Shown here: positions 1 through 64,000 of the stretch, one piece after another | How positions within the stretch are numbered: the stretch's first letter is position 1 | Layout of the letters: each line of letters opens with the position of its first letter | Assembly (NCBI RefSeq): GCF_947241125.1 | Contig: NZ_OX365700.1 | Span: forward strand, 4,622,461-4,686,460 | Direction: 5' to 3' | From: Nitrospira tepida | Lineage (GTDB): Bacteria > Nitrospirota > Nitrospiria > Nitrospirales > Nitrospiraceae | DNA: 64,000 bases | Made by a program: the position numbers and the translations under genes | Notes under the pieces: model-generated | What the model was told of the DNA's origin: nothing | Seen by the model: only the letters and a program-made list of their open reading frames with translations | Database searches by the model: none

Positions 1-123
1 CAGGCTGGCAAGACCGTGCCCAAGCGAACGGGGGTCTATTTTGTCAGCGTGGAAGCCATGCGACAGGTGCTTACCCCGTCACGCTTGACCTTGCTTCACC
101 TGATCAGGTCTCGCCGTCCTTCC
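1..123 (+). pseudogene. 3'-truncated winged-helix regulator/antitoxin fragment (HVO_A0114-like), 5' end off window
   Basis: The frame is open from base 1. It reads a segment of the type VYFVSVEAMRQVLTPSRLTL followed by LHLIRSRRPS, which resembles the conserved core of HVO_A0114-type winged-helix regulators, often found as partners in toxin-antitoxin loci. After about position 118 the similarity stops and the frame only runs antisense through the HicB-like gene. I infer a gene cut off at its 3' end by the junction with that gene. The family call rests on motif memory only. Confidence 0.35.
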
Positions 124-257
124 TTGAGGGTCAGGCGCAAACTTTCGATCAGCGCTTCTCGCGTCTGCTCCTGGCAGTTCACACCGGGGACTTCCTCAAT
201 CCAGCCGATCCACCATCCTGCATCTTGCTTGATCACTGCGGTGTAATTCTGTCCCAT
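96..257 (-). CDS. HicB-like antitoxin, C-terminally truncated (53 aa)
   Basis: The ATG at 257 is preceded by an AGAGGAT ribosome-binding site. The protein begins MGQNYTAVIKQDAGWWIGWI and continues EEVPGVNCQEQTREALIESL, the partial RNase-H-like fold typical of HicB antitoxins. Family members usually continue for another 15-25 residues after the TLKE segment. Here the reading frame instead becomes GRRDLIR and stops, exactly where the opposing plus-strand fragment begins. No HicA toxin is visible in the upstream 290 bases, so this is probably an orphan, damaged antitoxin. Translation is plausible; function is doubtful. Confidence 0.6.
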   Translation of the reverse strand: MGQNYTAVIKQDAGWWIGWIEEVPGVNCQEQTREALIESLRLTLKEGRRDLIR

Positions 258-549
258 TGCATATCCTCTTGTCTGCTGTTAGCCCAACTCCTCGCTTTCC
301 TCTTCCGGGACACGCGGGCTGGTCTTCCCCCTGCGCGCATCGAGCAACCATCAAATTAATCCCTCAAAGCTTGCTCGTTGCTTCTTTTCCCGGAAGGGCA
401 CTCGTGCTGGTCCCACTGCGGCCATCGAGCGAGCGTGCTTCATAGCGCGCGGGCTCTGGGAGCAAGGGATCGGCACGAGTCGCCCTTCCATCACTTCCGA
501 TCGTGCGGGCTCTGCGAGCACCGGAAGAACTGCCCGCGGGCCCGCCCAT
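258..549. other. Intergenic stretch, no gene recognised
   Basis: Only short overlapping frames of unnatural composition are present. No HicA-like or other familiar motif was seen on either strand. It lies between the HicB-like gene and the 3' end of the M16 operon. Confidence 0.5.
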
Positions 550-2034
550 TTACCCCTCCGGAGGCAGCTTGATCTCCCTCACGTCCCCGAATCCCGCCAG
601 CGCCTTGGAAAGGGCTGCCGGCGATCCCACGGCCAAGACTTTCAACCGCTCGGGATGCAGGTGCGTCTGCGCGGCGCGGAGCAGATCCTCTTTGGTCAGC
701 TTGACGACCTTGTCGCGAAGTTGCTGGAGCCAGTCCTTGGGAAGGCCGTCATATTCCAGATCCACCTGCCGGGCGACGATGCTGGCGCTGCTGGCGAACG
801 AGAACACGAACGAGTTGACGAAGGACTCCTTGGCCTCTTCCAACTCCTCGGCCGTCACGGGCTCCCGGCGCATCCGTTCCACGTGATCCACGAACCGGCC
901 GATCACCTCCTGCGCGGAGGCCAATTTGGTTTCCGCGCGCATGTACCAGAGCCCCTGTTCGTAGACGTTGGCCTGCAACCGGCTGCCGACGGAATAGGCC
1001 AATCCACGATTGGTCCGCACGTCTTTAAACAACCGGCTGCGGAACCCTGACCCGCCCAGGATATCGTTCACGATGGCGAGCGCCGGATAGTCCGGATGGG
1101 TTTCCTTGATCGTCAACGAGCCGGCCCGCAGGTGGGCCTGCGAGGTTTCCTTTCCCACATAGTGCACCAGCATCTTCGATTGGTTTGTCGATGCCGGCTG
1201 AACCGGCGGCAAGGTCAAGGTCGGCACATCCCCCTTCGCCCAATCGCCGAAGGTCTCCCGCAGCAGCGCGAGCAGCTCCTGCTTGTCGAAATCCCCGCTG
1301 ACGCCGACGATCAACCCGTTGGGATGGATCGTCCGCCGATGAAACTCCGCCAGGTCGTCACGCGTGATTTTAGTCACCGATTCGACCGTGCTCTCGCGCG
1401 CATAGGGATGCGTCGGGCCGTACATGAGCTTGGCGAACTCGCGCGCGGCGATCGAGCCGGGCTGATCCTGCCGGCGTCGGATTCCCTCGATCGCTTGCAG
1501 CTTCGCCAACTCGACCCGTTCGGACTCAAACGCCGGCGTCCGCAGCAGGTCCGCAAAGATCCGCAGGCCGGTGCGGAGGTCCTTCTTCAACACATCGAGG
1601 GTGGCCGAGCCCGATTCCTCCCCGATGCTAAAGGAAATGCCGGCGGCGATCCGTTCCAGCTCCTCATCCACCTGCTTGGCCGACATCTTGGCGGATCCGC
1701 CGGTCCGCATCAGGTTGCCGGTCAACCCGGCCAGGCCGGTCTTCTCGGCGGGATCGAGCCATGAGCCGGTCCGCATCATGGCCGAGACGGTCACGAGTGG
1801 CAGCTCGTGGTCCTCCAGCAGAAACACGACCAGGCCGTTGTCCAGCACCAACCGTTCGACATCGGGCGGCGTGAAGGTCACCGGCTCGAACTTCATCTGG
1901 CGTGGATCGGGCAACGAGGCGGTCTCCCCCGCCGCGTGACTCAACGGCAGCATGGCCATCAGGCCGAAGAGGAGGACGATCCGCACGAGCAGCCGGGGTC
2001 CTGCGTCAATGGGCCTTCCGATCCTGCGGCTCAT
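550..2034 (-). CDS. M16-family zinc-protease homologue, non-catalytic partner subunit
   Basis: A 494-aa exported protein. After a signal peptide (about residues 1-35, hydrophobic core VRIVLLFGLMAMLPLSHA) come the two M16 halves: the N-terminal fold with NGLVVFLLEDHELPLVTVSA and the C-terminal half with GGSGFRSRLFKDVRTNRGLAYSVGS split over the usual substrate-binding loop. The zinc motif HxxEH is missing; the equivalent place reads GLTGNLMRTGG. M16 proteins often act as a catalytic plus non-catalytic pair, and this gene overlaps the catalytic gene by ATGA (2031-2034). I chose ATG 2034 for that coupling; the longer frame upstream is antisense-like sequence. Confidence 0.88.
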   Translation of the reverse strand: MSRRIGRPIDAGPRLLVRIVLLFGLMAMLPLSHAAGETASLPDPRQMKFEPVTFTPPDVERLVLDNGLVVFLLEDHELPLVTVSAMMRTGSWLDPAEKTGLAGLTGNLMRTGGSAKMSAKQVDEELERIAAGISFSIGEESGSATLDVLKKDLRTGLRIFADLLRTPAFESERVELAKLQAIEGIRRRQDQPGSIAAREFAKLMYGPTHPYARESTVESVTKITRDDLAEFHRRTIHPNGLIVGVSGDFDKQELLALLRETFGDWAKGDVPTLTLPPVQPASTNQSKMLVHYVGKETSQAHLRAGSLTIKETHPDYPALAIVNDILGGSGFRSRLFKDVRTNRGLAYSVGSRLQANVYEQGLWYMRAETKLASAQEVIGRFVDHVERMRREPVTAEELEEAKESFVNSFVFSFASSASIVARQVDLEYDGLPKDWLQQLRDKVVKLTKEDLLRAAQTHLHPERLKVLAVGSPAALSKALAGFGDVREIKLPPEG

Positions 2035-3668
2035 GGTCTGACCTCCGTCTCCTTCACCGGCTTTGTCCTGGCCATCGCGTTCGCGGCCGGGACCTTGACC
2101 AAGGTGGCGACCGTGCGATTGTTCTTGGTGAAGTAGGTGTTCGCCACCCGTTGGATGTCCTCCGGGGTCACCGAGGCGATCCGGTCCCGCCCCTTCACGA
2201 GGTATCGCCAATCGCCCGTGACCGTCTGGTAATAGGCAAGCGACCCGGCCAGCCCGCTGCTCGACCGCAACGATCGGAGGAGATAGGCATCCAGATTGTT
2301 GAGCACCTTCTCCAATTCACTCTTTGAGACCAGCTCGGTCTTCAGCCGCTCCAACTCGGCATAGATCGCCGCCTCGACCTCGGCCGTCGTATGGGGCGCC
2401 CGCGGGACCGCACTGATCGCAAACAGGTTCGGAAACTGCGCGCCGGGGAACGTCGTATCGCTGTCCACCGACACCGCGAGCTTCTTCTCCCGCACCAACC
2501 GCTCATAGAGCCGGGAGGTGACGCCGTCGGAAAGCACCGCCTCGATCACGTCGAACACATAGTCGTCGGGATGGCCGATGGCCGGCTTGTGATAGCCGAT
2601 CAGCACGACCGGCTCCGCATCGAACTCCACCTCCACCCGCCGCTCGCCCCGCTGAACCGGTTCGACCGTCACGACGGACGGCGGCACCGGCCCCCGTGGT
2701 ATCTTGCCGAACGTCCGCTCCACCAGGTCGATGACCTCGGGCGGGTTGATGTCGCCCACGATCGCGATCACGGCGTTGTTCGGCGCATAATAGCGCCTGA
2801 AAAAGTCCTCCGTCACGGCAGGCGTGAGGGTTTGAATGTCCGAGCCCCAGCCGATGGTCGGCGCGTGGTAGGGATGCGCATGAAAAGCCGTGGCCGAAAA
2901 GGCCTCGTACAGGAGGCCGGCCGGGCTGTCGTCGGTCCTGAGCCGCCGCTCTTCCATGACCACGGCGCGCTCTTTATAGAATTCCCGCATCACGGGATGG
3001 GCCATGCGGTCGGCTTCGATCGCGGCCCAGAGGGGCAGGCGGTTGGACGGCAGGCTGACCACGTAGCGCGTGACATCCTTCCCGGTCGAGGCATTCATCC
3101 CGACGCCCCCGTGCCGCTGGTAGAGCAACGGGATCTCATTCTCGACGACGTAGGCCCCGGCCTTCTCTTGAAGCTGCGCAAAGCGCGCTTCCAACTCGGC
3201 CACCTTCGCCTGCAGCGACGGTTCTTCCGGCGCGCCTTTGTCCTTCAGCGCGGCGACCTCCCGGCGCGCCTGCTCCAGCTCGGCGTTCAGACGGTCCAAC
3301 TCATCCAACAACGGGCGCTCCTGCTCGTAGTTCGTCGTCCCGAGGCGGCGCGTCCCCTTGAAGGCCATGTGTTCATACAGATGCGCCACGCCGGTCTGGC
3401 CGGTCAGCTCGTTGACGCCGCCGACGCCGAATGTCACGTTGATGGACACGACCGGCGCATGGTGCCGCTCGACCATGAGCAGCGTGAGGCCGTTCGCCAG
3501 CCGATGTTCGATCACGCGGTCGATCAGGCCGGTCGAGGCAAAAACAAGGTCGAGGTTGAGGTTAAGGGTGAGCAAAAGGCCGAGGCATGTGATCACAATC
3601 CGGCCGGTTGTCCGTCTCACATGTTGCCTCGACCTTAGCCTCAGCCTGCATCTTGAGTGTTGTGTCAT
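2031..3668 (-). CDS. M16-family zinc metalloprotease, catalytic subunit
   Basis: A 545-aa protein with a basic N-terminus and a hydrophobic export segment (about 22-45). The zinc site HLYEH lies at residues 96-100, and the likely third ligand is in VVMEERR (about 239-240). An unusual insertion of about 55 residues (118-172), rich in Glu/Leu/Ala and predicted to form a coiled coil, separates the zinc motif from the rest of the N-terminal domain. The start at 3668 overlaps the stop of the phosphatase gene by ATGA, and the stop overlaps the non-catalytic partner in the same way, so three genes are translationally coupled. It is likely a periplasmic peptidase; the substrate is unknown. Confidence 0.9.
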   Translation of the reverse strand: MTQHSRCRLRLRSRQHVRRTTGRIVITCLGLLLTLNLNLDLVFASTGLIDRVIEHRLANGLTLLMVERHHAPVVSINVTFGVGGVNELTGQTGVAHLYEHMAFKGTRRLGTTNYEQERPLLDELDRLNAELEQARREVAALKDKGAPEEPSLQAKVAELEARFAQLQEKAGAYVVENEIPLLYQRHGGVGMNASTGKDVTRYVVSLPSNRLPLWAAIEADRMAHPVMREFYKERAVVMEERRLRTDDSPAGLLYEAFSATAFHAHPYHAPTIGWGSDIQTLTPAVTEDFFRRYYAPNNAVIAIVGDINPPEVIDLVERTFGKIPRGPVPPSVVTVEPVQRGERRVEVEFDAEPVVLIGYHKPAIGHPDDYVFDVIEAVLSDGVTSRLYERLVREKKLAVSVDSDTTFPGAQFPNLFAISAVPRAPHTTAEVEAAIYAELERLKTELVSKSELEKVLNNLDAYLLRSLRSSSGLAGSLAYYQTVTGDWRYLVKGRDRIASVTPEDIQRVANTYFTKNNRTVATLVKVPAANAMARTKPVKETEVRP

Positions 3669-4309
3669 TCGAAAATCTCCATCAGTTCTTCCGGCCGTTC
3701 GATAAACCAATCCGGACGGCAGGCCTGCATCCGTTCTCGGTTGCCCATGCCGTAGCCGACCGCGCAGACACGAATTCCCGCATTGTGTCCGCCGTTGATG
3801 TCATTGGTGCTGTCTCCGATCAAGACGGCCTGCTCCCTGTCCACGCCCAACTGATCGAGGATGTGGAGCAACATGCCAGGCTCGGGCTTGAGCCCGAAGC
3901 CATTGTCGCCCCCGACGATGTAATCGAAGTGGTGGTCGCCCAGCCCCTTAAGAATCACCTTGGTGTACTCCAGCGCCTTGTTCGTCGCGACCGCCTTCGA
4001 TTTCCGCGCGAAATGCGTCAGCACGGGCTCGACGCCGGGATAGAACCTCGTCCGATCCAGGCAATGTGCCAGATAATGGACGCGAAAGACTCGCAGCGCC
4101 TCCGCGTAGCGGATCTCGTCCATCTCGCCGACCGCGAGCCGCAGCAGGCGCTTGACCCCGTCCCCGACGAATCCAAAGATCTCCTCCTGCGGCCGTTCGG
4201 GCAAGCCGAGATCCCGCAGGGTCAGGTTGACGGCGTCCGCGATATCCCACTTGGATTCGACCAACGTGCCGTCGAGGTCAAAGATCAACAGCTTGACGGG
4301 AACGCGCAT
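3665..4309 (-). CDS. gph: HAD-superfamily phosphatase, phosphoglycolate phosphatase type
   Basis: A 214-aa HAD hydrolase. Motif I is FDLDGTLVES (nucleophile and acid/base Asp near residues 10-12), followed by a helical cap. Motif II is AVATNK, and motif III/IV are the Lys of GLKPEPGM and GDSTNDI, where metal-binding acids sit. This is the Gph layout: removal of phosphate from 2-phosphoglycolate arising from DNA repair or oxygenase side reactions. Substrate assignment within HAD enzymes is not secure from sequence alone. It is cotranscribed with the M16 pair downstream (4-bp overlap) and starts 2 bp after the secreted-protein gene. Confidence 0.85.
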   Translation of the reverse strand: MRVPVKLLIFDLDGTLVESKWDIADAVNLTLRDLGLPERPQEEIFGFVGDGVKRLLRLAVGEMDEIRYAEALRVFRVHYLAHCLDRTRFYPGVEPVLTHFARKSKAVATNKALEYTKVILKGLGDHHFDYIVGGDNGFGLKPEPGMLLHILDQLGVDREQAVLIGDSTNDINGGHNAGIRVCAVGYGMGNRERMQACRPDWFIERPEELMEIFE

Positions 4310-4311
4310 GG

Positions 4312-4854
4312 TTATTTGGCCTTCCGGATCGCCTCTCGGAGCGCATCCAATTGTTCTCGTTTGGCCAAGTCCGTTTCATCGAGCCAGGCCTGCCGGACGT
4401 GGTTGATCATCCGCTTGTGGCCGATGTGCGGCGGCAGCACGGGCTCGACGATACGCCAGCGATTCCGCACGGCCTTGACCCGCACCCGGACCACCTCCGG
4501 CCCCGGCTCCGGGATGAAAATTGCTTTCTCATAGTACACCAAGCCGAGCACCTTGAACTCCACCGGGATCACCACCTCCAGATTGTTCACGATCTCCCAT
4601 TGGCTCGTTTCGTTGATGACCTTGAAGTCCTCGATGACGACGGCATGGCCCCAGACCGGCTCGTCCTTCCAGGCCACATAGGGAGCCACCGTTTCGTACG
4701 AGAGGGATTCCAACCGGGCGCCTTTCGAATCGAGCGTGAAATAGCGCTTCAGGATCTCCGTTGGATCATGCGTGAGGCCGCCCGACTGCGCTTGTACTTC
4801 CGCCACCATCAACAAGGACATCGATAGAGCCAGCAGGAGCTGCCACGCCCGCAG
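4312..4854 (-). CDS. Secreted protein of unknown function, probable CTG start
   Basis: About 180 aa. An AGGAGG (4864-4869) lies nine bases upstream of an in-frame CTG at 4854; initiation there gives a textbook signal peptide, RAWQLLLALSMSLLMV then AEVQA. The next ATG would remove most of the signal core, and upstream in-frame sequence overlaps the pyruvate kinase end. The mature part has no motif I recognise. It contains an alternating beta pattern (EFKVLGLVYYEKAIFI) and ends in a charged helix. It is probably a periplasmic protein in the same transcription unit as gph and the M16 genes. The start codon is uncertain. Confidence 0.7.
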   Translation of the reverse strand: MRAWQLLLALSMSLLMVAEVQAQSGGLTHDPTEILKRYFTLDSKGARLESLSYETVAPYVAWKDEPVWGHAVVIEDFKVINETSQWEIVNNLEVVIPVEFKVLGLVYYEKAIFIPEPGPEVVRVRVKAVRNRWRIVEPVLPPHIGHKRMINHVRQAWLDETDLAKREQLDALREAIRKAK

Positions 4855-5072
4855 GATTCGTTTCCTCCTGTCTTCCAAATGTCGAGCCTGCGACAGGACA
4901 TGAGGCGACCTTGCCGCCGAACCTGTCCACTCGCCGGGGAGGAAAGCGGGAACCGGGTACCCGCCTGGCGGGTGGGGAGTCCGCGAGGGAATTCCCGAAG
5001 GCTTCCCCCTGGCGGATACGAGCATCTGGTCCCTCGGCGGCGCTGGAGCCTCGATCCGGCCACAGGCGCGTC

Positions 5073-6524
5073 TCATCCCACCTCGTGCAGCTTCATCAAA
5101 TTCGTTCCCCCCGGCCATCCGATCCTCGTCCCGGACAGGATCACGATGCGCTGGCCAGCCTTCGCCAACCCCTCGGCCTTCAGGCGGCGCTCGGCCTCGG
5201 TGATGCGTTCGTCGGTTTGCGCGATCTGGGCCATCGTGTGGGGCAGTACCCCCCAGTAGAGCGCCATCCGCTGCCGGACCGACTCAAACGGCGTGAACGC
5301 GATGATCGGAGCGGCCGGGCGCTGCTTCGACATGAGCCGCGCCGTCATGCCCTTCTCGCTGAAGACCACGATCGCGCCGGCGCCGATCGCCGCGGCGGCC
5401 GTGGAGGCCGAGGTGGAAATGGCTTCGGGAAAGGACATGCGGCCCTGGTCCGGCTGGGCGCGTCGCACGAACTTCGGCCCGGTCTCCACTTCCGCCGCCT
5501 GTACGATACGATCCATCACCTGCACGGCCTCGACCGGATAGTGCCCGATCGCCGTTTCGGCCGAGAGCATCACCGCGTCCGTCCCGTCGAAGACCGCATT
5601 CGCCACGTCCGAGGCCTCGGCCCTGGTCGGCCTCGGGCTCCGCGTCATCGACTCCAACATCTGCGTGGCCGTGATGACGAGCCGGCGGCGACGGTTGGCC
5701 TGGCTGATGATGCGCTTTTGCAGGACCGGGACGACTTCGGGCCCCATCTCGACCCCCAGGTCGCCTCGGGCGATCATGACCCCGTCCGCCTCCTCCAGGA
5801 TCGCATCGAGCTTTTCCACGGCTTCGGCCCGTTCGATCTTGGCGATGATCGGCTGATCCCCGCCGCAGTCCTTCAGCAGCTTGCGGGCCTCCACGATATC
5901 GGCCGGGCCCCGCACGAACGACAGCGCGAGGTAATCTACGCCTTGCCGCACCCCGAATCGAATGTGCTCCCGATCCCGGTCGGTGAGCGTCGGCGCGCTG
6001 ATGGCGGTGCCCGGAAGATTCATTCCTTTGTTGGAGCGCACCAGCCCCGGCGTGACCACCGTGCAGAGCACATCGGACGCTTCAATCGTCACCACGCGCA
6101 GCTCGATCAGCCCGTCGTCGATGAGAATCCGCGCGCCCGGCTTCACATCCCGGCTCAGGTGGGGATAGGTCACCGGCATCTCCGTCTCGGAGACGGTTCG
6201 GCCCGCGTGATAGCCATGTTGCCCGCCGGAGCGCAGGGCCGAGCCCACTAACCGTACCCGCTGGCCAGGCTGAAGGTGAATCCCCTCCGGAGCCAGCAGG
6301 CCCAGCCTGATGCGCGGCCCTTGCAGATCTTGAAGAATGGCGATCGCCCGTGCCCGCCGGTCGGCCGCCTGCCGGATCAGATCGATGGTCTTGGCATGTT
6401 CGTCGAGCGTGCCGTGCGAGAAGTTCAGCCGCGCCACGTCCATTCCGCAGTCGAGCAACTGTTGCAGGCTGTCGAGCGAGCGGCTCGCCGGACCGATCGT
6501 GCAGACGATTTTGGCTTTTCGCAT
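5073..6524 (-). CDS. pyk: Pyruvate kinase
   Basis: A 483-aa protein covering the whole family. It transfers phosphate from phosphoenolpyruvate to ADP, the last step of glycolysis. The N-terminus KAKIVCTIGPAS and MDVARLNFSHG are diagnostic. The B domain follows, then the active-site segment IIAKIERAEAV and the metal-binding IARGDLGVEMG, then ATQMLESM and GTDAVMLSAETAIGHYPVEA, and a C-terminal allosteric domain ending SGTRIGWPGGTN. All catalytic motifs are intact. The ATG at 6524 matches the family start. It leads the minus-strand block that continues to the M16 proteases, with a 200-bp gap after its stop. Confidence 0.97.
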   Translation of the reverse strand: MRKAKIVCTIGPASRSLDSLQQLLDCGMDVARLNFSHGTLDEHAKTIDLIRQAADRRARAIAILQDLQGPRIRLGLLAPEGIHLQPGQRVRLVGSALRSGGQHGYHAGRTVSETEMPVTYPHLSRDVKPGARILIDDGLIELRVVTIEASDVLCTVVTPGLVRSNKGMNLPGTAISAPTLTDRDREHIRFGVRQGVDYLALSFVRGPADIVEARKLLKDCGGDQPIIAKIERAEAVEKLDAILEEADGVMIARGDLGVEMGPEVVPVLQKRIISQANRRRRLVITATQMLESMTRSPRPTRAEASDVANAVFDGTDAVMLSAETAIGHYPVEAVQVMDRIVQAAEVETGPKFVRRAQPDQGRMSFPEAISTSASTAAAAIGAGAIVVFSEKGMTARLMSKQRPAAPIIAFTPFESVRQRMALYWGVLPHTMAQIAQTDERITEAERRLKAEGLAKAGQRIVILSGTRIGWPGGTNLMKLHEVG

Positions 6525-6678
6525 GAGATTGAAGAGCCGGCCTAGCCGGGCGGGCGAGAGCTCTTGACGTTCGCGGAGATTGTAACAGAGGGGTCCGGGG
6601 GTCGCAATGAAAGCACGGCGGAGCGCGTCCTCGGTTTATTGTGCCGGTTCGCAGAGAAGTGTTACGGTGTTCCCGGCC

Positions 6679-7194
6679 ATGCGGACGATAGAACCACGCA
6701 GCTATCTCGCGAGGGCGGCGCTGCTCCGATCGAGCTTGGCGGCGATTCTGTTGATCGCCGGATGGGACGTTGATCACGCGCGCGCTGTCCCGCCGCTTTC
6801 GGAACAACAGACATCGGTTGAGGTTGCCGCTTCGCCCGCTGATCGATCCGTTCTGGCTGATCCGCTGGATCGCGCCGCGGATGGCACCGGCACACATGTC
6901 GATGTTGCTCCAGAGTCTGAAAGCGACCGGCGCGTGGAGGGAGTGCCGGCCACGGCCTACGAAGTCTTGGCGGCGATTCAGCGGAACAGCGGGAAGCCGC
7001 CGCCCGGCTATGTCGGAGGCCGGACATTCATGAACCGTGAGCGGCGCCTCCCTTCGGGCCGATATCGCGAGTACGATATCTATCCGCTCGTGCCGGGCAG
7101 AAATCGAGGGGCCGAGCGCATTGTGGTGGATCAGCGCAGCGGCAAGGCCTACTACACAAGCGACCATTACCGAACTTTTATTCCTATGAACTGA
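6679..7194 (+). CDS. Secreted guanyl-specific ribonuclease of the barnase (N1/T1) family
   Basis: A 171-aa protein from ATG 6679, with an alternative ATG at 6607. A hydrophobic export segment (ALLRSSLAAILLIAGW) is followed by a low-complexity linker of about 55 residues and then a barnase-like RNase domain (about 108-171). The domain carries GYVGGRTFMNRE, YREYDIY, PGRNRG and SDHYRTF. By comparison with barnase, the catalytic residues map to Glu131, Arg141, Arg147 and His163; all are present, with two extra residues between the two arginines. The next gene, seven bases on, encodes barstar, the inhibitor that protects the producing cell. It may act outside the cell or as an antibacterial effector. 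Confidence 0.85.
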   Translation: MRTIEPRSYLARAALLRSSLAAILLIAGWDVDHARAVPPLSEQQTSVEVAASPADRSVLADPLDRAADGTGTHVDVAPESESDRRVEGVPATAYEVLAAIQRNSGKPPPGYVGGRTFMNRERRLPSGRYREYDIYPLVPGRNRGAERIVVDQRSGKAYYTSDHYRTFIPMN

Positions 7195-7201
7195 GGACCT
7201 G

Positions 7202-7675
7202 ATGCCGGCACATCATCGATTGCAGTCTCTCACATCTCCCTGGGTCTATCTGCTGGTGCTGAAGCCGGATGAGACCGCGATGGCGCGGCTCACGCCGCCG
7301 GGCGATCTCGCGGTCAAGACGCTGGACGGCCGCGCCTGTCGCACAAAGGACGGGCTGCTCAAGGAACTCGCCGTCACCCTGGCCTTCCCCGATTACTTCG
7401 GCGAAAACTGGGACGCGCTGGAAGAATGCCTCTGCGACCTCTCGTGGGTAGCCGGAACCGGCCATCTGTTGTTGATCGAGCAGGCGGAGGCGCTGCTCGC
7501 GGGGGCGGACAAGGACTATCGGACCTTCATCAGCATCCTGCGCGCGGCCGGCGCCTACTGGGCTTCAGAGGAGGCGGGCCGCTCTCCTAAGCCGTTCCAT
7601 ACTGTCTGCGTAGTGACGGAGGAGAGAAAATCGGCCCGCCGACGCTGGGGCTTGCCTCTCTGGAAGGGCCGATGA
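7202..7675 (+). CDS. Barstar-family ribonuclease inhibitor
   Basis: A 157-aa cytoplasmic immunity protein. The core VKTLDGRACRTKDGLLKELA, then FPDYFGENWDALEECLCDLS and LLLIEQAEALL, matches the barstar fold, whose helix 2 blocks the RNase active site. It is larger than Bacillus barstar (about 90 aa): there are about 35 extra residues in front and a basic tail. The gene follows the ribonuclease by 7 bp in the same direction, the expected toxin-immunity arrangement. Confidence 0.88.
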   Translation: MPAHHRLQSLTSPWVYLLVLKPDETAMARLTPPGDLAVKTLDGRACRTKDGLLKELAVTLAFPDYFGENWDALEECLCDLSWVAGTGHLLLIEQAEALLAGADKDYRTFISILRAAGAYWASEEAGRSPKPFHTVCVVTEERKSARRRWGLPLWKGR

Positions 7676-7873
7676 CAGGAGGCAGCTCACCTTGATAGAG
7701 TCAGATGCCCCAGCAAGTCCGACGAGGCCACAAGACTGAAAAGGAGACTGGGTGGACAATCACGTGAGGTGTTTCTCCGGCGTCCTCTTGAAGGCAGAGG
7801 AATGGAACCATGTGCTAAGAACCATGTGCTAAGGGGCCTCTCCGCCGGTTCAGTTACAAATAACGAATAGCCG
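7676..7873. other. Intergenic stretch with a 14-bp tandem duplication
   Basis: No gene is seen. AACCATGTGCTAAG occurs twice back to back at 7806-7819 and 7820-7833. It precedes the hairpin repeats. Confidence 0.6.
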
Positions 7874-8034
7874 GCGGTTCAAGCGTAGCTTGGTATAAAC
7901 GAAGAAAGGCGAACTGGAGGAGTTTCTCCGCGGGCATCATGTTCTCAAAAGCGATAAAGAGCCCGCGGTTCAAGCGAAGCTTGGCATAGAGGGGTTGCGC
8001 CCGATGAGCCGCCGGGTCTAGCGAAGCTTGGTAT
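7874..8034. repeat. Three copies of a GAA-loop hairpin repeat
   Basis: The unit GCGGTTCAAGCG(A/T)AGCTTGG(C/T)ATA occurs at 7874-7896 and about 7965-7988, and a shorter third copy, TCTAGCGAAGCTTGGTAT, lies at 8017-8034. The core CAAGC-GAA-GCTTG is a perfect five-base-pair hairpin with a three-base loop. The last copy abuts the GGAGGG ribosome-binding site of the YidB gene. It could be a REP-like element or a structured leader; spacing between copies is irregular. Confidence 0.6.
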
Positions 8035-8044
8035 GGAGGGTCCC

Positions 8045-8458
8045 ATGGGACTGTTTGATCAACTGGCGCAGACCGCGACATCCATGCTCGGTCAAGGCGA
8101 CGGGAAACCGGATCAACTCGTGCAGGTGATGACGCAACTGCTGGGGAAGGACAGCGGCATCGGCGGCTTGAACGGGCTGATCCAAGCCTTTCAGAAGAGC
8201 GGGCTCTCGGAGATCGTCAATTCCTGGGTGAGCACGGGCGCCAATCTTCCCATTAGCCCCGAGCAAGTCAAGCAGGGCTTGGGCGGTCAGCTCCTTCAAC
8301 AGTTATCCGCCGGCACAGGGCTCTCCCCGGAGGCCTGCAGCAGTCAATTGTCGAGCTTGCTCCCGACCCTGGTGGACAGCCTGACGCCTGAAGGAAAAGT
8401 GCCTGAGTCCAATTTGCTGGAGCAGGGTTTGAGCCTGCTGCGCGGGAAGCTTGGATAA
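8045..8458 (+). CDS. YidB-like (DUF937) protein
   Basis: A 137-aa protein that starts MGLFDQLAQTATSMLGQ after a GGAGGG at 8035-8040. It has the Gly/Gln/Leu-rich YidB pattern: GIGGLNGLIQAFQKSGLSEI, VSTGANLPISPEQVKQGLG and a C-terminal LTPEGKVPESNLLEQGL. Function of the family is unknown; it is thought to be cytoplasmic. The gene stands alone. Confidence 0.8.
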   Translation: MGLFDQLAQTATSMLGQGDGKPDQLVQVMTQLLGKDSGIGGLNGLIQAFQKSGLSEIVNSWVSTGANLPISPEQVKQGLGGQLLQQLSAGTGLSPEACSSQLSSLLPTLVDSLTPEGKVPESNLLEQGLSLLRGKLG

Positions 8459-8509
8459 TGGGAGAGTGGTTGACCGGAACCTGCGATACTCGTCATCCGT
8501 TGGGTTGGG

Positions 8510-8710
8510 TCATCCGACGCCGGCAGGGTCGGACCGTAGTTGCCCCTCGACCGGATACACGCGCTTCAGCCCGGCTCTGAGGCGGGCATGATAGACCTCC
8601 GAATGCGCCTGACAAATCCCATGGGACACCCGCTGATCCACGGTGGGATGGATCTCCCTTATGAACCCGGGCTTCCCTTCTCTCTGACACCAGGCGCACA
8701 CGATCTTCAT
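8510..8710 (-). CDS. Small CAWC-motif protein (putative metal-binding), copy 1
   Basis: 66 aa from ATG 8710, with a GGAG nine bases upstream. The pattern is VCAWCQREG, then GFIREIHP, then VSHGICQAH. CxWC plus SHGxCxxH resembles the cysteine/histidine module found beside PAS domains in signalling proteins, where it would bind a metal. Here it stands alone. The next gene upstream on this strand encodes a paralogue. Function unknown. Confidence 0.65.
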   Translation of the reverse strand: MKIVCAWCQREGKPGFIREIHPTVDQRVSHGICQAHSEVYHARLRAGLKRVYPVEGQLRSDPAGVG

Positions 8711-8922
8711 GAAAAGGCTCCAATATCCTGTCGCTTCAATCATCCCGTGAACGATCTCCTCATCGTACCGCCCACACTCTCGAATGGAGCAAATTTCAGA
8801 CCGCCTGGCGTACATTGAGAACTCCAAGAGTTTTCAATGACTTGTCTGTCTGAACTCCGGCCAGACCACAGAACTGTATCTGATCCGATGGACGACTGTA
8901 TCTTTTCGGTTGGACAACCCGT

Positions 8923-9168
8923 CTACGGCTGAGACCAGCGGTCTTCGCGTCCTGTCCTGGATTCGGTGTCCTGTCTGGTCAGCCCTTCACCGACTCCAAC
9001 AGGGACCAGCGGACAAGCAAGCTCGGTCTCGTGGTCACAGTTCTTCAGGTAGGTCCTGACGTGCGTCCAACAGATGCCATGAGTGGTTCGTGGGTCGTCG
9101 AACGGACTGGTTTCCCCAATTAGTCCCATCCGCCCTTCCCGCTCACACCAGGCACAAACAAGCAACAT
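8923..9168 (-). CDS. Small CAWC-motif protein (putative metal-binding), copy 2
   Basis: 81 aa. The signature is LVCAWCEREG, GLIGETSP, then DPRTTHGICWTHV, aligning throughout with the gene at 8510-8710 but with a longer, charged C-terminus. The two probably arose by duplication, with 212 bp between them. The cysteine and histidine positions are retained, suggesting selection. No known function. Confidence 0.65.
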   Translation of the reverse strand: MLLVCAWCEREGRMGLIGETSPFDDPRTTHGICWTHVRTYLKNCDHETELACPLVPVGVGEGLTRQDTESRTGREDRWSQP

Positions 9169-9327
9169 GGTCGGTGCTCCCGGTTTGCCTTGCTTACGAC
9201 TCTCAGCAAGTCCCGGGCCGGACGGATGCCACAGCTATTTTCGTGCGCTTTTCGCGGACTTTGGTTTCCAGGAGGAGTTGGGGAATGTGAATGGGCCTGA
9301 TAAGCGGGTGAAGGAATGTATGGTTCC

Positions 9328-9357
9328 GCCGCGCGAAATCGCACGATTTCGCGCGGC
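9328..9357. repeat. Perfect 14-bp inverted repeat (hairpin)
   Basis: GCCGCGCGAAATCG and its exact reverse complement are separated by CA. The structure is very stable, with a short C run on the plus strand but no T tract. It lies 15 bp before the MITE and may be part of an older repeat or a protein-binding palindrome. Confidence 0.7.
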
Positions 9358-9372
9358 CCCCCTGGTAACTTC

Positions 9373-9591
9373 CCTAGCCCACATTATTCATGAACGCTTC
9401 TACTGCAACCGCCGATACGCCGCTGCGACAAGCCCGCATGCGCCTCTGGGGCATGCGGGCGGGCAGGCTCGCCCCTCACGGCCTCAACGTACTGTTTCAA
9501 GTACGCCTCCGCCGCAAGGGGCTCCGCGTGCCCGTCTCGCTTGGCGTCTCAGTGGTTTCGTGACGAACCGTCATGAATAATGTGGGCTAGG
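9373..9591. mobile_element. 219-bp MITE-like element with perfect 21-bp terminal inverted repeats
   Basis: The left end CCTAGCCCACATTATTCATG(A) at 9373-9393 is an exact reverse complement of 9571-9591. The interior has two further hairpins (GCCCGCATGC...GCATGCGGGC and CGTAC...GTACG) and no credible gene. The CCTA start is reminiscent of IS1380-family ends, but this is a guess. No clear target duplication is visible. Confidence 0.8.
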
Positions 9592-9702
9592 CCATGGTGT
9601 CCAGCATGATTCGGTCAATTTAGAGCCTCACCCAGCGCCCCGGACACTTCGGTTTCGTCCCAGAGGTAGAGGCGGCCGCTTTGTCCACTACCAGTACGGT
9701 CG

Positions 9703-10684
9703 TCACGGAATCTGAAAATCTGCCACGACCGGCGCATGGTCCGACTCGGGAAACTGGGTGTCGTCTCGGAAGGCCCCGGACTCGTCCGGCAGGATCTCGT
9801 TGTGAACCTCCGTGCCGCGATACCAAGGGAGAAGTGCCCGCGAGACCAGGATATGGTCCAACATGTGCCCTCGCCCCAAGTGGAGCAGTGAATAGCGGGC
9901 CAGTTCGGGAATGCTCTGTTCGCAGGGAATCATGACGCTGGGGCAGAGGTCGGGATTGCCGGTCTCCTCAATCCGCCCTCGAATCGCCATCATCGGCACA
10001 TCGTCCAAATCCGCATTGAAGTCGCCGCAGCAGGCGATCCAGGGTTCGGGTGTCCCAGCAAAGAGGCCGTCGATCACCCGGCGGATCTCAATGGGCCTGC
10101 CCCACCCGCTTCATCGAGGAAAGGAAATAGCCTTCAGCCCATCCGGACGCGCTTCGCCAGGTATATTGGTCCTTTTGCTGTCCTGGAATATCGCTCGGCA
10201 GCTTGGATTTGAGGTGCACGTTGATGACATGCAGGACCAGGCCTCCGCCCTGGTCGAGTTGCACAACCAGCAGGGGCCGCTCCCATTCCACGCGTTTGGC
10301 CTCCAGCTCCAGCGGCTGCGCCGTGACCTTGCGGTAGAGCGGCATGCCCTCGGTGGAACGGATCTGCTGCGTCTGCAGAATCGGAAACCGACTGAGGACC
10401 ACGAGGTTGCGCGCATCATAGGGAACGCCCGTGACAGTCTTGGTGTGGGTCAGGTGGAAGAACTCATAGGGAGTGCCGGCGACCAGCGTCCCGAGAGCCG
10501 CCAAGGTTCTGGGGCCGGTGGCCGGTTCCTGCCCGTTCACTTCCTGCAAGCACAACACGTCGGCCCGCAGCCGCACCAGCGCCTGCCGCAGGTACGGAAG
10601 GCGAACGGCAAGCGCCGGTTTCTCCGTGGGCTTGTCATCGAGATTTTCGAGGTTGAAGGTCGCGAGGCGCAGTGAAGTCGGCAT
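9703..10684 (-). pseudogene. Endonuclease/exonuclease/phosphatase-family protein with a +1 frameshift
   Basis: Two frames together make one EEP-family enzyme of about 325 aa. The first (10684-10088) has LRLATFNLENLDD, DVLCLQEVNG, RNLVVLSRFPI and NVHLKSKLPSD. The second (from about 10097 to 9703) has CCGDFNADLDD, GHMLDHILVSR and a final SDHAPVVADF. These are the metal-binding and catalytic motifs of the fold. At about 10093-10098 one extra C in GGCCC breaks the frame; removing it restores RVGQAIEIRRVIDG. Either the gene is recently inactivated or the base is an assembly error. Substrate (nucleic acid or phosphoester) unknown. Confidence 0.85.
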
Positions 10685-10811
10685 GGAGGGCTCCTTCCGC
10701 AGGAATCAGTGCGGCAGTGCAATGCGCGCTCCTGATGCGCAAGGACCATGCCCTCGGGTACTTCACCTCCTTGATTCAGCGATTTCACCCATGTTAGGTT
10801 GCCGCGCCCTT

Positions 10812-12095
10812 ATGAAAACCACTAAATCACAAACCCTCTTCGAGGCGGCGCAACAGCTCATTCCCGGCGGAGTGAACAGCCCCGTGCGCGCCTTCCGTTC
10901 CGTCGGCGGGCAGCCACGGTTTATCGTCCGCGCGAAGGGCGCCTATCTCTACGATGCCGACGGCAACCGCTACATCGACTACGTGCTCTCCTGGGGGCCG
11001 ATGATTCTCGGCCATGCGCCCAGGCCCGTCGTAGTCGCCCTCACGCGCGCCGCCAAGCAGGGCACGAGCTATGGAGCTCCGACCGAATTGGAAGTCCGGC
11101 TGGCCCGGATGATTCATGATGCGCTTCCGTCGATGGAAAAGGTCCGGCTGGTCAGCTCGGGCACGGAGGCGGTGATGAGCGCGATTCGCGTGGCCCGCGC
11201 CTTCACCAAACGAGACGGCGTGCTGAAGTTCGAAGGCTGCTACCACGGCCACAGCGACTATCTGCTGGCCAAAGCCGGCTCCGGACTCGCGACGCTCGGC
11301 ATCCCGGAGTGCCCCGGCGTGCCGTCCGACTTCACCAAACACACGCTCACGGTTCCCTATAACGATCTCCGCACGGCGGCGCAGGTGATCCGGCAACAGG
11401 CCAAGCAACTGGCCTGCGTGATCGTCGAACCGATCGCCGGCAACATGGGGGTCGTGCCGCCGGCGCCGGATTTTCTTCCCGCGCTGCGCGAGCTGACACG
11501 CGCCCACGACATCCTGTTGATCTTCGACGAGGTCATTTCGGGATTTCGGGTGCAGTATGGCGGGGCGCAAACGCTCTATGGCATCAAGCCGGACCTGACG
11601 ATTCTCGGCAAAATCATAGGAGGAGGGTTGCCGGTGGGCGCCTACGGAGGGCGGGCCGACATCATGAACTTGATCGCGCCGGCCGGGCCGGTCTATCAGG
11701 CCGGCACCTTGTCGGGCAATCCACTGGCCGTGACGGCGGGCATCGCAACGTTGACGGAACTCAAGACTCGCGGGGTCTATAGCAAGCTGGAGAAGCAGGC
11801 CGCCGCCCTGGCGGCCCAGCTCGGCGAGGCAGCCAAAAAGGCCGGCGTGGAACTCTATCAAACGCGGGTCGGGTCGATGATGGGCGCGTTTTTTACCAGG
11901 GGACCGGTGGTGGACTGGGCAACAGCCAAACAGTCGGATACGGCACGCTATGCCAAGTTCTTTCACGCCATGCTGGAGCGGGGCGTCTATCTGGCCCCAT
12001 CCCAGTTCGAAGCGGCCTTCATTTCAACCGCCCATACCCCGGCGGACATCACGAAGACCGTCAAAGCCGCTCAATCGGCTTTGAGGTCTCTCTAG
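10812..12095 (+). CDS. hemL: Glutamate-1-semialdehyde 2,1-aminomutase
   Basis: A 427-aa PLP enzyme that converts glutamate-1-semialdehyde to 5-aminolevulinate in C5 haem synthesis. It has the N-terminal IPGGVNSPVRAFRSVGG, the VSSGTEAVMSAIRVARA phosphate-binding region, YHGHSD, IFDEVISGFRV, and the Schiff-base lysine in LTILGKIIGGGLPVG (about residue 267), followed by GTLSGNPLAVTAG. I chose ATG 10812; an in-frame ATG at 10791 is possible, and neither has a strong ribosome-binding site. It is divergent from the EEP hydrolase across a 127-bp spacer. Confidence 0.96.
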   Translation: MKTTKSQTLFEAAQQLIPGGVNSPVRAFRSVGGQPRFIVRAKGAYLYDADGNRYIDYVLSWGPMILGHAPRPVVVALTRAAKQGTSYGAPTELEVRLARMIHDALPSMEKVRLVSSGTEAVMSAIRVARAFTKRDGVLKFEGCYHGHSDYLLAKAGSGLATLGIPECPGVPSDFTKHTLTVPYNDLRTAAQVIRQQAKQLACVIVEPIAGNMGVVPPAPDFLPALRELTRAHDILLIFDEVISGFRVQYGGAQTLYGIKPDLTILGKIIGGGLPVGAYGGRADIMNLIAPAGPVYQAGTLSGNPLAVTAGIATLTELKTRGVYSKLEKQAAALAAQLGEAAKKAGVELYQTRVGSMMGAFFTRGPVVDWATAKQSDTARYAKFFHAMLERGVYLAPSQFEAAFISTAHTPADITKTVKAAQSALRSL

Positions 12096-12270
12096 TGTTT
12101 GCGTCCCGGTCCCTTGCCCTCTCCCCGCACGGGGGGAAGACGGTGAGAGAGCGGGCCACTGGACTTGTGAGACGTATCGTTGGGACGCCTCACTCGATCT
12201 GTATCCCTTCAGATACAAGTCCGACCCGATTCGATACAGTGCGAAAGGTGGGGATGGGGTTCAACGCCTG
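12096..12270. other. Intergenic stretch, no gene
   Basis: It contains a small hairpin (TGTATC-CCTTCA-GATACA near 12200) and no coding signal. With the following repeat it makes a gene-free span of about 330 bp. Confidence 0.5.
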
Positions 12271-12425
12271 CGGGACGTTCAAAAACGCCTTCCAGCGAGG
12301 CCGCAGCGAGCGAGAGGCCGAGTCGTACTTTTCGCTTGGTACGTCGAGGCCTTGAGCGTAAGACCCATTGCAGGCGGGGAGCAATGGGTACCCCAACAAG
12401 GCTGGAAGCGTTTTTCAACGTTCCG
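12271..12425. repeat. 155-bp element bounded by imperfect 25-26 bp inverted repeats
   Basis: The left arm 12271-12296 (starting CGGGACGTTCAAAAACG) pairs with the right arm 12401-12425 (GCTGGAAGCGTTTTTCAACG then TTCCG), with two mismatches and one extra base. The interior is GC-rich with GAGGCCGCAGCGAGCGAGAG. It looks like a dispersed non-autonomous repeat. The right arm ends three bases before the stop of the next gene. Confidence 0.65.
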
Positions 12426-12427
12426 TC

Positions 12428-12658
12428 TTACTCGTCGTCCTCGTCGGCCATCTCAAGCGCCTCCTGCCGCTTCTGCTCCTCCATCGCATTGTGGAGCAAC
12501 ATGCGGATGAACATCGAGTAGAGCGACCCCTTCTCCAGAGTGCCGCCCGGCGGCACGGCGATCCGGCCCTCTTTGATCATCCTATCCATCCAGGCCTTCT
12601 GATCCGGCGCGATCAAGACCGGAATCTCCACCAGGCCCACTTTGCCAAACATATCCAT
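12428..12658 (-). CDS. Small conserved-looking acidic protein of unknown function
   Basis: 76 aa, MDMFGKVGLVEIPVLIAP..., with a GGAGG about eight bases before the ATG. The first half is amphipathic (DQKAWMDRMIKEGRIAVPPG); the C-terminus is an acidic helix ending ADEDDE. It has no cysteine cluster, signal or membrane segment. I recognise no family. Coding is supported by the ribosome-binding site and natural composition. Confidence 0.65.
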   Translation of the reverse strand: MDMFGKVGLVEIPVLIAPDQKAWMDRMIKEGRIAVPPGGTLEKGSLYSMFIRMLLHNAMEEQKRQEALEMADEDDE

Positions 12659-12918
12659 GGCTTAATCCTCCGTCATTCGTCAGTCGTCATTGGTCAATTG
12701 TGAATCGCGAGATACCCTTCGTCTCCATCCGCCGCATAACACGTTTGTTTCGTCGGCTGCTGCATACCGTATCTTGCGGCATTTGATCATGCGGTTTTTC
12801 GGCTTGTCAACGGCGCAATGCGCTAAACCGCCGGTCGCCCTTCCAGACCGCGCATGTGTCTTGCAAAGTGGCTTGCAGAGCCGATTTGCCTGGAATCAAC
12901 TCAGAACCAAGGTCACCC

Positions 12919-13497
12919 ATGATCACCTCACGCCGCCTGGTCCTCATCATGATGCTTGCCTCTACCCTCTTTCCGGCATCCCCGCTTCTCGGCGGCACCG
13001 ACTCCAATGGGCAAATCCCGCAACCGCAGATCTGCCCGACCTGCTGGACGCCCGCTCCGTCGCACCCGAAGCTGACGCACAAGCCTCACAAGCGGCCGCG
13101 CTCGGCTGTGAGACCCTACCGCTGGCGAAAGCACGGAGCATCTGCCTCTCATCGGTCCGGCCGAATACCGGGTCTCCGCACCCTCCCGCGCTCGAACGTG
13201 CTCTCGAACCTTCGAAGCCCGGTGGAAGTCGATGGACGATTCCTCCGGCCGATCGACGGGGACACGTTCAGTTATAACGGGATCAAGGTGCGGGTGCGTG
13301 GGATCGATGCGCCGGAGATCGGCACGCCCGGCGGATTGGAAGCCGCGCAGCGGTTCGCAGCAATCCTGCGCGAGGGGGCTATCAAGATCGTCCCGGTTTC
13401 CCACGATGTCTACGGCCGCACGGTGGCCGATGTCTTTCTCAACGGACAGAACCTCGCGGATGTCCTGATCGCGGAAGGGTATGCACGGAGGGAGTAG
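12919..13497 (+). CDS. Secreted thermonuclease-family (SNase-like) nuclease
   Basis: 192 aa. A signal peptide (ITSRRLVLIMMLASTLFPAS) leads into a basic, proline-rich linker of about 80 residues and a short SNase domain. The domain shows DGDTFSYNGIKVRVRGIDAPEIG (first Arg and the Asp/Glu metal ligands) and YGRTVADVFLNGQNLADVLI (second catalytic Arg). The domain is compact but carries all usual active residues. It would hydrolyse extracellular or periplasmic DNA/RNA with calcium. Start chosen at ATG 12919 because earlier in-frame residues precede the signal. Confidence 0.85.
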   Translation: MITSRRLVLIMMLASTLFPASPLLGGTDSNGQIPQPQICPTCWTPAPSHPKLTHKPHKRPRSAVRPYRWRKHGASASHRSGRIPGLRTLPRSNVLSNLRSPVEVDGRFLRPIDGDTFSYNGIKVRVRGIDAPEIGTPGGLEAAQRFAAILREGAIKIVPVSHDVYGRTVADVFLNGQNLADVLIAEGYARRE

Positions 13498-13600
13498 GGC
13501 GAATACAAGCACCGTCAATCGTCAAGGGCCACTCGTCAACCGTGAATCAACAGGGCGATGAAATCGAGCCCTTTCTTCGCTGAGGAACCAGCACACTGCC

Positions 13601-14837
13601 ATGGAACACTTTCCAATCCAGATCACGCCAACGGAAGCCGGACGGCTCAAGGTTGTGCTCCCCTACCGGCCGGACCGGATCGCGAAGATCAGGGGCGTCA
13701 AGGGTCGCTGCTGGCATGCCGACGGCCGCTATTGGACCGTCCCAAGAACCGACGAGACTATCTCACACCTGCTCACGCTCTTTGCGGGAGAGCCGGTCGA
13801 AGTCGAGGCGTCACTCCGTTCAACTACCGGCCAGAATCCAGGGCACAAGCCAGAGGTCCGTGAAGACATTGCATCGAATCTGGCACTTCTTGACCAAGTT
13901 CGGCAAGCCATTCGACGGAGGCACTATAGTCATAAGACCGAAGAGGCCTACGTCGGGTGGATCAAACGCTTTCTCCTCTTTCACCATCAGCGTCACCCTG
14001 CAGAGATCGCCGAACAAGAAATCGGCCGGGTACCTTTCGAGCTTGGCCACACACTCCCACGTGAGCGCGTCAACACAGAATCAAGCCTTGAACGCCGTGC
14101 TGTTCCTCTACCGTGAGGTCCTGAGTAAGGAGATCGGCTATGTGAATGGGGTGGTGCGTGCCAAAAGGCCACACCGGCTACCGATGGTCTTAACACGCGA
14201 AGAAGTGAAGGCACTGCTCCGCCAGCTTGATGGGACGGCATGGCTGATGGCGACGTTGCTCTACGGCGCTGGCCTTCGCCTCATGGAGTGTTGCCGCCTC
14301 AGAGTGAAGGACCTCGACTTCACCCGAAATCAAATCGTGGTTCGAGCTGGCAAGGGGAACAAAGACCGCTATACGAGGCTTCCTCTAGCAGTGAAAGAAT
14401 CCCTCGCCAGACACCTTGAGGAGATCAGACAGCAACATCAGCATGACCTCGAACTGGGATTAGGCCGTGTCGTCCTCCCGAATGCGTTGGATCGCAAATA
14501 TCCCAGGGCGGGCAAAGAGTGGAGTTGGCAGTGGGTGTTCCCGGCTTCAAAATATTACACCGATCCCGTGACCCGCGAGCAGTACAGACATCACCTGCAT
14601 GAATCCGTCATTCAGAAGGCCGTCAAAGAAGCCGCCCGCAAGGCTGGAATCGCCAAGCCGGCCAGTTGCCATACGTTCCGTCATTCCTTTGCGACGCACC
14701 TCCTTGAAGATGGGTACGACATTCGGACCGTACAAGAGCTACTGGGACACAGGGACGTGAGCACCACCATGATCTATACGCATGTCCTGAATCGAGGTGG
14801 GCGCGGTGTGTGCAGCCCCGCAGATCGGCTCGGTTGA
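13601..14837 (+). pseudogene. intI: Integron-type tyrosine integrase (IntI-like) with one frameshift
   Basis: Two frames join into one integrase of about 411 aa. Residues 1-80 form an N-terminal extension ([15 protein letters not shown] type). The SAM-like core-binding domain follows ([20 protein letters not shown]), then the catalytic domain with Arg in [19 protein letters not shown], Lys near [34 protein letters not shown] and the nucleophile Tyr. The IntI-specific insertion is present ([20 protein letters not shown]). At 14028-14030 a GGG in place of GG shifts the frame; skipping one G continues R-YLSSLATH. All catalytic residues are intact otherwise, so the lesion is very recent, programmed or a sequencing error. 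The integrase is transcribed towards the cassettes. Confidence 0.88.
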
Positions 14838-15129
14838 GCCTCCCTGAGCCGCTGGTCAGACGGAGATAGGCTACGGGCCAATAGGGTGATAGGCCGCCGG
14901 GCAGGCGGGGTTCTCTGGAACGGCTCAAATTGACACCCTCATGTATTTCACGGAGAATCCGGCAGATTTCGCGCGGTTCGGGATGAGGAACGACGCGAGA
15001 TAGGCCGCCAGAACGCGCAGTGCCTTGTCGGCTCACTTAATAGTTAGACGGCGAGCGGGGCAGAACCATGTTCTGGTACCTGCAATGATTTGCTGCTCAA
15101 GCCACGCGCATCCGTGGGATACCTTTGCG
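14838..15129. other. Integron recombination platform: attI-like region and cassette leader
   Basis: There is no gene between the integrase stop and the first cassette ORF. GTTAGAC at 15043-15049 matches the GTTRRRY crossover box. No matching RYYYAAC box with attC-like symmetry lies upstream, so I read it as the attI crossover rather than an attC. The 205 bp before it would be the attI body. Confidence 0.6.
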
Positions 15130-15672
15130 ATGTCCAAGACATGGTGTCCAAGCGGCCTGCGATGCCTCATCGTCGGGGAAAGCCCGAGCGAACCGTACTT
15201 CTACGACGCGCACCGACGGGCGGCTATCCAAACCATGCTGCTGGAAGATCTGCACTCGCATGAGCTCATCGCACAACCCGACCTCCCCGCGTTCCGCGAT
15301 GCTGGATTCCTCTTCGACCATGCCATCCGCTGCTTGCTCCCACAGCCTGTGGTTAAGCAGGAATGGCGCCGGGCGAAAACGTATTCATCCAAGCGCGCTG
15401 AGGCAGCGACACACCTTCAGCCCCTCCTATCCGTCGCGACCAAGGTATGGGTCATGGGCTACATCGCTCGGAACGCCGTCGCCGCTCTATGCCGTGAATT
15501 TCCGCGGGACCGCTGCGGCATCACCGAGGCACCGTATCCATGCAGGGTAGCCAACGCACCGCGATTCTTCGTCTCACGGTATCTGCTTCACGCCAGCATC
15601 GGTGAGCGCATCGTCATCGCACGCAGGCTGCATCGCTTTCTTGACGAAGAGGGTTCTAAGACATGCGCTTAA
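15130..15672 (+). CDS. Cassette 1 protein, unknown function (possible UDG-like fold)
   Basis: 180 aa from ATG 15130, with ATG 15085 as an alternative. The segment GLRCLIVGESPSEPYFYDAH resembles the GE(S/A)PG loop of uracil-DNA-glycosylase-like folds, and a later VWVMGYIARNAVAAL could be the second strand of that fold, but the match is weak. There is no signal peptide. The gene sits between the GTTAGAC site (15043) and an attC that begins nine bases after its TAA, the normal geometry of a promoterless cassette gene. Confidence 0.6.
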   Translation: MSKTWCPSGLRCLIVGESPSEPYFYDAHRRAAIQTMLLEDLHSHELIAQPDLPAFRDAGFLFDHAIRCLLPQPVVKQEWRRAKTYSSKRAEAATHLQPLLSVATKVWVMGYIARNAVAALCREFPRDRCGITEAPYPCRVANAPRFFVSRYLLHASIGERIVIARRLHRFLDEEGSKTCA

Positions 15673-15681
15673 TGTATCGCC

Positions 15682-15778
15682 GTCTAACAGCGCGTTGCAG
15701 CGGACTGCCGCGGGAGCGTGGCGCCGTTTCAGGAGCTGTGGTATCAGGGACGGCAGCCGCTGAGCGCGAGCGTTAGAC
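15682..15778 (+). other. attC recombination site 1 (97 bp)
   Basis: The R'' box GTCTAAC (15682-15688) and R' box GTTAGAC (15772-15778) are perfect complements. Inside them GCGCGTTGCAGCGG and CCGCTGAGCGCGAGC give the L''/L' pairing with the expected small asymmetry, and GCGTGGCGCC forms the variable terminal structure. The site is immediately 3' of the cassette gene. Confidence 0.85.
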
Positions 15779-15800
15779 CTCACCAGGGGAGTACGCGTAG

Positions 15801-16329
<529 letters not shown>

Positions 16330-16378
16330 CTCCGCGTTATGCCGCTTGACCACCATCGCCGCTGAACGAGGAGCCTGA

Positions 16379-16621
16379 GTGTCCGAGAAGGAGGCCACAG
16401 CCCGAATCAAGATCAACAAGCTGCTCGAAGCAGCGGGCTGGCGCTTCTTCCGTGATGGCAGCGGCCCGGCCAACATCCGCCTTGAGCCGACCGGCGGAAC
16501 AAGCGGGGTCAGATCTTGTTTTGTGCGTGTCGATGAGCTAGATTCGGTGACATGGTGCGTCCGCCTCGCCTTGCATTTCCGGGGACGCTGCATCAACGTT
16601 GGGGTCAGGCATGAGTATTGA
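16379..16621 (+). pseudogene. N-terminal stub of a type I restriction/DEAD helicase gene, interrupted
   Basis: A GTG start with GAGGAG seven bases upstream opens MSEKEATARIKINKLLEAAG followed by WRFFRDGSGPANIRLEP, the beginning of HsdR-like restriction subunits. After about residue 38 the frame enters a REP-transposase remnant (16505 on) and ends at 16621. The remaining several hundred codons are absent. It is the first gene of cassette 3, directly after attC 2. Confidence 0.65.
16505..16620 (+). mobile_element. Remnant of a REP-associated tyrosine transposase (RAYT) element
   Basis: GGGGTCAGATCTTGTTTTGT at 16505 is typical of sequences bordering RAYT genes. At 16552 an ATG opens VRPPRLAFPGTLH, the conserved N-terminus of Y1 REP transposases, but the frame breaks after about 15 codons at another GGGGTCAGGCATGAG copy. 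So both borders and a few codons remain. Similar AGGTCTTGTCTTTG and GGGGACATTCTGGATTTTC pieces follow at about 16700-16780. Confidence 0.6.
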
Positions 16622-16885
16622 CTTATGGAGCGGATGACGCACGTGGGTCCATTGAGCCCGCATTCTACCTCAGCCCCGCAAGTCCAGCCTTTTTCTTAAT
16701 CAGGTCTTGTCTTTGTCATCTTCCTGCCAAGCCACAACCTCTGTGGATTGAAGAAAAGGGGACATTCTGGATTTTCGTGACCGACTCCTCTGATGTTGGA
16801 GCCGGAAAAGCAGCGTTGGACCATTGTTGGACCCTCAAGCCCTCCCGCCGTCAACATCGACCCACGCTTGCGCGATCCCTTTGGA
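16621..16885. other. Intergenic stretch with further RAYT-border fragments
   Basis: There is no gene. It contains AGGTCTTGTCTTTGTCATC and GGGGACATTCTGGATTTTC, motifs usually seen near REP transposases, suggesting repeated insertion and deletion here. Confidence 0.45.
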
Positions 16886-16904
16886 TGTGTTACATAGTAA
16901 CACA
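16886..16904. promoter_or_regulatory. Palindromic operator overlapping the start of the RHH/PIN pair
   Basis: TGTGTTAC-ATA-GTAACACA is a perfect 8+8 bp inverted repeat whose last base is the A of the antitoxin ATG. Ribbon-helix-helix antitoxins repress their own operons at such sites; here binding would also cover the translation start. Confidence 0.7.
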
Positions 16905-17125
16905 TGAAGGCCTCTACGGTTACGATCCGTCTCGATGCCAAGATCCAGCGCGAACTGGATCGCCTGAGCCGCCAACTGGGCCGCAGTCGCAGCGACATCG
17001 TTCGCGATGCGGTAAGGCGTCAAATCGCCCTACTGCGGTTCGAACGGTCTCGCCGGAAGCTCCTTCCCCTCGCCGAGGCGCAGGGCATTCTCACCGATGA
17101 GGACGTGTTCCGCATCGTGTCGTGA
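16904..17125 (+). CDS. Ribbon-helix-helix (CopG-type) antitoxin
   Basis: 73 aa. The N-terminal beta strand KASTVTIRLDAKIQRELDRL is followed by SRQLGRSRSDIVRDAVRRQI, a canonical RHH DNA-binding domain. The C-terminal tail (LLPLAEAQGILTDEDVFRIV) would bind the toxin. The stop TGA overlaps the GTG start of the PIN toxin (GTGA). It probably autoregulates through the palindrome at its start. Confidence 0.88.
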   Translation: MKASTVTIRLDAKIQRELDRLSRQLGRSRSDIVRDAVRRQIALLRFERSRRKLLPLAEAQGILTDEDVFRIVS

Positions 17126-17520
17126 GAGTCTTCCTCGATACCAATGTGTTGGTGAGCGCGTACACGACACGCGGTATCTGCGCCGACCTGCTCCGCTATA
17201 TCCTGGCTGAGCATGAGTTACTCACCGGTGAGGTGAATCTGGTTGAGCTTCGTCGAGTGTTGAGGGATCGGTTCCACGCATCGCCGGAACTGACGGCCAC
17301 CATCGAGGCGGAGTTGCGCGATACGACGATCGTCCCCAAGCCCGGAACGCCATCCTTGCTTCCCATTCGTGATCAGGATGACCAGTGGGTGCTTGCATCG
17401 GCAATCGCGGGCCGAGCAGATCTCCTGGTCACTGGAGACCAAGACTTGTTGGCCGTCGCACCTCAATCTCCACTCGCCATTGTCGATCCGCGCGGTTGTT
17501 GGGATCGTCTCCGCAAGTAG
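17122..17520 (+). CDS. PIN-domain toxin (VapC-like ribonuclease)
   Basis: 132 aa from a GTG that overlaps the antitoxin stop. It begins RVFLDTNVLVSAYTTRG (first catalytic Asp). An acidic residue lies in GEVNLVELRRVL, then RDQDDQWVLASAIAGRADLL and VTGDQDLL provide the remaining metal-binding acids. This is the PIN family sometimes annotated as putative toxin-antitoxin toxin, COG1569 type. Expected activity is Mg-dependent RNA cleavage. The pair looks intact. Confidence 0.88.
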   Translation: MRVFLDTNVLVSAYTTRGICADLLRYILAEHELLTGEVNLVELRRVLRDRFHASPELTATIEAELRDTTIVPKPGTPSLLPIRDQDDQWVLASAIAGRADLLVTGDQDLLAVAPQSPLAIVDPRGCWDRLRK

Positions 17521-17522
17521 GA

Positions 17523-17922
17523 ATGGCCCATCGGATGAAACCAGCACCGAGACACGCGCGGTCTCGTTGCCTCTTTCCATACGCCTCCGCTCTATTCCTT
17601 GCCACGATAACCGCCGTCTCTGCCGCCGACCTTCCCCTCTTTGACGTCCACATCCACGACAACCATGACGCCTGGGAGTCGGTCTCGGCTAAAGAAGCGA
17701 TTGCGCGTCCGAAAGAGGCTGGGGTCCTGCGGGCGCTCCTGTCGAGTTCCGGCGATGAGGGCGCACAAAGGCTCTCTGGCGAAACGCGCGATTCTGATCA
17801 TTCCCGAGCTGCGGCCTTATCGGAACAACGGCGAAACGTCGACCTGGTTCCTCGATGAATCGACGATTCTATGTCACACCGACTCGAACGGCTGGTATTT
17901 CCCCGCGCATTCGCTAGAATAG
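17523..17922 (+). pseudogene. Amidohydrolase-family remnant, frameshifted and truncated
   Basis: From ATG 17523 a signal peptide (ASALFLATITAVSAA) leads into LFDVHIHDNHDAWESVSAKE, the amidohydrolase HxH metal motif. After GVLRALLSSSGDEG the sequence continues only in another frame as ILIIPELRPYRNNGE and TSTWFLDESTI, then degenerates and stops at 17922. The full family length is about 290-300 aa, so over half is missing. I place the frameshift near 17775-17790. Confidence 0.7.
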
Positions 17923-17926
17923 CCTC

Positions 17927-18427
17927 GTGTCCGTCTTCGAACCCATATTTCAAATCCTGAATGCGGCGGGTGCACGGTACGTCGTGGTCGGTGGCCTTGC
18001 CACGCTGTTGCATGGATATGCTAGGCTGACGGCGGATGTCGATTTGGCCGTCGATCTCGCTCCGGAAGAAGTCAGAAAAACGATTCGGGCGTTGGGTGAG
18101 AAGGGGTTTCGACCGCAGGTTCCGGTGTCGGCGGAAAGATTTGCCGATCCGGCCGTGCGTGAAGAATGGTTCGCTGAGAAGCACATGCGCGCTTTTTCAC
18201 TCGTCGATCCGACCAATCCCATGAGGGTCGTGGACCTCTTGCTGAAGCCGGAGGTGCCCTTTGATGAACTCCTGGCCCGCTCACAGGAAGCCCTCGTGGG
18301 CACGACAAAAGTCAGAATTGCCTCGCTGGACGATCTGATTCTATTAAAACGGCACGCTGGTCGGCCACAGGATTTGACCGACCTTGAGCAGTTGGAGGCG
18401 ATCCGCAGACAGAAAGGCAATCGCTGA
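17927..18427 (+). CDS. Nucleotidyltransferase-fold protein (AbiEii/DUF6036-like)
   Basis: 166 aa from GTG 17927. The motif YVVVGGLATLLHGYARLTAD then VDLAVDL is the GG...DxDL signature of minimal nucleotidyltransferases related to AbiEii and MNT. A C-terminal VRIASLDDLILLKRHAGRPQ then DLTDLEQLEA is also typical. Such proteins often are toxins or antitoxins that AMPylate a partner or load nucleotides on tRNA. It is followed one base later by a 71-aa gene, forming a two-gene unit. Confidence 0.8.
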   Translation: MSVFEPIFQILNAAGARYVVVGGLATLLHGYARLTADVDLAVDLAPEEVRKTIRALGEKGFRPQVPVSAERFADPAVREEWFAEKHMRAFSLVDPTNPMRVVDLLLKPEVPFDELLARSQEALVGTTKVRIASLDDLILLKRHAGRPQDLTDLEQLEAIRRQKGNR

Positions 18428-18428
18428 C

Positions 18429-18644
18429 ATGGCCGACAAGTCCGGGGGTTTGTCAGGAGAAGCGCAGGCGGATTGGCAAGCCAGCGATCAAAGCCTGCTT
18501 GCGGCCACATTGACGGCAACACCGGCTCAACGTCTGGCGTGGTTGGAAGAGGCGCTTCATCTGGCCTATGCGAGTGGCGCGTTGAAGCCAAGAAAGCCGA
18601 TCAGCCAAGAAGAATGGGAGGCGATGGGCTCATCGCCTCGGTAA
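18429..18644 (+). CDS. Small partner protein of the nucleotidyltransferase
   Basis: 71 aa. ADKSGGLSGEAQADWQASDQ is followed by TATPAQRLAWLEEALHLAYA and KPRKPISQEEWEAM. Proteins with the AQRLAWLEEAL.LA motif are commonly coded beside nucleotidyltransferase-fold genes; here only one base separates the two. I infer that they form a complex, possibly a toxin-antitoxin-like pair. No enzymatic motif is visible. Confidence 0.65.
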   Translation: MADKSGGLSGEAQADWQASDQSLLAATLTATPAQRLAWLEEALHLAYASGALKPRKPISQEEWEAMGSSPR

Positions 18645-18676
18645 TCGTGCGGGGCCGTGCTGAAAGGCAAGAAGAC

Positions 18677-19495
18677 ATGGCCATTGCAAGCATAAACGGC
18701 GTGCGGCTGTTCTACGAACTCACCGGTGGTGGGGAGATTCCGCTCGTCCTGGTGCATGGGTCGTGGGACTCTCACCACGATTGGGACCTTCTCGTTCCCC
18801 ATTTGACCAAGTCCTGTCGCGTGCTCACCTACGATCGGCGTGGTCACAGCCAGAGCGAGCGTCTCCCGGGACAGGGCAGCGTGCGCGAAGACGTGGCCGA
18901 CCTCGCTGCGTTGATCGAGGAGTTGCGACTCGCGCCGGCCTGGATAGCCGGAAACTCTTTCGGCGCCTCCATCACGCTGCGGTTGGCTGGTGAACGCCCC
19001 GATCTCTTGCGGGGCCTCATCGCACACGAGCCACCGCTCTTTTCGCTGCTCGGCGGTGACGCCGCCGTTGCGCCGATGCTAGAGGAGATCAGGCAGAGGG
19101 TTGGGGCCGTGGTCGAGCGGATCGCCTTGGGCGATCATGCCGGCGCCGCCGAACAGTTCGCCGACACGGTCGCGCTCGGACCAGGTACGTGGGCTCGACT
19201 GCCGCGTGAGGTCCGGCAGACCATGACCGACAACGCACCGACCTTTCTCGATGAGGCACAAGATCCCGAGCAGATCGTTTTCGATCTCGAGTGGGTACAG
19301 GAGTTTTCCCGGCCCGTTCTTCTCACGATGGGCGACCAGAGCCCGCCCACCTTCGGGCCGGTCGTTCGCAAGCTGGCTCAGGCAATGCCTCACGCCGAGG
19401 TCCGGACGTTTCCGGGGGCTGGCCACATCCCACATGTCACCCACCCGGACGCCTATGCCGAGGCCATTCTTGCCTTTGTCCGCAAATACTCATGA
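18677..19495 (+). CDS. Alpha/beta-hydrolase fold enzyme
   Basis: 272 aa. The oxyanion region is LVLVHGSWDSHHDWD, the nucleophile elbow GNSFGAS (Ser in place G-N-S-F-G), and the C-terminal histidine is in FPGAGHIPHVTHPDAY. The acid is probably in MGDQSP. There is no signal peptide, so it is likely cytosolic. The fold covers esterases, peroxidases and dehalogenases, and the substrate cannot be named. I chose ATG 18677; longer in-frame sequence overlaps the preceding gene. Confidence 0.85.
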   Translation: MAIASINGVRLFYELTGGGEIPLVLVHGSWDSHHDWDLLVPHLTKSCRVLTYDRRGHSQSERLPGQGSVREDVADLAALIEELRLAPAWIAGNSFGASITLRLAGERPDLLRGLIAHEPPLFSLLGGDAAVAPMLEEIRQRVGAVVERIALGDHAGAAEQFADTVALGPGTWARLPREVRQTMTDNAPTFLDEAQDPEQIVFDLEWVQEFSRPVLLTMGDQSPPTFGPVVRKLAQAMPHAEVRTFPGAGHIPHVTHPDAYAEAILAFVRKYS

Positions 19496-19712
19496 TCGTC
19501 TACCAGTAAGAGTCACTTCTGCCTCATAGGGTCTCGAAAAGGGTGGCGAATGATTGTGCGGTGTGCCGGACGAGGCAAACGCCACCGACCGGATTTGTCG
19601 AGACCGAATCCTGCTCCTTCGACCCTTTCCAGTACCTGCAGCGGACAGGCCAGAAGCAGCGCGGGGCTCACGCGGACTGTTCTGCCACTTCTCGCCAGAA
19701 GGAAATCCTGCC
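19496..19712. other. Intergenic stretch, no gene
   Basis: There is no supported ORF on either strand between the hydrolase and the globin stub. Confidence 0.5.
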
Positions 19713-19808
19713 ATGAGCACAAAAACACTCTCTGAACGTCTTGGCGGCTATGATGCCATCTCTGCCGTGACCAACAACGGGCGTCGGCTCGCGTACCAAC
19801 TTTATTGA
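19713..19808 (+). pseudogene. 5' stub of a truncated (group 1) haemoglobin gene
   Basis: A GAAGGA ribosome-binding site precedes MSTKTLSERLGGYDAISAV, the unmistakable start of trHbN-type globins, which continue for about 115 residues. Here the frame turns into TNNGRRLAYQLY and stops after 31 codons. The rest of the globin is missing; the neighbouring sequence is the 3' end of an opposing lipoprotein gene. It is a deletion remnant. Confidence 0.7.
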
Positions 19809-20191
19809 GCTGGCATCACGCTCGGCACATCGCTTTGTAAGACGATGCCGACCCCACCGCCGCCTTTCTGACGCTCGAGCTCCCGATTGATCCTGAGCGC
19901 CATGAGCTCGATGCGAAGATCGTTCCAGACCTTTGCAATACGATCAAATTGTTCAGCCGACGAACCCAAGCGGCTTGCCAAGGTTTCCATCTGCTTCATC
20001 CGTTCGGCATACGTCTTCTCAATCGCCCCCAGCTTTAATCGCTCCTGTTCGAGTTCATGCTTGAGGGTCTCAGCCTCCTTCTTGGCGGCCTGATAGGTGC
20101 TACTGCTCACGCAGCCGGAGACAGACACGGCGGCAAACCCCAGCAGGACCAACAGCGACAGGAGCCATACGGCCCGAGACATTGTATCCAT
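19802..20191 (-). CDS. Coiled-coil lipoprotein
   Basis: 129 aa with a GGAGGG ribosome-binding site. The signal LLSLLVLLGFAAVSVSGC ends in a lipobox (VSGC), followed by a long heptad-rich helix (AAKKEAETLKHELEQERLKL and on to residue 105). The C-terminus is Gly-rich (KGGGGVG). It is a probable outer-membrane or inner-membrane lipoprotein. It neighbours a second coiled-coil lipoprotein in the same direction, 46 bp upstream. Confidence 0.75.
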   Translation of the reverse strand: MDTMSRAVWLLSLLVLLGFAAVSVSGCVSSSTYQAAKKEAETLKHELEQERLKLGAIEKTYAERMKQMETLASRLGSSAEQFDRIAKVWNDLRIELMALRINRELERQKGGGGVGIVLQSDVPSVMPAQ

Positions 20192-20237
20192 GGTCCACCC
20201 TCCTCAGATCGGACAGGTCACCACATAATCTCCGCCG

Positions 20238-20879
20238 CTATTTCATCGCGCCTGCCCCACTCGCCTCGTGGGCTTGAAGCGGCCTGAACCGCTTCTTCAT
20301 TTCCTCGACGACCCGGAGGCGGTCCTTGAGCGCCGCCTCCTCCAGTTCATAATTTCCCATCAGCGTCTCCGTGAGCGACCGCACCTCCGTCCCCAGCGCC
20401 GTAACCAGCGGCGGAAATTGCTCAATTCGTCCCTTGACGCCGGAGACGGCCTGCTGGACGCTCTGGAGCTGTGTCGTGATCTCTCCAGTCATCGACTCAA
20501 TCTTGCCGGACTGGTCTTGCATTTTGGTCGCGTAGCCCTCGATGGTCTTCCTCGTGCTGGTGGTGACGGTGCTGAGTTCATGCAAAATTTGCCCATTCAT
20601 CACCTCCTGCTCCTTCAGCAATTCCAGCGCCGATCTCGTATCGAGTTGGAAGGTGCCGACCTGGGCGCGGAGATTTTCCAACTCACCCTTGAAGGATTTG
20701 ACCTGCTCGCGCAGGCTACCGGTCTCCGCCCGCATGGTCCTGGTCTGGGCGTCCAACTTCTTGCTCAGTTCCAGATTCAGCATCTCCAGATCCGAGGACG
20801 TGGCACAGCCTGCCGCCAGCCACGACAGAACAACGCCGGTTCCGACCAACAGGAGAGCACTTCGGGATCGTTGTTTCAT
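20238..20879 (-). CDS. Coiled-coil lipoprotein, larger paralogue-like neighbour
   Basis: 213 aa. The lipobox is SWLAAGC at about residues 19-25, followed by an almost continuous coiled coil with Ser/Thr/Gln-rich repeats (DAQTRTMRAETGSLREQVKS and others) much like chemoreceptor or LppA-type helices. It ends with PLQAHEASGAGAMK. There is no enzymatic motif. With the downstream lipoprotein it may form a periplasmic filament or spacer; that is inference. Confidence 0.75.
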   Translation of the reverse strand: MKQRSRSALLLVGTGVVLSWLAAGCATSSDLEMLNLELSKKLDAQTRTMRAETGSLREQVKSFKGELENLRAQVGTFQLDTRSALELLKEQEVMNGQILHELSTVTTSTRKTIEGYATKMQDQSGKIESMTGEITTQLQSVQQAVSGVKGRIEQFPPLVTALGTEVRSLTETLMGNYELEEAALKDRLRVVEEMKKRFRPLQAHEASGAGAMK

Positions 20880-21388
20880 AACCCACCTCCCCTGGTAAAG
20901 CGATATAGATCATCCTACTCACCGTTTGAGAGCGGGTGCCAAGTGGGAGAACTACGGAGTGAGCGACCGCGTTGTCCTCATGGGTCCTGTCGATCGCGTG
21001 CAAATTCGGGTCACCAAGAAAAGTAGGAGTGGGGCATCCACACGTCGCAGGCTGGAACTTGTACGTCCCGCGCGCCCAAGGCGCGCGCCATGCGGTTTCT
21101 CCTCATGAGCCGCTATGCCGAACGCCGACCCAGGGCCGATCAGGCAGTCTCACGCGAAACCACGTCCCCTTCCCACGGCGACGATACCTGATCGGCCTTC
21201 ACTTCCCGGCGGCAGGCCGCTGTGGGAACCCAACCGATCGGAGTGCTGGGTGATTGCTCGACCATGCTGGCCCCCCTGACTTGACGCCTTCACCGCCTAT
21301 GCATCAGGCTGTTGCCGAATCCCCATTGATGAACTGCTTCATCCGCTTGCCTTCGATAGCCATTTGCGACTTGTCAACGGATTGAGCC
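20880..21388. other. 509-bp gene-free stretch with two inverted repeats
   Basis: GCGCGC-CCAAG-GCGCGC lies at 21070-21086. GGCCGATCAGG (21134-21144) and CCTGATCGGCC (21187-21197) are exact complements 42 bases apart. No protein-like frame was recognised. It must contain the promoters of the divergent lipoprotein and methyltransferase genes. Confidence 0.55.
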
Positions 21389-22138
21389 ATGGCGACCGAA
21401 TCATACACCCCCGGATACACGGTGCACGCGAGCGATTTCATGGCGCGACGCACTCTCCAATCTCACGGCATGTTTTTTCATGCGCATCTCAAGCCTGGAT
21501 CAACCGTTCTCGATTGCGGCTGTGGTCCTGGCTCGATCACGATAGGAATTGCCGAAGCAGTCTTCCCCGGCAGGGTGACCGGAGTGGATTACGCCCGCTC
21601 GCAAATTGAATTGGCCCGACAACGGGCTGTCGAGCATGGCACCGCGAACCTCGATTATCTGACCGCCACCTGTTATGCCCTGCCTTTTGACGATGCCTCA
21701 TTCGACTGCATATTCAGTCATGCGCTGCTTGAGCACTTGGCGGAACCATCGAGGGCCTTGGCAGAGTTCTACCGAATCCTTAAGCCCGGTGGCAGTATCG
21801 GCATCTGCTCTCCGGATTGGGGCGGGTTTATCGTCTCTCCGCCCTCGCCGGCATTGTCCGACGCGATGCAGGCCTATATGGCACTTCAGACCAAGAACGG
21901 AGGAGACGTGTTGATAGGCCGTAAATTTGGAACCTATTTGCACGAGGCCGGGTTTCATACCATGAGCATGCAGGCTCGCTATGAGTGTTACCCTTCTTTG
22001 AACCTGATCGGCGAGTATCTTGCTCGCCAGTTGGCTCGGGACGGACAGCAGGAGCACGCTTCGACCTGGCTCGCGTGGAGTCGCAGTCCAAGTGGACTGT
22101 TTGCCCAAACGTGGGTGTCGGCCATCGGAAGGAAATGA
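21389..22138 (+). CDS. Class I SAM-dependent methyltransferase
   Basis: 249 aa. Motif I is TVLDCGCGPGSITIGIAEAV, then the acidic loop VTGVDYARSQIELAR, motif II-like DASFDCIFSHALLEHL and motif III ILKPGGSIGICSPDW. This is the Methyltransf_11/25 class. The C-terminal 90 residues are variable, and the acceptor is unknown. It is a single gene in an accessory region. Confidence 0.88.
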   Translation: MATESYTPGYTVHASDFMARRTLQSHGMFFHAHLKPGSTVLDCGCGPGSITIGIAEAVFPGRVTGVDYARSQIELARQRAVEHGTANLDYLTATCYALPFDDASFDCIFSHALLEHLAEPSRALAEFYRILKPGGSIGICSPDWGGFIVSPPSPALSDAMQAYMALQTKNGGDVLIGRKFGTYLHEAGFHTMSMQARYECYPSLNLIGEYLARQLARDGQQEHASTWLAWSRSPSGLFAQTWVSAIGRK

Positions 22139-22354
22139 TCGAACCCGAGACCTTCGGCATGCCTTGCCTAGCGAATCCATTGCTTCTTCTTTGCGCAAGC
22201 GAGGATCGCGGTCAGCCACTGACACGAATCACTTGGCAGGGCGCGGCAATCTTGGCAAGATACCGGCACAGCGCGTCGCCCCATGCGGATGACCCGACGG
22301 CTGATCCCGGCGAGGATATCACCGAGGGTCACCCTCTCGCCGGACCATTTTGAG

Positions 22355-22804
22355 ATGCGCACAGCCCATCCCCTCATGATCGCAATCACAGTGATGCTGA
22401 TATCCTGCGCTTCCGCTCCCTCGTCGGAAGACAGGCGCCGGCTGGCCGAGGGCACTCGGTGGGAGTTGGTCCGCTGGGGCGATCGCACGGTCCCGCATGG
22501 CGATAACGGCGAGCCCGTCATCCTCGAATTCAAAGACGGCAGGGCCTCGGGCCACACAGGCTGCAATCGGTACCACACTCGCGTCACGTTCGGGCCGGGT
22601 GAGAGACAGGTAACCGTGTCGCCCGGCATGACCACGCGCTTGGCCTGCGAGCCGCGACGCATGGAGTTCGAAGCTTCGTTCATCCGGCCATTTGAAGCCT
22701 CGACAGGGTATCGCGTCGAGGGTGAGCGTCTCTTGTTCGAGAGCGGAGGGGCCCCGCCGCTTGAGTTTTATCGTCGCCCATTGGAGCGGTATCGGGAGCG
22801 GTAA
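22355..22804 (+). CDS. META-domain lipoprotein (HslJ-like)
   Basis: 149 aa from ATG 22355. A short signal with lipobox MLISCAS leads into the META domain: GTRWELVRWGD, VILEFKDGRASGHTGCNRYH, MTTRLACEP and LLFESGG. E. coli HslJ has the same fold and is linked to novobiocin resistance and heat shock; the role here is unknown. The frame upstream of 22355 lacks a ribosome-binding site and is not included. Confidence 0.8.
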   Translation: MRTAHPLMIAITVMLISCASAPSSEDRRRLAEGTRWELVRWGDRTVPHGDNGEPVILEFKDGRASGHTGCNRYHTRVTFGPGERQVTVSPGMTTRLACEPRRMEFEASFIRPFEASTGYRVEGERLLFESGGAPPLEFYRRPLERYRER

Positions 22805-22825
22805 CGCGGAAAGGAGGTTGGACCC

Positions 22826-23251
22826 ATGGCAAAGGGGAACATCATGCTTCAGATCGCGGTGGAACAACTGCTCTCCCCGGCCGTCACCCATGCCCCTGAG
22901 ATCTGGGCCGTGGCGTTCGACTCGCTCGACGGCGACCGGACGACGGTCCGGGAGATCGCGACCGAGAAGAGCCACCAGTTCTACGGATGGACCGATGAAG
23001 GGCACGAGTTCGGCGAGCTGCAGTTCACGGCCAACGCGCTGACGGATCTGTGGCTGGCGTTCCCCGACCTCCGCCGTCCGCCGGCGATCCTGCATGCACC
23101 GTCGCACGTCCCGTCTCCGCCCATCGACGGCGCGCGGCTGGCGCTGCTGCGGGTCCGGGACTTCGGGTATGGTTTCGATGCGCCGGCCAAGTTCGTGCTT
23201 GGCCGTCGCGTCGGCTCGCACGCCTATTTGGACGAAGAGCTTCCACTCTGA
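22826..23251 (+). CDS. Protein of unknown function
   Basis: 141 aa with a strong AAGGAGG ten bases before the ATG. It starts AKGNIMLQIAVEQLLSPAVT. There are no cysteines, signal or membrane helices; the middle has LWLAFPDLRRPPAILHAPSH and the end FVLGRRVGSHAYLDEELPL. I recognise no family. It lies between the META lipoprotein and another unknown gene, both codirectional, and may belong to one transcript. Confidence 0.65.
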   Translation: MAKGNIMLQIAVEQLLSPAVTHAPEIWAVAFDSLDGDRTTVREIATEKSHQFYGWTDEGHEFGELQFTANALTDLWLAFPDLRRPPAILHAPSHVPSPPIDGARLALLRVRDFGYGFDAPAKFVLGRRVGSHAYLDEELPL

Positions 23252-23301
23252 GACTTAAAGAAGCTCTCGCCCCGACCATTTAGAGAGTAGAGGAGCCTGT
23301 C

Positions 23302-23721
23302 ATGGAGATCGCGATCATCGGAGAAGGCGAGGTGCTGATCCGATTCATCGACCGGAATGGTCAGACCCTGATGCAGGAAAGGCTCATGGTTTCCGGCTCT
23401 CCGACTGTGGAGGGGAGGCGGACGATCGACCTTTCGGTGAAGACCATTGACGGTATCGTGCCGCTGGCTCCGGTCCTGATCAGGCAGAGCAACCCGAAGC
23501 AGCGCGTGCTGTTCGACGGCGAGCTTCCGTCCCGCTTCACGCAGAGGCGATGCAAGGAGATCGGCTGTCCGGCCAGGATTATGAAGGAGGCGGCGCGGGG
23601 ACGGGTCGCGCTGCCCGCAGAGGGCGGTTCTTCAGTGCGCCTGAGCGACGATCAGGTACTTTTCCGGTTGATCAAAGAGCGGTCGCGCGGAAAGGCGGAT
23701 CGGAAGAAATCAGGATCGTAA
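23302..23721 (+). CDS. Protein of unknown function with basic C-terminus
   Basis: 139 aa. The first 70 residues are beta-rich (MEIAIIGEGEVLIRFIDRNG, VEGRRTIDLSVKTIDGIVPL), and a Cys-containing segment FTQRRCKEIGCPARIMKEAA is followed by a Lys/Arg-rich tail. A GAGGAG lies upstream of ATG 23302. Its 3' end overlaps the opposing helicase gene by 12 bp. No function can be assigned. Confidence 0.6.
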   Translation: MEIAIIGEGEVLIRFIDRNGQTLMQERLMVSGSPTVEGRRTIDLSVKTIDGIVPLAPVLIRQSNPKQRVLFDGELPSRFTQRRCKEIGCPARIMKEAARGRVALPAEGGSSVRLSDDQVLFRLIKERSRGKADRKKSGS

Positions 23722-25269
23722 CGCCCCGTCAAAGCCGGAATCCCGCCACCGTTCCAAGAGGGCGATCCGCCGCTCCAGTTGCCTGACGGTCGCCTGATCA
23801 ACCCGCCCGCCGGTGCGTTTGATGAGTTCCGCATTGAGCCGGCGATGATCGATCCCCGTCTTGCGCGCGACCGTTCCGACCAAATCCCGGTGGAGATCCC
23901 GAAGGTGGATCTTCCGGTCATACAGCGAGACGTCCGTTTCCGTGGTTCCCGTGCTTTTCTCTGGCTCCGCCTCGTCCTCGCCGATCAAGGCATCCAGTCG
24001 GGCCACCGCGTTCAACGGCACATATTCTTTCAGCGAGGTGGCGACGGTGCCGAACAGGGTCCGTTGCACGGACGGCATGACCTCTTCCAAGACATGGTCC
24101 CGCTCGGCCTTGATCCGTTTGGCATAGTGCACGAGCGTCTCGTCCTTCGGCAGGTAGAGCCAGGCCCGCTGCGGGCGCGGAATCCCCTCCTGCATCCTGA
24201 CAAATCGCCCGACAACTTGGCGGAAATACATCTCCGTCAACACGTTCGTGGCGTAGAGGCCGACGCGAAGCCGTGGAATGTCCACGCCTTCGCTGACCAT
24301 GTTCACGGCAACGAGCCATTGTTGCTTCGGATGTTGCGCAAAGGTTTCGATCGTCCTGGAGGCGGCCGGATCGTCGGATACGGCCACCAAGGCGCGGCTT
24401 CCCGTAACGCGGCCGACTAATTCCGCCACCTGCCTGGCATGGTCCTGATTCATGGCGATAATCAGGCCGCCCGCGTCCGGCTGCTCGTGCTTCCTAAGCC
24501 TGGTCAATTCGGCATGGGCGTCGGCGATCACCGGCCCCAACCAGGTCTCCTGCAACAGGGCGGTCTTGAGCCGCTCTCGCCGTCGTTCGGCCGTCAATCC
24601 ATCCTCAAACGTGGCCCGGTGCTCGCGGCCGTCCGACAGCCAGGTCAGTTCGCCCTCATAGCTCGGAAACAGAATCGGACGGCAGACGCCTTCGCGGATC
24701 GCCTCGGCATAGCCGTAGGCGAAGTCGGCCTGGCTCTCTCCCTGCTCGTATCGGACGAAGGGAATCGGATTGTTGTCGGAGCGAAAGGGCGTGCCGGAGA
24801 GCGCGAGGCGAAACGCCGCCTCGCTGAACGCCTCCCGCAAGGCCCGGCCCCAATCCTTGCCGTCGCCCGCATGGTGCAGCTCATCGAAGATCAGCAACGT
24901 CCGCCGGCTCCGGCAGGCCCGTTGGAACAAGGCCGGCGCGAGACAGACCTGCTGATAGGTCACGACCGCGCCATGGTAGTCGCGCGCCTCGCAGGCCTGG
25001 TCGTTCGTGAGCGCCGGGTCCAGTTGAATTCCCACCTGGCCGGCTGCGGCCGCCCATTGCCCGCGCAGGTGATTCGTCGGACAGACGACGAGCACGCGGC
25101 CGGCCGCCCGGTCTGCCAGAAATTGATGGGCGATCCGCAGGGCGAACCGCGTTTTTCCCGCCGCGGGCGTCGCGGTCGCGAGAAAGTCCGGGCTGTGATG
25201 GGTCAAGACCGCCGCCACCGCGCGGCTCTGCCAATCGCGCAGCTTGGCGTTCCAAGCGGACAGATTCAC
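23710..25269 (-). CDS. Superfamily 2 DEAD/H helicase, XPB/RAD25-like
   Basis: 519 aa from GTG 25269 (AAAAGG upstream); the frame is open to 25422 and may begin earlier. Motifs: Q-like LRDWQSRAVAAV, Walker A ATPAAGKTRFALRIA, VVCPTNHLRGQW, DEXH-type IFDELHHAGDG, SGTPFRSDN, then in the second RecA domain GGLIIAMNQDHARQVAEL, VNMVSEGVDIPRLRVGLYAT and QVVGRFVRM. The C-terminus is a helical domain of about 140 residues. Such enzymes without a restriction subunit occur in defence islands and DNA repair. No partner was found next to it. Confidence 0.88.
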   Translation of the reverse strand: MNLSAWNAKLRDWQSRAVAAVLTHHSPDFLATATPAAGKTRFALRIAHQFLADRAAGRVLVVCPTNHLRGQWAAAAGQVGIQLDPALTNDQACEARDYHGAVVTYQQVCLAPALFQRACRSRRTLLIFDELHHAGDGKDWGRALREAFSEAAFRLALSGTPFRSDNNPIPFVRYEQGESQADFAYGYAEAIREGVCRPILFPSYEGELTWLSDGREHRATFEDGLTAERRRERLKTALLQETWLGPVIADAHAELTRLRKHEQPDAGGLIIAMNQDHARQVAELVGRVTGSRALVAVSDDPAASRTIETFAQHPKQQWLVAVNMVSEGVDIPRLRVGLYATNVLTEMYFRQVVGRFVRMQEGIPRPQRAWLYLPKDETLVHYAKRIKAERDHVLEEVMPSVQRTLFGTVATSLKEYVPLNAVARLDALIGEDEAEPEKSTGTTETDVSLYDRKIHLRDLHRDLVGTVARKTGIDHRRLNAELIKRTGGRVDQATVRQLERRIALLERWRDSGFDGALRS

Positions 25270-25458
25270 GACGACCTTTTTTCCGGTTTCAAGACACAGT
25301 CGCTCAAGATAAGGAAGGCCGAGCGGAAGTACAAGCACTGATGGCGATGACAGGCCGAATTGTTGTGATCGTGATGCGGAGCGAACGGGCCATGGAAGGG
25401 ACCATTGACGAAATGCCCGCACGGCTCGGCTGAGAGCTGACGGATGCCGAAGGGGAAC

Positions 25459-25572
25459 TTACGGCTTCTTGCCCTTCTTGTCTTTCGGCCCCTCGGAAAA
25501 CAACAACCAGGCCAGCACGACGAATCCAACCGCGACACCGGCGATGGCCAACCATGTTCCCAGTTTTTCCAT
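25459..25572 (-). CDS. Single-pass membrane microprotein (37 aa)
   Basis: It starts at ATG 25572, 13 bases after the ybgC-like stop. MEKLGTWLAIAGVAVGFVVL then AWLLF forms one transmembrane helix and a Lys-rich cytoplasmic tail (GPKDKKGKKP). A GGAACGA ribosome-binding site is weak but placed correctly. It is probably translated with the thioesterase gene. Function unknown. Confidence 0.55.
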   Translation of the reverse strand: MEKLGTWLAIAGVAVGFVVLAWLLFSEGPKDKKGKKP

Positions 25573-25585
25573 TGGTGCGTCGTTC

Positions 25586-25990
25586 CTATCGGTCCTGAAG
25601 TCGGTCGACCAGCACCTGGTCCATCCGTTTGACCTTACCCGCAAGATCGGTCGCCGCGAGCTTGGCTGCTCCTTCGACCACGACCCGCTGGCTCGTCCGT
25701 TCGCGGACGACATGGGCAAAGGTCAGTGAGGCCCTCGTCACTTCGGCCAGGCGCGTGTCAATCGTCAAGGTCTCCCCATACCGGGCCGGCGCCCGGCAAT
25801 CCAGCTCGGCATGGACCACCACGAACTGCGTGCCCTGTTGCAATTGCTCGGTGACGGATATCCCTCTCGATTCGAGATAGTGTGTCCGCGCCCGCTCGAA
25901 GTACTTGAGGTAGTTCGCATAATACACCACCCCGCCGCAATCGGTATCCTCATAATAGATGCGAATATCGATCGTGTGGGTGCGTGTCAC
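25586..25990 (-). CDS. ybgC: YbgC-type acyl-CoA thioesterase (hot-dog fold)
   Basis: 134 aa. The signature IRIYYEDTDCGGVVYYANYL then KYFERART contains the catalytic Asp. LESRGISVTEQLQQGTQFVV and ARYGETLTIDTRL complete the hot-dog fold. In other Gram-negatives YbgC is coded with Tol-Pal; here it follows the CARF gene by 3 bp and precedes a membrane microprotein. It hydrolyses short- or long-chain acyl-CoA/acyl-ACP. Confidence 0.9.
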   Translation of the reverse strand: MTRTHTIDIRIYYEDTDCGGVVYYANYLKYFERARTHYLESRGISVTEQLQQGTQFVVVHAELDCRAPARYGETLTIDTRLAEVTRASLTFAHVVRERTSQRVVVEGAAKLAATDLAGKVKRMDQVLVDRLQDR

Positions 25991-25993
25991 GCG

Positions 25994-27259
25994 TCACACG
26001 TTCAGCACGGGAAATTTCGGCAGCGAGGTCTCCGGGACGCCGACCAGTTTCATGACGATCTCATAGAGCTGGTGGAATCGCTCCGGCTTCACCGGCTCGA
26101 ACCCATGGCCGAGCACTCCCTGGTTCGCCGCATCCAGCAACGGCTTCATCTTGGGCCACTGCGCAAGAAACGCCTGCCCCATCTGATCGCCCAACCCGGC
26201 GAGCACGCGGAATTGCGCCTGGGGCGGCAGCTTGTACTTGCCGTCCAGGTCATCGAGATAACAGGCGCGGCAGGTTTCGCGGAGCGCGTCCGGCAATTGC
26301 TCGGGTTGCACGTCCCAGGTTTTGATCCTGTGCTGCTTGAACAGTTGCCGCTGCGCGAAAGCTTCCAGCGAGCGAACCAGCGCGACCACGGCTCCCTCGC
26401 TGTCCCCGTGCTGATCGGCCCGGCGCCGCGCCTGTGCCAGCAGGTCCAAGGCGACCTGCTCCTTCACCTCTTGCGGATCGAGCACCAGCCGTTCGAGAAA
26501 GCCCGCATTGGCTTTGACGGCCGGAATCAGCTCCTTGAGCCCGGGAGGACCGCCCCAGACCGAGGCCATCTCCAGCGCCTTGTGCGAGGTTTTCAACTTG
26601 TCCCAAGCCTGACGGTACTGAAACCGATGCCACAACCCATAGCCTTCCGCCAAATCGGCGAACGCGCGATAGAGCGGCTTCTGCCCGCCGCTCACCCGCA
26701 GTTCGAGTTGCTTGAACAGATAGGCCGCCGCTTCGTACGAGCCTCGGTTGAACAGCCCACTCGCCTCCTTGCGGACCCCAGCCGCTCCCTCGTCCCACGG
26801 ATTTCCCTGTATCCACTTCCATCGCTCCTCCGGTGTGCCACTCGGTGAGCCGTCGGGAAGTTCGGCCGATGACGGTGGTTCCAACAGTTGGACAATGCGC
26901 GACGCTTTATCGAGCCCGGCCAGGACCAGCGCCCCGACCATGGGCGGCGTGGCATCAGCCCAGGCGATGACCAATTCCCCTCTCTGGACCTCCCAGGTCT
27001 GAAGCAGCGCCGGAAGGGCATGGACGAGCACGTGATAGGAGGCGAGAAACTCCTGCGAATCGGGCGTCACGATGATGTCCCAGCGGCGGGGCATTTGCGC
27101 CAGCTTTGGCTGAACCTGCTGTTGGACCAGGGGCTTGGCGGAGGCAGGGGCAAAAAAGCAGAGGACGTCAGGTTTCAAACGGTTAATCAGATGCGCGGCA
27201 GCTTCGACATCGCTGCCGAAACCGCACAGGAGCGCTTTGACGGGAGACTCCGCGGCCAT
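25994..27259 (-). CDS. Orphan CARF-domain protein, CRISPR accessory TIGR02710-like, degenerate motifs
   Basis: 421 aa. Residues 8-125 form a Rossmann-like CARF domain (VKALLCGFGSDVEAAAHLIN, then LVIAWADATPPMVGALVLAG), the cyclic-oligoadenylate sensor of type III CRISPR accessory proteins. The usual TGGTK-M loop is replaced by ADATPPM. The helical C-terminus (YEAAAYLFKQLELR, LAEGYGLWHRFQYRQAW, LRSLEAFAQRQLF-like at 294-307) matches the TIGR02710 effector part. Near 377-386 AANQGVLGHG stands where HEPN RNases have Arg-Asn...His, so the catalytic Arg appears to be Ala378. No CRISPR array or cas gene is in the window. ATG 27259 is chosen from the promoter spacing. It is cotranscribed with ybgC. 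Confidence 0.68.
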   Translation of the reverse strand: MAAESPVKALLCGFGSDVEAAAHLINRLKPDVLCFFAPASAKPLVQQQVQPKLAQMPRRWDIIVTPDSQEFLASYHVLVHALPALLQTWEVQRGELVIAWADATPPMVGALVLAGLDKASRIVQLLEPPSSAELPDGSPSGTPEERWKWIQGNPWDEGAAGVRKEASGLFNRGSYEAAAYLFKQLELRVSGGQKPLYRAFADLAEGYGLWHRFQYRQAWDKLKTSHKALEMASVWGGPPGLKELIPAVKANAGFLERLVLDPQEVKEQVALDLLAQARRRADQHGDSEGAVVALVRSLEAFAQRQLFKQHRIKTWDVQPEQLPDALRETCRACYLDDLDGKYKLPPQAQFRVLAGLGDQMGQAFLAQWPKMKPLLDAANQGVLGHGFEPVKPERFHQLYEIVMKLVGVPETSLPKFPVLNV

Positions 27260-27268
27260 GGAGGGCGG

Positions 27269-27297
27269 ACTATAGCACCGGCCCTTCCATCGATCAA
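27269..27297 (-). promoter_or_regulatory. Sigma-70-type promoter of the CARF-ybgC operon, near-leaderless
   Basis: On the minus strand TTGATC (27297-27292), a 17-bp spacer and TATAGT (27274-27269) precede the ATG by nine bases. The transcript would begin only a few bases before the start codon, and no ribosome-binding site is visible, so a leaderless or nearly leaderless mRNA is likely. Confidence 0.6.
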
Positions 27298-27480
27298 CGA
27301 CTGCCCGGCCCTGCCGGTGCTGCCTGTGGTCGCGGCCGGCGCTGAAAACTTCCTGCGCCTTGACCGTTTCGCCGGACGTGACTAGACTGACCGTTGTTGA
27401 ACGCACCGCACCCGTCCACAGGTCGCCGATTCCGGCACCCCTTCGTTTCTCCCGGCCCATCATGATTCCTTGAGACGACA

Positions 27481-27912
27481 ATGTTGTGGTGGCACTGGAT
27501 GTTCGTGGGACTCGCGCTCCTGGGAGCCGAGCTGGTCACACCGGGCGGGTTCTATATCCTGTTCTTTGGTCTTTCCGCGCTTGTGGTGGGATCGGTGCTC
27601 GGTCTGGGGCTGGCTCTCCCCGACTGGGCGCAGTGGCTGCTCTTTTCGGTCCTGGCGGTGCTCTCGCTGGTCCTGTTCCGAGGCCGGCTGCTTGGAATGA
27701 TGAAACGCGCGGCCCCGTCCAGCGAAGTGGATACCCTCATCGGAGAACAGGCGATCGCTCTGGAAGCGATCGAGACCGGGGGAGTCGGGAAGGTGGAGCT
27801 TCGCGGCTCTGCATGGTCCGCGAAAAACGGCGGCTCGATGGAGATCACCAAGGGCCAGCGTTGTCGGGTTGAACGGGTGGACGGCCTGACCCTCTGGGTC
27901 ACGGCCGGCTGA
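27481..27912 (+). CDS. NfeD-family membrane protein
   Basis: 143 aa. Three to four transmembrane helices (WHWMFVGLALLGAEL, FYILFFGLSALVVGSVLGLG, WLLFSVLAVLSLVLF) are followed by a soluble OB-fold domain (GEQAIALEAI..GVGKVELRGSAW). This is the short NfeD form, always linked to an SPFH/stomatin gene as here, 19 bp downstream. The two form membrane microdomain complexes used in quality control. Confidence 0.9.
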   Translation: MLWWHWMFVGLALLGAELVTPGGFYILFFGLSALVVGSVLGLGLALPDWAQWLLFSVLAVLSLVLFRGRLLGMMKRAAPSSEVDTLIGEQAIALEAIETGGVGKVELRGSAWSAKNGGSMEITKGQRCRVERVDGLTLWVTAG

Positions 27913-27931
27913 ACGGAGAGGCTTCGTTATC

Positions 27932-28894
27932 ATGGAGGACTCGGCCATGTCCGGTGGATTGTTCGTCATGTTCATCCTGGCGATTCTCGTGGTCGTCACT
28001 ATCGCCAAGACCGCCCGTGTCGTGCCGCAACAGAGCGCGTTCGTGGTCGAGCGATTGGGCAAGTACCATAAGACCCTAAACGCAGGCTTTCACATTCTGG
28101 TGCCGTTCATCGACACGGTGCGCTACAAACATTCCCTGAAGGAAACCGCCATCGACATTCCCGAGCAGGTCTGCATCACCCGGGACAACGTGCAGGTCGG
28201 CGTCGATGGGGTGTTGTATCTCAAGGTCTTGAACGCTGAACGGGCGTCCTACGGCATTTCCGATTATCAGTTCGCGCTGACGCAGCTCGCGCAAACCACC
28301 CTGCGCAGCGAAATCGGGAAAATCGATCTGGACCGCACCTTCGAGGAACGGACCAACATCAACGTGCAGGTGGTGAATGAACTCGACAAGGCTTCCGAGC
28401 CCTGGGGCGTGAAGGTGCTGCGGTATGAGATTAAGAACATCACCCCGCCCAAAGATGTCCTCAACGCCATGGAGAAGCAAATGCGGGCCGAGCGGGAAAA
28501 GCGGGCCGTGGTCCTCACTTCCGAAGGCCAGCGGGATGCGGCGATCAATGAAGCCGAGGGCGAGAAGCAACAGGTCATCAAGGCCTCCGAGGCGAAGCGG
28601 CAACAGCAGATCAACGAGGCGGAGGGCGCGGCCCAGGCGATCTTGGCGATTGCCACGGCGACGGCGGAAGGGATTCGGAAGGTGGCTGAGTCCACCCAGG
28701 TCCCCGGCGGATTCGAAGCGCTTCAGCTTCGCGTCGCCGAACAATACATTGCCAGATTCGGCGAATTGGCCAAGTCGAGCAATACATTGGTGCTGCCGGC
28801 CACGGTCTCCGATGTCGGTTCCATGATCGCGTTGGCGATGAACGTGATCGCCAAGCAACCCGCATCGCCTGCTCCGCCCACGACGAAGCCTTGA
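27932..28894 (+). CDS. SPFH/stomatin-family protein (paraslipin, QmcA-like)
   Basis: 320 aa. An N-terminal membrane helix (FVMFILAILVVVTIAKTA) leads into the SPFH domain (VVPQQSAFVVERLGKYHKTL, AGFHILVPFIDTV, ITRDNVQVGVDGVLYLKV) and a coiled coil rich in EAEGEKQQVIKASEA repeats, ending with a Pro-rich tail. It oligomerises on the membrane with NfeD and often controls FtsH-type proteases. ATG 27932 has GGAGAGG upstream, and ATG 27947 has GGAGG; either is possible. Confidence 0.92.
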   Translation: MEDSAMSGGLFVMFILAILVVVTIAKTARVVPQQSAFVVERLGKYHKTLNAGFHILVPFIDTVRYKHSLKETAIDIPEQVCITRDNVQVGVDGVLYLKVLNAERASYGISDYQFALTQLAQTTLRSEIGKIDLDRTFEERTNINVQVVNELDKASEPWGVKVLRYEIKNITPPKDVLNAMEKQMRAEREKRAVVLTSEGQRDAAINEAEGEKQQVIKASEAKRQQQINEAEGAAQAILAIATATAEGIRKVAESTQVPGGFEALQLRVAEQYIARFGELAKSSNTLVLPATVSDVGSMIALAMNVIAKQPASPAPPTTKP

Positions 28895-28934
28895 ATTTGA
28901 CAGGGTGGAACGCCTTTCCTAGAATGGCGCCCGG

Positions 28935-29516
28935 ATGAAGACTCGCATCATCGAACGGTTCGACGACAGCGCCGAGGTCAAGCGCCGTTTCGTGCGCGAA
29001 CACGCCGATCGCATCGCGGAACTCGCCGGGGTCATGGCGCGAGCTTTCCGAGAAGGCAATAAAGTCTTGCTCTTCGGCAACGGCGGCAGCGCCACGGACG
29101 CCTCGCATCTCGCGGCGGAATTCGTGGGACGGTACCACAAGGATCGCCGCCCGCTGCCCGCGCTCGCCCTGGGAGCGGACATGGCGGCGCTGACCTGTAT
29201 CGCCAATGACTACACCTACGACGATATATTTGCCCGGCAAGTCCGCGCTCACGGCCACAAGGGCGACATCGCCATCGCCATCAGCACCAGCGGCAACTCC
29301 CCGAATGTCCTGAAGGGCGCGGAGGCAGCCCGCGAATGCGGCCTCGTCACCGTCGGCTGGACCGGCCATCAAGGCGGCAAGTTGGCCTCGCTCGTGGAGT
29401 ACCGCTTCGTCGTGCCTTCCACTGTGACCGCCCGCATCCAGGAGTGCCATATCACGCTCGGGCATGTCCTCTGCGAGTTGATCGAGGAAGACCTCTTTGC
29501 CACGACGCCCCGGTAA
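28935..29516 (+). CDS. gmhA: Sedoheptulose-7-phosphate isomerase (phosphoheptose isomerase)
   Basis: 193 aa SIS-domain protein. VLLFGNGGSATDASHLAAEF and VGRYHKDRRPLPALAL are GmhA signatures; AISTSGNSPNVLKGAEAA binds the sugar phosphate, and the zinc-site residues are in QECHITLGH. It makes D-glycero-D-manno-heptose 7-phosphate for the LPS core. DiaA is a close relative, but the YHKDRRPLPA segment favours GmhA. The matching heptose adenylyltransferase is at 35239-35733. Confidence 0.92.
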   Translation: MKTRIIERFDDSAEVKRRFVREHADRIAELAGVMARAFREGNKVLLFGNGGSATDASHLAAEFVGRYHKDRRPLPALALGADMAALTCIANDYTYDDIFARQVRAHGHKGDIAIAISTSGNSPNVLKGAEAARECGLVTVGWTGHQGGKLASLVEYRFVVPSTVTARIQECHITLGHVLCELIEEDLFATTPR

Positions 29517-30489
29517 GCTTCCCGCATCCGTCCGCCCGCGCCCGCCCGTCACGCCGATCGATGTGAGCCGGCTCACGACTTATCCGCTTCAGCGGCGACA
29601 CAGCAAGGTGCGCATCGCCGACTTTGCCAAGCCGTGGAAAACTGGAGGCCGATTCTATCAATTCTTGGAGTGGCTGCCAGACATCCTTGCTGTCAAGACG
29701 CTCCGGTCCGTCGCACAGGCGATCGTCCGGGCTCATCGCCGGCGACGGCCGGTGATTCTCGGAATGGGCGCCCACCCGATCAAGGTGGGGTTGAGCCCGT
29801 TGGTCATCGATCTCATGAATCGCGGCATCATCACAGCCATGGCTCTCAACGGCGCCGGAATCATCCATGATTTTGAGATCGCGTTATTGGGTCAGACCTC
29901 CGAGGATGTGGAAGCGGAGATCGATTCTGGCCGCTTCGGCATGGCCGAGGAAACGGGACGTCTGCTCAATGAGGCGATTGCGCTGGGAGCCGGTAACGGC
30001 CTTGGGTTGGGCGAGGCCGTGGGGGCTTACATCGATTCAAGAAAGCGTGTGTTCCCCCACCGCTCGCTGAGCGTGCTGGCGACCGCGACCCGCCTCGGTA
30101 TCCCCGTCACGGTTCACGTGGCGATCGGAACCGACATCATCCACATGCACCCCTCTGCGGACGGCGCAGCGATCGGCGCCTGCTCGCTGGTGGATTTCAG
30201 AAAGCTGGCGGCGGTCGTGGCGGGAATGGAAGGCGGAGTCTATCTGAATCTCGGCTCGGCGGTGATCTTGCCGGAGGTCTTTCTCAAGGCGGTCACGCTA
30301 GGCCGGAATCTCGGCCACTCCCTCACGAACATCACGACCGTCAACATGGATTTCATCCCGCACTACCGCCCACTGACCAACGTCGTAAAACGGCCGACTC
30401 AAAAAGGCGGGACGGGCTACTCGCTCATCGGCCACCATGAGATCATGTTCCCGCTCCTCATGGCTTCGGTCCTCGAACAGCTCCGGTAG
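29497..30489 (+). CDS. Conserved protein, deoxyhypusine-synthase-like Rossmann fold
   Basis: 330 aa. A TTG at 29497 overlaps gmhA by 20 bp; a GTG at 29563 is an alternative. RRRRPVILGMGAHPIKVGLS then PLVIDLMNRGIITAMALNGA and GIIHDFEIAL, and later THVAIGTDIIHMHP-like (VHVAIGTDIIHMHPSADGA) and SLVDFRKLAAVVAGMEGGVY resemble the NAD-binding fold of deoxyhypusine synthase. The lysine of the true enzyme is not identified. The family is often beside gmhA and may work in sugar or lipid-A metabolism; function is not established. Confidence 0.65.
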   Translation: MPRRPGKLPASVRPRPPVTPIDVSRLTTYPLQRRHSKVRIADFAKPWKTGGRFYQFLEWLPDILAVKTLRSVAQAIVRAHRRRRPVILGMGAHPIKVGLSPLVIDLMNRGIITAMALNGAGIIHDFEIALLGQTSEDVEAEIDSGRFGMAEETGRLLNEAIALGAGNGLGLGEAVGAYIDSRKRVFPHRSLSVLATATRLGIPVTVHVAIGTDIIHMHPSADGAAIGACSLVDFRKLAAVVAGMEGGVYLNLGSAVILPEVFLKAVTLGRNLGHSLTNITTVNMDFIPHYRPLTNVVKRPTQKGGTGYSLIGHHEIMFPLLMASVLEQLR

Positions 30490-30506
30490 GCCCTCGCGCG
30501 GGAAGT

Positions 30507-30539
30507 CCGCCGAGGCGACTGTCCCAGATGCCTCGGCGG
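30507..30539. terminator. GC-rich hairpin between convergent genes
   Basis: CCGCCGAGGC (30507-30516) and GCCTCGGCGG (30530-30539) pair perfectly around a 13-base loop, 18 bp after one stop and 22 bp before the opposing one. There is no T tract on either side, so termination is only probable. Confidence 0.5.
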
Positions 30540-30560
30540 GCTCGCTCCCGTCCAGAATCG

Positions 30561-32240
30561 CTATGGACGCTGGGTCACGAAGACATCGGCGACGCCGTTG
30601 AGGTCGTTCGCGACGAGGTTCGTGGCACGTGAGGTGTACGACACGAACCGGGCGTCGGCGCTGATCGCGGCAAAGAAACTCGCTCCGCCGACAGCTTCCG
30701 TTCCGTCTCCATCCACCGAGACGCGACGGACCGGGTTGACCGCGCCCGGTTGGGTATCCACCACAAAAATATCGGTCTGGCCGTTGGTATCTTGTCCGGC
30801 GCCGATCAGATTGCTTGCATCGGATTCATAGACCACGAATCTTCCATCGCGGCTCAACATCGGGACGCGACTTTCGCCGTTGCCTTCGACACCATTTTGA
30901 TCCACAGAGACTCGCCGTACCGTGGGAGACGGGGACTGCCAGTCCACCACAAAGACATCCGCAACGCCATTGGCATCATTGGCCACGAGATTGCTTGCCA
31001 GGGACCAAAAGGCGACGATCCGCCCGTCGCGGCTGATGGAAGGGGTAAAGCTGTGATCATTGCCCTGTACCCCGCCCGCTCCGACTGACACGCGCGTCGT
31101 CTGTCCGGTGACTCGGTCATGCACGAAAATGTCTGAGAACCCGTTGGTATCCTGTCCAGATCCGATCAGCGTGGTGGCCTTCGACTCGAAGACGACGTAG
31201 CGGCCGTCCGCGCTGATGCCCGGGTTGCCGCTGAACCCATCGGATTCGACACCGGCCGGCCCCACCGAAACCCGTTCCGTCACTTTGGTCGTTCGATCGT
31301 GGACGAAGATATCTGCTTGGCCGTTGGTATCCCCCGAGATCAAATTTGAAAAGGTTGAGCCGAACACCACAAGATTACCGTCGTAGCTTAGATGCGGATC
31401 GTAGCTCGTGCAGTCCAAGCCGCCGGCCGGTGGAACGTCACACATCCCCTCCCCTCCATTGAGCGTGACCACCGAAACTCTCGTGGTCTCCTTGGTATTG
31501 CGGTCCCACACGAACACATCACCCGCCCCATTTTGATCGCCGTTGACAAGATTCGTCGCAAAGGAATGGTAGGCGATGATATGGCCGTCTTCGCTGATCG
31601 CGCCGAGGGGACTGTCTCCGTCCGCTGGAATTCCCGCTACTCCGGAAGACGCGAGGCTGACCTCTCCCGTTGCTCGATCATGAACAAATATGTCTCGCTT
31701 CCCGTTTATATCGCCGGACACCAGGTTTCCCGCGGACGAATTGAACACGACAAACCGCCCGTCGCCGCTGAGTTCCGCCTCTCCCCCATAGGCCGGAGGT
31801 GCGCCGCTTTCCGCATTGCCTTGTTGTCCAGCACTATCAACAGAGATCAAACTTGTTCGAGATCGAACCGTGAAGGTGAAGCTCTTTACGTCGCTGCCGC
31901 CCGGCCCGACGGCTGTAATTGTCACGGGAAACTGTCCCGGTAGGGTCGGCGTCCCGGAGATCGTGCCTGCACCCGACAGAGAAACCCCAGCCGGTAACGA
32001 TCCGCCCGATAGGGACCAGGTAATGTCAGGGCTTCCGGTCGCCTCTAAGGCCGAATCATAAGGCAACATGACATCTGCGAGCGGCAGTCTCGTCGTGGTG
32101 ATGGCCGGCGGAACCACAACCGTCTTTCCTTCCCCGCCACCTCCTCCGGCGCCTCCGCCACTACAGCCGGCGAGGACGCCGGCAACTGCTAGAAACAGAA
32201 ACCCGTGGATCATTCCCGAACGCCGGCCGCCCTGTTCCAT
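30561..32240 (-). CDS. TolB-like beta-propeller lipoprotein with Ig-like domain, copy 1
   Basis: 559 aa from ATG 32240 (GGAGG upstream). The lipobox is AGVLAGCSGG, then a Gly-rich linker. An Ig/cadherin-type domain (about 50-135, with SLPAGVSLSGAGTISGTP) precedes six or seven PD40 repeats of the form DGRFVVFNSSAGNLV...DIFVHDRATG. It is probably an extracellular-facing lipoprotein. The next gene upstream encodes a paralogue with the same architecture; an independent terminator separates them. No enzymatic residues are evident; binding or scaffold role is inferred. Confidence 0.8.
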   Translation of the reverse strand: MEQGGRRSGMIHGFLFLAVAGVLAGCSGGGAGGGGGEGKTVVVPPAITTTRLPLADVMLPYDSALEATGSPDITWSLSGGSLPAGVSLSGAGTISGTPTLPGQFPVTITAVGPGGSDVKSFTFTVRSRTSLISVDSAGQQGNAESGAPPAYGGEAELSGDGRFVVFNSSAGNLVSGDINGKRDIFVHDRATGEVSLASSGVAGIPADGDSPLGAISEDGHIIAYHSFATNLVNGDQNGAGDVFVWDRNTKETTRVSVVTLNGGEGMCDVPPAGGLDCTSYDPHLSYDGNLVVFGSTFSNLISGDTNGQADIFVHDRTTKVTERVSVGPAGVESDGFSGNPGISADGRYVVFESKATTLIGSGQDTNGFSDIFVHDRVTGQTTRVSVGAGGVQGNDHSFTPSISRDGRIVAFWSLASNLVANDANGVADVFVVDWQSPSPTVRRVSVDQNGVEGNGESRVPMLSRDGRFVVYESDASNLIGAGQDTNGQTDIFVVDTQPGAVNPVRRVSVDGDGTEAVGGASFFAAISADARFVSYTSRATNLVANDLNGVADVFVTQRP

Positions 32241-32465
32241 ATGTTCCCTCCGTACAGCAGGTAGGACGTGTAGATTGCCGTGGCTCTCGCGATGCATGAG
32301 CCTACAATCCTATGAGACCGGTCAATCGTCTATACCATGGAGGTGTCAGAACTCCCTTCCGGCGAGGAGGGAAGAAGGAAACAGGAACTGGCCAGCTTGT
32401 CGCGACCACAAGAATCGCTCAGGATTTAGACCTCTCGATGGGGCGAAGTCGGGTTGGAAAGAAGA

Positions 32466-32507
32466 AGCCCTCTCCGACCCTGATTGAGTTAGGGACGAGA
32501 GAGGGCT
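32466..32507 (-). terminator. Intrinsic terminator of propeller lipoprotein copy 2
   Basis: On the minus strand AGCCCTCTC...GAGAGGGCT (9 bp) encloses a nested CCCT/AGGG pairing and is followed by TTCTTCTTT. It lies 22 bp after the stop at 32529. Confidence 0.75.
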
Positions 32508-32528
32508 CTGAGTTGGGTAGGGTAGATT

Positions 32529-34160
32529 TTACGGTCGCTGGCTTACGAACGCGTCAAACGCGTTCCCGTTGCTATCAGGCGTCACCAAATCTGACGCGGC
32601 AGAGTAGTAGGCGATGAAGCGCCCGTCTCCACTGATTGCCGGGAATCGACTTTCGCCATTTCCCATTTGCCCGGCGCTGTTCACTGAAGCAGGTTTTATC
32701 GACGTCCCGATCTGAAGCACATAGATCTGCTGCTGGCCATTCGTACTGATCGGAGGAACGATTGGAAGATCGGTCGCCAGAGAATGAAGAGCTAGGAAAT
32801 TCCCATCCCGACTGAGCGATGGGGAATCGCTTTCAGCATTGCCTCCGATACGACGGAAGTTCGTGGGAGCAGACGTCCCGTTCCAGTCCACAATAAACAC
32901 GTCTCGTATTCCCGAATCGCCAGTCCCGAGATTCGTCGCAACAGACGAGAATGCAATCCGTGATCCGTTGTTTGAGATCGTGGGATTCTGGCTGGCCCCA
33001 TCCGCCGCCACGGCGGGATCGGGGGTCACAGAAATTTTGGTAATCTGTTTTGAGGCAACGTTATAGGCGAATACGTCATCGATGAGAGTGGTGAGATCGG
33101 GATCGTTTGCAACAAGGTTATTGGCGACTGAGGAAAACACGACAAACCGGCCGTCAGCGCTGATTTGAGGGCTGCCGCTTCCCCCGTTCGCCGCCATCCC
33201 GCCAACTCCCTTCGTGGCTAACTCTAGGGTGTTGGCACTTTTGTTCAGGACATAGATATCTGGTGTCGATGTGTTCAAATCTTCTGGCAACAGAGTCGCA
33301 AAGGTTCCAAAAGCGATAAGGTTGCCATCTGCGCTCATCGAGGGATCAAAGCTATTACAATTCTCCCCAACGCCTAAAGGGCATCCTCCCTCAGTACCTT
33401 GTGGGGTCTGGGAAATGCGAACAGTCGTCCCGGTCTGCCGATCATGCAAAAATATATCCCTGGCTTGATTGGAATCTCCATCGATTAGGTTGCTGGCGAA
33501 GGAATCAAAGGCCACGAAACGACCGTCATCGCTCACCACAGCGACGTGGCTGTCATTATTCCCTTGCGTGCCATCCGATTTCTTCGAGATCAACTGAGTT
33601 TCACCGATTTCGCGGTCTCTCAGGTAAACATGTCGCCTTCCGTTCGTCCCACCGAGGTTGGTAGCGGCCGAATCAAATACGACAAAACGTCCTGTATTGC
33701 TGATACCGGGATCCAAACTCCTTTGAAAAGGAGCCACGAAACCGTTTCCGCTGTCGCCACCAGTTGCTTGCACCTCATCGCTGTTGACCGAAGCAAGATG
33801 GGTCTTGTCCAGTACCGTCATGGACAAGTTTTCGGTGTCGGTTCCGCCAGGTCCTTTGACTTCTATGGCCAGGTTGAACTGCCCTGGCTGGGTCGCAGGT
33901 CCCGTTAGCTTACCCGTTGCCGGATCGACCGTAATTCCCTGAGGCAATCCCGTAACCGTCCAGGTGAAAGGGCCAGACCCGGTCGCGGTCAAATCGGCGC
34001 TGTACGGTTGATTCACGTCTGCGAGCGGCAACGGATTCGAGTTGATGTTGGGAGGGGCAAGAGGACTATCTCCTCCGCCGCCGCACGCGGTCAAGAATCC
34101 GAGGACACTCATCACAACCATCGCGTGCGCGATTCGTTGCAGGGTTCGTTGACTACTCAT
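32529..34160 (-). CDS. TolB-like beta-propeller lipoprotein with Ig-like domain, copy 2
   Basis: 543 aa from ATG 34160, with AGGAGG upstream. The lipobox is GFLTACGGGG. The Ig-like domain (about 35-120) carries GLPQGITVDPATGKLTGPAT. Propeller repeats of the form GRFVVFDSAATNLG...VYLRDREIG follow to the end, SDLVTPDSNGNAFDAFVSQRP split over the last blade. It has lower similarity to copy 1 in the blades than in the architecture, so the duplication is old. A long upstream region of 260 bp suggests its own promoter. Confidence 0.8.
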   Translation of the reverse strand: MSSQRTLQRIAHAMVVMSVLGFLTACGGGGDSPLAPPNINSNPLPLADVNQPYSADLTATGSGPFTWTVTGLPQGITVDPATGKLTGPATQPGQFNLAIEVKGPGGTDTENLSMTVLDKTHLASVNSDEVQATGGDSGNGFVAPFQRSLDPGISNTGRFVVFDSAATNLGGTNGRRHVYLRDREIGETQLISKKSDGTQGNNDSHVAVVSDDGRFVAFDSFASNLIDGDSNQARDIFLHDRQTGTTVRISQTPQGTEGGCPLGVGENCNSFDPSMSADGNLIAFGTFATLLPEDLNTSTPDIYVLNKSANTLELATKGVGGMAANGGSGSPQISADGRFVVFSSVANNLVANDPDLTTLIDDVFAYNVASKQITKISVTPDPAVAADGASQNPTISNNGSRIAFSSVATNLGTGDSGIRDVFIVDWNGTSAPTNFRRIGGNAESDSPSLSRDGNFLALHSLATDLPIVPPISTNGQQQIYVLQIGTSIKPASVNSAGQMGNGESRFPAISGDGRFIAYYSAASDLVTPDSNGNAFDAFVSQRP

Positions 34161-34423
34161 CTGTTTCTCTCCTCCTCTAGCGAAACCGTGGTGCTGGCGT
34201 CGACACTTCTCTCGAACGAAATAGAAATGCGGTCGTCGAGGCCGGAACGTGGATCCTATTGCCCTCGGTAGGCGCTTACTGTACTGATGTCCGAAGAGAC
34301 CTATCAACCCCCTGGAGATGCTATTTTCCCCTCGAAAGGGTCAAAAAAATGATGATTGCGAGACTCGCATGGGTGTAGATTCGCAGGGGCGACCATACAC
34401 TCCTACCTTCGGGGATTGCGTAA

Positions 34424-35251
34424 ATGTCGATCCTACATCATCTAGAGACGCCACGGGGCCTTCTTAGATCCACTGACGTCCTTGCCTCCTGGGAGCGCTT
34501 CAATCGGCAATATTTTGCCGGGCGGCTGCCACCGATCCCCATCCAGTGGAGCGGACGGCTGACTTCCTCCTTAGGGCTCTTCATGAGTCGTGTAGGACCC
34601 CGAACCAACGTGTCCGAATCCCCACTGCCCAATAGAGACCGCCGCTGCATCCGATTATCCCTCCCTTTAATCGGACAGATGCCGGCGGATCCCTTGATCC
34701 GCGGACAGCTCATCCTAAATACCTTGGCCCACGAGATGATCCATCAATGGCAATACGACATCCTCAAGCGCCGCCCCGACCATGGGCCTGATTTTCGAAA
34801 GAAAATGCGGGAGATCAACCGGCAGGGGTCCCTCAGCATCACGATTTACCATTTCCTCTCCAACGAAGTGCGCGCGCTGGCGCGACATGCCTGGCGGTGT
34901 CAATGGTGTGGAGAAGTCTATCGTCGCCTGAGACGAACCATTCGCCCCCGCCTCCACATCTGCGCCATCTGTCATGGTCCATTGAAAGAAGCACCGGAAC
35001 AGCTCGACCGGCATGCAAGCTCGGCCGAGTCCCAGACAGGGAATCATCGCGATCTTCCGCTGCAGCAGGACCCTGGCGTCGGCAATCGAGAGAGCCCTGC
35101 TGGCCAACTGTGGCTTCCCTTCGAAATCCCTGCCGACCCCACATCGACTCCCCATATCGCGTCAATGCGGGACCCGAGATCCCCCATCCATCCCTCCGGA
35201 CAGGCAGCCACTAGGATTCCAGGCCGGCTCTCGGTAAGATGCGATCCATGA
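34424..35251 (+). CDS. SprT-family zinc metalloprotease-like protein
   Basis: 275 aa. LASWERFNRQYFAGRLPPIP opens the SprT domain, the zinc motif is NTLAHEMIHQWQ, and HGPDFRKKMREINRQ provides the third region. A zinc ribbon follows (WRCQWCGEVYRR ... HICAICHGPLK), as in SprT/Spartan proteins. The last 80 residues are low complexity. Bacterial SprT roles are poorly known; the eukaryotic relative digests DNA-protein crosslinks. Its stop overlaps the start of the next gene by 13 bp. Confidence 0.88.
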   Translation: MSILHHLETPRGLLRSTDVLASWERFNRQYFAGRLPPIPIQWSGRLTSSLGLFMSRVGPRTNVSESPLPNRDRRCIRLSLPLIGQMPADPLIRGQLILNTLAHEMIHQWQYDILKRRPDHGPDFRKKMREINRQGSLSITIYHFLSNEVRALARHAWRCQWCGEVYRRLRRTIRPRLHICAICHGPLKEAPEQLDRHASSAESQTGNHRDLPLQQDPGVGNRESPAGQLWLPFEIPADPTSTPHIASMRDPRSPIHPSGQAATRIPGRLSVRCDP

Positions 35252-35733
35252 ATGGGAAAATCCTCTCACAAGCGGCGCTGGCGCTGGAACTCGACCTCAA
35301 GCGGCAGGCCGGCGCGCGCATTGTGTTTACGAATGGATGCTTCGATCTTCTCCATGTAGGCCACACGCGGTATCTCCAGGCTGCCCGCAAGTTGGGGGAT
35401 GTGCTGGTTGTCGGGGTGAACACGGACCGCTCCGTCCGAGGCCTCAAGAAGAGCGCAGAGCGTCCGATTGTGCCAGACTCCCAGCGGGCGGAGGTGCTCG
35501 CCGCCCTGGCCTGCGTCGATTATGTCGTGTTGTTTGACGAGCCGGATCCCTACGTGTTGATTCGGGCGGTGCAGCCCGACGTGCTGGTGAAGGGAGGCGA
35601 CTGGAGGCCGGACCAGATCGTCGGGCGGGATATAGTGGAAGGCCGCGGCGGGCGCGTCCTCGCCATTCCTCTTATCCCGGGGGTTTCGACGACCGCCCTC
35701 GTTCAGAAGATTCTCTCACATCCATCTTATTGA
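35239..35733 (+). CDS. rfaE2: D-glycero-beta-D-manno-heptose 1-phosphate adenylyltransferase
   Basis: 164 aa cytidylyltransferase-fold enzyme. IVFTNGCFDLLHVGHTRYLQ holds the HxGH nucleotide-binding motif; VVGVNTDRSVRGLKK and PDVLVKGGDWRPDQIVG complete the pattern. It makes ADP-heptose for LPS, next after GmhA/GmhB. In many bacteria it is fused to the kinase (HldE); here it is the stand-alone domain. The IS630 element inserted in its stop codon: the original TAA has become TAT-TGA, adding one Tyr. Confidence 0.92.
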   Translation: MRSMNGKILSQAALALELDLKRQAGARIVFTNGCFDLLHVGHTRYLQAARKLGDVLVVGVNTDRSVRGLKKSAERPIVPDSQRAEVLAALACVDYVVLFDEPDPYVLIRAVQPDVLVKGGDWRPDQIVGRDIVEGRGGRVLAIPLIPGVSTTALVQKILSHPSY

Positions 35734-35757
35734 CATTTGCATAAATAATGGAAAGCA

Positions 35758-36309
35758 TTACCGTGCCCAGGGAAGATCCGATGCGTAGATGCAGGACCAC
35801 AGGAGGCCTTGCGAGTGACGCAGGCGCCGCACGGTGGATCGGAGCCTCCCGTTGAGCTGAACCACGTCCATGGGCGTACTGTTGGCCAAGGTGCGATCGG
35901 CCTGGGCCCAGACGTATTCCGCCGGATTGAGCTCTGGCGCGTAGGCCGGGAACTCTTCCACGTGGAGTCTTGGATGGGCGGTGATCCACTGGTTGACTTC
36001 TTTACGGCGATGGATCGTGCCCCGATCCCAGAGCAGGACGACGGGTCCCCGCAGATGCCGGAGCAGGTGTTGCAGGAACGCTCGGACATCCAAGCCGGTG
36101 AGATTGCGACGACGCAGCCTAAGGTAGAGCGCCACCCGTCTCCGCTTGGGCGACACGGCCAGGGCACTGATCGCCGACACCCGATCTTGCTTAGAGCAGT
36201 AGCGCACGATCGGCGTGCGGCCTTTCGGGGCCCAGGTGCGCGCCACGTTGGGGATGAGCAGGAAGCCCGATTCATCAAGGAAGACGAGGTGGGCACCACG
36301 TCGCGCGGC
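35758..36309 (-). CDS. IS630 transposase, DDE catalytic part (orfB)
   Basis: The conserved frame starts at about 36309 after the A7 tract (AARRGAHLVFLDESGFLL, first Asp). It continues with VVLLWDRGTIHRRKEVNQW (second Asp in the place of DNA..H) and FPAYAPELNPAEYVWAQADR (Glu). The C-terminus lies inside the left end region. It probably needs slippage to be joined to orfA; a GTG at 36246 could give only a partial product. Confidence 0.88.
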   Translation of the reverse strand, partial: AARRGAHLVFLDESGFLLIPNVARTWAPKGRTPIVRYCSKQDRVSAISALAVSPKRRRVALYLRLRRRNLTGLDVRAFLQHLLRHLRGPVVLLWDRGTIHRRKEVNQWITAHPRLHVEEFPAYAPELNPAEYVWAQADRTLANSTPMDVVQLNGRLRSTVRRLRHSQGLLWSCIYASDLPWAR

Positions 36310-36811
36310 GTTTTTTTATATGGGGCCAGCGCGCTCTTTTCCACCGGGCGATGGCCGCGTCGTCCCGTTGCAGGGCTCGGCGTTCGGGTTTCTGACAACT
36401 CCATCCCAAACTGGTCAGGAGCTTCCAGACATGACAGGGATGGTAGCGCACCCCGAACTGCTTGCGGATCATCTGGGCGACACGCCGTAGGGTCCAGAGA
36501 TCGGTTCGATAGCCAGCGGCCAGGGGCCCTCTCAGGAGCAGAGCCGCCAGACGCTTCTTCTGTGCGGGAGAGAGACCCGGCGGACGACCGGGCGTGGGGC
36601 GCGACTGCAGCCCCCGCCGCCCGTGTTTGCGGTACGCTTCGGCCCAACGGAACACGGAACTCACGGAGGCCCCCACAGCCCGTGCGATCGCCGACAGAGT
36701 GGTACCCGCCTGAGCAACCGGATCGCCTGTCGGCGTCGCCGTTCCAGTTGCTGGGCGCTTCCTGGAGGCCTCATGCCTCCGAGTATAGGACAAGAGCTTC
36801 TGCCTTTCCAT
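36275..36811 (-). CDS. IS630 transposase, helix-turn-helix part (orfA)
   Basis: 178 aa. It starts inside the right inverted repeat. The DNA-binding part has LSAIARAVGASVSSVFRWAE then AYRKHGRRGLQSRPTPGRPP, with RKQFGVRYHPCHVWKLLTSL in the second half, typical of IS630 N-termini. The frame runs over AAAAAAA (36311-36317) and stops 12 codons later. Deleting one A at that tract gives a continuous transposase of about 350 aa. Confidence 0.88.
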   Translation of the reverse strand: MERQKLLSYTRRHEASRKRPATGTATPTGDPVAQAGTTLSAIARAVGASVSSVFRWAEAYRKHGRRGLQSRPTPGRPPGLSPAQKKRLAALLLRGPLAAGYRTDLWTLRRVAQMIRKQFGVRYHPCHVWKLLTSLGWSCQKPERRALQRDDAAIARWKRARWPHIKKRRATWCPPRLP

Positions 36812-36844
36812 TATTTATGCAAATCTCAATAATTCCCTGCTCCC

Positions 36845-39800
36845 GTGTCTGAATCATTCCGCACCCGGTACTGGAACGACCTGCTCCGGCCCATCCGAGA
36901 GGCGCTGGCCGACGGAACAGGGACTCCCTGCCTCACCGGCCTGATCGGGTCCGGCTCGGCCTTTCTCCTCACGCTGCTCGCCAGCTCCGAGAACCGAAAG
37001 ACAACCCCGTCTCGTTCCTGGCTTCTGGTCACTGCCAGCCAGGAAGCGGCGGAACAGTTGTTCGACGATCTGTTATTCTTTCATACCCTTCTCGATCTGC
37101 CTTCCGAGCGGCTGACGTTGTTCCCCGCTTGGGAACTGCTGCCCTACCAATCCACGACCCCGCACGTGCAGGTCATCGCGAAGCGGATGCGTGCGCTGCT
37201 TCGGCTGTCGCACGGCGACCCTACGGTGCTGGTCACATGCAGCCAGGCGATCCTTCAGCGTCTGCTGCCGGGCGAGATCTTCCGCACCAGCATCGTATCG
37301 CTGAAACTCAACCAGACGATCGGGCGTGAGGACCTCGTCGCCCGCCTCCTTCGACTGGGTTATCGCCAAGCGTCGGTCGTGGAGATTCCCGGAGAGTTCA
37401 GTATTCGCGGCGGCATTGTCGATATCTATTCCACCGCCTACGACGATCCGCTGCGGATCGAGTTCCTGGGAGACACGGTCGAGTCCATTCGCTGCTTCGA
37501 CATCGAATCGCAAACCTCCGCCGCCAAACGCCATGAGGCCTGGATTCTTCCCTCGCGCGAAGCCATCCCGCCGGCGGACGGCTCCGATTTCCTGCGCCCG
37601 CTGGACCTGGATGCCGAATGGCGGGCGCCTTCGTGGTATCCCCGGATGGACACGCTCCTCGACTACTTCGACAGACCTCCCGTCCTCGTCCAGGATCAGC
37701 CGGCGTCCCTCACGAGCGCTGCGGGAGCCTTTTGGAAGACGATCGAAGACGAGTATCTTCGCCACAGCGAGTCGGGACAACAGGAGCCATATCCCACCCC
37801 TGATCGCCAGTATTGCCTCTGGGAACAGCTGCTGGATCAAGCGCACGGCTGGCCAAGACTCATGCTTGAGTCCGTCGTCGCCTCCGGGCCGGCATGCGAT
37901 CCGGTCGTGGAGTTTCCCGCGCAGAGCCCCGCCAGTACCGGGCTGGGGCTCCGGGGCACGCCCTTCACCGACACGCTGACTCTCCTCGACCGCCTGCGGA
38001 GCGCCGGGATCGTCATCCTCGTGGCTCGCTCCCGCGGCCAAGTCGACCGCCTGCTCGCCCTCTTTGCCGAGCACGATCTTCCGGCGGCCCCCTGGACGCC
38101 GGCCGCTTGGACCCTCGACACGGGGCAGAAGCTCCCCTTTTACGTCGTGTCCGGGGACGTGTCGGCGGGATTTATCGGACGGGACGAGGGGCTGTCGCTT
38201 GTCACCGAAGAGGAAGTCTTCGCCAAGGGCGCCCGCCACAAGCCGCCGCCCAAGAGCAAGACCGCCGCATTCCTGTCCTCGTTGGAGGAACTGCACGAAG
38301 GCGACCATGTCGTCCATGTCCAATATGGGATCGGGCGCTACCGCGGCCTGAAACGTTTGTCCGTCCAGGATTTCGAGAGCGATTATCTGGTCTTGGAATA
38401 CGCCCGCAAAGACACCCTCTACGTCCCGCTCGACCGGCTCAACCAGGTCCAACGCTATATCGCCTCCGAAGGCAGCCTCCCGCGGCTCGACCGTCTGGGA
38501 GGGACGGCCTGGGAGAAGACCAAGGCGCGCGTCAAGAAAGACATCGAGGAGATGGCGCACGAGTTGGTGGAGCTCTATGCCAGCCGAGAGGTGGTGCAGC
38601 GCGGGGCCTACGACGGGGAGACCACGCTGCTGCACGAGTTCGAGGCGGCATTCGAATATGAAGAGACGCCCGATCAATTGCGGGCGATCGAGGACATCAA
38701 GCGGGACCTTGTGTCCACGAAACCGATGGATCGGCTGGTCTGCGGCGACGTGGGATACGGCAAGACCGAGGTCGCAATGCGGGCGGCGTTCATGGCTGTG
38801 GAACACAACCGACAGGTCGCCGTGCTCGTACCGACCACGCTGCTGGCCCATCAACATTACGACAACTTCGTGCAGCGATTCGCCCCGTTTCCGGCCCGCG
38901 TTGGCCTGCTGTCGCGCTTCCAAAGTTCCAAAGAGACGAAATCGATTCTCCGAGACCTCGCGGCCGGCGTCATAGACGTCATCATCGGCACCCATCGCCT
39001 GCTCCAGAAAGACGTGACATTCCGCAACCTGGGGCTGGTCATCATCGACGAAGAACAATGGTTCGGTGTCCGCCACAAGGAACGAATGAAGCAGCTTCGC
39101 ACGCAGGTCGACGTCCTCACCCTGACGGCAACGCCGATCCCGCGCACGCTGCAGATGGGCATGTCAGGGGTCCGTGACCTCTCGGTCATCGAAACCCCGC
39201 CGGCCGGGCGGCTGGCCATCCGCACGGAGGTCGTGCGGTTCAACGAGACCGCCGTGCGCGACGCCATCGTTCGCGAACTCGGCCGTGGAGGCCAGGTCTA
39301 CTTCGTTCACAACCGCGTCGAAACCTTGCAGCGGACCGGCAACTGGCTCCAGCAGCTCGTTCCCCAGGCCCGCGTGGTCATGGCGCACGGGCAGATGGAC
39401 GGCCGGCTGCTCGAATCCGTCATGCTGAAGTTTCTGCGTCGGGAGGCAGACGTGCTGCTGGCCACGGCCATCATTCAATCGGGCCTGGATATTCCGAACG
39501 CCAATACGATCATCGTGAACCGGGCCGATGCGTTCGGCTTGGCGCAGCTCTATCAACTGCGCGGGCGCGTGGGACGAGGAGGCCAGCAGGCCTATGCCTA
39601 TTTCCTCGTCCCCGACGAAGGCACCTTGACGTCGGATGCGCAAAAACGGCTGATCGCCATCCAGCAATTCACTGAACTGGGATCCGGCTTCCGGATTGCC
39701 GCAGCGGACCTGGAAATCCGCGGCGCCGGCAACCTCCTGGGACGCCAACAGTCCGGCCATATCGCAGCCATCGGCCTCGATCTGTATCTGCGCATGGTGG

Positions 39801-40312
39801 AACAGGCGGTCCACCAATTAAAGGGCGACCTGGTCGAGGAGGAACCGGATCCGACCCTGCACCTCAACGTCTCGGCCTACATCCCCGAGGAGTACGTCGC
39901 CGATGCCCACCAGCGGTTGGCGTTGTACAAGCGTCTCGCCTCCTGTTCCACGGTCGGAGAATTGGCCTTGATCCACAGCGAAGTACAGGATCGCTACGGC
40001 GCGCTGCCGGACTCCGTCGAACGCCTGTTCGAGGTCATGCAGGTTCGCACCTTGGCCAAGGTGCTCCGGCTCGCCTCGCTTGAGGTGAAGCACCAGGCGG
40101 TTGTCCTGTCGTTCCTGCCCAAAGCCTCGCCTCCGGAACGCGGCGTCCAGGCCTTGATGGACCGGTACCACCGGCGGCTTCGGTTCCTGTCTCCCACTTC
40201 GGTGGAGATTCAGATCCCGACCGACGAGTGGGCGTCCCTGTTTCCGGAATTGAGCCTCTCCTTGCAAACCCTCCAGGGCTGTGATACCAGTGAACCGGTA
40301 CCTCGTCGGTGA
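36845..40312 (+). CDS. mfd: Transcription-repair coupling factor
   Basis: 1155 aa from GTG 36845. UvrB-like domains come first (PAWELLPYQSTTPHVQVIAKR, EIPGEFSIRGGIVDIYSTAY). The RNA-polymerase-interaction domain (GDHVVHVQYGIGRYRGLKRL) is at about 480-550. The translocase has Walker A CGDVGYGKTEVAMRA near residue 635, VIIDEEQWFGVRHKE near 733, TATPIPRTLQMGMSG, and motif VI with QLRGRVGRGG; a TRCF C-terminal domain ends it. It displaces stalled polymerase and recruits UvrA. The following PPIase gene overlaps its stop by GTGA. Confidence 0.97.
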   Translation: MSESFRTRYWNDLLRPIREALADGTGTPCLTGLIGSGSAFLLTLLASSENRKTTPSRSWLLVTASQEAAEQLFDDLLFFHTLLDLPSERLTLFPAWELLPYQSTTPHVQVIAKRMRALLRLSHGDPTVLVTCSQAILQRLLPGEIFRTSIVSLKLNQTIGREDLVARLLRLGYRQASVVEIPGEFSIRGGIVDIYSTAYDDPLRIEFLGDTVESIRCFDIESQTSAAKRHEAWILPSREAIPPADGSDFLRPLDLDAEWRAPSWYPRMDTLLDYFDRPPVLVQDQPASLTSAAGAFWKTIEDEYLRHSESGQQEPYPTPDRQYCLWEQLLDQAHGWPRLMLESVVASGPACDPVVEFPAQSPASTGLGLRGTPFTDTLTLLDRLRSAGIVILVARSRGQVDRLLALFAEHDLPAAPWTPAAWTLDTGQKLPFYVVSGDVSAGFIGRDEGLSLVTEEEVFAKGARHKPPPKSKTAAFLSSLEELHEGDHVVHVQYGIGRYRGLKRLSVQDFESDYLVLEYARKDTLYVPLDRLNQVQRYIASEGSLPRLDRLGGTAWEKTKARVKKDIEEMAHELVELYASREVVQRGAYDGETTLLHEFEAAFEYEETPDQLRAIEDIKRDLVSTKPMDRLVCGDVGYGKTEVAMRAAFMAVEHNRQVAVLVPTTLLAHQHYDNFVQRFAPFPARVGLLSRFQSSKETKSILRDLAAGVIDVIIGTHRLLQKDVTFRNLGLVIIDEEQWFGVRHKERMKQLRTQVDVLTLTATPIPRTLQMGMSGVRDLSVIETPPAGRLAIRTEVVRFNETAVRDAIVRELGRGGQVYFVHNRVETLQRTGNWLQQLVPQARVVMAHGQMDGRLLESVMLKFLRREADVLLATAIIQSGLDIPNANTIIVNRADAFGLAQLYQLRGRVGRGGQQAYAYFLVPDEGTLTSDAQKRLIAIQQFTELGSGFRIAAADLEIRGAGNLLGRQQSGHIAAIGLDLYLRMVEQAVHQLKGDLVEEEPDPTLHLNVSAYIPEEYVADAHQRLALYKRLASCSTVGELALIHSEVQDRYGALPDSVERLFEVMQVRTLAKVLRLASLEVKHQAVVLSFLPKASPPERGVQALMDRYHRRLRFLSPTSVEIQIPTDEWASLFPELSLSLQTLQGCDTSEPVPRR

Positions 40313-41307
40313 ACACCTCTCCCGCTTGGACGGCTGAATCTTCCATGAACAGAGCATTGTCGGCGAACTCGACGACATCGGCGAAGGCGGATTGGCGCGC
40401 AGAACCCGCCCTGCGACGGCCGCTTGTGCGGCGCCCCTTCGTGCTCGGCTGTCTGCTGAGCCTGATCGGCCTTGGTGTCGTCGGGTGCCAGCCCGCTTCC
40501 AGCGACCCGCCGATTGTCGCCATTGTCAACGGCCGCATGATCACGCAGGAAGAGTTCGACTACCGTTGGAAGGAGTTGGCGGAGGCGACGCGCGCACGTT
40601 ACGAACGGGCGGGCGGCAAGCGCCAGTTTCTGGAGGAATTGATCACCCACGAACTCTTCATGCAGGAAGCCAAGAAACTGGGACTCGATCAAAGCCAATC
40701 GATCCGCGACCGGACACACCAGTATCGGGAGAAGCTCATCCTCGACGAGTTGGTCAGGCAGCGGGTCAAGACCTCGGTGGAGGTGTCCAAACCCGAGGTG
40801 GACGCCTACCTGGCCAAGCACGCGCACGAACTTCTGTTGCCGGCCAAAGTACGGGCGGCGATCATTGTGTCGCCGAACATCTTCGCGTCAAAGGACATCC
40901 GGCGGATGTTGGCAGACGGGGTGGATTTCGGAAAACTGGCCGTCCGCTTTTCGGTGGACCAGGCCACACGCGCCAAAGGCGGCGACTTGGGCCCCCTTCG
41001 CAAGGGCACGGCCCGTCCGGAACTGGAATCTGTCATCCTCTCGCTCAGGCCTGGGATGATCAGCGACCCCGTGAAAATCGACGACCTCTACTATATTGTG
41101 AAGGTCGAGGGACTCGATCAGGAGACGATCCAGGCCGATCTGGCCATTCGCGAGCGGCTTCGGCAAGAACTCTTGAATGAAAAACGCCGGCAGCGTCTCG
41201 ACGATCTGGTCGCGGAATTGAAGAAGACCGCCACGATCCGGTATTCGACCGCCGCCCATCATTTAACCGAGCCGCAGCACGAATCCACCGCGGCCGTCAG
41301 CCCCTGA
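40309..41307 (+). CDS. Peptidyl-prolyl isomerase lipoprotein (PrsA/parvulin type)
   Basis: 332 aa from GTG 40309; ATG 40345 is an alternative. The signal FVLGCLLSLIGLGVVGC ends in a lipobox Cys. A SurA-N-like helical part (VAIVNGRMITQEEFDYRWKE) is followed by a rotamase segment (KVRAAIIVSPNIFASKDIRR, FSVDQATRAKGGDLGPLRKG, MISDPVKIDDLYYIVKVEG). It is probably a periplasmic chaperone for outer-membrane or secreted proteins. It forms an operon with mfd upstream and surA 115 bp downstream. Confidence 0.88.
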   Translation: MNTSPAWTAESSMNRALSANSTTSAKADWRAEPALRRPLVRRPFVLGCLLSLIGLGVVGCQPASSDPPIVAIVNGRMITQEEFDYRWKELAEATRARYERAGGKRQFLEELITHELFMQEAKKLGLDQSQSIRDRTHQYREKLILDELVRQRVKTSVEVSKPEVDAYLAKHAHELLLPAKVRAAIIVSPNIFASKDIRRMLADGVDFGKLAVRFSVDQATRAKGGDLGPLRKGTARPELESVILSLRPGMISDPVKIDDLYYIVKVEGLDQETIQADLAIRERLRQELLNEKRRQRLDDLVAELKKTATIRYSTAAHHLTEPQHESTAAVSP

Positions 41308-41422
41308 GTATCCACCGACTTTTAGCCTTCCCCCGGGCTTTCCCTGTTTTCTCCACCGTGTCAATTCCGGTATCATCTTCTATTTGAGCGAGGTCGGGTG
41401 CGTTGCTTCTCGCGGCTCCACG

Positions 41423-42427
41423 ATGCGTTTGACTCACCGGTGCCGGCCCACTGACCGGCTTCCCTCACCTAATCCGAGTTCAACTCGGCCCCCTGGGCAT
41501 TGGGTCGTCCTGGCCGTCTGGCTCGCGGTCTGGATGGTTTTCATCTCGGCGGTTCCGGGCTTCGCGGCACGGATGCACGACCGGATCGTCGCCGTCGTCA
41601 ATTCGGAGGTCATCACCTTGAGCGAGGTGCTGGATGAGATCCAGCCCGACCTTGATCGGATCAGAGAACAGTTTCAGGGTGAGGAGCGGCAGCGCCGGCT
41701 TCAATTGGCCCATCACATCGGCCTGACCCGCATGATCGAGCGCAAGTTGCAACTGCAGCAGGCCAAGACCAAAGGCGTGGAAGTCGCGGACGCCGAAGTA
41801 CGGCTTTCCCTCGCCGAAATGAAGAAGCAAGGGGAGAAAGTCGACGAGAGCAATCCCCGCTATCTCCAGGCCGTCAAGGAGCAGTTGATCCTCATGCGGG
41901 TGGTCGAGCGCGAGGTGCGGAGCGGCATCACGGTCGGCGATACGGAGATGCGCCGTTACTTCAAGGAACACGAAAGCCGGTTTGCTCTCCCCGAGGAATA
42001 TACGTTGAGCCAGATTCTGATCCGGCCGCGCAGCTTCGAAACGCCCGAGGAAACCCGCGCCAGGGCGGAAAAGGTCCTGGCCGCGTTGAAGGCCGGGGGG
42101 AAATTCGAAGAGCTGGCGCTCCAGTATTCCGACGGCGAGAACTCCACTCGCGGCGGACTATTGGGGCTCGTCCGGCAAGGAGAGCTGCATCCGCCGATCG
42201 AGCGGGCCCTCGCCAGCATGAAGCCGGGGGAGACGACCGATGCGATTGAAACCCCGGAGGGGTTTCACATCATTCGAGTGGAGGAACGAAAGCCCCGGCA
42301 GTTTCGTCCGTTCGAGGCGGTCAAAGCCGAGATTCAGAACCTCGTATACGCTCAAAAGAACGAGGATTTCTATCAAAGCTGGATCGCCGACCTGAAGAAT
42401 AAGGCCTACATCGAAATTAAGTTCTGA
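41423..42427 (+). CDS. surA: SurA-type periplasmic chaperone/peptidyl-prolyl isomerase
   Basis: 334 aa. A signal segment (WVVLAVWLAVWMVFISAVPG then FAA) precedes IVAVVNSEVITLSEVLDEIQ, the SurA N-terminal chaperone domain, and one parvulin domain (YTLSQILIRPRSFETPEETR, LQYSDGENSTRGGLLGLVRQ, TDAIETPEGFHIIRVEERK). E. coli SurA has two parvulin domains; this shorter form has one. ATG 41423 is preferred over a TTG at 41384. Its 3' end overlaps convergent engB by 11 bp. Confidence 0.88.
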   Translation: MRLTHRCRPTDRLPSPNPSSTRPPGHWVVLAVWLAVWMVFISAVPGFAARMHDRIVAVVNSEVITLSEVLDEIQPDLDRIREQFQGEERQRRLQLAHHIGLTRMIERKLQLQQAKTKGVEVADAEVRLSLAEMKKQGEKVDESNPRYLQAVKEQLILMRVVEREVRSGITVGDTEMRRYFKEHESRFALPEEYTLSQILIRPRSFETPEETRARAEKVLAALKAGGKFEELALQYSDGENSTRGGLLGLVRQGELHPPIERALASMKPGETTDAIETPEGFHIIRVEERKPRQFRPFEAVKAEIQNLVYAQKNEDFYQSWIADLKNKAYIEIKF

Positions 42428-43019
42428 CCGCCTCTCGGATGGCCTGCCAGAGACGATCCCGCCCTTCTCCCGTAACGGATGACCACTGGATCACCGGATC
42501 GGCCTCGGTCAACAAAAAGGTCTCACGGACAGTTTCCTCGCAGGCCCGCCGCTCTCCGCGCCCCAGCTTGTCGCTCTTGGTCATGACGACGATCACCGGG
42601 AGCTTCAAGCTCCGCAGCCATTCGAAAGTCGCGACGTCCGTCGGCTCGCTGCCGCGCGCGTCGATAAGGAAGAGGACGCAGGCCAGCGACCGCCGTTCGC
42701 AGAGATACCGCTGGATCAGCGGGCCCCATTGGGCGCGCAGGGCTTTCGACACCCGAGCGTAGCCGTACCCTGGCAGATCCACCAGTCGAAAGGGTGACAG
42801 GGCCCGATCGTTGGTGCGCAGGTCGAAGAAGTTGACGGCTTGCGTCTTCCCCGGCGTCCGGCTGACATGGGCCAGCCCTTTCTGTTGGACCAGGCGATTG
42901 ATCAGCGAGGATTTCCCGACATTGGACCGGCCGACGATCGCGAACTCGATGCCGCGATCCGGGGGAAACTGTTCGGGCGCGACGCAACTTCTGGTAAACT
43001 CTGCCCCGACGATGCGCAT
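42417..43019 (-). CDS. engB: Ribosome-biogenesis GTP-binding protein EngB/YsxC
   Basis: 200 aa. G1 is IVGRSNVGKSSLINRL, the switch region is SRTPGKTQAVNFF, G3 is LVDLPGYGYA, G4 is VMTKSDKLG, and G5 is QWSSVTGEGRD. The start EFTRSCVAPEQFPPDRGIEF is typical for this family. It is needed for assembly of the large ribosomal subunit. It runs antisense to surA and is divergent from mtgA, with 40 bp between. Confidence 0.95.
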   Translation of the reverse strand: MRIVGAEFTRSCVAPEQFPPDRGIEFAIVGRSNVGKSSLINRLVQQKGLAHVSRTPGKTQAVNFFDLRTNDRALSPFRLVDLPGYGYARVSKALRAQWGPLIQRYLCERRSLACVLFLIDARGSEPTDVATFEWLRSLKLPVIVVMTKSDKLGRGERRACEETVRETFLLTEADPVIQWSSVTGEGRDRLWQAIREAVRT

Positions 43020-43059
43020 GGTGCCCCTCTCTCAACCCTTCACCCCGTAACATCCGGGC

Positions 43060-43800
43060 ATGGCGAAGTCAACGGGACGCTGGTCGATCGGTCGCCTTCT
43101 CGGCACGGCAGTGCTGGTGGCCCTGATCGCAATTACACTGTTGAGCTTTTATTGGCTGACCACGTTCCCTGACGTGGCGGCGCTCAAGACGGCCAACCCT
43201 CATTCCACCGCGCTCATGGATGCGCGATCGGCGCAGGCCAAGGCGGCCGGAGAGCCCTCTGTCCGGCACTGGACCTGGGTGCCCCTGTCACGCGTGTCCC
43301 CGCATCTTCAGCGCGCGGTCATTGCCGCGGAAGACGCCCAGTTCTTTTCTCACGAAGGGTTCGATTGGGAGGGAGTCCGAGAGGCGGCGATTAAGAACCT
43401 GGAGGCCGGGAAGGTGGTCCATGGCGGGAGCACGATCACGCAACAGCTCGCCAAGAATCTCTATCTGTCGTCGGAACGATCGCTGCTCCGCAAGGCCCAG
43501 GAGGCGCTCATCACTCGGAGCCTGGAGCACCATCTGTCGAAGCGCCGAATCCTGGAACTCTACCTCAACGTCGCCGAATGGGGCCGAGGCGTGTACGGCG
43601 CGGAAGCCGCGGCCCAGCACCACTTTCACAAGAGCGCGCTGGAATTGACGGAGGAAGAAGCCGCCACCTTGGCCGCAATCCTCCCCTCTCCCCGCCGCTA
43701 CGATCCGCTCCGAATCACCCGCCACGTGGCGGCCCGGCAGCGCACGATCCTCCGCAACATGGACAAGGTCCGAACCCGCGTGTCAACTTCTTCCCCATGA
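43060..43800 (+). CDS. mtgA: Monofunctional biosynthetic peptidoglycan transglycosylase
   Basis: 246 aa with one N-terminal membrane helix (GTAVLVALIAITLLSFYWL). The GT51 domain has LQRAVIAAEDAQFFSHEGFD (catalytic Glu), GGSTITQQLAKNLYLSSERS and RRILELYLNVAEWGRGVYG (second Glu). It polymerises lipid II glycan strands in the periplasm; no transpeptidase domain is present. Confidence 0.95.
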   Translation: MAKSTGRWSIGRLLGTAVLVALIAITLLSFYWLTTFPDVAALKTANPHSTALMDARSAQAKAAGEPSVRHWTWVPLSRVSPHLQRAVIAAEDAQFFSHEGFDWEGVREAAIKNLEAGKVVHGGSTITQQLAKNLYLSSERSLLRKAQEALITRSLEHHLSKRRILELYLNVAEWGRGVYGAEAAAQHHFHKSALELTEEEAATLAAILPSPRRYDPLRITRHVAARQRTILRNMDKVRTRVSTSSP

Positions 43801-43834
43801 CCGGCATCCGCCGCACGACCTCGCAGACCGCCCG

Positions 43835-44266
43835 TTAGTCCGTATCTCCCACGCTCGCGTGGTCCTGCTCTCCGAAGATCGCCGATTCGTGGGTATAGTG
43901 TTTGAATTCGAGCAGATTGGCGGAGGGATCTTCGAGGAAAAACGTCCGGTGCTCGATCCTGCTACCGGGATAGCGTACGCGGGGCTGTTGGTAGAACCTG
44001 AGACCCTTGCTCTTCGCTCGGTCGGCTAACGCCTGCCAATCCGATTGATCGGCAAACACCAGCCCGAAATGGCGCGGGTAAATGCCTTTCTGGACTGGTA
44101 GCGGCTCCTTCACGAGATGCCCGACCAGTTGATGCCCAAAAAGTCCCAAGGTGAGGGCGGACGCGGATTCACGGCCCAAGGTACAGCCCAGACCCTCAAC
44201 ATAGAATCGCTTGGCTGCCTCGCGGTCCGTCACAGGAAACGCCAGATGAAAGAGGACCCGATCCAT
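43835..44266 (-). CDS. VOC-superfamily (glyoxalase/dioxygenase-fold) protein
   Basis: 143 aa with two beta-alpha-beta modules: VLFHLAFPVTDREAAKRFYV (first metal His), HFGLVFADQSDWQALADRA and RTFFLEDPSANLLEFKHYTH (last Glu). The family includes glyoxalase I, fosfomycin-resistance enzymes and dioxygenases; the DPSxNLLEFK motif is general. It is located 3 bp after the asparaginase gene on the same strand, so likely cotranscribed. Confidence 0.85.
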   Translation of the reverse strand: MDRVLFHLAFPVTDREAAKRFYVEGLGCTLGRESASALTLGLFGHQLVGHLVKEPLPVQKGIYPRHFGLVFADQSDWQALADRAKSKGLRFYQQPRVRYPGSRIEHRTFFLEDPSANLLEFKHYTHESAIFGEQDHASVGDTD

Positions 44267-44269
44267 TGC

Positions 44270-45211
44270 TTACTCCTCGAACCGATCCCGGATCACGAGT
44301 TTGCCCCGGCCGTCCCAGTGGCCGGCGGCCATCCGGGGGGTCGTATGCCGGATCGCAAACCTGCCGTCCGGCGCCAACACGAGAGCGCCGGCCTCTCCTC
44401 TTATTCGCGAGATCAAGTGGGTGAACACCGCTCGGGCGGCCTTGCCGGGGCTTGCGCCGCTGACCATTCGATCTACGATCTCCTTCGCGACCGCCACTCG
44501 TATAATACTCTCTCCCCACCCGGTCATCGAGACGGCCCCGGCCCGATTGTCAGCATAGATCCCACACCCGATCAGCGGGGTATCGCCGACCCGGCCCGGC
44601 AACATCACGTCGATGCCTCCCGTCGAAGCTCCGGCGGCAAGGGTGCCTCGTCCATCGAGCGCGACGGCCCCGACCGTCTCGCGGCCATGCCTATCCCGCC
44701 ACGCGAACTTCGCCTTCGACATTGTTTCAAAGAGCTTAGCCGTTCGCAGGGCGCGTTCGGTCAGTCGGTGCCTCTTCCCCCGCCTGCGAATCTGTTTGAT
44801 TACGCTCGGCCGCGGGGCCAGCTTGAAATAGCGGGCCAATTCCGTCGCAGGTGGGCCGGCCAGCAGCACGTGCGCGGTCTCTTTGAGGACGAGATGCGCC
44901 GCAGTAATGGGATACGCCACGTCTTCAATGGAAGCGACCGCTCCGGCGCGAAGCCCCAGCCCCTCCATGATCGAGGCGTCCATTCGGGTGACGCCGTCCA
45001 GTTGGCGGTTGGAGCCCAGGCCGGCGTTGAAGACGCCGGACCCTTCGAGGATACGAATGCTCGCTTCGACCGCGTCGATAGCCTGAGCCCCTTCGCGGAG
45101 CGCTCCGTGCCCCTCCACGAGCGCCTGTTCGAGCCAGCGCCGCTGCGCGCGCGACAGGGCGCGGGTTCCGGCCCCTCCATGGATCAGCAGAATCGGACGG
45201 TGCTGGTTCAA
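44270..45211 (-). CDS. Isoaspartyl peptidase / type III L-asparaginase
   Basis: 313 aa Ntn-hydrolase. It starts at a TTG (45211) whose last three bases form the TGA of the upstream gene (TTGA), placing PILLIHGGAGTR at the N-terminus as in all family members. GSGVFNAGLGSNRQLDG binds substrate; HGRETVGAVALDGRGTLAAG contains the Thr that becomes the N-terminal nucleophile after self-cleavage; GRVGDTPLIGCGIYADNRAG is the second signature. It removes isoaspartyl residues from damaged peptides. Confidence 0.92.
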   Translation of the reverse strand: MNQHRPILLIHGGAGTRALSRAQRRWLEQALVEGHGALREGAQAIDAVEASIRILEGSGVFNAGLGSNRQLDGVTRMDASIMEGLGLRAGAVASIEDVAYPITAAHLVLKETAHVLLAGPPATELARYFKLAPRPSVIKQIRRRGKRHRLTERALRTAKLFETMSKAKFAWRDRHGRETVGAVALDGRGTLAAGASTGGIDVMLPGRVGDTPLIGCGIYADNRAGAVSMTGWGESIIRVAVAKEIVDRMVSGASPGKAARAVFTHLISRIRGEAGALVLAPDGRFAIRHTTPRMAAGHWDGRGKLVIRDRFEE

Positions 45212-45774
45212 TTCAGGAGGATGTCTTTGGCGCGGCGGTAGGATGGATCCTGCAGACGTTCGAGATCGGTTCGCACAAACCCCAGGCCCGTGACGCACCA
45301 TTCGAAATTCTCGGAGAGGCTGCGAAAGACCGGGGACGTTGGCTCGGAGTCGATCGCCAACGATTGCGCCACGATTCCGTAGGACCGCTTTCCCGTCTTG
45401 ACGTAATCCACGAGAAAATCGGGATGGTGGATCAGGCCGGCCGTCTTGAGCCGCTTGAGATATTCCGGGAATAGGCCGGCCATGAACAGGGTGAAGTCGC
45501 CGATCTGCCGGTGCACTTCGCGCTCGCGGTCGAAGGATTGCGCTTCGAGCAATACTTCCGACTCGTATAGGAGTTCCACGACGGTTTCCACACGCTGGTT
45601 GCGGGCGTTCCGGATCTTATACAACCCGTCGACGTGGGCGAAATCGACCAGGAGGTTGGACACGTACTCGGTCACGGTCATATCCGTCCAGCCGAGCTTC
45701 TCCGCAAAGCTGCGTTCGGTGAGCGCCCCGAACAACCGGCGCAACGGATGATGGTCGGGAATGCGAAGCCCCAT
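45208..45774 (-). CDS. Conserved protein of unknown function
   Basis: 188 aa, mostly helical, without signal or Cys clusters. It starts MGLRIPDHHPLRRLFGALTE then RSFAEKLGWTDMTVTEYVSN; the middle YESEVLLEAQSFDREREVHR and GLFPEYLKRL recur in proteins I recall as conserved in Nitrospira and Geobacter-type bacteria without function. The stop overlaps the asparaginase TTG start, so the two are coupled; that association gives no clear role. Confidence 0.75.
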   Translation of the reverse strand: MGLRIPDHHPLRRLFGALTERSFAEKLGWTDMTVTEYVSNLLVDFAHVDGLYKIRNARNQRVETVVELLYESEVLLEAQSFDREREVHRQIGDFTLFMAGLFPEYLKRLKTAGLIHHPDFLVDYVKTGKRSYGIVAQSLAIDSEPTSPVFRSLSENFEWCVTGLGFVRTDLERLQDPSYRRAKDILLN

Positions 45775-45849
45775 GCGAGCCTCCGATGTGACCTCCGGTT
45801 CCGTTGTCTGAAGTATAGCAAAGATCGGCCGGCAGTGGCTCCTGTGCCG

Positions 45850-46347
45850 TTATCTTCTGTCCTGTGTATCGGACTCCTGCGCGGACACTTGAGTCCCTGC
45901 TCGTCGGTCCCGGCTGTCCAGCGTCAAGGTAACCGGGCCGTCATTGCTCAACGTCACGACCATATGCGCGGCGAATCGGCCGACCTCGACCTGACGCACC
46001 AGGGTGCGGAACCGTTCCACTGCCTGCTCGTACAACAGCCGAGCCTCCTCGGGAGGCGCAGCCTGCTCAAAGCCGGGCCTGCGCCCCCCGCTGACGCTGC
46101 CCAGGAGCGTGAACTGAGAGATCACCAATAAGGCGCCCTGGACGTCCAACAGAGAATGGTTCATCTTGCCGGCTTGATCGGAGAAGATCCGCAAATTGAT
46201 GACCCGCTCGACCACATAATCGAGATCCTGCTGGGTATCTCCCTTGGCGATACCGAGCAACAGAACCAGCCCATGGCCGATGGATCCGATCACCTCCCCT
46301 TCGACCGAGACTGAGGCGCTCGTCACGCGCTGAATGACCGCTTTCAT
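45850..46347 (-). CDS. dtd: D-aminoacyl-tRNA deacylase
   Basis: 165 aa. MKAVIQRVTSASVSVEGEVI, GLVLLLGIAKGDTQQDLDYV, SQFTLLGSVSGGRRPGF and the active-site LSNDGPVTLTLDS are DTD signatures; the usual NxGPVT is NDGPVT here. It hydrolyses D-amino acids mischarged on tRNA. The last 15 residues are a variable polar tail. Its ATG overlaps the ogt stop (ATGA). Confidence 0.93.
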   Translation of the reverse strand: MKAVIQRVTSASVSVEGEVIGSIGHGLVLLLGIAKGDTQQDLDYVVERVINLRIFSDQAGKMNHSLLDVQGALLVISQFTLLGSVSGGRRPGFEQAAPPEEARLLYEQAVERFRTLVRQVEVGRFAAHMVVTLSNDGPVTLTLDSRDRRAGTQVSAQESDTQDRR

Positions 46348-46904
46348 CTCAACTGCGCCAGCGACCCTTCCAGCGCAAGGAGCTTCCGCTTGATCGGCAA
46401 GCCTCCGGAAAAGCCTCCCAAGGATCCGTCATGCGAGACGATGCGGTGGCAGGGCACGACGAGGGGAATGGGGTTGGCGCCCAACGCCAGTCCGACGGCC
46501 CTGGCATACTGCCGCCCCCCGAGCCGGGCCGCGAGCCATCCGTATGACCGGACCCGCCCGTACGGAATCTTCATGGCCAGGCGCCAGACCTTGCGCTGAA
46601 ACGGCGTCCCTCCGCGAAGGTCTAGGGGAAGCTCGATGGCTCGAACGGTTCTATCCAAATACCGGGTCAGTTGTTCCACCCCTTGCTTCGCCCAACGCTG
46701 GGCGTCGGGCAATTGCACACCCGCTTCCGATGTCGGTCCCGCGAATCTTCCGCGGCGCAACTCCCGCGCTAGGGCGCGTTCAACATCTTGCTTGGAACGG
46801 CGAGGGAGGATGACGACACAAATTCCATGATCCGTCGCGGCCAGCCCTGCCCAGCCCCAGTTGGTCTCGAATAGCCGCGTAACCGCGGGAATGGCCCTGG
46901 TCAT
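46344..46904 (-). CDS. ogt: Methylated-DNA--protein-cysteine methyltransferase
   Basis: 186 aa. The active-site PCHRIVSHDGSLGGFSGGLP is intact, preceded by TPFQRKVWRLAMKIPYGRVR then SYGWLAARLGG, the helix-turn-helix of Ogt/MGMT proteins. It removes alkyl groups from O6-alkylguanine in a suicidal reaction. ATG 46904 overlaps the stop of murJ (ATGA), and the stop overlaps dtd, so murJ-ogt-dtd is one operon. Confidence 0.94.
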   Translation of the reverse strand: MTRAIPAVTRLFETNWGWAGLAATDHGICVVILPRRSKQDVERALARELRRGRFAGPTSEAGVQLPDAQRWAKQGVEQLTRYLDRTVRAIELPLDLRGGTPFQRKVWRLAMKIPYGRVRSYGWLAARLGGRQYARAVGLALGANPIPLVVPCHRIVSHDGSLGGFSGGLPIKRKLLALEGSLAQLR

Positions 46905-48508
46905 CTTCGCGTCACCTTTTTTTTCACCAGATCCCACAGCACATCTAATTCCGCCGATCGGAACAAGGCCTGGACGGCCAGATAGCCGCTGATGCTCAAC
47001 CCGATTCCGACCGCCAGCATGATGGCTTTCGCGATCCAGGCCTCCGGGCGCTGCCAGACGGCCAACCCGGCGATCCAGACACAGGCGGCCGCCACCGGGA
47101 CCGTGGCCAGCAGGGATCGGCCGGCGGATCGGAGCACCGACGGCCAGGCCATTCCGCCGAGCCGCCGATTCAATAGGAAGACCAGCACGGCTCCGTTCAG
47201 CATCGACGCCAGGGCCGTCGCCAAGGCCAAGCCCGCATGTTCGAGCGGTCCCATCAACACCAAGGAAAAGAGCACATTGGCCACGACCGCCACGGCGGCC
47301 GTGACAGCCGGCGTGGCCGTATCCTTGAGCGAATAGAAGGCCGCGACAATGATCCGCACGCCGGCGAAGGCCCACAGCCCCACCGCGTAACAGAGCACCG
47401 CCGTCGCGGTGGCCGCCGTGTCCGCCGGTCGGAATGTCCCATGCTCGAAAAACAAATGGACGATCGGCTCGCGCAAGAGGATCAAGCCGACCATGGCGGG
47501 AATGATGATGAACAGGATCAACCGCAACCCGAAGTCCATCGTGCCCCGCAAGTCGTCCAAGGCTCCCTTGGCCGCCTGTGCCGAAAGTGTCGGCAGAATC
47601 GCCGTGGCCAGCGCGACGCCGAAAATCCCCAGCGGAAACTGGATCAACCGCATGCCATAAAACAGGTAGGTCGGTCCTCCGTGGAAAAACGACGCCAGGA
47701 TTGTGCTGACCGTGATGTTGATCTGCGTGACCGACAATCCCAGCAGCGAGGGGAGCATGAGCCAGCCGATCTTGCGCACCCCTGGATGTCCCGGATCAAG
47801 CCGCCAACCGAACAACATGCCGCGCCGGCGCAGCCCGGGAATCTGCATCGCGAACTGCGCCGCGCCGCCGGCCACGACGCCGGCCGCCACGCCCAGAATC
47901 GGCTCCTCCAAAAGCGGGGACAGAAACAGCGCGCAGGTGATGATGACGATGTTGAAAAACACCGGCGAGAACGCGGGCGCGGCGAACGCGCGCAAGGAAT
48001 TGAGGATGCCCATCGCCAGCGCCGCCAGACTAATGAAGATCAAATACGGAAACATCAGACGCGTCAGGAGCGTGGTCAAGGCCAGTGCGGTGGGATCGTC
48101 CCGAAAACCCGGCGCGATCAGCCAGACCAATACGGGAGAGGCCGCGATGCCGGCCAGCGTCACGGCCGTCACCAACGTCAGCAAGGTCGTAAAGGTTGCG
48201 CTCGCCAATTCCCAGGCGTCTCGCTTGGATTTCAGCGAGTGATATTCCGTGAAGACGGGAATGAAGGCGGAGGACATGCTCCCTTCCGCAAAGAGCTCTC
48301 GGAGCAGATTGGGGATGCGGTACGCCACAAAGAAGGCATCGGCGGCGGGGGTCGCGCCGAACAGCCGGGCCAGCACCATGTCGCGAAGAAAGCCCAGGAT
48401 GCGGCTCGAAAACGTGGCGACGCCGATAAGCCCGGCGGCTTTCACCACTGAATGATTGTCTTGTCGGACCGGCGTTGTTGTGTCGGCGGGAGCGGGATCG
48501 GCAATCAT
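46901..48508 (-). CDS. murJ: Lipid II flippase MurJ (MviN)
   Basis: 535 aa with about 14 membrane helices. KAAGLIGVATFSSRILGFLR then DMVLARLFGATPAADAFFVA and YRIPNLLRELFAEGSMSSAF are classic MurJ sequence; later YTLKDTATP-like segment AFYSLKDTATPAVTA is also conserved. It flips lipid-linked peptidoglycan precursor across the inner membrane. The short polar N-terminal extension before residue 20 is variable in the family. Confidence 0.95.
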   Translation of the reverse strand: MIADPAPADTTTPVRQDNHSVVKAAGLIGVATFSSRILGFLRDMVLARLFGATPAADAFFVAYRIPNLLRELFAEGSMSSAFIPVFTEYHSLKSKRDAWELASATFTTLLTLVTAVTLAGIAASPVLVWLIAPGFRDDPTALALTTLLTRLMFPYLIFISLAALAMGILNSLRAFAAPAFSPVFFNIVIITCALFLSPLLEEPILGVAAGVVAGGAAQFAMQIPGLRRRGMLFGWRLDPGHPGVRKIGWLMLPSLLGLSVTQINITVSTILASFFHGGPTYLFYGMRLIQFPLGIFGVALATAILPTLSAQAAKGALDDLRGTMDFGLRLILFIIIPAMVGLILLREPIVHLFFEHGTFRPADTAATATAVLCYAVGLWAFAGVRIIVAAFYSLKDTATPAVTAAVAVVANVLFSLVLMGPLEHAGLALATALASMLNGAVLVFLLNRRLGGMAWPSVLRSAGRSLLATVPVAAACVWIAGLAVWQRPEAWIAKAIMLAVGIGLSISGYLAVQALFRSAELDVLWDLVKKKVTRR

Positions 48509-48601
48509 CGAGGCGGATTCTAACGAAACGGATGGAGAGCGTCCACGATCTTCCGGCAGCCGGCCGGATCTGTTGCAGCACTTCGCACGCCGCCGTTTGG
48601 G

Positions 48602-49120
48602 CTAGGCGGCCTGGCCCGCCTTGTGGACTCCCGATCCGCCGCCCTGGGCCTGCGCCTGAATGAAGGAGAGGAGAGTCTTGTTTTCCTGCGCCTGCCGCAG
48701 GAATTGAAAGGACACCCCGCGCGAAGTGACCGAACGGACGATCGCGGCCAGTTCCAGAGCCTTATCGTGATTGGGCAGGGTGATGTGGAGATAGAAGATG
48801 TCGTCCACTTTGACGTGGGTGAAACTTTGGATCATGCAGCCCCCCATGGACAGGTCGGTCACAAAACCCTCTCCCTTGATACGTCCTCCCGAGAAAGACA
48901 GGAACAGCCGGACGGGAATGCGGAGATGCTCTCGCCGATCGATGATGCTCGCCGGATAGGTGAGGCCTAATCGGAATCGGAAGAATCGATGGTGACAGGA
49001 CTGGCATCGAAACGGAGCAATAAAGAGCAGGGCCAGGAGCGATTCGGACAGCCTGCGTGTCTGGGCCCGCAAAACCACGTTCTTGCCGCATTGGGGACAG
49101 ATCAATGTTCTGGTCATCAC
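48602..49120 (-). CDS. PilZ-domain protein with N-terminal zinc ribbon
   Basis: 172 aa. Residues 8-50 hold CPQCGKNVVL...FRCQSCHHRFFRF, a CxxC/CxxC zinc ribbon. The PilZ domain has RREHLRIPVRLFLSF (the RxxxR c-di-GMP clamp) and FVTDLSMGGCMI (D-x-S-x-x-G). It should bind cyclic di-GMP in the cytoplasm. The combination with a zinc ribbon is common among related bacteria, but the target is unknown. ATG 49120 or 49117. Confidence 0.88.
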   Translation of the reverse strand: MMTRTLICPQCGKNVVLRAQTRRLSESLLALLFIAPFRCQSCHHRFFRFRLGLTYPASIIDRREHLRIPVRLFLSFSGGRIKGEGFVTDLSMGGCMIQSFTHVKVDDIFYLHITLPNHDKALELAAIVRSVTSRGVSFQFLRQAQENKTLLSFIQAQAQGGGSGVHKAGQAA

Positions 49121-49198
49121 GCGTTCCCGACCATGCCCGCGCGGCGGCGAATCTGTGGCCGCTTCCCCAGTCCGTTCGACACCATCGATGGGCTCATT

Positions 49199-49341
49199 TC
49201 AAGATTCCTCCACCCTCCCAGTCCGTCGAGGCGGATTGGGCTGCGACTCTTCCTGCACGGCCCGCTGGCAGGCTTCGCACAATTCTCCATGCCCTTCGTC
49301 ATGAAGGTTTCGGTGACCTCGCCGCAACGTTTGCAGATCAT
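49199..49341 (-). pseudogene. Small zinc-ribbon protein gene with a one-base deletion
   Basis: ATG 49341 opens MICKRCGEVTETFMTKGMEN. The second half, LCEACQRAVQEESQPNPPRR then TGRVEES, lies in the next frame, ending at 49199. Adding one base around 49285-49290 would give a 47-aa CxxC...CxxC protein. Many similar tiny zinc ribbons exist in related genomes. Either a real lesion or an assembly indel. Confidence 0.6.
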
Positions 49342-49468
49342 CGTCGCACATTCCTTCGGCTCGCTCACGGGTCCCCCGAGCCAGATAGTAAAGATAGCAG
49401 ATCGCCCTTCCAGGTAAAGCCACTCCGCCAATCCGGCAATCGATCTTCGCTCGGAACAACCCGCCAGA

Positions 49469-50182
49469 TTAGCACCAGATGGCCATGGGACGATCCAATC
49501 CATCGACCGGCGGCGCAGGCGGAAGACTGCGCGCTTGACCCGCTGCGATCCTCGACGCCGTCCAACTGAGAATGGCGGCGTCGACGAGGTCGTCTCGGCC
49601 AATCTTGCTCCGGCGATAACAGATTTCCCCGCAAGCCAGGACCCGCCCCAAGACATCCCCCCAGGGAGCGGGCAACTTGCGCAGAACCGCTACCCGTTCC
49701 CGGCGGCCCGGGACGCGCTTCTTGTTGAACGTCATGGGCCGGCCGGCAACCAGCGCAAACGCTAACTCCGGATGCGCTTCATAGAAGAGTCCGCGGGTGC
49801 TTCCCAAGAGCGCCTCGTCGACCTCGCGGATCTTGGGAAGCAGGCCGAACGTTTGGCGGCTCATGCCTTTGGTCAGACTTCCACCATAGACCTTCGCAGA
49901 CAACTGCTGCCGCAGAGGCGGGTTGAATACACTGCTGGCGCGGGGCCGACCAAGCAGACGCCGCGCCTCCCGGTCGCACAGCCGGCCGCCCGGCTCCGGC
50001 CGATCCAACAGGCCGATGGGGATGTCGATGGCCACCGCATGAAGAGCCGGTTCCATATCAAGGATCTCGACAACACGATGAGCCAGGTAGATCGCCGCCC
50101 GGCCGATGCGCGAGGCCTCAAGCTCGATCAACACCGCAACCCACCCGCCTCGGCAGCCATCGACACCGGCGACCCACATCAA
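49469..50182 (-). CDS. DUF429-family protein
   Basis: 237 aa. WVAGVDGCRGGWVAVLIELE, AVAIDIPIGLLDRPEPGGRL, CDREARRLLGRPRASSVFNP and a central FYEAHPELAFALVAGRPM followed by KKRVPGRRERVAVLRKL match DUF429, an RNase-H-like fold with conserved acids (first Asp in GVDGC, second in AIDIPIG). The biochemical activity is unknown. It is divergent from the cupredoxin gene. Confidence 0.88.
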   Translation of the reverse strand: MMWVAGVDGCRGGWVAVLIELEASRIGRAAIYLAHRVVEILDMEPALHAVAIDIPIGLLDRPEPGGRLCDREARRLLGRPRASSVFNPPLRQQLSAKVYGGSLTKGMSRQTFGLLPKIREVDEALLGSTRGLFYEAHPELAFALVAGRPMTFNKKRVPGRRERVAVLRKLPAPWGDVLGRVLACGEICYRRSKIGRDDLVDAAILSWTASRIAAGQARSLPPAPPVDGLDRPMAIWC

Positions 50183-50227
50183 GAGCCTCCCCTTGAGAAG
50201 GGATGGCGAAGCGAGTAGAAATCATCC

Positions 50228-50725
50228 ATGGCATCTTCCACGGCTTCCATCCTCTGGTGGCTCGACCGCTCCTTCGATCATGCTCTCGCTCCGCTTGTCC
50301 TGTTGATCGCTTGCCTCCCGATCGGTTGCGATCCGGCTGTCCAATCTGTGCACATCGCCGTTCAGGACAATCGTTTTGTGCCCGATCACCTGATCCTCAC
50401 CAGCGAGAAGCCGATCAACCTCACGCTCATGAACGAGGGCCGCGAGGTCCACGAGTTCGACAGCCAACTGTTCACCGCCGCAATGACCAACATCCTCACT
50501 ATCGAGCCGGTTGAGCGTCGGACCCAGCGGCCCTGGCGACTAAATCCGGGAGACAGACTGTCCATCACTTTCAGCGCTCCGCCCGGAACCTATGTGTTTT
50601 ACTGTGCGCGCAAGGGGCACCCTGGGATGAGCGGCACCTTGGTCCTCAAATCTGGCGTCAGTCCCCGCCCATCCTCTTCTGCTTCCGGCCGGTCAGAGCC
50701 CCCGCCGCGGCACGCCCGGCGATAA
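50228..50725 (+). CDS. Cupredoxin-like copper-binding lipoprotein
   Basis: 165 aa. A hydrophobic segment with lipobox (LLIACLPIGC) is followed by a plastocyanin/azurin-type beta sandwich. Copper ligands are visible: His in GREVHEF, Cys in VFYCARKGHPGMSG, with the His and Met of GHPGM. A long variable segment precedes the last strand, and there is a Pro/Arg-rich tail. It is a probable periplasmic electron carrier or copper chaperone. Its 3' end overlaps the opposing flavoprotein gene by 68 bp. Confidence 0.82.
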   Translation: MASSTASILWWLDRSFDHALAPLVLLIACLPIGCDPAVQSVHIAVQDNRFVPDHLILTSEKPINLTLMNEGREVHEFDSQLFTAAMTNILTIEPVERRTQRPWRLNPGDRLSITFSAPPGTYVFYCARKGHPGMSGTLVLKSGVSPRPSSSASGRSEPPPRHARR

Positions 50726-51977
50726 ATCCCGTGGCCCAGGCCCATTGAAAATTGAATCCACCGATCCGGCCGTCACAGTCCAGCATTTCGCCAACCAGAT
50801 ACAGTCCCGGCACCAGCTTGGATTCCATCGTGCGGAAATTCACTTCCGCAAGCGGGACACCACCCGCGGTGACTTCTGCATAGTTCCACCCCCGATCCCG
50901 CACCACCGGCAGCGTCACTCCCGTCAGCGTCCGCACCAATGATGTCCGACGATCTCTGGTCAACCGGGCACTCGGCGTCCCGGGATCGAGGCGGCACAGG
51001 CGGCAGAGCGCCTCCGCGACACGCTCGGTCACATAGGCGGCGAGAAGCTTCTTGACCGACAGATGCGGGGAGGCGCCGATTCGTCGCACCAACTCGCGGT
51101 CCACGGCCTGAGCATCAGACCCCGGCACGAAATTGCAGCGCACCTCCACCGGATCACCGGCCTGTTTCGCGAGGGAATAGAACCGGCTTGCATCCATCAC
51201 GACCGGGCCGCTGACGCCGACATGTGTCCAGAGGAGGCTGCCGGTTCGCCGGTCGATCTGGCGTCCATTCACAAGCGTCGAGAGTTCGACCGTCATCGAG
51301 ACGCCGGATAGGGCCGCGTGAGGGAAGGTGTCTTCCAAGACCAGCGGCACCAAGGCCGGAGCGGTCGGCGTCACATGGTGCCCGAACGAACGGGCGATCG
51401 CCCAGCCTGAGCCGTCGCTTCCGCTTCGTGGCAAGGAGCGCCCGCCGGTTGCCAACATGATATATCGAGCCTGCATCGTCCCCTGTTGATACCGGATCAG
51501 AAAAGTCGGCCCAGTTGGCTGGTTTGATGCGGAGGGGATGATCGTCGCTTCAGACACGCGATGGCCGGTCAGGATCTCGACATTCAGATCCCTGCATCGA
51601 CGGATCAGGGCATCCAAGACCGTCCGGGCTCGGTCAGTGACGGGAAACAACTTGCCGGTCTCTTCCCGCTTGAGCTCCACGCCAAGCGAGGCAAACCACT
51701 CAATGGTGGCTTGAACGGGAAAGGCCGCCAGCACGTTTCGGATCAATACCCGCGGCCCATGAAAGTCTTCCGGGCGCACTTCGTAATGGGAGACGTTGCA
51801 CCGCCCTCCGCCCGAAACCAAAATTTTGGCTCCGATCGTCGTGGCCCCATCCAACAGCACGACCCGGCGAGCGGTCCCCGACAAGGTCTCTGCGGCGAAA
51901 ATGGCTCCGGCCAACCCTGCAGCCCCGGCCCCAACGATAACCATATCACATTGATTTTGCTCGTCTATTTCGCTCAT
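50658..51977 (-). CDS. HI0933/YhiN-family flavoprotein (NAD(P)/FAD-dependent oxidoreductase)
   Basis: 439 aa. The FAD-binding Rossmann motif is MVIVGAGAAGLAGAIFAAET, then TTIGAKILVSGGGRCNVSHY, the hallmark of this family. YIMLATGGRSLPRSGSDGSG and the C-terminal LVPGLYLVGEMLDCDGRIGG then FNFQWAWATGFIAGRAA complete it. Physiological substrate is unknown. It is convergent and overlapping with the cupredoxin gene. Confidence 0.92.
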   Translation of the reverse strand: MSEIDEQNQCDMVIVGAGAAGLAGAIFAAETLSGTARRVVLLDGATTIGAKILVSGGGRCNVSHYEVRPEDFHGPRVLIRNVLAAFPVQATIEWFASLGVELKREETGKLFPVTDRARTVLDALIRRCRDLNVEILTGHRVSEATIIPSASNQPTGPTFLIRYQQGTMQARYIMLATGGRSLPRSGSDGSGWAIARSFGHHVTPTAPALVPLVLEDTFPHAALSGVSMTVELSTLVNGRQIDRRTGSLLWTHVGVSGPVVMDASRFYSLAKQAGDPVEVRCNFVPGSDAQAVDRELVRRIGASPHLSVKKLLAAYVTERVAEALCRLCRLDPGTPSARLTRDRRTSLVRTLTGVTLPVVRDRGWNYAEVTAGGVPLAEVNFRTMESKLVPGLYLVGEMLDCDGRIGGFNFQWAWATGFIAGRAAAGALTGRKQKRMGGD

Positions 51978-52098
51978 ACGCGAACATTAACGCTTTTTAA
52001 CCTGGCCTTAATGGGCGGCTAATGTCCCCGCCTTACCATCCCTTCAGCAAAATTGGTCCTGAGTAATCGGATCAATGACGATGGAGAGGAGGTGGAGG

Positions 52099-52269
52099 AT
52101 GACCTGTCGCAAATGCCAAGGATTCATGGTGGAGGAGTGGCGGCCTGATTTTTCTCCAGAGACGTATATCTCCCGTTGTATCAATTGTGGCTTGATTGAG
52201 GATGCGCTGATCACCCAGAACCGCTTGCTCCAGGAACAGGGGAAAGAACCGGTCGGGAAGGCGGCATGA
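52099..52269 (+). CDS. Zinc-ribbon microprotein (56 aa)
   Basis: AGGAGG lies six bases before ATG 52099, deciding the start over the in-frame ATG at 52075. MTCRKCQGFMVEEWRPDFSP and ISRCINCGLIEDALI give two CxxC knuckles spaced by 28 residues. It is cytoplasmic, of unknown function; several similar tiny proteins occur in this window. Confidence 0.75.
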   Translation: MTCRKCQGFMVEEWRPDFSPETYISRCINCGLIEDALITQNRLLQEQGKEPVGKAA

Positions 52270-52359
52270 TCATCCGTTTCGGTTCCGCCGTTCCGCTTCG
52301 GAAGACATGCGGGGAAGAAGACCGTGGTGATGATCAAACTGTGGGCGTCGCGCGCGAGG

Positions 52360-53133
52360 TTAGATCGAAAACTCCGCCCAGAGAAACGTATGATCTGATG
52401 GATCTTTCGCTCGCCTCGGCCCGACGTCCACCTCTACTGCTCGACAGCGCTCGGCCAAGGGTTTGGTTGTCAGGATGTGATCGATCCTCCATCCTTTGTT
52501 TGCTTCCAGTGAACTCGGTGCCCGATAGTCCCAAAAGGTATACTGTCTGACATCCGGGTGCAGTTTACAAAAGACATCCTCAAATCCCCATCCGACCGTA
52601 TCCTCATACGCTTTCCGCGCCGCTTCGTGGTAGCAAACATGTTTCAGGTGTTTCTCCGGGCTGTGGACGTCGATCGGCCTCGGGGCGACGTTCATGTCCC
52701 CGCACCAGACGGCCGGTTGGTCGGGCGAGAGGTGTCTGTCGAAATAGTTCCGGAGCCGCGCATACCACATCAGCTTATATTGATATTTGGGTGAATCGAT
52801 TTCGAACCCCTGGGGTACGTAGGTATTCACGATCGGCAGCCCCGCAATGACGACGCGCACCAGGCGTGAGTCGTCCCTCTCCTCCCCTTCATCGAACCCA
52901 TAGAACACCTGCTCCGGCTTCGCGCGGCTCAGGACCGCCACCCCGTTGTAAGACTTCATGCCACGGAATGTGACGTGGTACCCTGTCGACTCAAACGCCA
53001 ACAAGGGAAACTCGGAATCCTGAACCTTGGTCTCCTGCAGACACAGGACATCCGGGCGATGGGCCTCCAGCCAGGCCAGCACGATCGGCAGCCGCTTTCT
53101 GAGGGAATTGACGTTGAACGTGGCGATCTTCAT
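52360..53133 (-). CDS. xthA: Exodeoxyribonuclease III (AP endonuclease)
   Basis: 257 aa. MKIATFNVNSLRKRLPIVLA, DVLCLQETKVQD, IVNTYVPQGFEIDSPKYQYK, WCGDMNVAPRPIDVHSPEKH and GWRIDHILTT ending DPSDHTFLWAEF are the complete Xth catalytic set. It repairs abasic sites and degrades 3' ends of DNA. Its downstream neighbour on the other strand is a zinc-ribbon gene; the two converge. Confidence 0.95.
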   Translation of the reverse strand: MKIATFNVNSLRKRLPIVLAWLEAHRPDVLCLQETKVQDSEFPLLAFESTGYHVTFRGMKSYNGVAVLSRAKPEQVFYGFDEGEERDDSRLVRVVIAGLPIVNTYVPQGFEIDSPKYQYKLMWYARLRNYFDRHLSPDQPAVWCGDMNVAPRPIDVHSPEKHLKHVCYHEAARKAYEDTVGWGFEDVFCKLHPDVRQYTFWDYRAPSSLEANKGWRIDHILTTKPLAERCRAVEVDVGPRRAKDPSDHTFLWAEFSI

Positions 53134-53175
53134 GACCCGATGACCCTCTTCTTCCCCGCCCTAGCGTCGGCAGGA

Positions 53176-54027
53176 TTATGATCCTGTCGCCCCCTTGAAT
53201 CGCCCGTCGCTCATCGCCGTTAAATAACGGCGCAGAATCGCCTGCTCGGTTCGGGCGCGGCCGCGCACCGGAACCGGGAATCGCAGCACCAGATTGATCC
53301 GCCCCGGCTGGTCGAGCTGGAGCGTCACCTTGGGCTCCGGATTGGGCGCTTCCAAGAGATTCCGCTCCTCCAGGTCATGGAGGTACTGGGCGGCACCTTG
53401 AATATAGTCCGCACATTCCGTCTGGGCGGCTTCCAGCAGGACCCGTTCGGCCCGCCGCCAATCATCCTCCGCCGCCAGGGGGACGACCGTCACGTGGAAC
53501 ACGTAATCCTTAGAGAACGTTTCGTTTACGAGCGGGGTGGTGAAGAACAGGCTGTTCGGGAGCACCACGACCCGACCCGTTGTCAGGTGCGAGGACTGGC
53601 CGGGACCGATCTCAAGGAGCGTGGTCGCGAACAGATCATGATCCAGGACGATTCCGCGATGGTTGCTGATCTGAATGCGGTCGCCGATGGAGAAAAACCG
53701 CGCGCCCGCCCGCAAAGCCGCTCCGCTCATGCAGAGGATCAATTCCTTCGTTGCCAGCACCAGCGCCGCGGCGAGCGCGATCAACGACACCGCGAAGGCC
53801 TGGAGTTCGTGAGCCCAAATCGAGACCAACCCCGCCGCGAAGACGAACACCATGCCGTTCCGAATGTTGATGATCCATCGGCGGCGTTCCTCGACGGTCA
53901 AGCCCTTCTGGCTGCTCACCCATCGCACCAGCAGGGCTCGGAGGACCAGCACCCCCAGAAGCAGCGTCAGCGATTTCACGCCATCGACGAACAGCGAGCT
54001 GTCGAGAGAGGGAAGCCAGGCCGTCAT
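53176..54027 (-). CDS. MscS-family mechanosensitive channel
   Basis: 283 aa with three N-terminal membrane helices (SLTLLLGVLVLRALLV, NIRNGMVFVFAAGLVSIWA, FAVSLIALAAALVLATKELI). The beta domain shows FFSIGDRIQISNHRGIVLDH and VVVLPNSLFFTTPLVN, the MscS pattern (usually NG/E in place of HRG). A C-terminal alpha/beta domain follows. The pore helix TM3 lacks the typical Gly/Ala ridge in part, so gating may differ. Confidence 0.88.
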   Translation of the reverse strand: MTAWLPSLDSSLFVDGVKSLTLLLGVLVLRALLVRWVSSQKGLTVEERRRWIINIRNGMVFVFAAGLVSIWAHELQAFAVSLIALAAALVLATKELILCMSGAALRAGARFFSIGDRIQISNHRGIVLDHDLFATTLLEIGPGQSSHLTTGRVVVLPNSLFFTTPLVNETFSKDYVFHVTVVPLAAEDDWRRAERVLLEAAQTECADYIQGAAQYLHDLEERNLLEAPNPEPKVTLQLDQPGRINLVLRFPVPVRGRARTEQAILRRYLTAMSDGRFKGATGS

Positions 54028-54118
54028 CGGGCCAGACCCGCCCTGTGGATGATCGGCCGAACGGAGGCGTCCCGCCGAGTGATGGCAGCGAGACGCCGGA
54101 ACGTGAGTGGGTGGGAAG

Positions 54119-54583
54119 TCACGGCGACGAAGGGGAGTTGGCGGTCTGAGTCGAAGGCACGCAGGGATGGCGTTTCCAATCCTGAAGCACCTTGTCCTTG
54201 TTGAACTTGAGCGTGTACTTCATGCAGTGGAGCCGCGGATGATCGCCGCCATCCTTTCCCTGTCCGACCACCGAGGCGGCGGTATCTTTGGCGCTGGCGG
54301 CGGTCCGGCCGAACCGGCCCCAGGGATCGATTTCATCCTCGGTCATCGCATAGCGGTAGGTCCAGACGGATTCCTCATCGAGAAACGTCGTCTTCGCGGT
54401 ATGGGGCGGCCCAAGCATCTGCTCAACCTCCGCCTGAGTCGCCTTGTTGAGACCCTTGTCGAAGTATTGGTCTCGCCAGGGCCGACTGCAGCCGGTCGTG
54501 TACACCGTCAGGACGAGCCCAATCCAGATCATCGCCAAGGCAAAATGAGACCGTCGCATGGGAGCTGTTCGGGTCTGTTCCAT
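54119..54583 (-). CDS. Lipoprotein with SmpA/OmlA-like fold
   Basis: 154 aa. A signal (FALAMIWIGLVLTVYTTGC) with lipobox is followed by FDKGLNKATQAEVEQMLGPP, the BamE-like pattern of helix then GxP turn, and VWTYRYAMTEDEI. The later part (DPWGRFGRTAASAKDTAASV) is variable and ends in a second Cys pair. Family members sit in the outer membrane; no direct role is inferred. It is 6 bp downstream of the small membrane protein gene. Confidence 0.72.
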   Translation of the reverse strand: MEQTRTAPMRRSHFALAMIWIGLVLTVYTTGCSRPWRDQYFDKGLNKATQAEVEQMLGPPHTAKTTFLDEESVWTYRYAMTEDEIDPWGRFGRTAASAKDTAASVVGQGKDGGDHPRLHCMKYTLKFNKDKVLQDWKRHPCVPSTQTANSPSSP

Positions 54584-54589
54584 GGCAGG

Positions 54590-54826
54590 CTACCGGCGAT
54601 CGGATTCCTCACGTCCCCACAAGCGCCGCGCCGTGCAGACCAGCGCATAGCCTTGGGCCAACAACCCGGTGACGATCAGGCCAAGCGAGGTGCGCAGCCA
54701 GATCGTCTCGGGATGTTCCAGACCATACATCCCTCCCACGAAGCCTCCGGCAATGGCCACGACCCCCGCCGTGCGGGCGATCAGCGCGCTGAATTTGGCC
54801 TGTTTGACCGCCTGTTCTCGATCCAC
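54590..54826 (-). CDS. Small two-helix membrane protein
   Basis: 78 aa. Two hydrophobic helices (IARTAGVVAIAGGFVGGMYG, LGLIVTGLLAQGYALVC) are separated by GLEHPETIWLRTS, with charged ends. No family is recognised. It probably shares a transcript with the lipoprotein gene that follows. Confidence 0.65.
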   Translation of the reverse strand: MDREQAVKQAKFSALIARTAGVVAIAGGFVGGMYGLEHPETIWLRTSLGLIVTGLLAQGYALVCTARRLWGREESDRR

Positions 54827-54883
54827 GATGGCTTCACGCTACACCGACTGCCTCGCCGCTGTCCATATGGCATCGACTTCGGC

Positions 54884-55633
54884 TCAACCGGATGATTTTG
54901 CCGGTTGGGGCGGCGAGAGTCCCCTCACTCGAATGCCTTGGGCGCGGGATTCAAGCGGCAGCGCCTCTTTCTCGCGCCCCATCGTCCGGAGCAGGACCGC
55001 ATAATCCTCCAGACTCTTGGCCACGTCCGGATGCATGTCGCCCAGAACCTTTTCGCGCACTGCCAGCGCGCGTCGATAGTAGGGCTCAGCATCGGCGTAC
55101 CGCCCCTGCGCCGAGTAGAGCTGGCCCAGGTTGCCAAGAGTGACAGCCACCTCCACATGGTCGGGCCCGTGGACCTTCTCTTTGATAGCCAAGGCACGCT
55201 TCAATAGCGGCTCCGCTTCGCTGAACTGCCCATGGAGGCGATGCACGACGCCCAAATTATTGAGCACGGCGGCGACGTCCGGATGGTCCTCACCGTGAAC
55301 CACCTGGTAGATGGCCAAGGCCCGTCCATAGACCGGTTCCGCCTCGACGTACCGCCGTTGGGCGGCGTAGACGTCCGCCAATTGCGAGAGTGAGACCGCA
55401 ACCCGCCGATCCTCCTGCCCGAAGGTCTCGGCCTTCTTCACGGCGGCCCGGAACTGTCGCTCGGCTTCTGTGTAGTTGCGCTGTTCAAATGCGCGCTGTC
55501 CCGCCGCCAGGGTTTCCTCCCACGACCGGCTCGTGCACGAATTCCCGAACGACCCAACCGCGAGTATCAGTGCACAGGGCAGGATGAGTTGCTTGACCGC
55601 AATCCCCGACGGAACGGTTCGGACAAATCTCAT
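54884..55633 (-). CDS. TPR-repeat lipoprotein (kinesin-light-chain type)
   Basis: 249 aa. A lipobox-like FGNSC follows the signal (LPCALILAVGSFGNSC). Then at least four 42-residue TPR units occur, of the type VAVSLSQLADVYAAQRRYVE then AEPVYGRALAIYQVVHGEDH, VAAVLNNLGVVHRLHGQFSE and so on. The longer spacing and the HPDVA motif are TPR_12 class. It is exported and likely a protein-binding scaffold. ATG 55633 overlaps the preceding dehydrogenase stop (ATGA). Confidence 0.85.
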   Translation of the reverse strand: MRFVRTVPSGIAVKQLILPCALILAVGSFGNSCTSRSWEETLAAGQRAFEQRNYTEAERQFRAAVKKAETFGQEDRRVAVSLSQLADVYAAQRRYVEAEPVYGRALAIYQVVHGEDHPDVAAVLNNLGVVHRLHGQFSEAEPLLKRALAIKEKVHGPDHVEVAVTLGNLGQLYSAQGRYADAEPYYRRALAVREKVLGDMHPDVAKSLEDYAVLLRTMGREKEALPLESRAQGIRVRGLSPPQPAKSSG

Positions 55634-57036
55634 TGTTGCGCCCGGCTCCCAACATGGTCCTCGGCCTGAAGCCTGGCCACAAGTTCTTCGGCAGGATAGG
55701 TGACGATCTCCGCCAAGGTCGGATGGTAGTGCGGGATACGTAACAGATCTTGCACAGTTCCGCGGTAATACATGACGGCCGCCAGTTCGTGAACGAGTTC
55801 CCCCGCCTCCGGTCCCACGACCTGGGCGCCGAGGAGCTGGCCGGTCCGAGGGTGGCAGAGCAGCTTGACGAATCCCTGGGTCTGGCCGGAACAGAGGGCT
55901 TTGCCGTGATCGGCAAAGGGGTACGAGGCCGCAAGGTACGGGACGCCACGCCGGCGGCATACCTTTTCACTCCATCCTACGGCCGCCACCTGCGGATCGG
56001 TAAAGATGACGTCGGAGTCAAGCCGGTTATCGATCCGTTTCGGCACGGCTGTCGGATGGGTGGCGTTGTAGCCGGCGATCTCTCCCTGCTGGATGGCAAT
56101 ATGCACGATGGGGTTCAGATCGTTGACATCGCCGACGGCAAAAATATGCGGCTGCGACGTCCGCATCTCCTCGTTCAGCATCATGCGACCATCCCTGACG
56201 GCCACTCCCGCCACCTCCAGATTCAACCCGGCGATGTTGGCCTTGCGCCCCAAGGCTTGCAGGATCAGCTCGGCGGCCACGCTTCGAACCCGACCGGCCT
56301 GTTCGAATTCGACCACCTTCTCGCCGCCTTGGCAGGTCACGCGCCTCACTTGACAGTCCAGGTGCACCTCGATGCCTTCCTGCCGAAACGCCGTTTCCAC
56401 CGTTTGTCCGACCTCGTCATCGAAATCGGACAGGAGATGGTCCCCCCTTTGCAGGATCATGACGCAGGAACCGATGCGCGCGAAGAACTGCCCGAACTCC
56501 GTGGCGACGGCGCCGCCTCCAAGGACAACCAGCGAGGCCGGCTGCTCACGGAGGTCCAAGATGCTGTCGCTGGTTTCATAGCCCGCTTCCTTCAACCCTG
56601 GAATGGGGACGTCGCAGGGGATCGACCCGGTCGCGACGATGAACGAGCGGGCCGTCAGCACGGTTTCTCCGACCAGAATTTCGTGGGGGGATGTAAACCG
56701 GGCGCGCGCTTGGTAGAGCGTAAAGCGTGGATCCTTCAGCGCCTTGATCCTGTCCTCCGCAAATTCTTGGACCAGGCGATTTTTTCGATCGACAATGGCG
56801 CTCAAGTCCGCGCGCACCGGGACCGGCTCTAATCCGAATTCCTTGGCTCGCTTCATCAGCGCGGCGATCTCCGCCGAGCGCAAGATCGCCTTGCTGGGCA
56901 TGCAGCCCCGCAGGATACAGAGCCCGCCGAGCGGACCCTGGTCGACAATCCCGACGTCGGCCCCCGCGTCGCGGGCCGTTCGCGCCGCCGCGTAGCCTGC
57001 CGATCCGCCGCCGATGACGATGACATCGTGAGTCAT
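55630..57036 (-). CDS. Dihydrolipoamide-dehydrogenase/mercuric-reductase-like flavoprotein
   Basis: 468 aa. FAD site VIVIGGGSAGYAAARTARDA, redox-active disulphide GGLCILRGCMPSK, NAD site SLVVLGGGAVATEFGQFFAR, FAD site II QPHIFAVGDVND, and the C-terminal partner active site IPHYHPTLAEIVTYPAEEL (His-Glu). There is no HMA domain or C-terminal Cys pair, so mercuric reduction is unlikely. It could be a lipoamide, trypanothione-type or unknown disulphide reductase. ATG 57036 is preferred over TTG 57054. Confidence 0.9.
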   Translation of the reverse strand: MTHDVIVIGGGSAGYAAARTARDAGADVGIVDQGPLGGLCILRGCMPSKAILRSAEIAALMKRAKEFGLEPVPVRADLSAIVDRKNRLVQEFAEDRIKALKDPRFTLYQARARFTSPHEILVGETVLTARSFIVATGSIPCDVPIPGLKEAGYETSDSILDLREQPASLVVLGGGAVATEFGQFFARIGSCVMILQRGDHLLSDFDDEVGQTVETAFRQEGIEVHLDCQVRRVTCQGGEKVVEFEQAGRVRSVAAELILQALGRKANIAGLNLEVAGVAVRDGRMMLNEEMRTSQPHIFAVGDVNDLNPIVHIAIQQGEIAGYNATHPTAVPKRIDNRLDSDVIFTDPQVAAVGWSEKVCRRRGVPYLAASYPFADHGKALCSGQTQGFVKLLCHPRTGQLLGAQVVGPEAGELVHELAAVMYYRGTVQDLLRIPHYHPTLAEIVTYPAEELVARLQAEDHVGSRAQQ

Positions 57037-57560
57037 GGGGTCCGTACTGCCCAAGCAGAGTGCCGCCTGCGAGGTTGCCGACGCGCCCTATTGTAGCGAA
57101 GTCGATCGCCGGTTGGCGAAGGTCTTTCCGGCCTGCGCAGGACGGGGCCACTCAACTGTCCAGGCCTCCTTTGACGTGACGTTGGCCTCCTCCAGCGAAG
57201 GAGGGTCCCGCTTCAGTATTGACAGAGCGGCCCTGGCTGGTCCCGTTTCCGACAACTGCCCGTTGTGCAGCGTCCAAGTCCCTTGCTAGAGTGTGGATGC
57301 GATGGGCAGGAGGCAGGACAATCGAGCCCGCACCAGAGGCAACAGCCGTAGGCCGGACTCCGGAACGGCCTCGCGCCTGACCTCGTATGGGCGTGATCGC
57401 TCGTCGCTTCCGTTACGGGTCTTGCGTCTCCTTCCGTTTACGATCGCGTCCGTCATGCTCCTCCCCTGGAATCTCCCGTAATCCGGCAAATGCCGTCCTC
57501 CTGCCCGGGAGGCGTCACCCATCGGGTATACTAAGAGCCATGCCGGGAGGATCGACCCCC
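57037..57560. other. 524-bp intergenic stretch, one doubtful small ORF
   Basis: No recognised gene. TTGACA (near 57217) and TATACT (about 57527) occur but not at promoter spacing from each other. A doubtful minus-strand ORF at 57286-57456 is listed separately. Confidence 0.5.
57286..57456 (-). CDS. Possible small basic protein (56 aa), doubtful
   Basis: A GGGGAGGAGC directly precedes ATG 57456, a good ribosome-binding site. MTDAIVNGRRRKTRNGSDER is Arg-rich and ends with a short hydrophobic stretch (RLSCLLPIASTL). No similarity to any family is recalled, so it could be chance. Confidence 0.25.
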   Translation of the reverse strand: MTDAIVNGRRRKTRNGSDERSRPYEVRREAVPESGLRLLPLVRARLSCLLPIASTL

Positions 57561-57779
57561 ATGACCACCGTGCGACCGGGCCGATATCGCCATTACAAGG
57601 GAAAGGAGTATCGCGTCATCGCCTGTGCGAAACACAGCGAAACGGACGAAGAATTGGTGGTCTATCGGGCGTTATACGGAAATTTCGACCTGTGGGTGAG
57701 GCCCAAGACCCTGTTTGTAGAGACGGTCACGGTCAACGGCAAGACGGTGCCTCGATTTACCTATCTCGGAGCGCACTGA
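57561..57779 (+). CDS. DUF1653-family protein
   Basis: 72 aa from ATG 57561, preceded by GGAGG ten bases earlier (57540 is an in-frame alternative). GRYRHYKGKEYRVIACAKHS then ETDEELVVYRALYG and LWVRPKTLFVETV are the full DUF1653 pattern, an SH3-like small domain of unknown role. Its stop lies within the 3' end of the opposing MEKHLA gene. Confidence 0.88.
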   Translation: MTTVRPGRYRHYKGKEYRVIACAKHSETDEELVVYRALYGNFDLWVRPKTLFVETVTVNGKTVPRFTYLGAH

Positions 57780-58264
57780 CCCCCATCCAGAAACGTCCAG
57801 GTCACAAACGTGGCGGCCTGCCCCTGCCGCCGTCTCTGTGGATCATGCACATTCCACACGGTCGCGCCCTCGACCAGAAATCGACGCCCGGTCCGCGAGA
57901 TGCGGATGCCGCGGTAATCGTCGATATAGCCCTGGCCCGCGGCCCGCATCAGCATCCGTTCCCGCTCAGCCTGGTTGACCGGTTCCGCCGTCAGGCGCGA
58001 AGGGGTGCGGGTAAGTTCCGCCCACGTCACCTCCCACAGGTTCAAGGCTTGTTGGTTCCCATAATTCAGGATCGGATCCTCTTCCATTCCATGTGAGACG
58101 ACGACCAATGGAGCGGAAAAGAGGGCTGACGCCTGGGCTGCTGCCGACCCTTCCCGAGGGAGCAATTCCCTTCCGGTCCAGTCCCGAAAACTGTCCAGCA
58201 ACCATTGCGCCCACCTGACCAAGCCGGGCTCTAACCAAGGGGTCTGCGTTGACTGTGTATCCAT
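57761..58264 (-). CDS. MEKHLA-domain protein
   Basis: 167 aa. LVRWAQWLLDSFRDWTGREL, FSAPLVVVSHGMEEDPILNY and LNLWEVTWAELTRTPSRLTA then EPVNQAERERMLMRAAGQGY with GIRISRTGRRFLVEGATVWN are the MEKHLA/PAS-like domain found in plants and bacteria. It may sense a small molecule; no partner domain is attached. Confidence 0.85.
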   Translation of the reverse strand: MDTQSTQTPWLEPGLVRWAQWLLDSFRDWTGRELLPREGSAAAQASALFSAPLVVVSHGMEEDPILNYGNQQALNLWEVTWAELTRTPSRLTAEPVNQAERERMLMRAAGQGYIDDYRGIRISRTGRRFLVEGATVWNVHDPQRRRQGQAATFVTWTFLDGGQCAPR

Positions 58265-58337
58265 CTCGCCGGGCCTCGGAACAGGACTCGCTGCCTGCCC
58301 GGCCTAGTTAGCATGGATCAGGGCTGGGGCTCAATCG

Positions 58338-58946
58338 TCAACGGCGAGAGGGCTTGCGCAGGTAGCGGATGAACAACGGTTCTCCATTCCTGCCCATGAG
58401 GGTCATCACAAGGTCGCCGGTTCCCACGGACACTGGATGGTTTGGATTCTGTCGGTCTGAAGTGATCGTGAGGCATTGCCAGGTCTCTGCGGCGGCCCCT
58501 GGCCCGCTCGATTTCACCATGACCAACCCGGGATAGTCGGGGTCCATCTCGTATCGAAGGACCGACGGGACCTTGCCAAGGATGTGGCCAGGCGACTCGA
58601 TGAAGGCCTTGGGCGAGTGTGCCGATTTCATCGACCCATCGATAGAGAATTGAAAGAGTTGATGAGGATAGAGGTAGGGAGCTGTCGGGTCTTTGGCACG
58701 AAACCTGGCGCTGTAGGTCACCAACTGCCAGGTGCCTAGCAGATCCATCCTCCGGCAGGAACGGGTCGCGGAAGAGTCGATCTCCAGCGAGGCCGCGATT
58801 GAAGGGAGCGGCATCGCTTTCGATGAGAGGTCTCCCGCCCAACTAAACCGGCCCATGGTATCGAGACTCAGGAACCCAAGGCAGGCAACAAGGAAGGTCC
58901 AAGAAATGATTCGATGTCCGGAGAGAGGATGACTCCTGCCCATCAT
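58338..58946 (-). CDS. Secreted protein of unknown function
   Basis: 202 aa from ATG 58946 (58943 is equivalent). The signal segment IISWTFLVACLGFLSLDTMG is followed by a mature part with DLLGTWQLVTYSARFRAKDP, resembling the lipocalin-like GxW start, then IDGSMKSAHSP and VSVGTGDLVMTLMGRNGEPL. It could be a lipocalin-type beta barrel; the evidence is thin. Single gene, start uncertain. Confidence 0.6.
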   Translation of the reverse strand: MMGRSHPLSGHRIISWTFLVACLGFLSLDTMGRFSWAGDLSSKAMPLPSIAASLEIDSSATRSCRRMDLLGTWQLVTYSARFRAKDPTAPYLYPHQLFQFSIDGSMKSAHSPKAFIESPGHILGKVPSVLRYEMDPDYPGLVMVKSSGPGAAAETWQCLTITSDRQNPNHPVSVGTGDLVMTLMGRNGEPLFIRYLRKPSRR

Positions 58947-59004
58947 TCGCGTGAACCTGTGATCGCCATGATGAATCGGCCGGCCAGTGGAGCGGAGCGG
59001 CAAC

Positions 59005-59232
59005 TCACTCGTTCTTGTCGTGGTGCTCATCGGCTTGCCTGGTTCGCTTCCGGGTCGAGGCCGCCTGCCGATCCTCGATCATCCGGCATTCGCAAAAGGA
59101 GACCTGGCGAGCATCCGCCTTAATCGACACGATCATCGAACCACAGTGGGGGCAGCCCAGCGGGTCGGACTGGCGCCAGATAGTCCAGCGCGGAATTCTG
59201 ATGCGCTCGGCATCGACCGGTCGTGATTTCAT
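59005..59232 (-). CDS. Zinc-ribbon-like small protein (75 aa)
   Basis: From ATG 59232. [20 protein letters not shown] then [13 protein letters not shown] and [12 protein letters not shown] gives CxxC and CxC metal ligands. The C-terminus is basic and His-rich ([14 protein letters not shown]). It is divergent from leuC and probably uses the same intergenic promoter region in the other direction. Confidence 0.6.
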
Positions 59233-59292
59233 ACCTGCTCTTTCGGTTTCCTGCGCCCGACACTTGAAGGGATGGTCCCGGGCAGATGCCTC

Positions 59293-59323
59293 TTGCCTCG
59301 CCGGCACGCGACACATGTATAAT
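59293..59323 (+). promoter_or_regulatory. Probable promoter of leuCD
   Basis: TATAAT at 59318-59323 is a perfect -10 box. TTGCCT at 59293-59298 is a -35 candidate with a long 19-bp spacer. The start of transcription would be about 50 bp before leuC. No leader peptide or T-box-like structure was noticed. Confidence 0.5.
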
Positions 59324-59380
59324 GCTTGGCCTAAGTGTAGCACGCTCATCATCACGTCAAGACGGATCCGAGGATTTTCG

Positions 59381-60802
59381 ATGGCCGGCCAGACCATGTT
59401 CGAAAAAATCTGGAATGCCCATGTGGTTCGCGAGGAACCGGACGGGACGACGCTCCTCTACATCGACCGCCATCTTGTGCATGAAGTGACCTCACCCCAG
59501 GCATTTGAAGGCCTCAAGCTGGCGGGCCGTAAGCCTCGGCGGCCCGGGTCGGTGCTGGCCGTGCCCGATCACAATGTTCCGACGACCGACCGTCGCCTGG
59601 GTATCGCGGACCCCATCAGCGCCAAGCAGATTGCGACGCTTGAAGAGAACTGCCGCGATTTCGGCATCACCCTCTACAAGATGAGCGATCCCCGCCAAGG
59701 GATCGTCCACGTGATCGGGCCGGAGCAGGGCTTCACCTTGCCGGGGATGACCATCGTCTGCGGCGACTCCCATACGTCGACGCACGGAGCCTTCGGAGCG
59801 CTGGCGTTCGGCATCGGCACGAGCGAGGTTGAGCACGTGCTCGCCACCCAATGTCTTATCCAGAAACGGCCCAAGACCATGGAGGTACGGGTCGAGGGGG
59901 AGTTGTCGCGGCACTGCTCAGCCAAGGACATCGTTCTGGCCATCATCGGCAAGATCGGCACGGCCGGGGGCACAGGTTACGTGATCGAATACACCGGAGC
60001 GGCCATTCGCGCCCTCACAATGGAAGGCCGGATGACCCTCTGCAACATGTCGATCGAAGCCGGTGCGCGGGCCGGGCTCGTGGCTCCGGACGACCGGACC
60101 ATGGAATATCTCAGAGGACGTCCCCTCGCCCCTAAGGGAGACCTCTTTGAACGGGCCCAGCGAGCCTGGATGGACCTGCCCTCGGACCCCGAGGCCACAT
60201 TCGACCGTCAGGTTCACCTGCGGGCCGAGGAGATTGCTCCTCAGATCACATGGGGCACAAGCCCCGGCATGGTGGCGGGCGTGGATGCGAAGGTGCCGGA
60301 CCCTCGCGATATGCCGGACGAGAAATCGCGGGCCTCGACCGAACGGGCGCTGGAATACATGGGACTCACACCCGGCACTCCGTTTTCCGAGATCGCAATC
60401 GACCGGGTGTTTATCGGCTCATGCACGAACTCACGGATCGAGGACCTGCGCCTGGCCGCGCAATACGCCAAGGGCAAGCAGGTGGCCAAGACCGTGCGCG
60501 CGATGGTGGTGCCGGGGTCCGGTTTGGTCAAACAACAGGCCGAGGACGAGGGATTGGACCGGATCTTCAAGGAGGCGGGATTCGAATGGAGGGAGCCGGG
60601 CTGCAGCATGTGCCTGGCGATGAATGCGGACGTGCTTCAGCCGGGTGAGCGCTGCGCCTCCACCAGCAACCGAAACTTCGAAGGCCGTCAAGGCGCCGGC
60701 GGCCGGACGCACCTCGTGTCCCCGGCCATGGCCGTAGCGGCGGCGGTGGAAGGCCATTTCGTGGACATTCGTTATTGGCCGTCGTCACCGATGAGGAATT
60801 GA
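59381..60802 (+). CDS. leuC: 3-isopropylmalate dehydratase, large subunit
   Basis: 473 aa aconitase-family enzyme. It starts [20 protein letters not shown] after [36 protein letters not shown] then [11 protein letters not shown], and the [4Fe-4S] cysteines in [12 protein letters not shown] (about 347) and CSMCLAMN (about 408 and 411) are all present. It isomerises 2- to 3-isopropylmalate in leucine synthesis together with LeuD. Confidence 0.97.
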
Positions 60803-61419
60803 TGCAGCCCTTCACCACCCTGACAGGCTTGGTCGCCCTGCTCGATCGGGTCAATGTCGATACCGATCAGATCATCCCCAAGCAGTTTCTCAAGACCATC
60901 AAGCGGACGGGCCTCAAGGAAGGCCTGTTCTACGACTGGCGCCGCAAGGCGGACGGTTCACCCGATCCCGATTTTTTTCTGAACCAAGCGCGCTATCAGG
61001 GCGCCGCGATCCTGTTGACGCGCGACAATTTCGGTTGTGGCTCGTCCCGCGAACATGCGCCGTGGGCGCTGCTCGACCAGGGATTCCGGTGCCTGATCGC
61101 GCCCAGCTTTGCCGACATCTTCTTTAACAATTGCTTCCAGAACGGGATTCTGCCGATCGTGCTCAAGCCGGATGAGGTGCAGACACTGTTTCGGGAAGCT
61201 GCGGAGTCGCCCGGTTATCAGCTCACCGTTGATTTGGCTGCCCAGTCCGTATCGAGCCCTCGCGGCAGCCGGTTCCGGTTTGAGATCGATTCCTTTCGGA
61301 AGGACTGCCTGCTGAACGGCCTCGACGCCATCGGCCTCAGTCTCAAACATGAGCCGGCCATTGCCGCCTATGAAGCCAGGCGAAAAGCGGAAGCCCCCTG
61401 GTTGTTTCCCGACCTTTAG
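60802..61419 (+). CDS. leuD: 3-isopropylmalate dehydratase, small subunit
   Basis: 205 aa. The TGATG overlap with leuC and a GAGGA site select ATG 60802. [20 protein letters not shown] then [37 protein letters not shown] and [17 protein letters not shown] are the swivel-domain signatures. It is the bacterial LeuD of the proteobacterial length class. Confidence 0.97.
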
Positions 61420-61502
61420 CACAGAATGAGACGCTGGCCTCCTCTTCATCCGATCGAGTTCGATCGAATGATTCGACGCTTCCATTGGCGACCGTCGTGT
61501 CT

Positions 61503-61868
61503 ATGCTGAAAATCATTGCCTCGCTGCTCCTGGTCATCCTGGTCGTGGGAGGCCTTTACCTGGCCGTGGTCCTCAATGTCAGCTATTCGGACGGCGACCG
61601 GACTGGCTACCTCCAGAAATTTTCCCGCAAGGGCTGGCTCTGTAAGACCTACGAAGGCGAACTCGCCATGACGACCGTACCGGGCGTCGCGCCCGTCCTC
61701 TGGACGTTCTCCGTCTGGGACGAAAAGGTGGCGCAGGATGTGAACGCCCGATTAGGCAAGCGCGTGGTGGTGCATTACAAAGAGCATCGTGGCATACCGA
61801 CGAATTGTTTCGGGGAAACCGACTATTACGTGGACCATATCTCGGACGTTCCCGACCAGCCGGAATAG
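61503..61868 (+). CDS. Membrane-anchored protein of unknown function
   Basis: 121 aa. One N-terminal helix (LKIIASLLLVILVVGGLYLA) anchors a small beta domain: SYSDGDRTGYLQKFSRKGWL then CKTYEGELAM, FSVWDEKVAQDVN and YKEHRGIPTNCFGETDYYV. Similar sequences are often annotated wrongly as 6-phosphogluconate dehydrogenase. I cannot assign a role. ATG 61503 is chosen; a TTG at 61485 is in frame. Confidence 0.75.
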   Translation: MLKIIASLLLVILVVGGLYLAVVLNVSYSDGDRTGYLQKFSRKGWLCKTYEGELAMTTVPGVAPVLWTFSVWDEKVAQDVNARLGKRVVVHYKEHRGIPTNCFGETDYYVDHISDVPDQPE

Positions 61869-61968
61869 TTTTTCCCTTTTCTCTCTCCTCACGCCGGCCG
61901 GAACTGGTATCCTCAAAAGAAGAAGAGATTCCCCCGGCGGATTTCATCGCTACCGTGAAAGGCGATCA

Positions 61969-62751
61969 ATGGAACGCGAGCAGGCGGTCCTGTGCGAAGC
62001 CGTGATCGAGGCCGGACAGCGAGCCCTTCATTTGGCCAGCGCCGGCTTCGAGACCATGACCAAGTCCGACTCTTCGCCGGTCACCTCGGCCGATCTCGAA
62101 GTCAACCGGATGCTGGAAAAGGCGCTGCTGGATGCGTTCCCGAAAGACGGCTGGCTCTCGGAAGAATCGCCCGATCCCCAGACGCGACTCTCCAAGCCCC
62201 GGGTCTGGGTCGTCGATCCCATCGACGGAACCAGGGCTTTCATGAGGGGCCGTCCGCACTTTGTGATCTCGGTCGCGCTCGTCGAACTGGGTCACGTTGT
62301 CCTGGGGGCCGTCTACAATCCTTCGACCGGAGAGCTCTTTACGGCGGCTAGGGGAAACGGAACCCGTCTCAACGGCAACGCGGTCCGCGCCGATGCCCCG
62401 GCTTCGCCGCGTCTCAGCTTGCTCGTCAATCCCTATGAGTTCGAGCGGGGCCGTTTCAAGGCCATCGCCGACACCGTTGATTGCCGACCTCTCGGTTCGA
62501 TTGCCTACAGTCTGGCCTTGGTGGCCTCGGGCGCTGTGGCCGCGACGATCACCTTTGAACGGGAGAACGAATGGGATGTCGCGGCGGGAGCCATCCTGAT
62601 CGAGGAGGCTGGAGGGAGCATCTCAGACCTGCATAGTCGCGCGTTTCGCTTCAATCAAACTGTCCCCACGTTCGAAGGAACGATCGCCGCCTCCTCGGAA
62701 GCTCGCCCGGCCATTCAAGAACTGCTACATCAACTCCACCGCCCGACGTAG
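61969..62751 (+). CDS. cysQ: 3'(2'),5'-bisphosphate nucleotidase / inositol monophosphatase family
   Basis: 260 aa. The IMPase signatures are SSPVTSADLEVNRML, DGWLSEES (metal Glu), VWVVDPIDGTRAFMRGRPHF (metal Asp's) and ENEWDVAAGAILIEEAGGSI. The EWDVAAG segment and lengths fit CysQ, which recycles PAP from sulfate assimilation; inositol phosphatase activity cannot be excluded. AAAGG precedes ATG 61969. Confidence 0.88.
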   Translation: MEREQAVLCEAVIEAGQRALHLASAGFETMTKSDSSPVTSADLEVNRMLEKALLDAFPKDGWLSEESPDPQTRLSKPRVWVVDPIDGTRAFMRGRPHFVISVALVELGHVVLGAVYNPSTGELFTAARGNGTRLNGNAVRADAPASPRLSLLVNPYEFERGRFKAIADTVDCRPLGSIAYSLALVASGAVAATITFERENEWDVAAGAILIEEAGGSISDLHSRAFRFNQTVPTFEGTIAASSEARPAIQELLHQLHRPT

Positions 62752-62764
62752 CCCCCATCTCGCC

Positions 62765-63523
62765 ATGCAACGAACCAAGAGATTCGCCCTGATCGGACTC
62801 GGGATTATCGCCGCCTTCGCCGTCCTGCTGCCGCTGTTATGCGAAACGCTGCTCCGTCGAGCCGTGGAAGACATCGGCTCTGGGCTGACCAAGACCCCGG
62901 TTCAGTTGCGGGAGGTGGATCTGTCTCTGTTCTCCGGACAGCTCGTTCTGAAAGATTTGAGCGTCGGGAATCCGCCGGACTACCAGGCGCCGGTTGCCCT
63001 GAGCGTTCGCGCGATTCGCATCTCCCTTGACTGGTCGAGCCTCTTCCACCGTCCCATTCTGATTCGTGAGGTCGTGATCGAGGGACCGGAGGTGACGCTT
63101 GAAGGCAGCTCGACACGCAATAATCTGACGACCCTTCGCGATCAGGTGCAGGCGGCCACGAACGGCACTGCCGCCGGACCTGCGCCCAAAGGGAGTCGTC
63201 CGTCCAGAGAAGCAGAGTTGGCTCCCGTCATCGTCACCAGGCTCCGGATCGTGGACACCAGGCTGAATATGCTGCTGCGGGCGGGTTCGGTTGAAACGAA
63301 CGTGCGGGGAGTCTCCCTGCGCGAGATCACGCTGAAAGACCTGGGAAGCGCGGCCCATACGACCTCGTTCGAAGACATCACGGCTCAGATACTGGCAGCC
63401 TTGGCTGCGGAGGTGACAGGGGCTGTGGCAAAGAGCGGGACCGGCATGATCGAGGAAGCCGGGAAGAAGGCGGGACGCTCCCTTTCGGAGGCCGTCGAGG
63501 GGGTGAAGGGCCTGTTCAAATAA
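62765..63523 (+). CDS. AsmA-family N-terminal domain protein
   Basis: 252 aa. A membrane helix (FALIGLGIIAAFAVLLPLL) is followed by an AsmA-like repeat: LTKTPVQLREVDLSLFSGQL then VLKDLSVGNPPDY, RAIRISLDWSSLFHRPILIR and EVVIEGPEVTLE. It ends with a Gly/Ala-rich amphipathic helix (TGAVAKSGTGMIEEAGKKAG). AsmA-like proteins move phospholipids between membranes; this one is very short, so it may be an accessory or different function. Confidence 0.82.
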   Translation: MQRTKRFALIGLGIIAAFAVLLPLLCETLLRRAVEDIGSGLTKTPVQLREVDLSLFSGQLVLKDLSVGNPPDYQAPVALSVRAIRISLDWSSLFHRPILIREVVIEGPEVTLEGSSTRNNLTTLRDQVQAATNGTAAGPAPKGSRPSREAELAPVIVTRLRIVDTRLNMLLRAGSVETNVRGVSLREITLKDLGSAAHTTSFEDITAQILAALAAEVTGAVAKSGTGMIEEAGKKAGRSLSEAVEGVKGLFK

Positions 63524-63570
63524 CCAAGGACAGACAGCGTGGTCACGAATGGCAATCTGCTCTTAAACGG

Positions 63571-64000
63571 TTAGTCGATCTTCTGATCGGGGCGGCTTGG
63601 AGCAAGGATCAGGTCCACATCCTTCGTCCCCAACCTCGCCCGGTCCACCCACGGCCGATATTCCGCCCCTTTGTCTCCGTAGGTATCGATCACGCGCTGA
63701 TAGGTCCCTTTCGCCTGATCATACCGCTTGGTGGCAGCCAGGTAGCGCCCGAGGTTGAGCCAATTGTCGATCGCTGTCTGGTTGGCTGTCTTGATCAAGG
63801 ACCATTCCCGCACCTTTTGATTGCTGTCCATCGACGAAGCCCGCTTGACCAGCCCCTGTTCCATTTCGCGAGCGAGCCCTTCGATCTGCTCGTTTTCCGA
63901 GACGGCGGCCGCGATCCGGCCCTGCTCCAGGCTTTGATAAAAGGCCTCCGTGTGCCCCTTGATGATGTCTGCCCGCTGTTGGTAGATGTCTTTGGCACAG
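63571..64000 (-). CDS. TPR-like protein, 5' end beyond the window
   Basis: The frame is open through 64000. It reads CAKDIYQQRADIIKGHTEAF and goes on with SENEQIEGLAREMEQGLVKR, TAIDNWLNLGRYLAATKRYD and QAKGTYQRVIDTYGDKGAEY. The NWLNLGRYLAATKRYDQAKG part is a TPR-like unit. Function unknown; at least 142 residues are visible. Confidence 0.65.
   Translation of the reverse strand, partial: CAKDIYQQRADIIKGHTEAFYQSLEQGRIAAAVSENEQIEGLAREMEQGLVKRASSMDSNQKVREWSLIKTANQTAIDNWLNLGRYLAATKRYDQAKGTYQRVIDTYGDKGAEYRPWVDRARLGTKDVDLILAPSRPDQKID

Follow-up and report, generated by a model that had tools for sequence, protein, structure and literature searches.

A GSU2086-family protein encoded beside gmhA in Nitrospira tepida is a candidate nickel-pincer nucleotide enzyme standing in for HldD in heptose synthesis

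Within a 64,000-nucleotide stretch of the Nitrospira tepida genome (hereafter the window), we analyzed an open reading frame that starts inside the end of gmhA and lies upstream of hldC in the same gene block. The features at this locus are:

28935-29516, plus strand: gmhA, sedoheptulose-7-phosphate isomerase with a SIS domain (PF13580, E 2.9e-28)
29497-30489, plus strand: GSU2086-family ORF, 330 aa, TTG start
29866-29877, plus strand: HDxE motif (residues 124-127 of the ORF), common to the GSU2086 family and TIGR00300
30115-30150, plus strand: HxxxGxDxxHxH segment (residues 207-218), with the named residues invariant in 30/30 rows of the family alignment A1
35239-35733, plus strand: hldC, heptose-1-phosphate adenylyltransferase (TIGR02199, 190.9 bits, above the cut-off of 181.5), downstream in the same block

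The gmhA product also matched the phosphoheptose isomerase model NF010546 (E 1.2e-60) and TIGR00441 (193.5 bits), in both cases below the respective cut-offs of 276 and 209.45. As the original prediction from the sequence had stated, the 3' end of gmhA shares 20 bp with the start of the following ORF, whose TTG start is preceded by GAGGAAG at a distance of 6 nt. This ORF is a real gene and not a chance reading frame, because it matched the NCBIfam model GSU2086_dom (NF052581) over its full length (446.8 bits, E 4.4e-134, cut-off 250) and has near full-length relatives, each of the best 80 of 544 having a match that begins no later than residue 41 and ends no earlier than residue 317. The NCBIfam name is just 'GSU2086 family protein', a label free of function. 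A Pfam search with the window protein returned no match at E 0.001, and so neither Lar_N (PF09861) nor PF04455, and a PDB sequence search likewise gave none at 0.001. The HldD model TIGR02197 and the cyclodeaminase model TIGR00300 were both absent from an NCBIfam scan up to E 1, in which the only matches of the deoxyhypusine synthase (DHS) or cyclodeaminase type were weak ones to DHS (E 0.046 and 0.074), and the DHS model PRK02301 scored 13 bits against a cut-off of 364.

The DHS-like fold that had been proposed for this protein was recovered upon structure prediction. For an AlphaFold2 model built from the window protein together with 41 relatives (mean pLDDT 79.1, pTM 0.78), the top Foldseek match was Pyrococcus DHS (E 6.6e-8), and VIA-align superposed the model on DHS 7cmc_D with Z 20.9 (rmsd 3.7, 259 residues aligned), on the cyclodeaminase domain of ArgZ with Z 20.8 (rmsd 3.0, 214 aligned), and on AgrE with Z 20.6. 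Judged from the predicted model, the DHS and ArgZ/AgrE matches are thus a tie. While the fold is the same as that of DHS (PF01916, TIGR00321), the identity is only ~14%, the family cut-offs are missed, and the gene context is another one. In sequence, the family stands between DHS and cyclodeaminase, with family models that are mixed as to the nearer relative. Across 58 genomes, the Pfam DS profile yielded 15 weak matches (E 1.7e-4 to 9.5e-4), 14 of them inside listed GSU2086 places, and one relative (G005) reached 27.7 against the PF01916 cut-off of 27 solely with neighbors in frame. One plasmid relative (L115) matched a DHS-type model at E 1.3e-6 and TIGR00300 at E 3.9e-5, a second relative (L116) matched TIGR00300 at E 2.2e-5 and DHS at E 1.3e-3, and TIGR00300 scored 22.7 and 23.5 bits on two relatives against a cut-off of 410.8. 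Using hhalign, we aligned 112 columns of A1 with the cyclodeaminase (probability 87, E 3.9e-6), and comparison with a DHS alignment, narrow in that it covered one order, gave no real match (E 0.077), a negative of little weight. The weak second match to the GSU2086 profile in the window genome was itself a TIGR00300 protein.

The motif that links the family to the ArgZ/AgrE/TIGR00300 ornithine cyclodeaminases, in addition to the fold, is HDxE. All 30 rows of A1 retain its H, D and E, all 14 rows of the cyclodeaminase alignment A4 retain the corresponding H250, D251 and E253, and hhalign superposes the two motifs, setting NGAGIIHDFE on GNALAAHDME. The polar cluster of the HxxxGxDxxHxH segment offers further candidate active-site residues. 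TIGR00300 cyclodeaminases differ in carrying a LOR/SDH N-terminal domain (PF04455), which the heptose-linked GSU2086 protein lacks. NCBIfam describes TIGR00300 as 'ornithine cyclodeaminase, nickel-pincer nucleotide-dependent'; our literature search retrieved no paper behind this claim for the nickel-pincer nucleotide (NPN), so that we know the label from the NCBIfam name alone. The curators may suspect an NPN link for GSU2086 as well, since the accession NF052581 stands close to those of LarC2 (NF052512) and of a variant of the NPN cyclodeaminase (NF052526).

The linkage to heptose genes, for which the original prediction had suggested a neighborhood survey, is conserved. Among the best 80 of 544 relatives (76 of them titled Nitrospira or Nitrospirota relatives, 4 otherwise), gmhA lay at most 300 bp upstream in 76/80 and hldC at most 5 kb downstream in 50/80, a count uncorrected for contig ends. 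Among 20 chosen stretches outside the family of the window genome, gmhA was adjacent in 14, hldC lay within 500 bp in 9, and neither was near in 3. A plasmid collection search added two relatives, 37-41% identical, from a Chloroflexota and a Solidesulfovibrio plasmid, which adjoin SIS and PfkB or HldE-type genes. The GSU2086 protein almost certainly belongs to the heptose pathway.

To relate the family to the NPN cofactor, we surveyed 62 Nitrospirota genomes (G000 and G235-G295), of which 60 were scored after two with weak or partial GSU2086 matches (G256 and G275) had been set aside. Listings put matching genomes first, and a genome absent from the GSU2086 or LarC listing was scored as absent; weak GSU2086-profile matches (E 1e-5 to 1e-3) were also scored as absent, since such matches in Nitrospirota can be cyclodeaminase, as the places checked showed. 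Co-occurrence with NPN genes was strong: LarC, the NPN nickel insertase, was found in 38/39 genomes with GSU2086 vs 7/21 without (Fisher p 9e-8, ancestry ignored), and LarE exceeded its cut-off in 35/39 vs 7/21. We rejected LarA as the cause of LarC presence, given that it exceeded its cut-off in 3/62 genomes, all without GSU2086 (0/39 vs 3/21 of those scored); one genome with GSU2086 (G284) had a sub-cut-off Lar_N match of 20.6 bits. Cyclodeaminase as sole cause was rejected too, as it was not found in 30/39 genomes with GSU2086; one member of the cyclodeaminase set (n=11), G260, has a TIGR00300 match that falls short of the cut-off. LarE was present in 27 of the 30 genomes with GSU2086 that lacked both cyclodeaminase and LarA. 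Around LarC in four genomes with GSU2086 and no cyclodeaminase (G281, G261, G272 and G289), the first residues of the ORFs revealed no obvious other NPN user. One genome (G276) has GSU2086 and LarE with no LarC; in four others (G236, G247, G287 and G295) LarC is present and the searches turned up no NPN user. Among 14 well-known control genomes, GSU2086 matches occurred in three archaea, all below cut-off, and LarC in six, of which two had Lar_N, two TIGR00300 and two neither. The last two, Synechococcus elongatus and Corynebacterium glutamicum, indicate that LarC has users missed by these profile searches.

The window genome itself has the NPN biosynthesis genes that an NPN-dependent enzyme would call for, LarB, LarC and LarE being present, and no Lar_N match. 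Its larB lies ~0.9 kb and its cyclodeaminase gene ~5 kb before larC (TIGR00300 cyclodeaminase, larB and larC on L192 at 4402-5649, 9134-9970 and 10822-12045), with larE elsewhere; this proximity, together with the missing Lar_N match, fits the NPN label of the cyclodeaminase.

HldD, the ADP-L-glycero-D-manno-heptose 6-epimerase, an NADP-binding SDR that uses NADP for its epimerization, showed the opposite distribution. It exceeded its cut-off in 10/62 genomes, all without GSU2086, that is, in 0/39 scored genomes with GSU2086 vs 10/21 without (p 5e-6, ancestry ignored). Among 43 further genomes picked by GSU2086 state, with weak profile matches again scored as absent, HldD was found in 9/24 without and 1/19 with GSU2086, the exception (G001) carrying both. 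We then asked about hldC in 80 genomes chosen by GSU2086/HldD state, counting matches with E up to 1e-20 (55/57 above cut-off): hldC matched in 19/19 HldD-only genomes, 33/35 with GSU2086, and 5/26 with neither. Among the 57 genomes with an hldC match, 32 had GSU2086 only, 19 HldD only, one both and five neither, so that exactly one of the two was present in 51/57 (Fisher p 1e-9, ancestry ignored), a near-complete exclusion among heptose-making Nitrospirota. The five with a heptose adenylyltransferase match and neither gene (G220, G247, G249, G255 and G263) represent either assembly gaps or a third solution. Swaps recur: genus g6 contains HldD-only (G104, G110, G126 and G128) and GSU2086-only genomes (G072, G080, G101 and G161), and family f11 has six HldD-only genomes and one GSU2086-only. 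Within family f2, where the HldD search was confined to genus g23, that genus carries HldD and lacks LarC, while GSU2086 and, for the most part, LarC occur in the remaining genera.

Genetic data from Geobacter sulfurreducens bear on the same genes. Table 1 of a Tn-seq study (PMC5585712) lists at least 39 genes with log2 values of -2 or lower on electrodes, among them hldE (GSU2085, -3.1), GSU2086 (-3.2), gmhA (GSU2087, -3.7), GSU0140 ('phosphoribosylaminoimidazole carboxylase-like', -2.2), the hypothetical GSU0141 (-2.3), GSU0536 ('adenosine nucleotide alpha-hydrolase superfamily', -2.6) and the nickel transporter nikMN (-2.0). Within that table, GSU2086, gmhA and hldE have a phenotype in common with the nickel transporter and the genes described like LarB and LarE, although the value for GSU2086 could result from polar effects inside the operon. 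By its description, GSU0140 fits LarB, in line with the LarB-PurE relation that we observed. Likewise by its description, GSU0536 fits LarE. The available part of the Tn-seq paper draws no link between the heptose and nickel genes (PMC5585712), and our literature search retrieved no earlier statement tying GSU2086 or a DHS-like protein to heptose, or the nickel-pincer nucleotide to heptose or LPS.

We suggest that GSU2086-family enzymes are NPN-dependent hidden-redox epimerases that replace HldD, a reading to which we assign a probability of roughly 0.6 with its three parts, heptose pathway, HldD replacement and NPN, taken together; on their own, replacement of HldD and use of NPN each seem quite likely. 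The LarC and HldD genome profiles are what point to this cofactor and to this replacement rather than to DHS chemistry. In this reading, LarB, LarE and LarC would supply the nickel-pincer nucleotide that the GSU2086 protein binds. The enzyme would then abstract the C6 hydride of a heptose intermediate, either D-glycero-D-manno-heptose 7-phosphate or the corresponding ADP-sugar, and deliver it back to the opposite face, so that the L-glycero form would arise with no net redox change, just as HldD achieves by means of NADP. GSU2086 would share reaction and pathway with HldD (TIGR02197), whose genomic place it takes and whose sequence model does not match the window protein; that the reaction is an HldD-type C6 epimerization of ADP-heptose we infer from this replacement pattern. 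With the LarA superfamily (PF09861) it would share NPN hidden-redox chemistry, and not the Lar_N domain. A shade less firmly, we extend the reading to the family as a set of NPN enzymes outside LarA, acting on heptose phosphate or ADP-heptose, that replace HldD and through which outer-membrane core synthesis would depend on nickel in Nitrospirota, in Geobacter and probably in other phyla. The original prediction had hinted at a distinct NAD-dependent reaction in envelope sugar or polyamine metabolism. A separate reaction of the redox type on envelope sugars is probably right, with NAD a less likely cofactor, and the polyamine branch falls with the DHS chemistry discussed below.

GSU2086 could instead replace HldD, or act otherwise in the heptose pathway, with a tightly bound NAD(P), the LarC link being incidental. 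PDB titles lend this some weight, as they name NAD as a ligand of DHS and describe the sister-fold protein AgrE in complex with ornithine and NAD+ (6lrg). We nevertheless consider it unlikely, because among genomes with neither LarA nor cyclodeaminase LarC was present in 29/30 with GSU2086 vs 4/18 without (p 8e-8, ancestry ignored), and because of the phenotype common to the nickel transporter and the LarB- and LarE-described genes in the Geobacter table. Equally doubtful is that GSU2086 is an NPN-dependent sugar enzyme for a different heptose, an epimer at another carbon or another precursor, with the L-glycero form unused in the organisms that have it. Mutual exclusion with HldD shows alternatives and not the same product, and on the Chloroflexota plasmid, where GSU2086 occurs with HAD, PfkB and SIS genes, none of the five cluster genes scanned matched an adenylyltransferase model. 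Against this, G110, which has HldD and no GSU2086, retains a gmhA-hldC block equal to that of G001 and the window except for GSU2086, an arrangement most simply explained by one and the same product. Finally, it is highly improbable that GSU2086 is an aminobutyl transferase of the DHS or homospermidine synthase type acting on polyamines or envelope sugars, a view consistent with the fold and with weak matches to DHS-type models but opposed by the missing invariant lysine, by a separate DHS-family gene in the window genome, and by the HldD and LarC patterns, which it leaves unexplained. In the suggested active-site comparison with DHS, columns 283-288 of A1, located by eye relative to the FPLL segment and not by structural alignment, contain no invariant lysine, column 286 being K15 R12 V2 T1 over 30 rows beside an invariant R; the motif held in common was instead the HDxE of the cyclodeaminase. 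The catalytic lysine of human DHS is K329, ahead of the C-terminal FPLL segment. On the lysine position, the gene context and the separate DHS-family gene, we rejected DHS and homospermidine chemistry.

According to PMC11796402, ~15% of the genomes surveyed there lack larA while encoding larB, larE and larC, from which NPN-binding proteins other than LarA were deduced. The GSU2086 family is a concrete candidate for one such protein. If the NPN-dependent epimerase reading is true, NPN chemistry would extend to sugar phosphates or nucleotide sugars, LPS biosynthesis would gain a nickel enzyme, and the use of the cofactor in many bacteria without lactate racemase would be easier to explain.

Several further observations concern related proteins and neighboring genes. 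The DHS-family gene of the window genome (L113 958-2196, minus strand) encodes a 413-aa protein with an SWGK motif that reaches none of the NCBIfam cut-offs for models of the DHS and homospermidine type (237 bits at best vs 434); PF01916 exceeded its cut-off in 24/58 class genomes, all from the order of the window genome. On the Chloroflexota plasmid (L115 7167-12228), HAD, GSU2086, HldA-like PfkB and GmhA-like SIS genes stand beside a sugar ABC transporter and deoC and may form a heptose cassette in a phylum that is generally without LPS; a 508-aa protein adjoining the cluster had no match at 1e-5 in either Pfam or NCBIfam, and the GSU2086 relative had none in phage records. Distant GSU2086 relatives that carry an additional N-terminal region (28-33% identity; NF052581 E 5e-29 for L137) are encoded on eight viral contigs of 40-205 kb (L137-L144). 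The HDxE motif was absent from all five examined (L137 5548-6762, L139 5548-6762, L141 398-1615, L142 5545-6744 and L144 5536-6744), which may be a non-catalytic ligand-binding version whose N-terminal region is possibly regulator-like. Between GSU2086 and sprT-hldC in the window, the minus strand encodes two similar proteins (30561-32297 and 32529-34307) with repeated SADGRFVVF-type motifs, which are probably secreted and perhaps propellers.
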